Origin: Muribaculaceae bacterium
GTDB taxonomy: Bacteria > Bacteroidota > Bacteroidia > Bacteroidales > Muribaculaceae
Direction: 5' to 3'
NCBI GenBank assembly: GCA_023667285.1
Contig: JAMPAK010000005.1
Location: forward strand, 1 to 36,775
Length of the DNA: 36,775 nt
In this document: positions 1 through 36,775 of the stretch, one piece after another
Numbering within the stretch: position 1 is the stretch's first letter
Layout: each line of letters starts with the position of its first letter
Program-made: the position numbers and the translations under genes
Notes under the pieces: generated by a model
What the model was told of the DNA's origin: nothing
Databases searched by the model: none
What the model saw: only the letters and a program-made list of their open reading frames with translations

Positions 1-53
1 CAACGACCCCGAGATTACAAATCACGTGCTCTGGCCAACTGAGCTAAAGAGGC
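1..53 (-). tRNA. tRNA-Thr (anticodon TGT), 3' part cut off by window edge
   Basis: Read on the minus strand, the segment starts with the acceptor strand GCCTCTT, then TA, a D arm (GCTC/GAGC) and an anticodon loop TTTGTAA, giving anticodon TGT, which reads the Thr codon ACA. The anticodon stem CGTGA/TCTCG contains one T-T mismatch. The variable loop and the beginning of the T arm are visible; the 3' half of the T arm and acceptor stem lie outside the window. A matching promoter lies just upstream at 106-137. Confidence 0.9.
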
Positions 54-105
54 ATGCTCCTTATAGTGCGTCCGCCGCCATGGGCGTTCCGCCTTAAAAG
101 CGATG

Positions 106-137
106 CAAAATTACTCACTTTACATGAATCCACCAAA
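106..137 (-). promoter_or_regulatory. Bacteroidota-type promoter of tRNA-Thr
   Basis: On the minus strand there is TTTG at 134-137, a 20-base spacer and TAATTTTG at 106-113, which fits the -33/-7 consensus of the primary Bacteroidota sigma factor (TTTG, about 19-20 bases, TAnnTTTG). The tRNA 5' end lies about 50 bases downstream, a normal distance for a processed tRNA precursor. Confidence 0.75.
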
Positions 138-248
138 TGTTTTCACATTTTTTTTGAATAAATATGCTCCAATGAATCTAAAATCGGTGAATTAGGACAA
201 TTATTGACACTTTTAAGCCATCAACCATCCCCCAGAGCCACCCCTCGC

Positions 249-2084
249 TCAAACCCAGGTGAGAGACAGCAGCGAGTCGATGTCTGTGCGCGTCGGAGCA
301 GACCGAGGCGCCTTGTCGCTCGCATGTACCCACAGGGCTATGGCGCGCGTCATGAGCAGGTCGTCATGACACCCCTGCGCGGCGGCATAACCTCCTCCAG
401 GCTGCTGCTCATACTGCAACAGCTCATTGCACGCCTCAGAGTCGCGCTCAGTGTAAAGCCTGTCGCGCACGGCCTCGACAAGATTGGCTATTATGGCCGC
501 TTTTGTCGAGCGGTTTGTGTGAAACCCCACTCGCCAAGCGCCGCTTCCATCTCCCGATGGCCTGTGATAGAGGTTACGATACGAGTCAGAGAGCCGCTCC
601 AGGATAAACTGGCCCTCCCCGGCCATATCGCTCTCAAGCGTATTGCTCTCCACCACCAGCAGCGCATTGTTATACCATCCGGCCATTCTCTCTGCCTTTC
701 GTGCCAGCAGGTCGTGGTCTATATGACCTCTCCATCGGGCCACGACCTCCGGCAGTCCCTCCTCGCCACACCTGTCCACCACGGTTATGACGCTCCAGTC
801 TGCCCCCACCGAGCGGCCACCCACATCGACAGCCGCCACATATGATGCCCCCGGACGGGGAGGCACCCACACAAGCGTGCGCCCCTCCGGACACTCCGCA
901 AACCCGGGGCCATCCTGACGAACCTCGCCCCTCATATCCGGCTCCCGGCACCCTTCCCTGAGCCTCTCCACGGCCTGAGGAGAGAAGACGTTGACATCGG
1001 TGGCTGTGAACGCCTCGTCGGGGCGAGACGGAAACTCTGCCATCATGCTGCGATGCTCCTCATGCTCGCGACGGCGCGTCTTGTACCACGACAGCCCCTC
1101 GAGAGTCACACCCTCAAACTCCTCCCACAGACCGCGCTCATACTCATCTAGGCTCTCCCAGAGCGCCATGACGTCAGCCACCGGCTCTGAGTAGAGGTCT
1201 ATCTCAAACCACGGCACAAAGAACGACACCTTGTCCGAGCTCCCGTCCTTATGTGCCCTGATCCACTCCCGATGGAAGAAGTTGCCCGTCCCGTTGGCCG
1301 TACTCTCCAGCACCACACACGACAGGGGCTTGCGCATTATCCCCGAGGTGACTGAGCGAATCAGGTTGGAGGGCTTATGCTGGACAGTATCGCGCCAGAA
1401 TGCCACCTCGCTGAGGTGGGCAAGGGCCACGTCCATCCCGCGCGTGGAGTCGTCGTTCTCGCTAGAGCATACCGTCACCCTGCAGTCGCGTCCCGGAATA
1501 ACGCGGATATTCGTCGAGCGCTCAAAGGGCCGAAACTCCGGGCGCGTCTCCTCCTCCCAGTACTCCTCAGGATATGCCGCCAACAGACGCGAGTACATCC
1601 CGCGGATATTCGCCGCCGAGTCCTTGAGATGGGCACAGATTAGCGAGTTCCATCCACGGCGATGGACTATCTGGATCCACGCGAAATAAATCTGGACAAA
1701 GGTCGAGCCGCCCCATTGGCGTGCCTTGAGCATGATGAGGCGTATGGGCTGCTCTCTCCGTCTCATATCCTCAAACACTCTGAGCAGCCGCCGTTGGGGA
1801 GCGTTGAGCATGAACGGGATCTCAAGCATAGTGTCCTTGTCTATGATGCGGACACACTTATAGGCCCAATACTCAAAATCGTGGCGGAAACGCAGCATAT
1901 CCATCTCATGCCCCCTCAACGAGGGTGAGTAGGCCGGATCCATGACCATCGACAGCGGCAGCCACCGCCCGCACTCCCTCACCCTGCCCGAGCCGTTAGG
2001 CTCCCCCTCCACGGGAGAGTATTCCATGGCCTTGCGCAGCGCCATGCGGCGGTCATTTTCTTTGATGAGTTCTTCAAGGGTCAT
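249..2084 (-). CDS. phage-type terminase large subunit (TerL)
   Basis: The 611-aa protein has the two-domain plan of a phage DNA-packaging motor: an N-terminal ATPase and a C-terminal RNase H-fold nuclease. Visible motifs are a deviant Walker A (KARQWGGST, residues 120-128), a Walker B with catalytic Glu (LAHLSEVAFW, E226), a coupling motif (ESTANGTGN, 260-268), and nuclease acidic residues in AAVDVGGRSVGADW (D420, D429), VVESN (E479) and CHDDLL (D574/D575). All expected residues are present, so the protein looks able to work. The start overlaps the end of the upstream 782-aa gene by 11 bases, so the two are co-transcribed. No portal, capsid, small terminase, integrase or tail gene is visible nearby. 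It may be a prophage remnant kept under selection, part of a gene-transfer-like particle, or a relic. The family call is firm; the role here is open. Confidence 0.85.
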   Translation of the reverse strand: MTLEELIKENDRRMALRKAMEYSPVEGEPNGSGRVRECGRWLPLSMVMDPAYSPSLRGHEMDMLRFRHDFEYWAYKCVRIIDKDTMLEIPFMLNAPQRRLLRVFEDMRRREQPIRLIMLKARQWGGSTFVQIYFAWIQIVHRRGWNSLICAHLKDSAANIRGMYSRLLAAYPEEYWEEETRPEFRPFERSTNIRVIPGRDCRVTVCSSENDDSTRGMDVALAHLSEVAFWRDTVQHKPSNLIRSVTSGIMRKPLSCVVLESTANGTGNFFHREWIRAHKDGSSDKVSFFVPWFEIDLYSEPVADVMALWESLDEYERGLWEEFEGVTLEGLSWYKTRRREHEEHRSMMAEFPSRPDEAFTATDVNVFSPQAVERLREGCREPDMRGEVRQDGPGFAECPEGRTLVWVPPRPGASYVAAVDVGGRSVGADWSVITVVDRCGEEGLPEVVARWRGHIDHDLLARKAERMAGWYNNALLVVESNTLESDMAGEGQFILERLSDSYRNLYHRPSGDGSGAWRVGFHTNRSTKAAIIANLVEAVRDRLYTERDSEACNELLQYEQQPGGGYAAAQGCHDDLLMTRAIALWVHASDKAPRSAPTRTDIDSLLSLTWV

Positions 2085-4422
2085 AGCGGAAATATTTTGG
2101 ATATGGCGTTGTGATCTTGACCTCCACCCTCACCCCGTGGCAGTGAGGGAGCAGAACATGTGAGACCACCGGATGGTCGATATCACCCCTCAGCGTCAGC
2201 GTAGTCGCAGGGAGCCATGGCGTGGGGGTAGAATTGATTGGATTGATTGGATTGGTGAAGACCGGGGTTATCCTTACCGTCCCGTAGAGGGAGCGTCCTG
2301 AGATGGGAAGACGCAGCATTCCCCGTGTCCATCCGCTAGCATCTATCCTCGCTACAGCCGTTATCTCGATGGTCTGGTCACCATCAACCTCGACGGAAAG
2401 GTCATAGAACCGTCCGCTCCCCTCGTCTACACCTATCAGACGGTCGGAGAGCGCTATCAGTGCCGACACTCCGGGGCTGATGGTGTTGAGAGGGGTGGTG
2501 AGCAGGTTGAGAGCCGACCCTTCTGCTGACCCATACAGCAAGCCCTGATGTGTGGTTGAGTAGCCCACCATATCCGCATCACAGGGAGACAGCAGAGTCT
2601 TCACCCGGCTCCCGGTTAACTGCAGCAGCTCACCTCCGGCCACTGCAGCCACTCCGCCCACTGTCTGAGCCACACATCTTCCGGCCTTTACCCCACGCTT
2701 ATCTATAATCGATGTATGAACCGAAGTCAGTGCCGATGACGGTTGCACACCGGCAATCCCCTGCACTCCCATGGCATAGAACCCTGCACGGGCGAAATCC
2801 CACGACATCCCTGAGCGCGGGGCGGCCGCAAGGGCCGTCACCCGTCCCACACCTGCGTGTGTGACCGTCAAGAGCCTCAATGGATCATCGGCTGAGGCCA
2901 CCGCCAAGGCGTCTGGATATTCCTGATCCGAAGGCGAGGCCGAGGGGAGTATGAACCCGCTCCCACCCTCCGGAGGAGAAAGGGGGACACATCCCGGATT
3001 GACCCAGTAAGACCATCTGCCGCAGGGCGATGGTGTAAGCGGACATTCCATGCGCCCTTCATCGGTGATGATGAGCATTGAGCGGGCCTCCGGCGAGGGA
3101 TAGAGCAGCAAGGGGGACAATGCCGACATGGTGCGACCTGAGGTCACAGCGCGAACCACAGTCGACCCGTCGGCCATAGTCACCCTCACCGCCGTGGGGA
3201 TGCCCCACTCCGTAGCCTCTGAGACTATCGCCATCTCCGGGAGCGCATAGCCGCTGAACGGAGCAAACGTCAATCCCCCATAAAGTACGGAGGAGCCGTT
3301 TCGCGCCGAGCACCGAGCCTTGAATGCCGAGGGGATAAAAGGAGCCGCTGAGCCCCCTATTTGGAGTGACGACAGTGTCTTGAGGTCATCCTTAAGCGTG
3401 GGAACCACCGTCGCATCCGGCCGAAACGATTTCTCGACATTTGCCAGCACACTGAGCATCCGCGCCTTCACTGGAGATGACTGCTCCGTATATCCTGGAA
3501 TATTCACCTCATATCTAACCACACCTCCATCCGCGCCCTTATAACTGCAGTTTGCAGGCACCCCGTCGATATAAGGGTGCAGCTGAGGGGACACCATGAG
3601 TTCCACACGCCCCACATACGTGTCCCTCAGAGGGTCAGCTACAACCGAGGGAACAAGTTCTAGCCTGAATGCACGGGCAGTCAACCGCATCCCTGACACC
3701 GTGCTTTCCCCTGCACTCACCAAGGCTTCACCGCTGACGGCCTGGACTCCGTCGGCAGGGGCCACCATCACCGGAGCCGACGTGTATAGCACTCTCCCAT
3801 CGAGGCCATAGAGGCGATAGCGGGCCAGGACGGGCTGCACCATGCACCCTGCTCCTGCTGCCCCATCCACCAGGTGCCTATAGGCCTCCGAGAGCGCAGT
3901 CCCCAGTTTGTCGGCGTCCTCAGACGTGAGCTGATGGTTGCGCTGGTCATAAGTCCCGGCCAGTTTCACATCTGCCACCTCCGCCGTCTCTACCGACATG
4001 TCGCGCCGCTCTATTATATAAGGAGTGATGTCAAGAGAGATTTCCCGCTCCTCCCATCTCCCCGTCTTGTCGCAGACAAATCGGCGCGGCGAGCCATCCT
4101 CACCAAAGACAATGACACCGTCGCCGTCCGTGATGCCGTGGCAGACATCCCCAATCACAGCGGCCAATTCCTGCTCCCTCCCCGCAGTGTTGTAGGCCAT
4201 CAGTTTCCCGGGCACCGAATAGAAAAAGGTCTCTGTTCCGTCTCCGTGGGCATAGCAGAGGCCGTCGACGACACGCACTCTGCTGTTTTTCAACATTATT
4301 CGGCGTGGCGACCCCACCCCCACATATCCCGTATCGATATCCGGGCGCAGATTGTGATGACTATAGTCCACAAGCGCGAGTGTCTCACACTTGTGCTGTT
4401 GTTGTGACGTTCTCTTTTGCAT
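2074..4422 (-). CDS. unrecognised 782-aa protein, operon partner of the terminase
   Basis: I do not recognise this family. The protein has no signal peptide and no membrane segment. It is rich in short beta-strand-like stretches, Gly, Ser and Val, with many paired hydrophobic segments of the kind seen in beta-propeller or phage structural proteins. The C-terminal part carries a short NPINPINS tandem coming from a 9-base repeat at 2233-2256. Because it precedes and overlaps terL by 11 bases and shares one promoter with it (4442-4469), a phage virion role (tail, nozzle or head-completion protein) is a reasonable inference, but nothing in the sequence proves it. The reading frame is intact over 2.3 kb with normal host-like codon use, so it is not decaying. 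Confidence 0.6.
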   Translation of the reverse strand: MQKRTSQQQHKCETLALVDYSHHNLRPDIDTGYVGVGSPRRIMLKNSRVRVVDGLCYAHGDGTETFFYSVPGKLMAYNTAGREQELAAVIGDVCHGITDGDGVIVFGEDGSPRRFVCDKTGRWEEREISLDITPYIIERRDMSVETAEVADVKLAGTYDQRNHQLTSEDADKLGTALSEAYRHLVDGAAGAGCMVQPVLARYRLYGLDGRVLYTSAPVMVAPADGVQAVSGEALVSAGESTVSGMRLTARAFRLELVPSVVADPLRDTYVGRVELMVSPQLHPYIDGVPANCSYKGADGGVVRYEVNIPGYTEQSSPVKARMLSVLANVEKSFRPDATVVPTLKDDLKTLSSLQIGGSAAPFIPSAFKARCSARNGSSVLYGGLTFAPFSGYALPEMAIVSEATEWGIPTAVRVTMADGSTVVRAVTSGRTMSALSPLLLYPSPEARSMLIITDEGRMECPLTPSPCGRWSYWVNPGCVPLSPPEGGSGFILPSASPSDQEYPDALAVASADDPLRLLTVTHAGVGRVTALAAAPRSGMSWDFARAGFYAMGVQGIAGVQPSSALTSVHTSIIDKRGVKAGRCVAQTVGGVAAVAGGELLQLTGSRVKTLLSPCDADMVGYSTTHQGLLYGSAEGSALNLLTTPLNTISPGVSALIALSDRLIGVDEGSGRFYDLSVEVDGDQTIEITAVARIDASGWTRGMLRLPISGRSLYGTVRITPVFTNPINPINSTPTPWLPATTLTLRGDIDHPVVSHVLLPHCHGVRVEVKITTPYPKYFRYDP
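2233..2256. repeat. 9-base in-frame tandem repeat
   Basis: Two full copies of attgattgg followed by a partial third copy lie inside the 782-aa gene. As the unit is a multiple of three it adds Asn-Pro-Ile steps without breaking the frame. Confidence 0.7.
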
Positions 4423-5028
4423 GGCTGAATCTCTTTTTCCGCAAAATTACATCCTGCCATGCCCCCAAACCGTGCCATAATGCCGACTAACAACTCCACA
4501 CCCTTTCATACTACAAAAACGGCCACCCCGGAGACTTTCTCCAGGGCAGCCTATTCGCTTATTGATACCTAATTTAACGGAGAGCCACCTTATATGTGTG
4601 ACCGGCAACAGCCGTCTCTGAGGGCCAGCCCACCCTCACCCTCACTTATCCCCGATTATGACTATGCGCGAGCCTGCCCTCTGTGGGGGGTACCGGTGAA
4701 CATTAGGCACGGCCGTCTACCGTTGCTTCATTTCTGACATAGACATGACCTGCCTTAGGGAAGTTGCGAAGTTCCGAGACGTCAGAAAGAAACGTTAAGT
4801 AAACGCCTTTTCAATATGTCGTCAAAACCCGGTTGGCGGATTTTGAAGATCGGGAGGACTATGCCATGCGGCAGGTCTCTCGACATCGCAAATATAAGCA
4901 CATTTTTTTGATTGACAAAATAAATGGGGCTAATTTGCACAACAAGGCCTCTGCGTTGTTTCAATTGCAAAGTTCAGATTATTTCCCGACATTGGCAAGA
5001 AGGACTGCCGTTCAAAGCGTTCATAAGA
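4423..5028. other. gene-poor interval with possible gene relics
   Basis: Apart from the operon promoter at its left end, I see no convincing gene here. Short open frames of 62 aa (minus, 4782-4970) and 83 aa (plus, 4833-5084) have no recognisable features and overlap each other. On the minus strand between about 4575 and 4800 there are consecutive short coding-like pieces in different frames (for example one ending in AGSRIVIIGDK and one ending in AGHTYKVALR), as expected from an old frameshifted gene, but chance cannot be excluded. Confidence 0.4.
4442..4469 (-). promoter_or_regulatory. promoter of the 782-aa gene/terL operon
   Basis: On the minus strand TAATTTTG lies at 4442-4449 and a TTTG at 4466-4469, with a 16-base spacer that is shorter than the usual 19-20. 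The -7 box is about 20 bases before the start codon at 4422. This is a host-type promoter, which suggests expression by the cell's own polymerase rather than only as part of a lytic phage transcript. Confidence 0.5.
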
Positions 5029-5078
5029 CAAACAGCGCCCCGCATCACTATGTGAATGTGTGTGCGGGGCGCTATTTG
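5029..5078 (-). terminator. terminator hairpin downstream of the DUF805 gene
   Basis: A perfect 11-base stem AGCGCCCCGCA (5034-5044) with TGCGGGGCGCT (5063-5073) encloses an 18-base loop, and weaker flanking pairs extend it. On the minus strand the stem is followed by TGTTTGTCTT, so it ends transcription of the DUF805 gene that stops at 5095. Confidence 0.8.
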
Positions 5079-5094
5079 CTATGAATTATATAGG

Positions 5095-5472
5095 CTATGC
5101 AAGGTTCGGGACGGGACCATACTGGTTGGGCTGCGGATCGCTGTCGCGCACAAACCAGATGATGAGAAGTATAGCCCCGACAAGGGGAATGAAACTGATG
5201 AGAAGCCACCAGCCCGTGCGGCCTATGTCGTGGAGACGGCGCACACCTACACCAATGCTCGGCAGGAGCAGAGCGAGCCAGACAACGCTCGTGACGATGG
5301 TCTCGAGCGTCTCGCTGAACGAGAAGATGACACTTACGACCGCTCCGAGGATGAAGGTGAAGAGGCAGAACCACCAGTATTCCGAGCGCGATGAGCGCCC
5401 CTCAAAATTGCAATAGTTCACGGTGAGGGCGCGCACCACGGCGTCCTTGAACGATACTTGTTGCTGATACAT
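5095..5472 (-). CDS. DUF805 family small membrane protein
   Basis: The 125-aa protein has the DUF805 signature: an N-terminal region with NYCNFEGRSSRSEYWWFCLF, several membrane segments and the conserved GVGVRRLHDIGRTGWW stretch before the last hydrophobic helix. It sits in the inner membrane; no biochemical role is established for the family. The open frame extends upstream to 5556, but a TATCTTTG promoter box at 5554-5561 overlaps that first ATG, so the ATG at 5472 is the start, preceding the typical MYQQQVSFKDAV beginning. The gene is a single unit with its own promoter and terminator, divergent from dut. Confidence 0.85.
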   Translation of the reverse strand: MYQQQVSFKDAVVRALTVNYCNFEGRSSRSEYWWFCLFTFILGAVVSVIFSFSETLETIVTSVVWLALLLPSIGVGVRRLHDIGRTGWWLLISFIPLVGAILLIIWFVRDSDPQPNQYGPVPNLA

Positions 5473-5553
5473 AGAAAAACTTGTTATTTTGTTGTTTGTT
5501 GAGTTGCTTGACTTATTTCGACTGGAATGTGGATTTCCCACACATATCAAACG

Positions 5554-5561
5554 CAAAGATA
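5554..5561 (-). promoter_or_regulatory. -7 box of the DUF805 gene
   Basis: TATCTTTG on the minus strand matches TAnnTTTG exactly. It predicts a leader of about 75 bases before the start codon at 5472 and rules out the upstream ATG at 5556. Confidence 0.6.
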
Positions 5562-5647
5562 GGGGCTTTCGGCAGAAACTTCAAAAAAATTAACGAAAAA
5601 TTATGACCGATTGGTGGATTTTTCTTACTTTCGCTTGTTGAATCAGT

Positions 5648-6091
5648 ATGGAAACAATCAAGGTAAAAATCATCAATAAGTCGGGCAATGGACTGCCCAC
5701 ATATGAGACCCCCTCAGCCGCAGGCATGGACGTCCGCGCAAATATCGATGCCCCCATCACCCTGGGGCCGCTGGAACGCCGCCTCATCCCCACGGGGCTG
5801 CGCATGCAGCTCCCCCGCGGTTACGAGTGTCAGGTGAGACCCCGCTCTGGCCTTGCCCTCAAGCATGGCATATCGCTCGTCAACACCCCCGGCACCATCG
5901 ATGCTGACTATCGCGGCGAAATCGGCATTATAGTCATCAATCTCTCTAACGAGCCTTACACCATATCCCCCGGCGAGCGCATTGCTCAGCTCGTGGTGAA
6001 GGAATATGTCAAAGTGGAGTGGGAGCCTGTCGACCGCATCGACGAGACCGTCCGCGGCGATGGCGCCTTCGGCCACACAGGCACCGACTGA
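5648..6091 (+). CDS. dut: deoxyuridine 5'-triphosphate nucleotidohydrolase (dUTPase)
   Basis: The 147-aa protein is a trimeric dUTPase that converts dUTP to dUMP and pyrophosphate, keeping uracil out of DNA and feeding dTMP synthesis. The five family motifs are visible in order: AGMDVRA near residue 25, PRSGLALKHG (65-74), the substrate loop with NTPGTIDADYRGE (79-91, catalytic Asp in DADYRGE), GERIAQLV, and the C-terminal arm RGDGAFGHTG. Length is normal. A TACTTTCG at 5626-5633 is a near match to the -7 box and may be its promoter. The gene is followed after 10 bases by a TPR gene, so it probably heads the cluster. Confidence 0.97.
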   Translation: METIKVKIINKSGNGLPTYETPSAAGMDVRANIDAPITLGPLERRLIPTGLRMQLPRGYECQVRPRSGLALKHGISLVNTPGTIDADYRGEIGIIVINLSNEPYTISPGERIAQLVVKEYVKVEWEPVDRIDETVRGDGAFGHTGTD

Positions 6092-6101
6092 CATTTACAC
6101 T

Positions 6102-7841
6102 ATGAGAAGACTCCCCATAATCCTGTGCCTGCTCCTCATCATGGGCGGCTTGATGGCTGCCCCCAAGAAGGGGAGCCTACCCTCGCGTGAGGATGTCGAC
6201 AAGGCAGACTACCTGTATCTTGAGGCTCTGAGAGCCCGCTCCCAGGACCGCCACGACGCCTCATTCGAGCTCCTTGAGCGCGCCCACGCTCTCAATCCCG
6301 CCGACCGCGAGACGGGGCTTGAACTGGCGCGTTATCTCATCATGCTCCCATCAACCGACTCGCTCAACCGCGCCCTGACCCTCATGGGAGACTATTATGA
6401 GGCCAATCCGGCCGACTTCCAGTCCGGAGCGCGCTACGGCATGCTGCTCGACCGCATGGGGCGCCACGAGCAGGCTCTCGATGTCTGGAAGACTCTTCAC
6501 CTTCATCACCCTGAACGGCCTGAGGTGACCGGCGTGCTGGCCGATGCTCTGGCGCGCACAGGGCTACCTGAGAATGCCACCCGTGCCATAGCCCTCTACG
6601 ACTCGATGGAAGTGACAGAGGGTCCGAGCGTCGGACTCTCGTCGAGCAAGATCCAGGTGTTCTTCAACCAGAACGACACTGTCTCCATCCTCGCCGAGGC
6701 TGACAGACTGAGAAACAAATATCCCAACAGTTCGGAATTCAGCGTGTTCTCCGGCGATATCTACACCATGTTCGGCGACAAGGCAAAGGCTCTGGAGTTC
6801 TATGAACGGGCCTGCGAGCTCGACCCCACGAGTGGCTATGCCCGCTACTCCAAAGCCCAGTATTTCAAGGCTCTCGGAGACTCTGCCGGATATGACCGCG
6901 AGGTGTTTGTGGCTCTTGGTCAGGACAATCTCGACGTGAACACCAAACTGGCCATCCTCCGCTCATACATCTCCGAGATTTATGCCGACTCACTGCAGCA
7001 GCCCCGCATCGTGCAACTGTTTGATACCCTGGTGCTTCAGCACCCTCTCGAGCATGACATACATGCCCTGTATGCCGCCTATCTGGTGCAGACCGGGAAA
7101 TATGCGCACGCCGCTGAGCAGCAGGAGCAGACACTGGGGCTCGACCCGGCCGACCCTGAGGGATGGGACCTCCTCTCAAGCCTATACATCCAGGAGGAGG
7201 CCTATGACAAGGCAGAGGATGCCATCAGCCGCGCCCTCCATTACTACCCCGACAACTCAATGCTCCACTTCAAACTGGGGTCTGTCTATGCCATCAACAA
7301 TGAGACCGCCAAGGCGGCCACACAGTATCAGCGAGCACTCGAGACGGCCGACTCCACAGACGTAGTGGCACTCTCTAACCTCTACACGGCCATCGGCGAC
7401 AATCTCTACAAAGAGAACATGGCCGACAGCGCGTTCACCATGTATGAGCTCGCCATCAGATACAATCCCGAGAACCTCCTGGCCCTCAACAACTGCGCCT
7501 ACTTCATGGCCTGCAGCGGGGGTGACCTCGATGTGGCCCTCGCCATGATAGAGAAGGTGGTCGGCGAGACCCCCGAGAGCGCCACAAACATCGACACCTA
7601 TGCATGGGTGCTGTTCAAGCGCAAGGAGTATGCCAAGGCGCGCGAGCAGATAGACCGCGCTCTCTCCCTAGCCACTAACGATGATCTGGGGGCCGAGATC
7701 TACGAACATGCCGGCGACATATATTTCATGGACGGCGAGCCGGCTGCCGCACTTGAGTTCTGGAAAAAAGCCCTGGCCCTCGACCCAGGCAATGAGCTCC
7801 TGTCCCGCAAAGTGAAGAACAAGACATTTTACTACGAATGA
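6102..7841 (+). CDS. secreted tetratricopeptide-repeat protein
   Basis: The 579-aa protein starts with a Sec signal peptide (MRRLPIILCLLLIMGGLMAA) and then consists almost entirely of TPR-like helix pairs with recurring A-x-x-x-Y-x-x-A-L and L-x-P patterns up to the C-terminus (for example ALEFYERACELDP and ALEFWKKALALDP). Such proteins scaffold protein complexes, here in the periplasm or at the outer membrane. The open frame reaches back to 6006 inside dut, but the ATG at 6102 gives the signal peptide and lies 10 bases after the dut stop, so it is preferred. Its stop overlaps the next gene by 4 bases (ATGA), meaning translational coupling with the DUF4292 lipoprotein and the EnvC-like protein; an envelope-assembly job is a sensible inference. 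Confidence 0.85.
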   Translation: MRRLPIILCLLLIMGGLMAAPKKGSLPSREDVDKADYLYLEALRARSQDRHDASFELLERAHALNPADRETGLELARYLIMLPSTDSLNRALTLMGDYYEANPADFQSGARYGMLLDRMGRHEQALDVWKTLHLHHPERPEVTGVLADALARTGLPENATRAIALYDSMEVTEGPSVGLSSSKIQVFFNQNDTVSILAEADRLRNKYPNSSEFSVFSGDIYTMFGDKAKALEFYERACELDPTSGYARYSKAQYFKALGDSAGYDREVFVALGQDNLDVNTKLAILRSYISEIYADSLQQPRIVQLFDTLVLQHPLEHDIHALYAAYLVQTGKYAHAAEQQEQTLGLDPADPEGWDLLSSLYIQEEAYDKAEDAISRALHYYPDNSMLHFKLGSVYAINNETAKAATQYQRALETADSTDVVALSNLYTAIGDNLYKENMADSAFTMYELAIRYNPENLLALNNCAYFMACSGGDLDVALAMIEKVVGETPESATNIDTYAWVLFKRKEYAKAREQIDRALSLATNDDLGAEIYEHAGDIYFMDGEPAAALEFWKKALALDPGNELLSRKVKNKTFYYE

Positions 7842-8641
7842 CCCCCCGACACCTCCACTCACGCTTCATACTGTTCATCACCATTACACTGACTCTGCTG
7901 GCATCCTCATGTGCCTCGCACAAGGGTGTGTCAGGGAGGCAGAACACGCCCGCCGTCACCGGCACACCTGAGCAGATGGCCCGCGCCCTCGCTGAGGAGG
8001 CCGTCGCGTGGCAAACCATGAGTGTCCCCGTGAGTGTGCGCATCAACGACTCCGGACTCCCTAAACTGAGCGGCACACTGACCATGTCTAGAGGAAAAGA
8101 TATGCGCCTCTCGCTCCGCTTTCTGGGGATGGAGATGGGCGCCATGTATATTACGCAGGACTCCATCTTCGGCTACGCCAAACCCAACCGGATGTATATG
8201 GCCGAGAGCATCCCCAGGCTCCTCGACGGCTTTCCGGCTAACGTCGGCAACCTGCAGGCTCTCATGCTTGGACAGTTCTTCACGCTTGGCGACTCCGTGC
8301 CTAACCTAAAGGGAGCCGAGATTCTCCCGGTCGGCCCGGATGCCTACACCATCAACCCGGCCGGAGGGATAGATTATGGTTTCGGCGTCTCTCTCCCTGA
8401 CAATCGCATCGCCGCCGTGGCCTTCACCTCAGGTCAACGTACAGCCGTCGTCTCCTATCCTACCCCCGGAGAGGTGACCGTCAGCGTAGTGACCCCCGGG
8501 AAGGAACTGGAGGCTGAGATATCGCTCAACCTCGATCGCGCGGAGAGGGATGTCCCCCTCACAACACGCCCCTTCGCCATACCGTCAGGCTATAAACTCA
8601 TCCGCGCCTCATCACTGCTTAAAGCCCTTTCCAAGCAATGA
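7838..8641 (+). CDS. DUF4292 family lipoprotein
   Basis: The 267-aa protein begins with a lipoprotein signal peptide ending in LLASSC (Cys at about residue 25), followed by SHKG rather than an acidic export signal, so it is likely anchored facing the periplasm. The body matches DUF4292, a Bacteroidota family with a LolA/LolB-like half-barrel: segments such as VSVRINDSGLPKLSGTLTMSRG and LRFLGMEMGAMYITQDSIFGY are characteristic strands and the protein lacks enzymatic motifs. It overlaps the TPR gene before it by 4 bases and the EnvC-like gene after it by 4 bases. A role in lipoprotein or lipid handling at the envelope is inferred from the fold, not shown. Confidence 0.8.
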   Translation: MTPRHLHSRFILFITITLTLLASSCASHKGVSGRQNTPAVTGTPEQMARALAEEAVAWQTMSVPVSVRINDSGLPKLSGTLTMSRGKDMRLSLRFLGMEMGAMYITQDSIFGYAKPNRMYMAESIPRLLDGFPANVGNLQALMLGQFFTLGDSVPNLKGAEILPVGPDAYTINPAGGIDYGFGVSLPDNRIAAVAFTSGQRTAVVSYPTPGEVTVSVVTPGKELEAEISLNLDRAERDVPLTTRPFAIPSGYKLIRASSLLKALSKQ

Positions 8642-10026
8642 CAAAAAGTCTGAGAATTCTCCGCATCATTGCCGTGGCCCTGCTCCTCGCCCTGGGGGGA
8701 CAGGCTCTTGTCGATGCTGCCCCACGCCAGAAACGCAAGCAGAAGAAGCCGGCAAGGACGGTGGAGAATGTGCGCCGCGAACAGGACACCGCCCACAAGC
8801 GCATCTCTGAGACCTCAGACAAGATAAATGTGAACGACGCTGAGCTCAAGCGCCGCATGGGCCAACTGAACTCACTCAATGCCGACATCAAGACCCAGAC
8901 CATCGAGGTGAGCCGACTGAGAAGCCATGTAGACTCGATTAAGGGGGAGATACAGCTCACCTCAGACTCCATCGCAGTGATGGAGCATGAGCTCGAAGGC
9001 CTCCGCCAATCCTATGCCCAGGCAATGTCCAAGATTCAGCCATCGGCAGGAAACCTGAACGTCATCAACTTCATCTTTGCCTCAAAGTCGTTCTCTGAGG
9101 CATGGAGCAGGCTGCGCTATCTGAGACGCTTTGCAGAGTGGCGCAAGGGGAAGGCAGAGGAGATTGAGGCGGCCATCGACCGCATTGCCTCTCACCGCCG
9201 CCAACTGACAGGACTGAGACACTCTCACGATGTGGCGCGCCGCAACGCAGAGCAACAGCAACACTCCCTCGAGGCCAAGCAGGCAGAGTCGAAGAAACTC
9301 GTGGCCTCCCTGCGCAAGGAGGATGCACGTCTGCGCCGCGAACTCAAGGAACAGCAGCAACGGTCGGCCGCCCTCGACCGCGAGCTGGACCGCCTCATAG
9401 CCGAGGAGCAGGCCCGCATGGAGCGCGAGGAGAAGGAACGACGCCAGCGGGAACTGGCTCAAGCCAAGGCCAAGAATCAGGGCGCGAAGGCAAAGCCTCA
9501 GGCAGGAAAGGCTCATGGCACCGCATCTAAGGCTGAGGGACCATCGTCGGCCGAGGTGGCCTCTGCCCGAGCAGCCACAAAGAAGGCCGCCGAGACATCG
9601 CCCGCCGCACTCACCGGCTCGTTCCGCAACAACAAGGGCAAACTTCTTTTTCCCGTCAGCGGTTCTTATAAGATAGTGAGAGGTTTCGGGCGCCAGCCTC
9701 ATCCCACACTCAAGCATGTGATGGTTGACAACTCCGGCATCGACATCGAGACTCGCCGCGGATCATCTGCCCGGGCCATCTTCGCAGGGACAGTCTCAGC
9801 TATTATACAGCAGCCGGGCTATGGATGGATTGTAATGCTGCGCCACGGCTCATATCTGTCGGTGTACGCCGGCCTGACAGCCGCCAACGTGAAGAAGGGA
9901 CAGCAGGTGAAGGCCGGACAGACTCTGGGGGTTATCGCTCCTGACCCCCTCAGAGATGTGGCAATGCTCCATTTCGAGGTCAGGAACGAGCGTACGAAAC
10001 TCAACCCCACTGTGTGGGTTAAGTAA
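8638..10026 (+). CDS. EnvC-like murein hydrolase activator (degenerate LytM/M23 domain)
   Basis: The 462-aa protein has a signal peptide, a long coiled coil (about residues 40-290, rich in Arg, Glu, Gln), an Ala/Lys-rich linker and a C-terminal LytM domain (about 335-460). In active M23 endopeptidases the zinc is held by HxxxD and HxH. Here the HxGxD position reads NSGID (N365-D369) and the HxH position reads MLH (M443-H445), so two ligands are missing. This is the condition of EnvC, which activates N-acetylmuramoyl-L-alanine amidases during cell separation instead of cutting itself. It is the third gene of an overlapping series after the TPR and DUF4292 genes. The activator role is inferred from architecture and the lost ligands. 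Confidence 0.88.
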   Translation: MTKSLRILRIIAVALLLALGGQALVDAAPRQKRKQKKPARTVENVRREQDTAHKRISETSDKINVNDAELKRRMGQLNSLNADIKTQTIEVSRLRSHVDSIKGEIQLTSDSIAVMEHELEGLRQSYAQAMSKIQPSAGNLNVINFIFASKSFSEAWSRLRYLRRFAEWRKGKAEEIEAAIDRIASHRRQLTGLRHSHDVARRNAEQQQHSLEAKQAESKKLVASLRKEDARLRRELKEQQQRSAALDRELDRLIAEEQARMEREEKERRQRELAQAKAKNQGAKAKPQAGKAHGTASKAEGPSSAEVASARAATKKAAETSPAALTGSFRNNKGKLLFPVSGSYKIVRGFGRQPHPTLKHVMVDNSGIDIETRRGSSARAIFAGTVSAIIQQPGYGWIVMLRHGSYLSVYAGLTAANVKKGQQVKAGQTLGVIAPDPLRDVAMLHFEVRNERTKLNPTVWVK

Positions 10027-10054
10027 TTGATAGAAACAAAAAACACTAAGACAT

Positions 10055-11776
10055 ATGACATTTGAAGAACTTGGAGTGAACGAGCCTCTGAGACGTGCAG
10101 TCGAGGAGATGGGGTTTGAGAAACCGATGCCTATTCAGGAGCGTGTCATCCCACGACTCCTAGGCGACGCCACTGACATAGTGGCCCTCGCACAGACCGG
10201 AACAGGAAAGACAGCCGCATTCGGACTCCCCGTGTTGCAGCGCATCGACCCTAATATCAAGGCCACCCAGGCACTGATACTCTCGCCCACACGCGAGCTC
10301 TGCCTCCAGATAGCAGGCGATCTTGCCGACTTCTCGCGCTTCATCCCGGGAATCAAGGTGATTCCGGTCTATGGCGGCTCGAGCATCGAGAGCCAGATAA
10401 GGGCGCTCCGTGCAGGCGCACAGGTCATCGTGGCGACCCCCGGGCGCCTCATCGACCTCATCAACCGCGGTGTGGTCCATCTTGACAATGTCACAACCGT
10501 TGTGCTCGACGAGGCAGACGAGATGCTGAACATGGGATTTCTCGAGTCGCTCGAGGAGATTCTCAAGCATGTCCCCGAGCAACGCAAGATGCTCCTCTTC
10601 TCTGCCACCATGCCAAAGGACATCCTGAAGATAGCCAAGAACTATATGAAAGACTATGAGGAGATTGTGGTGGGCTCGCGCAATGAGGGCGCCGAAAATG
10701 TGCGCCACATCTACTATATGGTGAAGGCTCACGACAAATATCTGGCCCTGAAACGTGTTGTCGACAACTCTCCCGGCATCTATGCCATCATCTTCTGCCG
10801 CACACGCCGTGACACACAGGAGATTGCCGACTCACTGATCCGCGACGGATATAATGCAGAGGCTCTCCACGGCGACCTCTCGCAGCAGCAGCGCGACATC
10901 GTGATGAAGAAATTCCGCGACCGCGTCGTCCCGATACTCGTGGCCACCGATGTGGCGGCCCGCGGCCTCGACGTGAGCGACCTCACACATGTCATCAACT
11001 ATGGCCTGCCCGACGATGTGGCCGTCTACACACACCGCTCAGGCCGAACTGGGCGTGCCGGAAAGTCAGGTGTCTCAGTGGCCATAATACACTCACGCGA
11101 GCAGGGGCGCCTCCGCGAGATAGAGCGCACCATAGGGAAGACTTTCGAGCGACTGAAGGTGCCCACCCCTGAGCATATCATCGAGAAACAGCTCTACAAT
11201 CTGGCTGACCGCCTTGAGCGTGTCAAGGTCAACGAGGAAGAGATAGCGCGCTATCTGCCCGGAATCTCACGCAAACTCGAATGGCTCTCTGAAGAGGACC
11301 TCATCAAGCGTGTCATATCCCTGGAATTCAACCGCCTGCTCGACTACTACAAGGGTGTGCCGGAGATTGACGACATCGATGTCAACCCCAAGGAGAAGAA
11401 GGCGCGCCGCGAGAAGAAAGGAATGGATATATCACGCCCGTCATCGGAAGCCGACAAGGACCGTCGCACTGCGGCCAGAGGCATGGAGCGTGTCTACATC
11501 AACCTGGGCAAACGCGACGGATTCTTTGCCGGAAACCTCATCGACATGCTCAACAAACTTGTGCAGGGGAAACGTGTGGACGTGGGGCGAATCGACCTCC
11601 TCCCGGCCTACTCGCTCTTTGATGTCCGCAAGGCCGATGCTCGAAAGGTGGTAGGAGCCCTGACCGGAGCAGAGTTCTATGGGAAGAGAATCCACAGCGA
11701 GATAGCCGTCCCTGACCGCGACTACTCCAAACTGGCCGATAAGAAAAAGAGAAAAGACAAGCATCTGAAAGCATAA
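10055..11776 (+). CDS. DEAD-box ATP-dependent RNA helicase (DeaD/CsdA type)
   Basis: The 573-aa protein unwinds RNA duplexes using ATP and likely acts in ribosome assembly or RNA decay. Motifs appear in order: Q motif (FEKPMPIQ, 21-28), Walker A AQTGTGKT (46-53), PTRELC, TPGR, DEAD (152-155), SAT (183-185), ATDVAARGLD and HRSGRTGRAG (327-336). After the two RecA domains come an extension, then a DbpA-like RNA-binding domain (around RVYINLGKRDGFF to KRIHSEIAV) and a Lys-rich tail. This C-terminal domain usually targets structured rRNA. The next gene starts on the last base of its stop codon. Confidence 0.95.
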   Translation: MTFEELGVNEPLRRAVEEMGFEKPMPIQERVIPRLLGDATDIVALAQTGTGKTAAFGLPVLQRIDPNIKATQALILSPTRELCLQIAGDLADFSRFIPGIKVIPVYGGSSIESQIRALRAGAQVIVATPGRLIDLINRGVVHLDNVTTVVLDEADEMLNMGFLESLEEILKHVPEQRKMLLFSATMPKDILKIAKNYMKDYEEIVVGSRNEGAENVRHIYYMVKAHDKYLALKRVVDNSPGIYAIIFCRTRRDTQEIADSLIRDGYNAEALHGDLSQQQRDIVMKKFRDRVVPILVATDVAARGLDVSDLTHVINYGLPDDVAVYTHRSGRTGRAGKSGVSVAIIHSREQGRLREIERTIGKTFERLKVPTPEHIIEKQLYNLADRLERVKVNEEEIARYLPGISRKLEWLSEEDLIKRVISLEFNRLLDYYKGVPEIDDIDVNPKEKKARREKKGMDISRPSSEADKDRRTAARGMERVYINLGKRDGFFAGNLIDMLNKLVQGKRVDVGRIDLLPAYSLFDVRKADARKVVGALTGAEFYGKRIHSEIAVPDRDYSKLADKKKRKDKHLKA

Positions 11777-12405
11777 TGAAAAAACTTTTATTATCCCTGC
11801 TCACACTGGTGTGTGCGATGACAGCGGCAGCCGAGACCCCCAAAGCGGCCGACCTCTTTGCCAACGCGCCGGCCTCGGTATATCCCCTCCTGGACCGCAA
11901 CACACGCCTCGACATGATTGACTATGTCACAAACAATATGTCGACACCCTCCTCCAACCTCCTGGAGGGACAATCAGTCATCACCGAGCTGACCCCTGAG
12001 ACTGTCAAGATTAAGATGACAGACTCCTCCACCTCCCAGCTCGCAGTTCTCCCCACAAAGGGTGGAGACGTCATCGTGGCCGTCATATCGACGGTAGCCA
12101 CGCCGGGGCTCGACTCTACCATCAGTTTCTACTCCCCCTCATGGAGCCAACTGCAGACAGCCGCCATCTTCACCAAGCCGGGGTGGAAGGACTGGATAGT
12201 GCAGGGAGGCGACATGGCCACTGTCATGTCCATGACCCCATTCATGCTGGCGTCCTATGTCTACGACCCCGCCACACGCACACTGACCCTCACCAACAAT
12301 CTGTCGAGTTTCCTCGATGAGGATGTCTACGAGACCATCTCCTCATCGCTCCATCCTGAGATCACCTACACCTGGGACGGGAAGAAATTCAACAAGAACA
12401 AGTGA
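11776..12405 (+). CDS. DUF3256 family secreted protein
   Basis: The 209-aa protein has a signal peptide (MKKLLLSLLTLVCAMTAAA) and matches DUF3256, a Bacteroidota family of exported proteins without known function. Typical traits are the start of the mature part (ADLFANAPASVYPLLDRNTR) and the central MIDYVTNNM segment. No catalytic motif or lipobox is seen, so it is probably periplasmic. The start codon shares one base with the stop codon of the helicase gene (TAATG), so it is translated from the same message. Confidence 0.8.
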   Translation: MKKLLLSLLTLVCAMTAAAETPKAADLFANAPASVYPLLDRNTRLDMIDYVTNNMSTPSSNLLEGQSVITELTPETVKIKMTDSSTSQLAVLPTKGGDVIVAVISTVATPGLDSTISFYSPSWSQLQTAAIFTKPGWKDWIVQGGDMATVMSMTPFMLASYVYDPATRTLTLTNNLSSFLDEDVYETISSSLHPEITYTWDGKKFNKNK

Positions 12406-12422
12406 GCTCTAAAAATTTTTGT

Positions 12423-12430
12423 TATCTTTG
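12423..12430 (+). promoter_or_regulatory. -7 box almost touching the pseudokinase start
   Basis: TATCTTTG is a perfect -7 box and ends only 4 bases before the ATG at 12435. Transcription from it would start at or next to the ATG, giving a leaderless message. No clear TTTG is found at the -33 distance. Confidence 0.55.
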
Positions 12431-12434
12431 CAGC

Positions 12435-13175
12435 ATGAATCCTAATACCGACAAATGGACAGAGATTGAGCACCTCCCGGAGTGGGATGAGGAGTTCTAT
12501 CATGTCTACACAGCGAAAAAGCATGGCAAATGGCTGATGCTTAAGACCCTGCGCCCCGAACTCAAGGGATTGCCCGAGTATGAGGATATGATCAGGAAGG
12601 AGTTTGAGGTGCGCTACAACCTGGCTCACCCACACATCATTATGATCAATGACCTCGAGGAGGTTCCCGGGTTGGGGCTGTGCATCATCACTGACGATGT
12701 CTATGGCGACTCGCTTGCAAAGCTCATCAAGGACGGGAAGGTGACCGGCGAGCATATCTTCAAGCTTCATCACCAACTGCTCGACGCACTGGACTATATC
12801 CAGGAAAACCATCTTGCCCACAAGCCGCTCAACTCATCGAGGGTCATCTTCACTGAGAATATCGGCAATCTCAAGCTCATCGACGTGGGGTTTGAGCAGA
12901 AAAAAGTGTTGACAACGGTAGACACCGCTGACGACATCTACAACTATGGTGTGCTGCTCAAGGAAGCACTCGACGCTGTCCCTGACGCCGACCCCAGGCT
13001 GCGCCGCGTAGCCGCACGGTGCACAGACCCAAACCCAGCGCGCCGATACAAGTCGCTGAACGCCCTGCGCCTGGCCCTTGAGACTCGACGCACCAGCCTC
13101 ATCTACATCACCATCATCATCTTCCTGCTCGCCATGATAGCCATATTGCTGTGGCTCGTGTCAGTGGGTAGATAA
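12435..13175 (+). CDS. tail-anchored protein-kinase-like protein, probably a pseudokinase
   Basis: The 246-aa protein resembles a small serine/threonine kinase domain followed by one C-terminal membrane helix (about residues 222-244) and a very short tail. The beta-3 Lys is present in WLMLKTLRP. The catalytic loop reads HLAHKPLN (126-133), so the HRD Asp is absent (Ala or Pro depending on alignment), while a DVG (150-152) stands where DFG is expected. There is no glycine-rich loop of normal form. It thus probably binds nucleotide or partners rather than phosphorylating. The open frame extends to 12402, but the promoter box at 12423-12430 and the Cys-rich extra residues favour the ATG at 12435. 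It is followed 25 bases later by the GNAT gene. Confidence 0.7.
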   Translation: MNPNTDKWTEIEHLPEWDEEFYHVYTAKKHGKWLMLKTLRPELKGLPEYEDMIRKEFEVRYNLAHPHIIMINDLEEVPGLGLCIITDDVYGDSLAKLIKDGKVTGEHIFKLHHQLLDALDYIQENHLAHKPLNSSRVIFTENIGNLKLIDVGFEQKKVLTTVDTADDIYNYGVLLKEALDAVPDADPRLRRVAARCTDPNPARRYKSLNALRLALETRRTSLIYITIIIFLLAMIAILLWLVSVGR

Positions 13176-13200
13176 TACATTATCGCAATTCAGTAACAAC

Positions 13201-14331
13201 GTGTCTGTAACAGTCAAACCCATTCGGCCGGTCAAGAGTGAACTTGGGCGCTATGTCAAGTTCCAGCTCGACCTCTATCGTGACAACGCATGCTTTGTCC
13301 CACCGTTGATCTTTGACGATGTCAACACTCTCCTCCCTTCAAAGAATCCAGCCTTCGACTTCTGTGAGGCACAATCGTTCATGGCCTACCGCGACGGCAA
13401 GCCCGCCGGGCGCATCACCGCCATAATCAACAGACTTCTCAACGAGAAGAGCGGCAAGAAGGAGGCCCGTTTCGGCTTCGTGGATTTCATGGACGACAAG
13501 GAGATTGTCGACCTTCTCTTCAAGGCGGCCGAGGACTGGGCGAGGTCAAAGGGGATGACAGAGATAGTGGGACCCATGGGATTCTCTGACATGGACCATG
13601 AGGGGATGCTCATCGAGGGCTTTGACGAGATGGGGACAATGGCCACCATCTACAACTATCCATATTATCCGGCCCACATGGACCGCATGGGCTATCTCAA
13701 GGACACCGACTGGGTTGAGTTCCGCATAAAGGTGCCTGACAAAGTACCCGACAAGATGGCCCGCATCGCTGAGATTGTGCTGAAGAAGTTCAATCTACGC
13801 ATCATCAAATACTCATCCCCCTCAAAGATAAAGGCCGAATATGGCGAGGCGCTCTTCGAGCTCATCAACGAGGCATATGCAAACCTCTATGGCTACTCGC
13901 GCCTCACTAAACGGCAGATAGAGTATTACATCGACATGTATCTGAGTCTCATCAGGCTCGACTATGTCAGCCTCGTTGTCGACGCCGAGGGAAAACTCAT
14001 CGGGGTGGGCGTGACAGTCCCGTCGCTCTCAGCAGCCCTGCGCAAGGCCGGTGGCAAACTGTTCCCCCTGGGCTGGTGGCACCTGTGGCGCGCCCTCAAG
14101 GGACACAATGAGGTGGTAGACCTCATGCTCATTGCCGTGAAGCCTGAATATCAGTCGAAAGGCATCAACTCACTCTTCTTCTACGACCTTCTCAACCTCT
14201 ACATCCGCGACGGTGTGAAGTTTGCCGAGACAAACCTTGAGCTCGAGGAGAATCTCAACGTGCAGTCGCAATGGGAATATTTTGAGAAGCGTCTCCATCG
14301 CCGCCGCCGCGCTTACCGCAAGCATCTGTGA
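13201..14331 (+). CDS. GNAT-superfamily acetyltransferase-like protein
   Basis: The 376-aa protein has an N-terminal and a C-terminal half with N-acetyltransferase-like pattern: AYRDGKPAGRITAIIN (motif entering the first GNAT strands), GFVDFMDD, and in the C-terminal half LMLIAVKPEYQSKGINSLFFYDL, which is the acetyl-CoA binding region with Q/R-x-x-G-x-N. The double-GNAT layout matches YghO-like proteins, whose substrates are unknown. The start codon is GTG, since no ATG is close to the beginning of the conserved region. Its stop overlaps the GTG start of the glycosyltransferase gene by 4 bases, linking it to glycan chemistry. Confidence 0.7.
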   Translation: MSVTVKPIRPVKSELGRYVKFQLDLYRDNACFVPPLIFDDVNTLLPSKNPAFDFCEAQSFMAYRDGKPAGRITAIINRLLNEKSGKKEARFGFVDFMDDKEIVDLLFKAAEDWARSKGMTEIVGPMGFSDMDHEGMLIEGFDEMGTMATIYNYPYYPAHMDRMGYLKDTDWVEFRIKVPDKVPDKMARIAEIVLKKFNLRIIKYSSPSKIKAEYGEALFELINEAYANLYGYSRLTKRQIEYYIDMYLSLIRLDYVSLVVDAEGKLIGVGVTVPSLSAALRKAGGKLFPLGWWHLWRALKGHNEVVDLMLIAVKPEYQSKGINSLFFYDLLNLYIRDGVKFAETNLELEENLNVQSQWEYFEKRLHRRRRAYRKHL

Positions 14332-15137
14332 CCCTCGATGTCCTCATAGCCACCCACACTCCGGCCGGCATTGACCGCGTGGAGCGGATGAATCTGCCTC
14401 GCCTCGACGGGGTGAGATACATCGTGTCGTGGCAGTCTCACGGGGATGCACCCATCCCCACAGGCCTGGCCGGGAGAAACGATGTGGAGATCCACCGCTT
14501 TGGCGGCACAGGGCTGAGCCGGAACCGTAACAATGCCATCGACTTCTCAAAGGGAGACCTGATGCTGATGGCCGACGATGATGTTGTCTATACCCCTGAG
14601 GGTCTCTTGAGTGTCATCTCAGCCTTTGAGGAGCGCCCCGGGATGGAGATGGCCTCATTCATGTATGAGGGAGCCGACAGAAAGCAGTATCCACCGGCTG
14701 AGTGTGACCTCGCCAGACTTCCAAAGGGATATTATCAGTCGGCCATCGAGATTGCCGTGAGCCACCGCGGGAGAGCCGGGCAGATCAGGTTCATCCCTGA
14801 GTTTGGACTTGGCTCAGGGCGGTGGACTGTCGGAGATGACGCCATGTTTCTCCTGACAGCCCGAAGGATGGGAATCATCCCGCGGTTCATACCTCGGGTG
14901 ATTTGCCGCCATGAGGGGCTATCTACCGGAAGCCGTCCACACACAGATTCAAAGGCACTCCGCGGCCAGGGCGCCTGCATAGCCCTTGAATATCCCGTCA
15001 CCTCCCTGCTGCGCATCCCGCTGAAAGCGTGGCGGGAATGGAGAGCAGGACGCACACCACTGCTGTCGGGCCTGGCCGGGATGCTCGCAGGAGCCTTCGA
15101 CGCCACATTCCATTTCACACCGCCATGGAAAGACTGA
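14328..15137 (+). CDS. family 2-like glycosyltransferase
   Basis: The 269-aa protein has a GT-A type fold. The N-terminal strand (LDVLIATHTP), the LSRNRNNAIDFSKGD stretch, the metal/nucleotide-binding acidic motif MADDDVVYT (DDD at 83-85) and a later WTVGDDAMFLLTARRMG stretch follow the order seen in GT2 enzymes, which move an activated sugar onto a lipid- or protein-linked acceptor. The start is GTG, embedded in the stop of the preceding gene. The downstream flippase gene begins 13 bases before this gene ends, which suggests coordinated production of a glycolipid and its export. Confidence 0.8.
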   Translation: MTLDVLIATHTPAGIDRVERMNLPRLDGVRYIVSWQSHGDAPIPTGLAGRNDVEIHRFGGTGLSRNRNNAIDFSKGDLMLMADDDVVYTPEGLLSVISAFEERPGMEMASFMYEGADRKQYPPAECDLARLPKGYYQSAIEIAVSHRGRAGQIRFIPEFGLGSGRWTVGDDAMFLLTARRMGIIPRFIPRVICRHEGLSTGSRPHTDSKALRGQGACIALEYPVTSLLRIPLKAWREWRAGRTPLLSGLAGMLAGAFDATFHFTPPWKD

Positions 15138-16486
15138 GACTCCCTCACACATCGCCGCTGACACGCACAGTGATCAAGGCAATGAGCATATTCGGGTCGT
15201 TGCAGATGCTCACCATCCTGTGTGGAGTGGTGAGAGTGAAGTGTGTGGCCCTCTGGATAGGGGCCACAGGTCTCGGTTACTTCACCATCTTCAATTCGGC
15301 CCTCACACTCATATCGACCTTCACCCAACTCAATCTGCGCACAAGCTCGGTTCGCGAAATAGCCTCATCCGATAGCACAGGGAGACGCCATGTCACAGGA
15401 ATGGTCGTGAGACGCTTGAGTTGGATCCTGGGCCTCATCGGGGGACTTGTGATGGTAGTGACGGCCCCGATGTTCAGCCTCAACACATTTTCCGACTATT
15501 CCTATTCACTCCCCTTTGCCCTTCTTGCTGTCGGTGTGCTTTTCATGTCGACATCAATGGGAGAGCAGGCCCTGATGCAAGGCTATGGACACATGCGCGC
15601 TCTTGCCCACTCATCCCTCTGGGCCAATGTCGGCGGCCTCGCCCTCTGCCTCCCGCTCGTGTGGTTCTTCGGAGAGGCAGGAGTGCTCCCATCCATCCTG
15701 GCCTATTGTGTGGCAGGATATCTCTTCTGCCTTCCCTTCAGGGTCAGGCTTGAGCCAACCTCACCCCTGAGACACGAGGAGACATGGCGCGTGGGCAAGC
15801 CTATGCTCAGGCTTGGAGTCTATATGACCGTTGCGGCAGCCTTCTCCGAACTCATGGCCTACATATTGATAGCCTGGATCAACACCCGCGGCGACACGGC
15901 TGAAGTGGGTATATTTCAGGCCGGATACACCATAGTGAACCGCTATGTCATGATGATCTTCACAGCCGTGGGGATGGAGTTCTTCCCGCGCCTGGCCTCC
16001 GCGAGCCACTCACCTCACAGACAAGGGGTGTTTGTGAGCCATGAGGTCAAGCTGCTGCTCATGAGCCTTGTGCCGATGCTCATGGTGTTCGTGCCGCTTG
16101 TCAAGCCAGTTGTCAGGCTGCTCTACTCTGCGGAGTTTGACGCCTCCGTCCCATACATCCTCCTGGCACTCCCGGGAATGGTGTTGAGAGTGCTTCAATG
16201 GTGTCAGTCATATCTCATCACAGCGCGAGGCGACGGGCGTGTGTTCATCTTCACCGAAGGAGCCTCAGACTTGCTCATGCTCCTGCTCTGTCTCCCGGCC
16301 TTTGTCAAGTGGGGCATTCCGGGCCTCGGAGCCGCCTTCACACTTGCCACCATGGGCTCGACACTGCTCATAGCGGCCGTCTACAGATACCGCTACGGCC
16401 TGAGAGTGGCCCCCGGTGTGATGATGCTGCTGCTTGCATCGCTGCTGCTGGTGAGCGCCGCCGTGGGGGTAATGATGATTATGTGA
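15125..16486 (+). CDS. Wzx-like polysaccharide/lipid flippase (MATE/MOP superfamily)
   Basis: The 453-aa protein has about twelve to fourteen hydrophobic helices and the look of an O-antigen-type flippase: N-terminal amphipathic start, GATGLGYFTIFNSALTLIS in the first pair of helices, and the symmetric second half beginning near ETWRVGKPMLRLGVYM. It would flip a lipid-linked saccharide across the inner membrane. A longer open frame begins at 15029, but the ATG at 15125 gives a normal MERLRLPHTSP beginning. It overlaps the glycosyltransferase gene by 13 bases. Confidence 0.8.
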   Translation: MERLRLPHTSPLTRTVIKAMSIFGSLQMLTILCGVVRVKCVALWIGATGLGYFTIFNSALTLISTFTQLNLRTSSVREIASSDSTGRRHVTGMVVRRLSWILGLIGGLVMVVTAPMFSLNTFSDYSYSLPFALLAVGVLFMSTSMGEQALMQGYGHMRALAHSSLWANVGGLALCLPLVWFFGEAGVLPSILAYCVAGYLFCLPFRVRLEPTSPLRHEETWRVGKPMLRLGVYMTVAAAFSELMAYILIAWINTRGDTAEVGIFQAGYTIVNRYVMMIFTAVGMEFFPRLASASHSPHRQGVFVSHEVKLLLMSLVPMLMVFVPLVKPVVRLLYSAEFDASVPYILLALPGMVLRVLQWCQSYLITARGDGRVFIFTEGASDLLMLLLCLPAFVKWGIPGLGAAFTLATMGSTLLIAAVYRYRYGLRVAPGVMMLLLASLLLVSAAVGVMMIM

Positions 16487-16527
16487 GAGAGCCGAACATG
16501 GCCTCGCGAAGCCCTGATGCCCTCTTT

Positions 16528-16550
16528 AGAAAAATTAAGGAAATTTTTCT
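16528..16550 (+). terminator. weak AT-rich hairpin after the flippase gene
   Basis: AGAAAAATT (16528-16536) pairs with AATTTTTCT (16542-16550) across a 5-base loop and is followed by TTAATATT. It could weakly terminate the glycan cluster before the pckA promoter. Confidence 0.3.
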
Positions 16551-16581
16551 TTAATATTGCGGATTTCATCAAAAAAGTCAG

Positions 16582-16589
16582 TATCTTTG
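16582..16589 (+). promoter_or_regulatory. -7 box of pckA
   Basis: TATCTTTG matches TAnnTTTG and is followed by CA. It predicts a leader of about 90 bases before the ATG at 16688. Confidence 0.65.
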
Positions 16590-16687
16590 CACTCGGTAAA
16601 CAAGGTCACGGCGTTAACTGTTATACGCTTGGCTGATGCAAGGTAAAAAAGCGACTAAACAAAACTCAATTCTAATATATCCGCACA

Positions 16688-18295
16688 ATGAGTACTATTG
16701 ATTTGACCCAGTATGGCATCAAGGATGTCAAGGAGGTTGTCTATAATCCCTCCTATGAGGAACTCTTCAAGGCAGAGACCGACCCCTCTCTCACAGGCTT
16801 CGAGAAGGGCACAGTGACCGAACTCGGCGCTGTGAACGTGATGACAGGTGTTTACACCGGCCGCTCGCCCAAGGACAAATTCATTGTCCTCGATGTCAAC
16901 TCCAAGGATAAAGTATGGTGGACCACCGAGGAATATAAGAACGACAACAAGCCCGTCACCGAGAAGACCTGGGAGGCTGTCAAGGATATCGCCATCAAGG
17001 AGCTCTCCGGCAAGAAACTCTATGTCGTTGACCGCTTCTGCGGAGCCAACAAGGACACCCGCATGGCTGTCCGCTTCATCATGGAGGTGGCATGGCAGGC
17101 TCACTTCGTCACAAACATGTTCATCGCCGCTACCCCCGAGGAACTCAAGGACTTCAAGCCCGACTTCGTTGTCTACAATGCCTCTAAGGCCAAGGTTGAG
17201 AACTACAAGGAACTCGGCCTCAACTCAGAGACCGCCGTTGTCTTCAACACCACCTCACGCGAGCAGGTTATCATCAACACCTGGTATGGCGGCGAGATGA
17301 AGAAGGGCATGTTCTCAATGATGAACTACTACCTCCCCCAGAAGGGCATCGCCTCTATGCACTGCTCGGCCAACACCGACAAGGAGGGAAAGAACACCGC
17401 CATCTTCTTCGGACTCTCAGGCACAGGCAAGACCACACTGTCAACAGACCCCAAGCGTCTCCTCATCGGCGACGACGAGCACGGCTGGGACGACAATGGC
17501 GTCTTCAACTTCGAGGGCGGCTGCTATGCAAAGGTCATCAACCTTGACAAGGACTCTGAGCCCGACATCTACAACGCAATCCGCCGCGACGCCCTCCTCG
17601 AGAACGTCACCGTCGACAAGGACGGCAAGATTGACTTCGCCGACAAGAGCGTGACAGAGAACACTCGCGTCTCATATCCCATCGACCACATCGAGAGCAT
17701 CGTAAAGCCCGTGTCCGCAGGCCCCGCCGCCAAGAATGTCATCTTCCTGTCAGCCGATGCCTTCGGCGTGCTTCCTCCCGTGTCTATCCTCTCACCTGAG
17801 CAGACAAAATACTATTTCCTCTCAGGCTTCACCAGCAAGCTCGCCGGTACAGAGCGCGGCATCACCGAGCCCACCCCGACTTTCTCCGCTTGCTTCGGCC
17901 AGGCATTCCTTGAGCTCCACCCCACAAAGTATGCTGAGGAACTCGTGAAGAAGATGGACGCCAACGGCGCTAAGGCTTACCTCGTGAATACCGGCTGGAA
18001 CGGCACTGGCAAGCGCATCTCTATCCGCGACACCCGTGGCATCATCGACGCCATCCTCGACGGCTCAATCCTCAAGGCTCCCACAAAGACCCTCCCCATC
18101 TTCGACTTCGTCGTCCCGACAGAGCTCCCCGGCGTTGACCCGAAGATTCTCGACCCGCGCGACACCTACACCGATCCCACAGAGTGGACCAAGAAGGCCG
18201 ACAAGCTCGCCGAGATGTTCATCAACAACTTCAAGAAATTTGAGCACAACGAGGCCGGCAAGGCTCTCGTAGCCGCAGGTCCTCACCTCGACTGA
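16688..18295 (+). CDS. pckA: phosphoenolpyruvate carboxykinase (ATP)
   Basis: The 535-aa enzyme interconverts oxaloacetate and phosphoenolpyruvate with ATP/ADP and CO2. In anaerobic Bacteroidales it usually runs in the carboxylating direction on the route to succinate. Visible motifs are [10 protein letters not shown] near residue 57, [19 protein letters not shown] (PEP/oxaloacetate site), the kinase loop GLSGTGKTT (242-250) and the metal-binding GDDEHGWDD (261-269), which identify the ATP-dependent family. Length is typical. It has its own promoter and a strong terminator. The codons are highly biased (Ctc, aag, ggc), as expected for a heavily expressed gene. Confidence 0.98.
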
Positions 18296-18320
18296 TAAGA
18301 CCAGATCGAACCATATAATC

Positions 18321-18354
18321 TTTCGCCCCGGCATCCGTGGATGTCGGGGCGAAA
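18321..18354 (+). terminator. pckA intrinsic terminator
   Basis: A 15-base GC-rich stem (TTTCGCCCCGGCATC with GATGTCGGGGCGAAA, including one G-T pair) with a tetraloop is followed by TTTTTATT. It lies between the convergent ends of pckA and cobS. Confidence 0.9.
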
Positions 18355-18378
18355 TTTTTATTATGCCAACACTTGCTG

Positions 18379-19125
18379 CTATATCCTTATGCAGGCCAGT
18401 GATATAAGCATGAACGAGAGCTCTGACATCAAGGCAGTGGCGCCACAGCAATCTCCGGTATAGCCACTGATGGAGCGGCGCATTATGCGGATAGCGATGG
18501 CCGTCACTGCGATGGGGCCAAGCAAGGAGACCCAGAGAGCAATGGGGATGAACACACAGCCTGCCACGCCGAGAAGAAGGTTGACTAACCGCGCCGGGAT
18601 AGACATGGTAGTGTAGACGGTCTGGTTCTTGGCCGTTTGCTCGTTGCGCGCATAAGGGAGACGGTTGACAATCTGCGAGGCGCAACATTTGCTCCACACG
18701 TCGGCCCCAATGACCACCCCGCATGCCGTCCCAACAGGGATAGAGGAGAGGACACTGACGGCAAGAAGATAGTAAAACAGGAGCGCGATGACGCCATACG
18801 TGCCTATATGTGAGTCTTTCATTATGGCGAGGATACGCTCCCGGCCCCCTCCACACCCCATGGCATCCCACCAGTCAGCCAAGCCATCCTCATGGAGCGC
18901 CCCGGTCAGAAGTGTCCTCCCTATCAGAGCCGTCACCACAGCGACAACCGGGGGAAACAGCATCGAGGAGAGCCACAGAATCCCGGCCGTAACTCCACCC
19001 GTCACCCATCCGGCCAGGGGCCAGAGCTCAACCACACGCTTGTAGCAATCAGCAGGGGGCGAGACCACACGCCACAGAGGAAGGCGCGTAAAGAAAATTA
19101 TAGCGGCGCAGACACGCGAGAACAT
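18379..19125 (-). CDS. cobS: adenosylcobinamide-GDP ribazoletransferase (cobalamin synthase)
   Basis: The 248-aa inner-membrane enzyme joins adenosylcobinamide-GDP with alpha-ribazole (or its phosphate) to make adenosylcobalamin (phosphate). It shows the family pattern of about six hydrophobic helices and the signature HEDGLADWWDAMGCGG followed by RERILAIMKDSHIGTYG, whose acidic residues bind metal. The N-terminus (FFTRLPLWR) is typical. Its ATG overlaps the cobT stop by one base. It is the last gene of the cobU-cobT-cobS operon. Confidence 0.95.
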   Translation of the reverse strand: MFSRVCAAIIFFTRLPLWRVVSPPADCYKRVVELWPLAGWVTGGVTAGILWLSSMLFPPVVAVVTALIGRTLLTGALHEDGLADWWDAMGCGGGRERILAIMKDSHIGTYGVIALLFYYLLAVSVLSSIPVGTACGVVIGADVWSKCCASQIVNRLPYARNEQTAKNQTVYTTMSIPARLVNLLLGVAGCVFIPIALWVSLLGPIAVTAIAIRIMRRSISGYTGDCCGATALMSELSFMLISLACIRI

Positions 19126-20165
19126 CAGAAATATTTTGTGACAGACACCTTGCGGAAGGAATCCATATTATTTATCATTCTGACAGCCGACTCAAGGATG
19201 GGATAAGCACACACCGCCCCTGATCCCTCGCCTAGCCGCAGACCCAGACTGAGCAACGGACGCGCCCCGATGGCATCGAGCATCAGCCGGTGGCCCGATT
19301 CGTCGCCACAATGGCCATAGACGGCATAATCCTCCACAGCGGGATAGAAAGCCCGTGCGGCGGCCATGCAGGCTGTCATTATGAAGCCGTCGACAAGGAT
19401 GACCATCCCCCGCTCAGCAGCACGGAGCATGCCCCCCACTGCCATCATCATCTCCAGGCCGCCAAACCAACACAGACGGCTCCAAAGAGAGCCGTCACCA
19501 TGATAAGCATCCCTGGCGCGGGTCAACACTTCGAGTTTATGGCTCACACCGGCGCTGTCGAGTCCAGCCCCCGCCCCTATGCAACGGCTCAGGGGAATCC
19601 CGGTGAGAATATGCATCCACATCGAGGCAGCCGAGGTGTTGCCACTGCCCATCTCGCCGAAACTGATCACATTACACCCCAGCGTCTCAACCGCGCGGTC
19701 CACCATCATGGCTCCGCGCTCCAGACAGAGGTCTGCCTCCTCAGAGGTCATCGCCGCCTCGCGGATGAAATTACCTGACGAGCGTCTCACCTTCATGTCG
19801 ATGACTCCTGACTCAGGGGGAAAATCATAGTCGACCCCAGCGTCGACAACCATGAGGTGAAACCCATGCTGCTCGCATAGGAAATTGATGCCAGCCCCTC
19901 CACGGGTGAAATGCTCCACCTGCTGCCACGTCACCTCCTTGGGCGACACGCTCACACCCTCCTCAATGATGCCGTGGTCTGCGGCAAAAAGTATGTTGCA
20001 TGGATTGGAGAGCCTCGGAGAGAGGCTCTGTTGGATAAGCCCAATCCTGAGAGCCAGTTCCTCAAGACGCCCCAGTGCACCCTTGGGCTTGGTAAGGTTA
20101 TCTATTTTCTCGCTCAAGGCATCCCCGATGGCGCTGTCGGGGCGATGAATGTCGAAGTGTCTCAT
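19125..20165 (-). CDS. cobT: nicotinate-nucleotide--dimethylbenzimidazole phosphoribosyltransferase
   Basis: The 346-aa enzyme makes alpha-ribazole 5'-phosphate from a lower-ligand base and nicotinate mononucleotide. Visible family motifs are [15 protein letters not shown] (24-38), [21 protein letters not shown], the substrate loop [14 protein letters not shown] (168-181), and the catalytic Glu in LRLGEGSGA (E313). The length equals that of known CobT proteins. The start overlaps the cobU stop by 4 bases. No dedicated lower-ligand synthesis gene (bluB or bza) lies in this window, so the base is made elsewhere or imported. Confidence 0.97.
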
Positions 20166-20677
20166 TTTATCTTCAGAGGTATTCCTGAAATCATGAAAAT
20201 GACCTCGTCGGCCATCTCTGCCACATGGCGGTTGATGAGCCCCTGGAGGTCGGCAAAACGACGCTGCATGGCGTTGGCACTGATTCCTCCAAGTCCAATC
20301 TCGTTTGTGACGATGATAAGATTTCGAGTGCAGCGTGCCAGGACTTCCATGTCGCAGACGAGCGACTTATATGCCGCCTCCACACACTCCTTGCAGTCGA
20401 AGAAGTGGTTTGTGGCCAGAAGAGTCAGACAGTCAAGCAGAACAGTGCGTCCCTCAAGGTTGGCAGCCTGACGCGACATGCAGCAAGGCTCCTCTACTGT
20501 GGTCCAAGCCTCACCCCTCCGCGCCTGATGAGCCCTCACACGGTCAGCCCAGTCGGCGTCTCCTTCCGGGATGGTGGATGTGGCGAGATATACGGGATGT
20601 GGGTCTGACTCGAGCGCAAGCCGCTCGGCCATCTCACTTTTCCCTGACCGCTGCCCGCCGGTGATGAGTGTGATCAT
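20162..20677 (-). CDS. cobU: adenosylcobinamide kinase / adenosylcobinamide-phosphate guanylyltransferase
   Basis: The 171-aa bifunctional enzyme phosphorylates adenosylcobinamide and then transfers GMP to it. The Walker A GGQRSGKS (7-14), the [24 protein letters not shown] segment with the guanylylated His (H50), and [10 protein letters not shown] are all family hallmarks. The open frame continues upstream to 20737, but the ATG at 20677 begins the usual MITLITGG and lies after the promoter box at 20695-20702, so it is chosen. It leads the cobU-cobT-cobS operon, divergent from the pectate lyase gene. I see no cobalamin riboswitch in the 81-base gap. Confidence 0.95.
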
Positions 20678-20694
20678 GATTTTCAGATTTTCTG

Positions 20695-20702
20695 CAAAAT
20701 TA
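20695..20702 (-). promoter_or_regulatory. -7 box of the cobUTS operon
   Basis: On the minus strand TAATTTTG fits TAnnTTTG and is followed by CA. It is about 18 bases from the cobU ATG, so the leader is very short. Confidence 0.6.
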
Positions 20703-20725
20703 CACAAAAGATGCGATTTTTTGCT

Positions 20726-20733
20726 TAACTTTG
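20726..20733 (+). promoter_or_regulatory. -7 box of the pectate lyase gene
   Basis: TAACTTTG on the plus strand fits TAnnTTTG, 25 bases before the ATG at 20759. It lies back-to-back with the cobU box 23 bases away, so the two -33 regions overlap and could share regulation. Confidence 0.6.
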
Positions 20734-20758
20734 ACACCCAAATGCCAAGAAACTAACC

Positions 20759-23527
20759 ATGAAAAGAATAGTAGCCCGAGCCATACTGTCGATGGCTCTT
20801 ATAGCAGGCACATGTACGGGTGCAGCAGCTCGAGACTCCATCCATGTCTCAACCTCAGGAAACGACTCAGCCTCAGGCACAGCCGACGCCCCATTTGCCA
20901 CCATCGAGAAGGCTCTCGAGACCGTAGAACCTGGTGGGACCATCTATGTCCATGAGGGCACGTACTACCCCGTGTCGCGCATCGTCATCCCTGAGAAAGC
21001 CACAAGCGCCGATGCCCGCATCAGCCTCATGGCATATGGGGCAGACAACGTGGTGATTGACGGCTCGAAGATGGCTCCCAAGACACAGATGGAGTTCAAG
21101 ATGTCCAGGTGCATGTATTTCCCTTATTGGGCCAACTATTGGTATATCAAAGGGATAACTTTCTGCAATGCGAAGGATAACGGAGTGAAGGTGGAGGGGA
21201 GTTACAACATCTTTGAGAACTGCGTCTTCCACGACAACAACGACACTGGCCTGCAGATAGGCATGTTCAAGGACTGGAGCATCGAGGAGACAAAGAGCTT
21301 CCCCATCAAGGGAACCCCTGAATACAACCCCGGCTACACATATTGCCGGGGAAACAAAGTGATAAACTGCGACTCATACAACAACTATGACGCCGTGAGT
21401 TTCAACGGCAAAGACGACGGCGGCGACGCCGACGGATTTGCCTGCAAACTTTTTCCGGGGCCCGGAACGGAGTTCTATGGCTGCCGTGCATGGAACAACT
21501 CTGACGACAATTGGGACCTCTATATGGTTTATCATCCTGTCGTCATAGACAACTGCTGGGCCTGGAACGCAGCCCTCGATGCCGACGGAAAGAAGACCCC
21601 CGGCAACGGCAACGGATTCAAACTGGGTGGCGGAGGCTCGTCGGGCGGTGCGGCCTTCGCGCAGTCCACGGGCGCACACGTGGTGAGGAACTGCGTGGCC
21701 TTCTCAAACACCGTCAAGGGATTTGACCAGAATAACGCCTATGAGGGGATGTATCTCTTCAACAACGTGGCCTGGGACAATGAGTACAACTACCGCTTCC
21801 CCACAGCCTTCAAGTTTGGAGGAATGAGAATTCGCAACTGCGTGGGCTTCAAACCTCGCAAGTTAAACCATGAGTTCCTCTCGGCCAACAAAGAGGGCTA
21901 TCAGACCCCTGACACCGACTTCAATTCATGGACTCTCATCGACGGGACCGACCCGGTGAAGGACGGCAACAAGGTGGACGGCAAGAAGATCTCTGTGGCC
22001 GACCACTCCATGCAGTTCATCTCGCTCAGCGAGGCCGACGCCAAGGCTCCGCGCAATCCTGACGGCTCGCTCCCCGACAATGGGTTCTGCCGTCTGGTGG
22101 AGGGGAGCATATTCATTGACAAGGGCGAGGTCACAGAAGGGTTTGTCCCGGTCCGCTTCATGACTGAGGCTGAGGCCGCTCAATATGGGCTGGAACTCAT
22201 CACGGCTGCCCCTGTCACCATAGAGCACAACGGCGAGGCTCCTGACCTCGGCGCCTATGAGAGTGGCGTGCCCACCACGGGTAGGCTCTATGTAGTCTCC
22301 GGTGCGACTGAACAGACAGTCTATGCCGGGACTGAGATTGAGCCGATTGTCCTCGAATGGGGCGGCGCGGCCACGGATGTCAGCGTCTCCGGCGAGGGTT
22401 CTCTGAGCCTCACACGCGACATGGATGCATCCAGAATCACCATCAGTGGTGTGCCGTCAGCCTCAACTACAGTCAATGTCACCACTGTCGGGGGAGACAC
22501 TCAGGCCACTGTGGCAATCGAGATAACCGTCTCAGAAATCGCTCCGGCTACCCTTGTCTGCACCACAGGCAATGCATCGCAGTCCCTGTTCTACAATATG
22601 CCCATTGAACCTATCGTGTTCACATACGGTGGCGGCGCCACCGGCATTGAGGTGACATCACTCCCCGCAGGCCTCTCCTATACAATCGAGGGAAATACAC
22701 TTACCATCTCAGGTATCCCCACGGAAGAGGGTAGATATACCGTCACCGCCACAGGCGGCATGGAACCCGTAAGTCTCAGCGGCTCAATCTCACTCGAGAC
22801 CGCCTACAAGATTCTCACCGGAGACTGGTATAATATCCAGGATCCCATCGACGCTCTTCCTGACGACCTCCGCGGCGTGGTGAGCATCGAGTCATCAGCC
22901 TCATACACCACCGTGTGGAACCCGGAGTACACCGAGAGCGATGGCTCCGTGCCCGGGGGCTGCACAAAGGGGGCTGTGAATGTTGAGCGCGGAGGAGCCA
23001 TTGTATGGAGACTACCCTCGCTGCTAGAGCTCAAGGCCAATGTCCACTTCACCGGCGGACGCTATCTTGAGGTGCGCTGGCAATATGACGGCGAGGCAGA
23101 GAAGAGCTGGACATCAGACAAACTCAGCAAGACCACCCTATGTGGCTGGGACCTTATGAGCGCAGCCGGAATCAGTGAGACAGACAAGCCCGTGACGGTC
23201 AAGTTTGTTAACCCAACATCAAACAACGGCGGCATCCGTGTCTACGACTTCTTTGCAAAGGTTCATGCCGACAGCGAGACCTCTATCCACTCAATCGAGA
23301 CAGCCGGAGCCGATGCGCTCAAATATTTCATCACGGCCTCAGCCGTTGTGATTGAGAATCCTGCCGAGATTGCCGGAGCGGCGCTCTTCGCCCTCGATGG
23401 CCGGATGCTGTCCTCAACCACATCGAGCGCCATCCTTCCCCGTCCCTCCGGACGCCCCGGGGTCTACATCCTCCAGGTTGTCACCTGTGATGGCAAGTCA
23501 CTTGTAAGAAAGGCTGTACTGAAATAA
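20759..23527 (+). CDS. secreted PL9-family pectate lyase with Ig-like repeats and a T9SS-like C-terminal domain
   Basis: The 922-aa protein has a signal peptide, a right-handed beta-helix catalytic domain (about 28-500), two similar Ig-like repeats (around 505-590 and 595-675, both with the pattern VYAGTEIEPIVLEWGGAAT / LFYNMPIEPIVFTYGGGAT), a linker domain and a C-terminal GVYILQVVTCDGKSLVRKAVLK segment like type IX secretion sorting domains. The spacing of the active residues equals that known for the Dickeya Pel9A enzyme (D209, D233, D234, D237, K273): here D225, D249, D250, D253 and K288 (in NGFKLGG). It should cut polygalacturonate by beta-elimination. No SusC/SusD pair is next to it. 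The family and catalytic residues are firm; the secretion route is inferred. Confidence 0.88.
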   Translation: MKRIVARAILSMALIAGTCTGAAARDSIHVSTSGNDSASGTADAPFATIEKALETVEPGGTIYVHEGTYYPVSRIVIPEKATSADARISLMAYGADNVVIDGSKMAPKTQMEFKMSRCMYFPYWANYWYIKGITFCNAKDNGVKVEGSYNIFENCVFHDNNDTGLQIGMFKDWSIEETKSFPIKGTPEYNPGYTYCRGNKVINCDSYNNYDAVSFNGKDDGGDADGFACKLFPGPGTEFYGCRAWNNSDDNWDLYMVYHPVVIDNCWAWNAALDADGKKTPGNGNGFKLGGGGSSGGAAFAQSTGAHVVRNCVAFSNTVKGFDQNNAYEGMYLFNNVAWDNEYNYRFPTAFKFGGMRIRNCVGFKPRKLNHEFLSANKEGYQTPDTDFNSWTLIDGTDPVKDGNKVDGKKISVADHSMQFISLSEADAKAPRNPDGSLPDNGFCRLVEGSIFIDKGEVTEGFVPVRFMTEAEAAQYGLELITAAPVTIEHNGEAPDLGAYESGVPTTGRLYVVSGATEQTVYAGTEIEPIVLEWGGAATDVSVSGEGSLSLTRDMDASRITISGVPSASTTVNVTTVGGDTQATVAIEITVSEIAPATLVCTTGNASQSLFYNMPIEPIVFTYGGGATGIEVTSLPAGLSYTIEGNTLTISGIPTEEGRYTVTATGGMEPVSLSGSISLETAYKILTGDWYNIQDPIDALPDDLRGVVSIESSASYTTVWNPEYTESDGSVPGGCTKGAVNVERGGAIVWRLPSLLELKANVHFTGGRYLEVRWQYDGEAEKSWTSDKLSKTTLCGWDLMSAAGISETDKPVTVKFVNPTSNNGGIRVYDFFAKVHADSETSIHSIETAGADALKYFITASAVVIENPAEIAGAALFALDGRMLSSTTSSAILPRPSGRPGVYILQVVTCDGKSLVRKAVLK

Positions 23528-23528
23528 A

Positions 23529-23784
23529 ATGGAAAAAAGCCATCCTCGCCATAGTTCTTCTCTCTGTCCTGTCCACCTCCGGACTTGCGGAGACCACCGA
23601 GCTCACTATGGACAACCATATCAGCCTCTGCAAGGAGAATATCTATAAGGACTATAAGCAGATGTTTCGCGACCCGGCGGGGGGCGCGCTCATCTATCCC
23701 TATCGAAGGACGCACCCCAACCTGGGAATTCTGAATACAAGCCCCGGAGGTCACAAAGCCCCGGGGCTTTTTCTGTCCGGATAG
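23529..23784 (+). pseudogene. frameshifted, truncated start of a secreted-protein gene
   Basis: Starting from GCC at 23539 there is one open frame encoding a clean signal peptide (KKAILAIVLLSVLSTSGLA) and about 50 more residues containing LCKENIYKDYKQMFRDPAGGALIYPYRR, up to TAG at 23782-23784. The ATG at 23529 is in another frame: seven bases (G plus six A) lie between ATG and GCC where six or nine are needed, so a one-base indel broke the gene. The 3' part is replaced by a terminator hairpin at 23739. The FRDPAGGALIYPY motif recalls the N-termini of trehalase-like glycoside hydrolases; this identity is a guess. Confidence 0.55.
23739..23773 (+). terminator. intrinsic terminator downstream of the pectate lyase gene
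   Basis: AAGCCCCGG (23739-23747) pairs with CCGGGGCTT (23761-23769), followed by further T residues. It lies in the remnant described above and ends the pectate lyase transcript. Confidence 0.85.
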
Positions 23785-23854
23785 TCAGCCGCCGTGAGGA
23801 CGTGATTTTGTTATTTTTAACACAATGCAGAGTGAGTGAGGTTTGATTTATCTG

Positions 23855-23862
23855 TATATTTG
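23855..23862 (+). promoter_or_regulatory. -7 box of the SNF2 helicase operon
   Basis: TATATTTG is a perfect TAnnTTTG 24 bases before the ATG at 23887 and lies after the GTG at 23836, which excludes that upstream start. Confidence 0.55.
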
Positions 23863-23886
23863 TGGGTTATTGTTTCAACTTCATTT

Positions 23887-26709
23887 ATGGCGTCTGATTT
23901 TCTTCCTAATTTGAAACGACGGCTTGTCAATACCCCGACAGACTCAAAGAGCCTGGGGGAAGCCGGTGGTAACTTCCTTTTTCAAATACTTACCGCTGCC
24001 GACGGGGCTGCGACACTTGACACCGTGGACAAAAAAGGTCGCAAGGTGACCCCCGACCCTCGATTTTACAGGGGTGAGCAGTCAGCCCTGCTCCGCGCCA
24101 TGGACTCAATCAGGCGTGAAAACCGCTTCACCATCAACTGGGATGCCTCAGGCAAAGGTGACAGCATAAACCTCTCGCTCTATCCCTATCTGCTCTTCCA
24201 ACTGACGCGATGCGACAACATCGTAGACGCCAATCTCAAGCCCATCCACCCCACGGACACACGCGCCACCCTGGCTCTCCACATCGACCAGCAGCACGAT
24301 GGCCTTCTTAACCCCACATGGGTGCTTGAACTCCCTCAGGAGGATGGCAGCACGCTCCGCTCAACCGAGTTCACACCGCTCACAGAGTCATATCTGCTTG
24401 TGGGAGACACACTGTGCCCGGTCGATGAGATGGGCGAATATTTCCAGAATCTAAGTTTCTTTGCCTCCAGAATCGCCCCGGACATGATCGAGCAGTATCT
24501 CTCAGTAGTCTACAGCTACGTCGACCATTTCCGCCTGGAGTATGGGACGGCCAAGGTCGAGATGAGCCACGAGGAGGTGAGCGGAAAGCCAACCCTCGTG
24601 TTTGAGAAAGTCGACCCCGACATGGCGCTCCACCTGAGAGTGACAAACTCTCTGAGAGGCGTCGACGAGGAGTTCCTGCGCCGCTTCGACCTGACCCGAA
24701 TAGCCTCAGTGGGCATGGAGGGAAATGTCACCGTGAGGCAGATAAGCCCCCACAGGCTTGAAGACGACATCGACTCCGTGATGAAACTGATACAGCGCCA
24801 CGCCCCCTCGCGCAAGGAGGCAAAGGAGGTATATCTGGACGGCGACACATTCATCATTCCTCAGAACGTTGCCGGGCCCTTCCTGCTCAAGGCTCTCCCG
24901 GTGCTTCTGAGCGACTTCACGCTGCTGGGCACCGACAGGCTCCGCGAGTACAAGGTAGCGCCCATAAAGCCGAAACTGTCAATGAAATTCACCTCCGGAA
25001 TCGACTTCCTTGAAGGCGACGCCACAATACAGGTAGGCGACGAGGAACTGACACTCGGCAAACTCTTCGAGCAGTATCGCCGCGACCGCTATATCACCCT
25101 CAAGGACGGGACACGCGCCGTGCTCGACGACTCCTACATGCGCCGCCTCGAGCGCATATTCGGCGACAAGCGCAACGCCGGCAAGGACATCCGCATCAGC
25201 TACTTCGACCTCCCCGACATCGAAGACCTCCTCAACCGCAAGCTAGACCCCAAGGTGTTCGAGCGCCAGCGCAAGGTCTACGAAGGGTTCAACAAACTAT
25301 CCAAACAACACATCAGCCTGCCCCACCTCAACGCCACCCTGCGCCCCTATCAGGCCGAGGGCGTGAAATGGATAAAATATCTCTACGACAACAATCTGGG
25401 AGGGTGCCTGGCCGATGACATGGGTCTGGGCAAGACCATCCAGACCATAGCCATCCTCTCGATGATCTATCCCGGATGTGAGGAACCCTCGCTCATCGTG
25501 ATGCCACGCAGCCTCCTCTTCAACTGGCAGAATGAGATAGGGCGATTCAACCCCGGCCTCACCACATACATGTACTACCAGCAGGACCGCGACATGGACG
25601 AGGCCCGAAAGCACAACATCATCCTCACAACCTATGCGATGGTGCGCAACGACATCGAGAAATTCAGCAAGGAGAAGTTCCACTATGTCATCCTCGATGA
25701 GAGCCAGAACATCAAGAACATCGGCGCACAGACCACCCGCGCCATCTGGCTCCTCGAGACAGAACACCGGCTGGCACTGAGCGGCACCCCGGTCGAGAAC
25801 AACCTCTCAGAACTCTTCTCGCTCTTCAGATTCCTGAACCCCGGCATGCTCGGCGACCTCGACGAGTTCAACCGCCGCTACGCCGGCCCCATCATGAAGG
25901 AAGACGACAAAGACGCCATGGCCTCCCTGCGCCGCCGCATCTTCCCATTCATGCTCCGACGCCTCAAGAAGGATGTGCTCAAAGACCTCCCAGACCGTGT
26001 CGAGCAGACCCTCTTTGTGGAAATGGAGAAGGACCAGGCCGAGTTCTACGAGCAGCGCCGCCGGTTCTATCAGGAGAAGGTCCACAACACCATCGCCACC
26101 GAGGGGATAAAGAAATCCCAGTTCGTCATGTTCCAGGCCCTCACAGAGCTCAGGCGCATCGCCTCCGTCCCGGAGAGCCTCACCGACGGACGTGTCCATT
26201 CCCCCAAGCTGGAGGAACTCGTGGAGCATGTATCAGACGCCGTGGCCAACGGACACAAGTGTGTGGTGTTCTTCAACTACATAGCCGGCCTCGAGCTGAC
26301 TGGCGAGCACCTCTCACGCCTCAGCATCGACTTCGAGACCATGACAGGCGCCACCACAAACCGCCGCAAGGTCGTGGAGCGGTTCAACTCTGACCCTAAC
26401 TGCATGGTCTTCCTCATGACACTCAAGACCGGTGGCGTGGGCCTCAACCTCACAGTAGCCGACACGGTGTTCATCTTTGAGCCATGGTGGAACAAGGCCG
26501 CCGAGGAGCAGGCCATAAACCGCCTCCACCGCATAGGCCAGAAAGCCAAGGTCCACTCCTACTCCCTCATCACACGTGACACTATCGAAGAGAAGATACG
26601 CCAGCTGCAGGAACAGAAATCTCAGCTTTTCGACGACCTAATCAGTTCAGACTCCTCCACCTCAAAGCAGCTCTCTGAGGAGGACATCAACTTCATTCTC
26701 TCCAAATAG
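23887..26709 (+). CDS. SNF2-family DNA-dependent ATPase/helicase
   Basis: The 940-aa protein has a 480-residue N-terminal region with the bacterial SNF2-associated domain (around SGIDFLEGDATIQVGDEEL and LKDGTRAVLDDSYMRRLERIF) and then a complete Swi2/Snf2 core. Motifs: DDMGLGKTIQT (Walker A, 510-520), DESQ (604-607) in place of DEAH, LSGTPVEN, and in the second RecA domain LKTGGVGLNLT and INRLHRIGQ (ending at 885). Such proteins translocate on double-stranded DNA and remodel protein-DNA complexes. The next gene starts 2 bases after its stop, so a complex with that 608-aa protein is likely. The family call is firm; the pathway is unknown. Confidence 0.93.
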   Translation: MASDFLPNLKRRLVNTPTDSKSLGEAGGNFLFQILTAADGAATLDTVDKKGRKVTPDPRFYRGEQSALLRAMDSIRRENRFTINWDASGKGDSINLSLYPYLLFQLTRCDNIVDANLKPIHPTDTRATLALHIDQQHDGLLNPTWVLELPQEDGSTLRSTEFTPLTESYLLVGDTLCPVDEMGEYFQNLSFFASRIAPDMIEQYLSVVYSYVDHFRLEYGTAKVEMSHEEVSGKPTLVFEKVDPDMALHLRVTNSLRGVDEEFLRRFDLTRIASVGMEGNVTVRQISPHRLEDDIDSVMKLIQRHAPSRKEAKEVYLDGDTFIIPQNVAGPFLLKALPVLLSDFTLLGTDRLREYKVAPIKPKLSMKFTSGIDFLEGDATIQVGDEELTLGKLFEQYRRDRYITLKDGTRAVLDDSYMRRLERIFGDKRNAGKDIRISYFDLPDIEDLLNRKLDPKVFERQRKVYEGFNKLSKQHISLPHLNATLRPYQAEGVKWIKYLYDNNLGGCLADDMGLGKTIQTIAILSMIYPGCEEPSLIVMPRSLLFNWQNEIGRFNPGLTTYMYYQQDRDMDEARKHNIILTTYAMVRNDIEKFSKEKFHYVILDESQNIKNIGAQTTRAIWLLETEHRLALSGTPVENNLSELFSLFRFLNPGMLGDLDEFNRRYAGPIMKEDDKDAMASLRRRIFPFMLRRLKKDVLKDLPDRVEQTLFVEMEKDQAEFYEQRRRFYQEKVHNTIATEGIKKSQFVMFQALTELRRIASVPESLTDGRVHSPKLEELVEHVSDAVANGHKCVVFFNYIAGLELTGEHLSRLSIDFETMTGATTNRRKVVERFNSDPNCMVFLMTLKTGGVGLNLTVADTVFIFEPWWNKAAEEQAINRLHRIGQKAKVHSYSLITRDTIEEKIRQLQEQKSQLFDDLISSDSSTSKQLSEEDINFILSK

Positions 26710-26711
26710 CC

Positions 26712-28538
26712 ATGACAATCGACACCGACCGCAAACTCATCGTCTTCGACACCTGCCACGACAAGGCCGCCCTCAAGAAGTGGGCCGACGCGCTCGACAC
26801 ATACACCAAGGACTCCCTCTGCACCATCCTCCAGAAAATCACCACCCGCTTCCCCGACTTCTTCATGAGGATGTCCAACGAGTCTTGGATGCTCAAGCTC
26901 CCTGACATCATCAAGCGCGCCCCTCAGACCAAGAAGGCCGTCCTGGTCGAGACAGTCGCCAAGATCCTTGCCTCAAAGGAGAATCGTGCGGTCATCGTGC
27001 AGAGCATGTCTAAAGAGGAGATACTAGTGTGGAGATACCTCATGCTCAATCTCTACATTGCCGAGAACAAAGTGGCCGCAATCATCGGAGACGCACCCAT
27101 AACCGTTGTGAAGACCGGATATTACTCCACCTCTCAGACTCTCCACAGAGATGTCTGCTGGTTCTCCAACCTCACCATGGGGAGCTGGTACAGGCCCGTG
27201 CGCTACTTCTTTATCCCCGCCTTCATCCGCGCCGCCTTCGCCGGAGTGCTTGGCTTCAACAACATCGTTGAGAAGGAAGACACCTCCGAGGAGCAGGCCA
27301 CGCCACCTAACGTGAGTCAGTTCGAGACCGAGACCCTAGCCCTCCTCCCCGTGGTAAAAAATCTGTGGGCCAACGGCCAGCTTGAGCTCGGCCGCTTCAG
27401 GATAGGCCAGGCCACCATAAACCGCGCCGTGAAGCTGACAAGAATCGCACCCTTCATCATCGGCCCCGACGACAAAAACGCCCGCAACCTCAGAGCATCC
27501 TATCTCCTCAACGCCTACGCCCTCTACACCGATGCTGTCCAAAAGCGCGGCGACAAAGCAAACCCCGAGCCCCAGGACCTCATCAAAAAGATGATGAAAT
27601 GGTTTGAGAGCAACACTGGTGCCCTCATAGGCACCCTCCTCCCTTTCATCGACAAGAGCACCTCAAAGCTCTATGAGGGAAACACACTCTGGGCGCTCTG
27701 GCTCAACGTCACCGGCCTCCTCACCTCGCGCCCGGCCGGGACATGGTTCTTGAAGGTCGAGGTGCTCGACAACATGTATCGCATCGCCGACATCAACAAC
27801 ACCCTCCGCATCATCTCCTTCAGGGCTATCGACGACTCCATGGTGTGCAATCTCCGCACCGGCGAGTCGCTCAATCCCTCAAACATAGTCCAGCTCGTGG
27901 CCATCCCCGCCCTCTACTCCATCCTGGGCTTCTTCACAGCCCTGGGACTGCTCGAGATGGAATATGATACCGCCGACCCGGACACACCCTCCCCATTTCA
28001 GGGCTTAAGGCGAGTGCGCCTCACAAGCCTCGGAGCCTACGCGCTTGGACTCAGCAAGACCTACGCCTACTGCCCGCCCCCTGAGGCCGTCTACTTCGAG
28101 CTGGAGTCTGACCGCCTGCTCATCCGCGCCATCGGCGACAGCAACCCCTATGAAGGGATGCTCACCCAGTTTGCCGTCCCGGTGGGAGGGCGCCGCTATG
28201 CAGTCACCCCCGAGAGCTTCCTCTCCGACTGCCACGGCAAGACCGACATCAAGCGCAAGGTCAAGACCTTCAAGCAAGTGGTATCCAAGGATCCCGGCTC
28301 AATCTGGGAGGAGTTCTTCAAGCGCCTCGAGACAAACTGCGACGCCTTCGACGACACCACCGGCGATTACAAGATCTATGAGGTCAGCCCCATTGACCAC
28401 GACCTCCACGAGCTCCTCGCCACAAACCCTGAGATACGCCAATACGTGTTTCGCGTGGAAGACTACAAAATCCTCATCCCCAAAGACCGCGAGACCACCG
28501 TCCGCAACCTGCTCCGCAAAGCCGGATACATCCTCTGA
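26712..28538 (+). CDS. unrecognised 608-aa protein, putative SNF2 partner
   Basis: I do not recognise a family. The protein is soluble, with no signal peptide, and mostly helical in its first 400 residues, with segments such as SMSKEEILVWRYLMLNLYIAENKVAAIIGDAP resembling winged-helix or helical-repeat elements. The C-terminal 200 residues alternate helix and strand and end with QYVFRVEDYKILIPKDRE. No catalytic motif stands out. Its start lies 2 bases after the SNF2 stop, so the pair is translated together and probably works together, perhaps as a DNA-binding or regulatory subunit. Codon use is like the host core, so the pair does not look recently acquired. A role in DNA repair, transcription or phage defence remains open. 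Confidence 0.6.
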   Translation: MTIDTDRKLIVFDTCHDKAALKKWADALDTYTKDSLCTILQKITTRFPDFFMRMSNESWMLKLPDIIKRAPQTKKAVLVETVAKILASKENRAVIVQSMSKEEILVWRYLMLNLYIAENKVAAIIGDAPITVVKTGYYSTSQTLHRDVCWFSNLTMGSWYRPVRYFFIPAFIRAAFAGVLGFNNIVEKEDTSEEQATPPNVSQFETETLALLPVVKNLWANGQLELGRFRIGQATINRAVKLTRIAPFIIGPDDKNARNLRASYLLNAYALYTDAVQKRGDKANPEPQDLIKKMMKWFESNTGALIGTLLPFIDKSTSKLYEGNTLWALWLNVTGLLTSRPAGTWFLKVEVLDNMYRIADINNTLRIISFRAIDDSMVCNLRTGESLNPSNIVQLVAIPALYSILGFFTALGLLEMEYDTADPDTPSPFQGLRRVRLTSLGAYALGLSKTYAYCPPPEAVYFELESDRLLIRAIGDSNPYEGMLTQFAVPVGGRRYAVTPESFLSDCHGKTDIKRKVKTFKQVVSKDPGSIWEEFFKRLETNCDAFDDTTGDYKIYEVSPIDHDLHELLATNPEIRQYVFRVEDYKILIPKDRETTVRNLLRKAGYIL

Positions 28539-28635
28539 CCCCCCAGCCCCACTCTGAAACTCTACAGCCCCTTGAGGCGTTCTAAAAGAGTAAACCCACC
28601 TACTCTCATAAACAAAACTCACATCAACTCTGACC

Positions 28636-29118
28636 ATGCTCATCGCCATCATCTGTATTCTGCTCATCGTCGCCGGAGTGGCGCTCTCCTTTGTCTCATC
28701 GCTCTATGGGACGGTGTTCTCATTCCTAGGGCTCTGCGCCACCGGGCTGCTCCGCTATGTCGACTACCCCTTCTCCACCTATCTCTTCTGGGGCACAGCC
28801 GTGGCGATAGTGGTGGTGCTGTGGTTCATGCTTCCGCGCGGAGTGGCCACATCGCGCCGCGGTCTCCCCTATATGGCCGGAGCCTCCCTCGCCGGCGCAG
28901 CCATAGGGATGGCCATAGGTGGACATGCAGCCATCATCCTCGGAGCCGTCGTGGGAGCCCTGATGGGGGGAGTGGCCTACGGACGCACACCTGCCGGGCG
29001 TGTCCTTGAGTTCCCCTCATCGAGATTCTTCAACTACCTTTGTGCCAAAGGCCTCCCTGCAGCCATAGCCATGAGCATGGCAGCCCTCTCAGCCACCATC
29101 CTCATAGCCACATTGTAA
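28636..29118 (+). CDS. small polytopic membrane protein, unrecognised
   Basis: The 160-aa protein consists of about four or five hydrophobic helices: two at the N-terminus, one around GTAVAIVVVLWFML, a Gly-rich hairpin with repeated GxxxG spacing (GASLAGAAIGMAIGGHAA, GAVVGALMGGVAYG) and one at the C-terminus. The GxxxG pattern favours tight helix packing, as in small channel or DUF456-like proteins, but the resemblance is too weak to name a family. It is followed after 28 bases by the DUF4919 gene, and the 97-base gap before it has no clear terminator, so it may be read with the SNF2 pair. Confidence 0.55.
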   Translation: MLIAIICILLIVAGVALSFVSSLYGTVFSFLGLCATGLLRYVDYPFSTYLFWGTAVAIVVVLWFMLPRGVATSRRGLPYMAGASLAGAAIGMAIGGHAAIILGAVVGALMGGVAYGRTPAGRVLEFPSSRFFNYLCAKGLPAAIAMSMAALSATILIATL

Positions 29119-29146
29119 ACCCGAAACCCGACTACTACACATCATC

Positions 29147-29872
29147 ATGTCACGACTCCACACCATCTGCATAGCCATCCTCGCGGCCATCTTCATAGCC
29201 ATACCCCTCCGGGGCGTCTCCCAGACCCTCCCGCAGCTCAAGCGCGAGAAACCAGACCTCGATCAGATCCGCCGCGAGACCATGGACCGCACATCCCCCT
29301 ACTACTATCCGCGCCTCATGCAGGAGTTCCAGCGCAACGACACCCTCATGAAGATCGACAAATATCGCCGCCTCTATCTGGGCTACATGTTTTGTGAGGA
29401 CTACAACCCATATCGCTCAGGCGAGCGGTCCATCACGTATGACGCCACCCTCAACCGATCCAAGAAACTCACACGCCAGGAGTGCGACTCCGTGATAGCC
29501 TATGCCGAGCAGGCCCTGGCCGACAACCCCTTCAACCTCGGCGAGATGGTGATGCTCATCAATGCCCTCCGCGGCAAAGGGAAGACAAACCTGGCCAACA
29601 TATGGCAATACAAACTCAACTACCTCCTCATGGCCATCGTCTCCACCGGCACCGGCCTCGACGAGGAGAACGCCTGGGTGGTGACAGACCCTCAGCATGA
29701 ATACGTGCTGCTCAACATGATGGACTACACCGTCTCTGACCATGTCTTCTACGACCCGGCCTACGAGTATGTCACCGTCGTCGACTCAAAAGGAAAGGAT
29801 GCCGGAGGATTCTACTTCAACATCGGCCCAATGCTCGAGGAGTATTACCGCAAGCACCCTGACGAAAATTGA
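29147..29872 (+). CDS. DUF4919 family exported protein
   Basis: The 241-aa protein has a signal peptide ending near RGVSQ and fits DUF4919, a Bacteroidota family: LMQEFQRNDTLMKIDKYRRLYLGYMFCEDYNPYR, a helical middle, and a C-terminal strand region with HEYVLLNMMDYTVSDHVFYDPAYEYVTV. No function is known. Its last codons overlap the GH3 gene's upstream TTG but the GH3 ATG at 29878 lies 5 bases after the stop, so the two are very likely co-translated. Confidence 0.75.
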   Translation: MSRLHTICIAILAAIFIAIPLRGVSQTLPQLKREKPDLDQIRRETMDRTSPYYYPRLMQEFQRNDTLMKIDKYRRLYLGYMFCEDYNPYRSGERSITYDATLNRSKKLTRQECDSVIAYAEQALADNPFNLGEMVMLINALRGKGKTNLANIWQYKLNYLLMAIVSTGTGLDEENAWVVTDPQHEYVLLNMMDYTVSDHVFYDPAYEYVTVVDSKGKDAGGFYFNIGPMLEEYYRKHPDEN

Positions 29873-29877
29873 GAGCA

Positions 29878-31398
29878 ATGTTAGACCTCACACCGCTCGC
29901 CCGCCCCTGGTTCAGCCGGCTCACACACCGCTCCGACTCCTGGACCGGACACATCCGGGAGACACAGCTCCGGGTGCTCTCCCATATCCTGAGGCGCGGA
30001 GCCGCCACCAAATGGGGCGCGGCCCATGGACTCGACGGCTCCACTGACTACGACACACTGCGCCGCGCCTTTCCCTCACCTGTCCCCTACTCCACCCTGC
30101 GCCCTTGGGTCATGAGGATGGTCTCAGGCGAGGCCGATGTCCTGTGGCCGGGCGTGACGCGGCGATTCGCACAGTCCTCAGGGACATCAGACGGCAAAAG
30201 CAAATATATCCCCATCACCCCCGAGGGCCTCTCCCTCTCACACTATGCCGGCGGAGCACACGCCGTAGCCTCATATCTAAATCTCTACCCGGACAGCCGC
30301 CTCTTCAGCGGTCGGAGCTTCATTCTGGGGGGCAGTTTCGCCAACGAGCTCACCCTCCCCCCCGGCGTCAAGGTGGGCGACCTCTCTGCTACCCTCATCG
30401 ACTGTATAAACCCCCTGGCTGAGCTTGTGAGGGTACCGGGAAAGAAGATAGCCCTTATGGAAGACTGGGCCCGCAAGCTCCCTGCCCTTGTAGAGGCATC
30501 CATCAGCCATAACGTCACCAATATCTCCGGTGTCCCGTCGTGGTTTCTCACCGTCCTGCGCCGCGTGCTGGAACATACCGGAGCGCCCACGCTCAGAGAT
30601 GTGTGGCCCGGCTTGGAGGTATTCTTCCACGGGGGCATCTCGATGGCCCCTTACCGCAGCCAGTATGCGGCCATAGCCCCCGGCATGAGATATCTGGAGT
30701 GCTACAATGCCTCCGAGGGGTTCTTTGCCGTGCAGGACACTATTGACAACCCTGCCATGCGCCTGCTGCTCGACTGCGGGACATTCCTTGAGTTCATTCC
30801 CCAACACGATGTCCTCTCAGACACCCCTGAGATCCTGCCCGCATGGTGTCTGGAAGAGGGAAGGGTCTACGGGCTGCTCCTCACGTCGGTCAACGGTCTG
30901 TGGCGCTTCCCGGTCGGCGACACTGTCCGCATAGAGAGCCTTGAGCCCCTCAGGGTGACCATAGCGGGGCGCACGCGCAGTTTCATCAATGCCTTTGGCG
31001 AGGAACTCATGGTGGAGAATGCCGAGGCCGCCCTGGCCCGCGTATGCACGGAGACGGGTGCCACGATTGCCAACTATACGGCCGCTCCCGTCTATGCCTC
31101 AGACGGCAAGCGCGGGCGCCACGAATGGCTCATCGAGTTCTCACGCCGCCCGGAGTCGCTGCCCGACTTTGCCTCGCGGCTCGACTCAGCCCTGCGCTCC
31201 CTCAACTCCGACTACGACGCCAAGCGCACCGGCGACATCTTTCTCGACCCGCTCACCATTGTCGTGGGACGCCGCGGAGTGTTCGACGCATGGCTCTCAT
31301 CGACAGGCAAACTGGGAGGCCAGCGCAAGATACCCCGCCTCTCAAACACCCGCCACCCCATGGACGAAATCCTGGCATTGAACAAGTCGGGACAATGA
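29878..31398 (+). CDS. GH3-superfamily protein (acyl-adenylate/acyl-amido synthetase type)
   Basis: The 506-aa protein belongs to the GH3 family, which in plants adenylates small carboxylic acids and joins them to amino acids. Visible are the ATP loop SSGTSDGKSK (100-109), the central YNASEGF motif (276-282), GLWRFPVGDTVR and the INAFGEELMVENAE hinge entering the C-terminal lid. Bacterial members are common in Bacteroidota but their substrates are unknown. A TTG at 29869 extends the frame slightly, but the ATG at 29878 is the more likely start. The regulator gene starts within its stop codon (ATGA overlap). Confidence 0.85.
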   Translation: MLDLTPLARPWFSRLTHRSDSWTGHIRETQLRVLSHILRRGAATKWGAAHGLDGSTDYDTLRRAFPSPVPYSTLRPWVMRMVSGEADVLWPGVTRRFAQSSGTSDGKSKYIPITPEGLSLSHYAGGAHAVASYLNLYPDSRLFSGRSFILGGSFANELTLPPGVKVGDLSATLIDCINPLAELVRVPGKKIALMEDWARKLPALVEASISHNVTNISGVPSWFLTVLRRVLEHTGAPTLRDVWPGLEVFFHGGISMAPYRSQYAAIAPGMRYLECYNASEGFFAVQDTIDNPAMRLLLDCGTFLEFIPQHDVLSDTPEILPAWCLEEGRVYGLLLTSVNGLWRFPVGDTVRIESLEPLRVTIAGRTRSFINAFGEELMVENAEAALARVCTETGATIANYTAAPVYASDGKRGRHEWLIEFSRRPESLPDFASRLDSALRSLNSDYDAKRTGDIFLDPLTIVVGRRGVFDAWLSSTGKLGGQRKIPRLSNTRHPMDEILALNKSGQ

Positions 31399-33020
31399 GC
31401 GACTCTCATAAAACGAAAATGAAGGCAAGCAGACTATTCATACTTCTCATCATATTATTGACCGTCACCGGAGGATGCATCCGTCGGTCGGCCATCAACG
31501 ACACTCTCGACCGAGTAGACTCGCTGACTGCATATAACCCGGACTCAGCACTGACCATAATTGAGGACATCGACACCGCAGAACTCTTGACCGGCAGTGA
31601 GCGAGCCAGATATGCACTTCTCCTTACCCAGGCCAGATATAAGTCCTTCATCGATGAGACAGACGACTCTCTCATCCGCTCAGCCCTCAACTATTATGAA
31701 CATTCGTCAGACCGCCGATCACTGATGCTTTCACGCTTCTATGCTGGTTTTATCAACCTCAATGCCGGAAAGTATGACGAGGGGTTAAAACAATTCCTTG
31801 AGGCTGAAATTATCGCAAAAGAAATTGAGGACAGTTTTCATTTAGGCATGATATATAACAATCTTAGTAGAATATATGCTGATAATCATGGTGCCAAAGA
31901 AGAGTTTAAATATGCGAATGAGGTTTATAAATTATACAAACAAAGAGGGAATGACCCGTATTTTCGAGAAGCCACTTATAATCTAGCCTTATCCTTTGTC
32001 AACAACTACAATATGTCTGAAGCTGTAGCGATTGCTGACGAAGCTATTGATTCAGCCACCAAAGTTAATGACGAATATATCCTTGGCCGAGTTCTCAAAG
32101 TCAAAGCCATTGCAACGATGAACATGGGTAACTATCCTGAAGGACTACAACTTTTTCTATCCTTACCTCAGGATGTAAAGGACAATTTCTCTGAAAATGA
32201 CGTTTTTCTAATAACACAATGTGCTATTAAAGCCGGTGACATTCATTCCGCAGACTCCATTGTTTTGGATTACATGCGTAAAGGATACTCTAAAAATGAT
32301 TTTCCCGCTGAATATTGGGCTGATAACAACGATTATTTTAGCGCATACCAGGTAATGAAAAAGTATGCTCGAGATTGTGACAGCCTTTTGATGATTCTGA
32401 GAAGTCAGAAAATTTCAGCCGTTGCAACGGAATGGCATATGAATAGGGAGGACATCATCATTCAACAGAAAAAAAATGTAATATTTGGCTCCGTCATCTC
32501 TATATCATTTCTTTTCTTGATAGCAATAATTTTGCTTCTATATATCCGGAATAAAAGAAACCGAGAAGAGAAACTAATCGCAGACATTGATGAGTTGTAT
32601 CGTTCAAGAGCAGAAATTACCAAAGTTATATTGGGGAAATATTTCAATAATACATTGAGTCTATTCCACCAATACGATATATCTCCTAATAAAACAAGTA
32701 CAGAGGAAATAAGAAAACAGTTAAAGTCAGAGGTCTTGAAATTCATGAATGACCCTGAAACCGATAGAGAACTAGCCGGCATAGCAAATTCAATACATTT
32801 CTCTATAGTTGAAAAGTTCGATTCAGATTTTCCCGATGTCCCGAAGCCGACAAGGAAACTTTTCATTTTATATTGTTGTGGGTTTTCTGCATCTGCAATA
32901 AGTTTGTTTCTCAAATGTTCTGTATCTTCGGTACACACCCGAAAATCGAGATTGAAGTCACTTATAATATCCTCCGATTCCTCCTCTAAGGATGAATTCC
33001 TTGAGGTTTTCAATATATAA
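31395..33020 (+). CDS. membrane-spanning TPR/helix-turn-helix regulator
   Basis: The 541-aa protein has an N-terminal signal/anchor (with a possible lipobox ending in C28), a TPR-like helical region (about 40-340), one strong membrane helix (361-385), a Lys/Arg/Glu-rich linker and a C-terminal region (486-525) with KLFILYCCGFSASAISLFLKCSVSSVHTRKSRLKSLI, which looks like a LuxR-type helix-turn-helix. This is the plan of Bacteroidota one-component regulators that sense outside the membrane and bind DNA inside. It lies just upstream of the DUF3244/C10-like genes. Its first 130 codons have a composition like the host; from about 31780 the gene becomes markedly AT-rich. It overlaps the GH3 gene by 4 bases; an alternative ATG lies at 31419. 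Confidence 0.75.
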   Translation: MSDSHKTKMKASRLFILLIILLTVTGGCIRRSAINDTLDRVDSLTAYNPDSALTIIEDIDTAELLTGSERARYALLLTQARYKSFIDETDDSLIRSALNYYEHSSDRRSLMLSRFYAGFINLNAGKYDEGLKQFLEAEIIAKEIEDSFHLGMIYNNLSRIYADNHGAKEEFKYANEVYKLYKQRGNDPYFREATYNLALSFVNNYNMSEAVAIADEAIDSATKVNDEYILGRVLKVKAIATMNMGNYPEGLQLFLSLPQDVKDNFSENDVFLITQCAIKAGDIHSADSIVLDYMRKGYSKNDFPAEYWADNNDYFSAYQVMKKYARDCDSLLMILRSQKISAVATEWHMNREDIIIQQKKNVIFGSVISISFLFLIAIILLLYIRNKRNREEKLIADIDELYRSRAEITKVILGKYFNNTLSLFHQYDISPNKTSTEEIRKQLKSEVLKFMNDPETDRELAGIANSIHFSIVEKFDSDFPDVPKPTRKLFILYCCGFSASAISLFLKCSVSSVHTRKSRLKSLIISSDSSSKDEFLEVFNI

Positions 33021-33033
33021 TTACTTACATTTA

Positions 33034-33055
33034 CCTTATGGTGACCTCCATAAGG
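33034..33055. repeat. palindromic hairpin CCTTATGG/CCATAAGG
   Basis: An 8-base perfect stem with a 6-base loop directly after the regulator gene. There is no T run after it, so it is not a standard terminator. Its CCTTA half-site recurs in the next inverted repeat at 33098-33151, which makes an operator role conceivable. Confidence 0.5.
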
Positions 33056-33097
33056 CCCTGATTTACACACTCCTATCAAAATTCTGCAATTCGCAAG

Positions 33098-33151
33098 CCT
33101 TACAATTTTTAATCTGGTTATAATCAAGGTGTTACATTCCTTATTGTAAGG
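33098..33151. promoter_or_regulatory. inverted repeat upstream of the DUF3244 promoter, possible operator or terminator
   Basis: CCTTACAAT (33098-33106) and ATTGTAAGG (33143-33151) form a perfect 9-base inverted repeat with a 36-base interval. The right arm is followed by TCTTTTT, so it might end the regulator's transcript; it also ends 18 bases before the -33 box of the next gene, the usual place for an activator. Confidence 0.45.
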
Positions 33152-33169
33152 TCTTTTTAGCCCGAAAAA

Positions 33170-33201
33170 TTTGATTTCAGGCCAAAACAATGGTATTTTT
33201 G
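33170..33201 (+). promoter_or_regulatory. promoter of the DUF3244/C10-like genes
   Basis: TTTG at 33170-33173, a 20-base spacer and TATTTTTG at 33194-33201 fit the Bacteroidota consensus precisely. The ATG at 33227 is 25 bases downstream. Confidence 0.75.
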
Positions 33202-33226
33202 TGGGGTATTTTCAAAATCTCACACC

Positions 33227-33601
33227 ATGAAACGAATTTACAGTATTTTTGCAGTGACCTTCTTACTGATCATACCAGGAATGAAGGCAAATGATGATCA
33301 GACCCCAAATCAAGGTCCAATGTATCACAAGGTGATCCTTAAAAAAGAATCCTCTCATCATCGTGTTCCCTCATCTTCATCTATCGGATTCAAGATTGAG
33401 AATGGTTTCATTTTTTTCTCTCAGAACGATCTCTTCATGGCACTGGAGGTCACAGTTACCAATGATGCGACCGGAGAGACTTGGACCGGGTGCGTCTCTC
33501 CTGATATTCCATACATGGATGGACCGGATGAACCCGGCTCATACTCCATCACATGCCTCAATCCTGAAGGTCAATCCTATATCGGATTCTTTGAACTTTA
33601 A
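33227..33601 (+). CDS. small secreted DUF3244-like protein
   Basis: The 124-aa protein has a signal peptide (cut near PGMKA) and a compact beta-rich mature part of about 100 residues that ends in GSYSITCLNPEGQSYIGFFEL, the usual closing strands of DUF3244, a Bacteroidota family of small immunoglobulin-like secreted proteins. DUF3244 genes are often found next to C10 peptidases, and in Bacteroides small staphostatin-like inhibitors accompany C10 proteases; an inhibitor or partner role is therefore possible but unproven. It is the first gene after the promoter at 33170, followed 29 bases later by the C10-like gene. Confidence 0.65.
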   Translation: MKRIYSIFAVTFLLIIPGMKANDDQTPNQGPMYHKVILKKESSHHRVPSSSSIGFKIENGFIFFSQNDLFMALEVTVTNDATGETWTGCVSPDIPYMDGPDEPGSYSITCLNPEGQSYIGFFEL

Positions 33602-33630
33602 CCTTATCACCATATAATTAATTTTCACCT

Positions 33631-34953
33631 ATGAAGAAAGAATTTTTCTTTTCCCTCGCCATGAGTCTTCTCATGGTGGGGTGCTCATCAAATGATGAGC
33701 CTCAGCCTACAGTGCTTGACCTCGACTCAGCGGTCTCATCCTCAATCCTCACTCCCTCAGAGGCCTGCTCTCGAGCAGCCGAGGCTTATGCACAGTTCCA
33801 TGGTCAGGAGACCCAAAACTCTCGCAGCGCAAAGACTGCAACCGCCACCCCCTACAAGTCCGGCCTCTCAAGAGGAGAAGACCCTGCTCTCTACGTTGTA
33901 GAGTTTGAGGAAGGGGGATTCGCTGTGGTCAACGCCTACAGAAACGCCCTGACCAAACTCTATGCTGTTGTCGAAGAAGGAAACTTTGACGACACCAACA
34001 ACTCAGGACTCCGCTACTACATGGAGTATGCCACAGAACGCGCTCAAGCCGAGAACTCGGCAATCGAAGCCGGGTCTTCAAGAGCCGTTGGGGTGACGCC
34101 AAATCCAATTACCCCGGTTTATCCTCCTATTACCATTGAGAGTGATAGACTTATTGGGTCTGACAGCTTAAAAATTCACTCACGAATCTGTTGGAGCAGG
34201 AACACACCATTTAATATAGCCCCGGGCCAGTCCTCCCCATACAATTTGGGTTCATTGGCTACTGCCATGGCATCCTTAGCCGCTTATTATATGGATTTAA
34301 AGACTGATTTAGGAGTCGAAACGCTGAGATATGGCGGAACTAGATATGTGTTTGATTGGTTCGAGATGCTAAAATACACTTCATATAGCAGTCTGAGCAC
34401 AAGTGGGAAAAGTGGAGTCAGAGAATTCTTGCATTATATGCAGACCTACATTGACAATGAATTTCCTGAATACATGGAAGATGGTCAATTCTTAAGTCAC
34501 CAGATTGTTCCCGAAGCCTTGTCTGCCATAATGAATGAAACGATATGGTTTAATGGATGTACTAAATACTCTAGAGCCTCTATAAGTGAAATCCGTAAGA
34601 ATCTTAATGACCATGGTCCACAGATGATGTATGGTGAGACAGTAGAAAAAACCATTGGTGATGTTTGGCTCATAAGGGGTGTCAAAATCAATGAATATGA
34701 AAAAGAGATCCGAAATTACCAGGATCCTATTACCGGTGAATATACAGGTGTCATTTACCAACAGTATGAAATGACCTATGTATACTTTGATTGGTGCCTA
34801 GAAGGACGATCTAATGGTTGGTTCAGTTATGATGGCAGAATGGATTTCTGTAACAATCTCAGTGGACTACCTGGGTATGATCCCTCAGTCAATGCAGACA
34901 ACTATGACAGAAACATTATCTGCTTGTTAGATATATCCTCAAAAAAGAATTAG
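33631..34953 (+). CDS. C10 (streptopain-like) peptidase homologue lacking catalytic Cys and His
   Basis: The 440-aa protein has a lipoprotein signal (MVGC, Cys18) followed by SSNDE, similar to a surface-export signal. Residues about 25-150 match the C10 pro-domain (ALYVVEFEEGGFAVVNAYR and VVEEGNFDDTNNSGLRYYME). The rest aligns with the peptidase domain: PYNLGSLATAMASLAAYY corresponds to the region that normally reads GCVATA, so the catalytic Cys is Ser208; GDVWLIRG corresponds to GHAWVIDG, so the catalytic His is Asp344; and VYFDWCLEGRSNGWF matches the closing HVNWGWGGxxxGYF. Both catalytic residues are thus missing in an otherwise open gene, pointing to a binding or decoy function. Codon use is host-like in the pro-domain and AT-rich after it. 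Confidence 0.75.
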   Translation: MKKEFFFSLAMSLLMVGCSSNDEPQPTVLDLDSAVSSSILTPSEACSRAAEAYAQFHGQETQNSRSAKTATATPYKSGLSRGEDPALYVVEFEEGGFAVVNAYRNALTKLYAVVEEGNFDDTNNSGLRYYMEYATERAQAENSAIEAGSSRAVGVTPNPITPVYPPITIESDRLIGSDSLKIHSRICWSRNTPFNIAPGQSSPYNLGSLATAMASLAAYYMDLKTDLGVETLRYGGTRYVFDWFEMLKYTSYSSLSTSGKSGVREFLHYMQTYIDNEFPEYMEDGQFLSHQIVPEALSAIMNETIWFNGCTKYSRASISEIRKNLNDHGPQMMYGETVEKTIGDVWLIRGVKINEYEKEIRNYQDPITGEYTGVIYQQYEMTYVYFDWCLEGRSNGWFSYDGRMDFCNNLSGLPGYDPSVNADNYDRNIICLLDISSKKN

Positions 34954-34964
34954 TGAACTGTTTT

Positions 34965-35002
34965 GTGGATTCCCGGCTTCTGTCTTGATGCCGGGAATCC
35001 AC
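34965..35002 (+). terminator. hairpin after the C10-like gene
   Basis: A perfect 13-base stem GTGGATTCCCGGC (34965-34977) with its complement (34990-35002) and a 12-base loop. The following TAAATCTC is only weakly T-rich, but the position 12 bases after the stop supports a terminator. Confidence 0.7.
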
Positions 35003-35038
35003 TAAATCTCACTTCTTAGACATTTTTTTGCAATAAAA

Positions 35039-35070
35039 TTTGGAAGTTTAGTAAATATTATATACTTTTG
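35039..35070 (+). promoter_or_regulatory. promoter of the surface lipoprotein gene with long leader
   Basis: TTTG (35039-35042), a 20-base spacer and TACTTTTG (35063-35070) match the consensus. Transcription should begin near 35077, leaving a leader of about 170 bases before the ATG at 35250. The leader contains a small hairpin (GTTGA/TCAAC, 35121-35137) and a 9-codon open frame. Confidence 0.75.
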
Positions 35071-35249
35071 CAGAAAAGATTCTAAACATTCTAAAGAATA
35101 GCGAATAAAACATAGCCTGCGTTGAGTGCAATTCAACATGAACGGTTTCGTCGTTGAAGTGGATTAACTCAGCCTCCTATTGACCCGATAACTGAATTCC
35201 CATTTTTTGACCTATAAAAAATTAACAGTAACTTTTTAACCATTTCATC

Positions 35250-36029
35250 ATGAAGAAGTATCTACTTATCTTAGTCGGGCTGCTGAGCCTGCTGTGTGGG
35301 GTGGCTTCCTGCTCAGACCACGATGATGACCAGGTGCGTCCGGCGATTCCCGGAGAAGTTGCCGACCCCAAATTCCCCTCCGTCGAGAAAGATGTGTTGG
35401 CCGATGTGCTGTCGGGCAAGATGAATGTGATCCTCAAAGACAAAGAGGTGTACCGCCGCATCAAGAGCTTTGACTACACTGAAAAGAACCCGTCATACTA
35501 CTGGGTGATTACATATTATAATCGTCACTCTGATCCTTATTGTATCTACGACGGAAAACTTTGCGTTGACTTCTATAGTTATACCAACGATTTGATGAAC
35601 ACGAAGATTGTTCACACCGATAGAGCAAAGTGGATTGCTTGGAGTGACCTGTATCAAACATGGAGATATCACTGGTTTCGTGGCTTAATGAGGCCGGATG
35701 ACGATGATCTACCCGACCTCTACTGTGGCACGGACTATGACTTCACCTCGCCCAATGGCGTATTATGGGGAAGTGAAATGCCCCTCTACGGGCTCTCAAG
35801 GTCAGAGATTGTGTTTGACGTGACCGGCCGAGACGGCGAGGATCTATACATCCGCTATCTGCTGGCCCCCTACAACGAGGCAACCAATGCCAAGGCCTTC
35901 GCAACAATGGAGGATGGCATGAGATATATGGTCGATATGCTCCGCAGCAAATTTGGCAACGAGGTTAGCGCATGGGGAACCGACGTAATGCTGAACCTCG
36001 ACGAGATCAGCAAGGACCTCGGGATTTAA
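35250..36029 (+). CDS. surface-type lipoprotein of unknown function
   Basis: The 259-aa protein begins with a lipoprotein signal peptide ending in GVASC (Cys21). The next residues SDHDDD resemble the acidic export signal that places Bacteroidota lipoproteins on the cell surface. I do not recognise the mature domain; it contains many Trp, Tyr and Asp residues (YYWVITYYNRHSDPYCIYDG, WRYHWFRGLMRPDDDD) and ends in a helical segment (EDGMRYMVDMLRSKFGNEV). The middle third (about 35500-35700) is AT-richer than both ends. It is the last gene of the accessory segment and ends before a strong terminator. It may act with the neighbouring C10-like protein, though no shared transcript is evident. Confidence 0.7.
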   Translation: MKKYLLILVGLLSLLCGVASCSDHDDDQVRPAIPGEVADPKFPSVEKDVLADVLSGKMNVILKDKEVYRRIKSFDYTEKNPSYYWVITYYNRHSDPYCIYDGKLCVDFYSYTNDLMNTKIVHTDRAKWIAWSDLYQTWRYHWFRGLMRPDDDDLPDLYCGTDYDFTSPNGVLWGSEMPLYGLSRSEIVFDVTGRDGEDLYIRYLLAPYNEATNAKAFATMEDGMRYMVDMLRSKFGNEVSAWGTDVMLNLDEISKDLGI

Positions 36030-36056
36030 TCCCAATCCCCATACGGAAATAAATTT

Positions 36057-36108
36057 CGGCGGCCGGCAGACGCACCCCCAAAGCGTCTGCCAGGCCGCTG
36101 ATTTTTTT
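36057..36108 (+). terminator. strong intrinsic terminator after the lipoprotein gene
   Basis: A long GC-rich stem (GGCGGCCGGCAGACGC with GCGTCTGCCAGGCCGCT, one bulged A) followed by TTTTTTTG ends transcription of the lipoprotein gene. Confidence 0.9.
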
Positions 36109-36209
36109 GTCTGATGATAAGGCGTCTGTGTCGCGTTGGGAGCCTTCGGGATAGTATTTCGGCGGCCCCATATCTGCATTATCGCACTATTGTAACCTCT
36201 TATCATTCT

Positions 36210-36217
36210 TACCTTTG
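36210..36217 (+). promoter_or_regulatory. -7 box of the partial gene at the right edge
   Basis: TACCTTTG fits TAnnTTTG and is followed by CA; a TTG at 36190-36192 may be the -33 element. The ATG at 36250 is 32 bases downstream. Confidence 0.55.
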
Positions 36218-36249
36218 CAACCTAACATTCCTTTTCTTGAAGCCACCCA

Positions 36250-36775
36250 ATGAAAAAACTCATCACCACCTCCCGCAAACAAACCTACTCCCCCATCCTC
36301 GGGATACGTGGCTTCGAGACATACCTCAACCGACGCCTCACGAAAAACGAGCGCAAAGTCATATCCTACCTCGAGCGCATGAAACGCGCACGCCCCGTCC
36401 TCGTCATCGACCCGCCGGGCCGAAACTCCGCGCCAATCCTCCAGGAATACCTCAATTACCGCCTCGCCAAAGGCCCATCGCAAGCCCTCGGCGCCATCTA
36501 CACACCCACACGGCTCAAAGGCAAAGAACGGCGCATAAAATACCTCTCATACCGCCGCCCCGACAGCATCCGCGGACACACACTCGCCTACATCCTTCTG
36601 CTCAACACCCAGGACGCCAAAACCTTCTCACCCCTGCAGGCCCGGCCCGACGGCTTCCTCCGCCTCTGGAACGCCCTCCTCCCCGCCCTCTCCGGCTGCG
36701 GATTCTTCATCGTCCACATTACCGCGCCGCGCACCCGCGGCCACGCCGACAAACTCGCCCGGCTCTTCGGACGGC
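36250..36775 (+). CDS. unrecognised basic protein, 3' end beyond the window
   Basis: An ATG at 36250 opens a frame that stays open for 175 codons up to the window edge, with strongly host-like codons (ctc, cgc, gcc, atc). I do not recognise the family. The protein is basic, rich in Arg and Lys, without a signal peptide. It contains a short hydrophobic strand ARPVLVIDPPGR near residue 48-59, LAYILLLNTQDA near 127 and CGFFIVHITAPRTRGHADK near the edge, giving an alternating strand/helix look. The promoter box upstream and the terminator before it show it is a separate unit. Minus-strand open frames across it lack such support. Confidence 0.65.
   Translation, partial: MKKLITTSRKQTYSPILGIRGFETYLNRRLTKNERKVISYLERMKRARPVLVIDPPGRNSAPILQEYLNYRLAKGPSQALGAIYTPTRLKGKERRIKYLSYRRPDSIRGHTLAYILLLNTQDAKTFSPLQARPDGFLRLWNALLPALSGCGFFIVHITAPRTRGHADKLARLFGR

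What the first reader, a model, noticed from the sequence alone, without database searches (positions are those of the whole stretch)
33631..34953. C10 peptidase homologue with both catalytic residues replaced
The pro-domain and the peptidase fold of a streptopain-like protease are recognisable, but the GCVATA-type Cys is Ser208 and the GHAW-type His is Asp344, while the flanking landmarks (PYN, LATAMASL, WxxxGxxNGWF) are kept. The gene is open and has promoter and terminator, so it is a maintained pseudo-protease. It may bind peptides or inhibitors, or act as a surface decoy together with the small DUF3244 protein.
Basis: partly seen in the sequence, partly recalled or inferred. Interest (0 to 1): 0.75.

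Follow-up and report, generated by a model that had tools for sequence, protein, structure and literature searches.

The report
Dead C10 protease kept in operon
A gut bacterium keeps a surface protein built like a streptopain-type protease whose cutting residues have all been replaced; two related species carry the same kind of replaced protein, and a similar dead protease was already reported in another gut bacterium, so it is a new branch of a known oddity that probably works by binding rather than cutting.

The parts
33631..34953 (+). pseudo-C10 lipoprotein, 440 aa: lipobox Cys18, I69 pro-domain about 39-137, C10 fold about 175-437; Arg190, Ser208, Asp344 in place of Gln, Cys, His
34252..34254 (+). 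codon TCA, Ser208 in the catalytic Cys column
34660..34662 (+). codon GAT, Asp344 in the catalytic His column
34198..34200 (+). codon AGG, Arg190 in the oxyanion Gln column
33227..33601 (+). small exported protein, 124 aa, DUF3244-like Ig fold; stop codon 29 bases before the pseudo-C10 start
33170..33201 (+). Bacteroidetes-type promoter-like site TTTG-N20-TANNTTTG before the small gene
   Evidence: 5 in the window, 0.12 expected; the consensus is recalled
31392..33020 (+). TPR / membrane / HTH regulator-like gene; relatives stand beside other C10 modules
   Evidence: membrane segment and HTH read by eye
34965..35002 (+). stable hairpin after the pseudo-C10 gene, probable transcript end
   Evidence: no classical terminator
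35039..35070 (+). promoter-like site before the downstream lipoprotein gene
35250..36029 (+). lipoprotein of unknown family, 259 aa; a homologue follows the pseudo-C10 in 3 of 3 genomes of the clade

Best explanation
It is a retained, non-catalytic, C10 zymogen-like surface lipoprotein (a pseudoprotease). It very likely cannot cut and so cannot activate itself; it probably stays as an uncleaved, lipid-anchored protein whose I69 pro-domain and C10 scaffold bind something. The most likely single mechanism, in my view, is that the conserved I69 (Spi-like) pro-domain, shown on an inert scaffold, binds and restrains or helps handle C10-type proteases, the cell's own (four with Cys and His in this genome) or foreign ones. 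Shown: the replaced residues, the predicted zymogen fold, the shared clade, the open frames, the pro-domain as the best conserved part of the trio, and live-looking C10 genes in the same genome. Inferred: lack of activity, surface location, any binding. Probability: about 0.8 that it is non-catalytic and kept by selection; about 0.35 for the trans-acting pro-domain mechanism, which is the figure given here.
Against: No binding or activity data. The pro-domain bias is uneven: against a fit to 820 live pairs, the two pairs with the G023 protein have a lower catalytic-domain identity than any live pair, but the window-G004 pair has a higher one than expected (z +2.6). Live pairs also tend to keep the pro-domain better at high identity. 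pS is near saturation, so pN/pS is only indicative. The protein diverges fast: 47% against 81% for the GH3 neighbour in window-G004. The pro-domain may be conserved only as a folding aid. One of the four live-looking C10 proteins (L005) has Tyr in the Gln column of my HMM alignment, so its activity is not certain either.
Confidence: 0.35

Rival explanations
1. Non-catalytic surface ligand binder: the dead C10 fold is an adhesin, peptide-binding or decoy lipoprotein that works with the lipoprotein encoded next door, independent of live C10 proteases.
For: A lipoprotein of one family is directly downstream in 3 of 3 genomes, and near-full-length relatives of it were found only in these three of 397 sampled family genomes (at most 6 candidates per genome were scored). 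The pseudo-C10 and this gene sit together in different surroundings: the window's GH3 neighbour is on other contigs than the pseudo-C10 in G004 and G023. Rapid divergence suits a surface protein.
Against: The lipoprotein gene has its own promoter-like site and follows a strong hairpin, so co-expression is not shown; G023 has a second copy beside a DUF3244 gene with no C10 between. The strongest conservation lies in the pro-domain, not in the catalytic domain.
Confidence: 0.33
2. Decaying gene: catalysis was lost, selection has relaxed, and the frame is open only by recent descent.
For: The clade evolves fast, and the G023 protein has a strongly diverged catalytic domain that the Pfam C10 model did not find. 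The neighbouring DUF3244 gene is frame-broken in G023. Five other C10 genes in the set are cut by an in-frame stop.
Against: Three species at 31-47% identity keep full frames with lipoprotein signal, pro-domain and the same kind of replaced residues; pN/pS is about 0.46 to 0.64; the window-G004 catalytic domains are more alike than expected from live pairs.
Confidence: 0.14
3. Active enzyme with changed chemistry, Ser208 as nucleophile with Asp344 or another partner.
For: Ser208 and Asp344 are kept in the clade by mafft alignment; Ser208 begins the long helix 208-223 in the model.
Against: No His is invariant in the trio; hmmalign puts Pro, not Ser, in the Cys column of the G023 protein; the oxyanion Gln is gone.
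Confidence: 0.04
4. Assembly or sequencing error in a live C10 gene.
For: The window comes from a draft genome of 22 contigs.
Against: Three codons differ from the catalytic ones, and two other genomes show the same kind of changes.
Confidence: 0.01

Closest known systems
BtpZ (BT2220) with BtiZ (BT2221), Bacteroides thetaiotaomicron
   Same: C10 lipoprotein that lacks the catalytic Cys, co-transcribed with a small exported protein whose gene ends 14 bp upstream (PMC3462683, passages read); BT2221 is listed as a DUF3244 protein in a table of PMC10434189 (passage read). Same gene order as the window.
   Different: The passages report the loss of Cys only. BtpZ lies in a cluster with btpB and btpC, whose Cys and His are kept; the window gene has no such C10 beside it but another lipoprotein downstream. 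I had no BtpZ sequence, so no alignment was made.
Peptidase family C10 (streptopain/SpeB, interpain A)
   Same: I69 pro-domain and C10 fold, zymogen-like model
   Different: Catalytic Gln, Cys and His all replaced
Spi, inhibitor of SpeB (name-giver of the I69 Pfam family)
   Same: The best conserved part of the clade is an I69 domain
   Different: Spi is a free propeptide analogue (PMC2873492, passages); here the domain is fused to a dead C10 domain
DUF3244 proteins (3d33, 3sd2, 4g5a)
   Same: Predicted fold and weak profile link of the small upstream protein family
   Different: The window copy itself hits no Pfam model; 5 of 23 family members do
Pseudo-orthocaspases (PMC6426788, abstract seen in a search listing)
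   Same: Bacterial protease homologues with both catalytic residues replaced, Cys by Ser and His by Tyr
   Different: Caspase-like, not papain-like, fold (recalled)

Membership tests
Peptidase C10 (PF01640) | sequence profile | tested here: inconclusive
   23.7 bits in the protein scan, under the 26-bit cut-off; 26.5 bits in the genome scan; the G004 homologue scores 40.6, the G023 homologue was not found
Peptidase C10 (PF01640) | C10 zymogen fold | tested here: met
Peptidase C10 (PF01640) | catalytic Cys | tested here: not met
   Ser208
Peptidase C10 (PF01640) | catalytic His | tested here: not met
   Asp344
Peptidase C10 (PF01640) | oxyanion Gln | tested here: not met
   Arg190; that this Gln forms the oxyanion hole is recalled
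Peptidase C10 (PF01640) | peptidase activity | not testable with these tools
   needs the purified protein
I69 pro-domain (PF13734) | sequence profile | tested here: met
   35.8 bits, cut-off 25; also in both clade homologues
DUF3244 (PF11589), upstream protein 33227-33601 | sequence profile | tested here: inconclusive
   window copy no hit; 5 of 23 family members hit, best 4.9e-5; family profile against 3sd2 E 0.0069
DUF3244 (PF11589), upstream protein 33227-33601 | Ig-like fold of DUF3244 structures | tested here: met
Staphostatin-like inhibitor (Bfi/Bti) | lipocalin-like barrel and binding to the protease | tested here: inconclusive
   the best fold matches are Ig-like chains, DUF3244 first; absence from the list excludes nothing; binding not testable
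Pseudoprotease | catalytic residues lost, gene kept | tested here: met

The most novel reading that the evidence does not exclude
In Muribaculaceae, C10 lipoproteins of the regulator-DUF3244-C10 module are repeatedly turned into zymogen-like pseudoproteases that expose an I69 domain as a binding or inhibitory surface, so that one module type yields either cutters or non-cutting regulators of C10 proteolysis at the cell surface.
Probability: 0.2. Interest if true: 0.65.

Novelty: new variant of a known kind. Interest (0 to 1): 0.4.

Why it matters
C10 proteases of gut Bacteroidales resemble SpeB and have been linked to breakdown of host proteins; if these genomes also encode several dead, pro-domain-bearing versions, counts of 'streptopain homologues' overstate proteolytic capacity, and a natural, protein-based way of restraining such proteases could be tested directly.

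Tried and rejected
Sequencing error: rejected, since two other genomes show the same kind of changes. Direct match to solved structures by single sequence: none up to E 1; the profile was needed. Anti-phage and phage families for the cassette: no hits at E 0.01. RNA families in 30000-36775: none at the gathering score. Staphostatin fold for the small protein: the rows shown are DUF3244 and other Ig-like chains; staphostatins were not seen among them, which excludes nothing.

Obligate DUF3244 partnership: not supported. The regulator has no relative at E 1e-10 in G004 or G023; in G023:C18 the DUF3244 signal peptide and domain lie in different frames; in G004 no member was found in the 349 bp between the gene and the contig end. 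The contig end may hide a more distant copy.

Limits of the counts. The 397 genomes are a sample drawn from a larger group, and the tool scored at most 6 and 4 candidates per genome. The C10 relatives were gathered mostly with a profile of the dead clade, which may enrich dead ones; loci were read for part of the listed places only: those for which the searches gave loci, plus 39 stretches chosen for short C10 genes (the other stretches were for neighbours). This gave 90 distinct C10 ORFs, pieces of interrupted genes counted apart; 68 of them are 360-560 aa, 60 with Cys and His and 8 without, L121 among the 8 with a gap in the Cys column. Tree (quick mode, SH-aLRT only): 7 dead of 79 rows, 5 changes at fewest, at least 2 forced by starred branches; L121 is not in it, and long branches make the place of several rows unsure. 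Relaxed-constraint test: mixed. Before the family count I left out eight loci that jackhmmer had drawn in: seven as other lipoproteins (L053, L055, L057, L067, L068, L069, L105), and L095.

Full report

Catalytic residues. In the 48-row alignment the other 47 rows have Cys in 41, His in 42 and Gln in 40 at the three catalytic columns; the window has Ser208, Asp344 and Arg190. The two homologues of the same genus, in G004 (a contig of the same length is L031, Muribaculaceae MAG NALB_7863_17) and G023, also have Arg and Asp, and Ser at column 208 in the mafft alignments; in my own HMM alignment the G023 protein has Pro in the Cys column, so only 'not Cys' is certain there. Among the trio's invariant residues there is no His, and Cys only at 18 and 46. 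Cys46 lies in the pro-domain and is in none of the 45 other rows.

Clade and retention. A profile of the three finds them at 670-788 bits among 397 sampled genomes of the family; the next match has 78.7 bits; 76 of 397 genomes match at E 1e-6. In a tree of 79 C10 rows with the catalytic columns masked, the three form a clade (SH-aLRT 98). pS and pN are 0.814 and 0.377 for window-G004, 0.790 and 0.483 for window-G023, 0.726 and 0.466 for G004-G023; the GH3 neighbour gives 0.608 and 0.135 for window-G004. So the gene looks constrained, with pS near saturation, but evolves much faster than this neighbour. Within the trio 45 of 99 pro-domain positions are invariant against 38 of 228 in residues 175-402. 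Compared with 820 pairs of live C10 proteins, both pairs with the G023 protein have a lower catalytic identity for their pro-domain identity than any live pair, while the window-G004 pair lies on the other side (811 of 820 live pairs have a residual as low or lower). The bias is therefore not uniform in the clade.

Recurrence. Of 68 short C10 ORFs (360-560 aa) in the fetched loci, 60 have Cys and His and 8 do not: the trio, L137, L082, L114, L087 (Ser, but His kept) and L121. L137 is sister (97) to a live-looking protein of the same genome, L086. Loss of catalytic residues has thus happened at least twice, on the best tree five times. The set was collected mostly with a profile of the dead clade, which may inflate this share.

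Against a fixed trio of genes. The DUF3244 gene beside the pseudo-C10 is frame-broken in G023 and not found in the 349 bp available in G004; the regulator has no relative at E 1e-10 in these two genomes. The steady partner is the downstream lipoprotein.

What is known. Thornton et al. 2012 (PMC3462683, passages read) report that BtpZ of B. thetaiotaomicron lacks the catalytic Cys, is co-transcribed with btiZ just upstream, and that its role is unclear; they call the Bti proteins staphostatin-like. A table in PMC10434189 (passage read) lists BT2221, which is btiZ, as a DUF3244 protein. Thornton et al. 2010 (PMC2873492, passages read) state that all their C10 candidates had a variation of the two active-site motifs. 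The S24-7 genome study (PMC4936053, passages read) notes streptopain homologues in 26 genomes of that family (S24-7 being the later Muribaculaceae is recalled). In the listings and passages I saw, no other report of dead C10 proteins appeared; most subscription papers are outside that library.

Verdict. Confirmed observation; retained pseudoprotease about 0.8; how it works is open, with a trans-acting pro-domain (0.35) and a surface ligand binder with the neighbouring lipoprotein (0.33) nearly level. It is a new variant of a known kind because BtpZ is a published precedent; the triple replacement shared across species, the lipoprotein partner and the recurrence are what is added.

Noticed in passing
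loci L148, L157, L158, L173, L174, L186: DUF3244-like genes, mostly after a regulator of the same kind, occur in other genomes of the order with neighbours that look by eye like C25-like, papain-like, C39-like or radical-SAM proteins, not only C10.
   Followed up: partly
window 33227-33601 and the Bti/Bfi literature: The partner protein has a predicted Ig-like fold close to DUF3244, and BT2221 (btiZ) is annotated DUF3244; the published label 'staphostatin-like' (lipocalin-like) may not fit this family.
   Followed up: partly
C10 ORFs: 9 of 90 C10 ORFs have Cys and His but Val in the Asn column; several of them lie near each other in the tree.
   Followed up: no
L028 2272, L131 1340, L118 2126, L122 1560, L020 1600: Five C10 genes are interrupted by one in-frame stop (TGA once, TAA four times).
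   Followed up: no
window 36172-36331 and L193 9095-9249: The start of the last ORF of the window shares 86% over 160 bp with a gene beside the live-looking C10 module of the same genome, where a run of N follows.
   Followed up: no
window 33766-33768, residue 46 of the pseudo-C10: A Cys in the pro-domain that is invariant in the dead clade and absent from 45 of 45 other rows.
   Followed up: no
G023:C3, L095 6031-7323 (-): A DUF3244-like gene followed by the lipoprotein family with no C10 gene between.
   Followed up: partly
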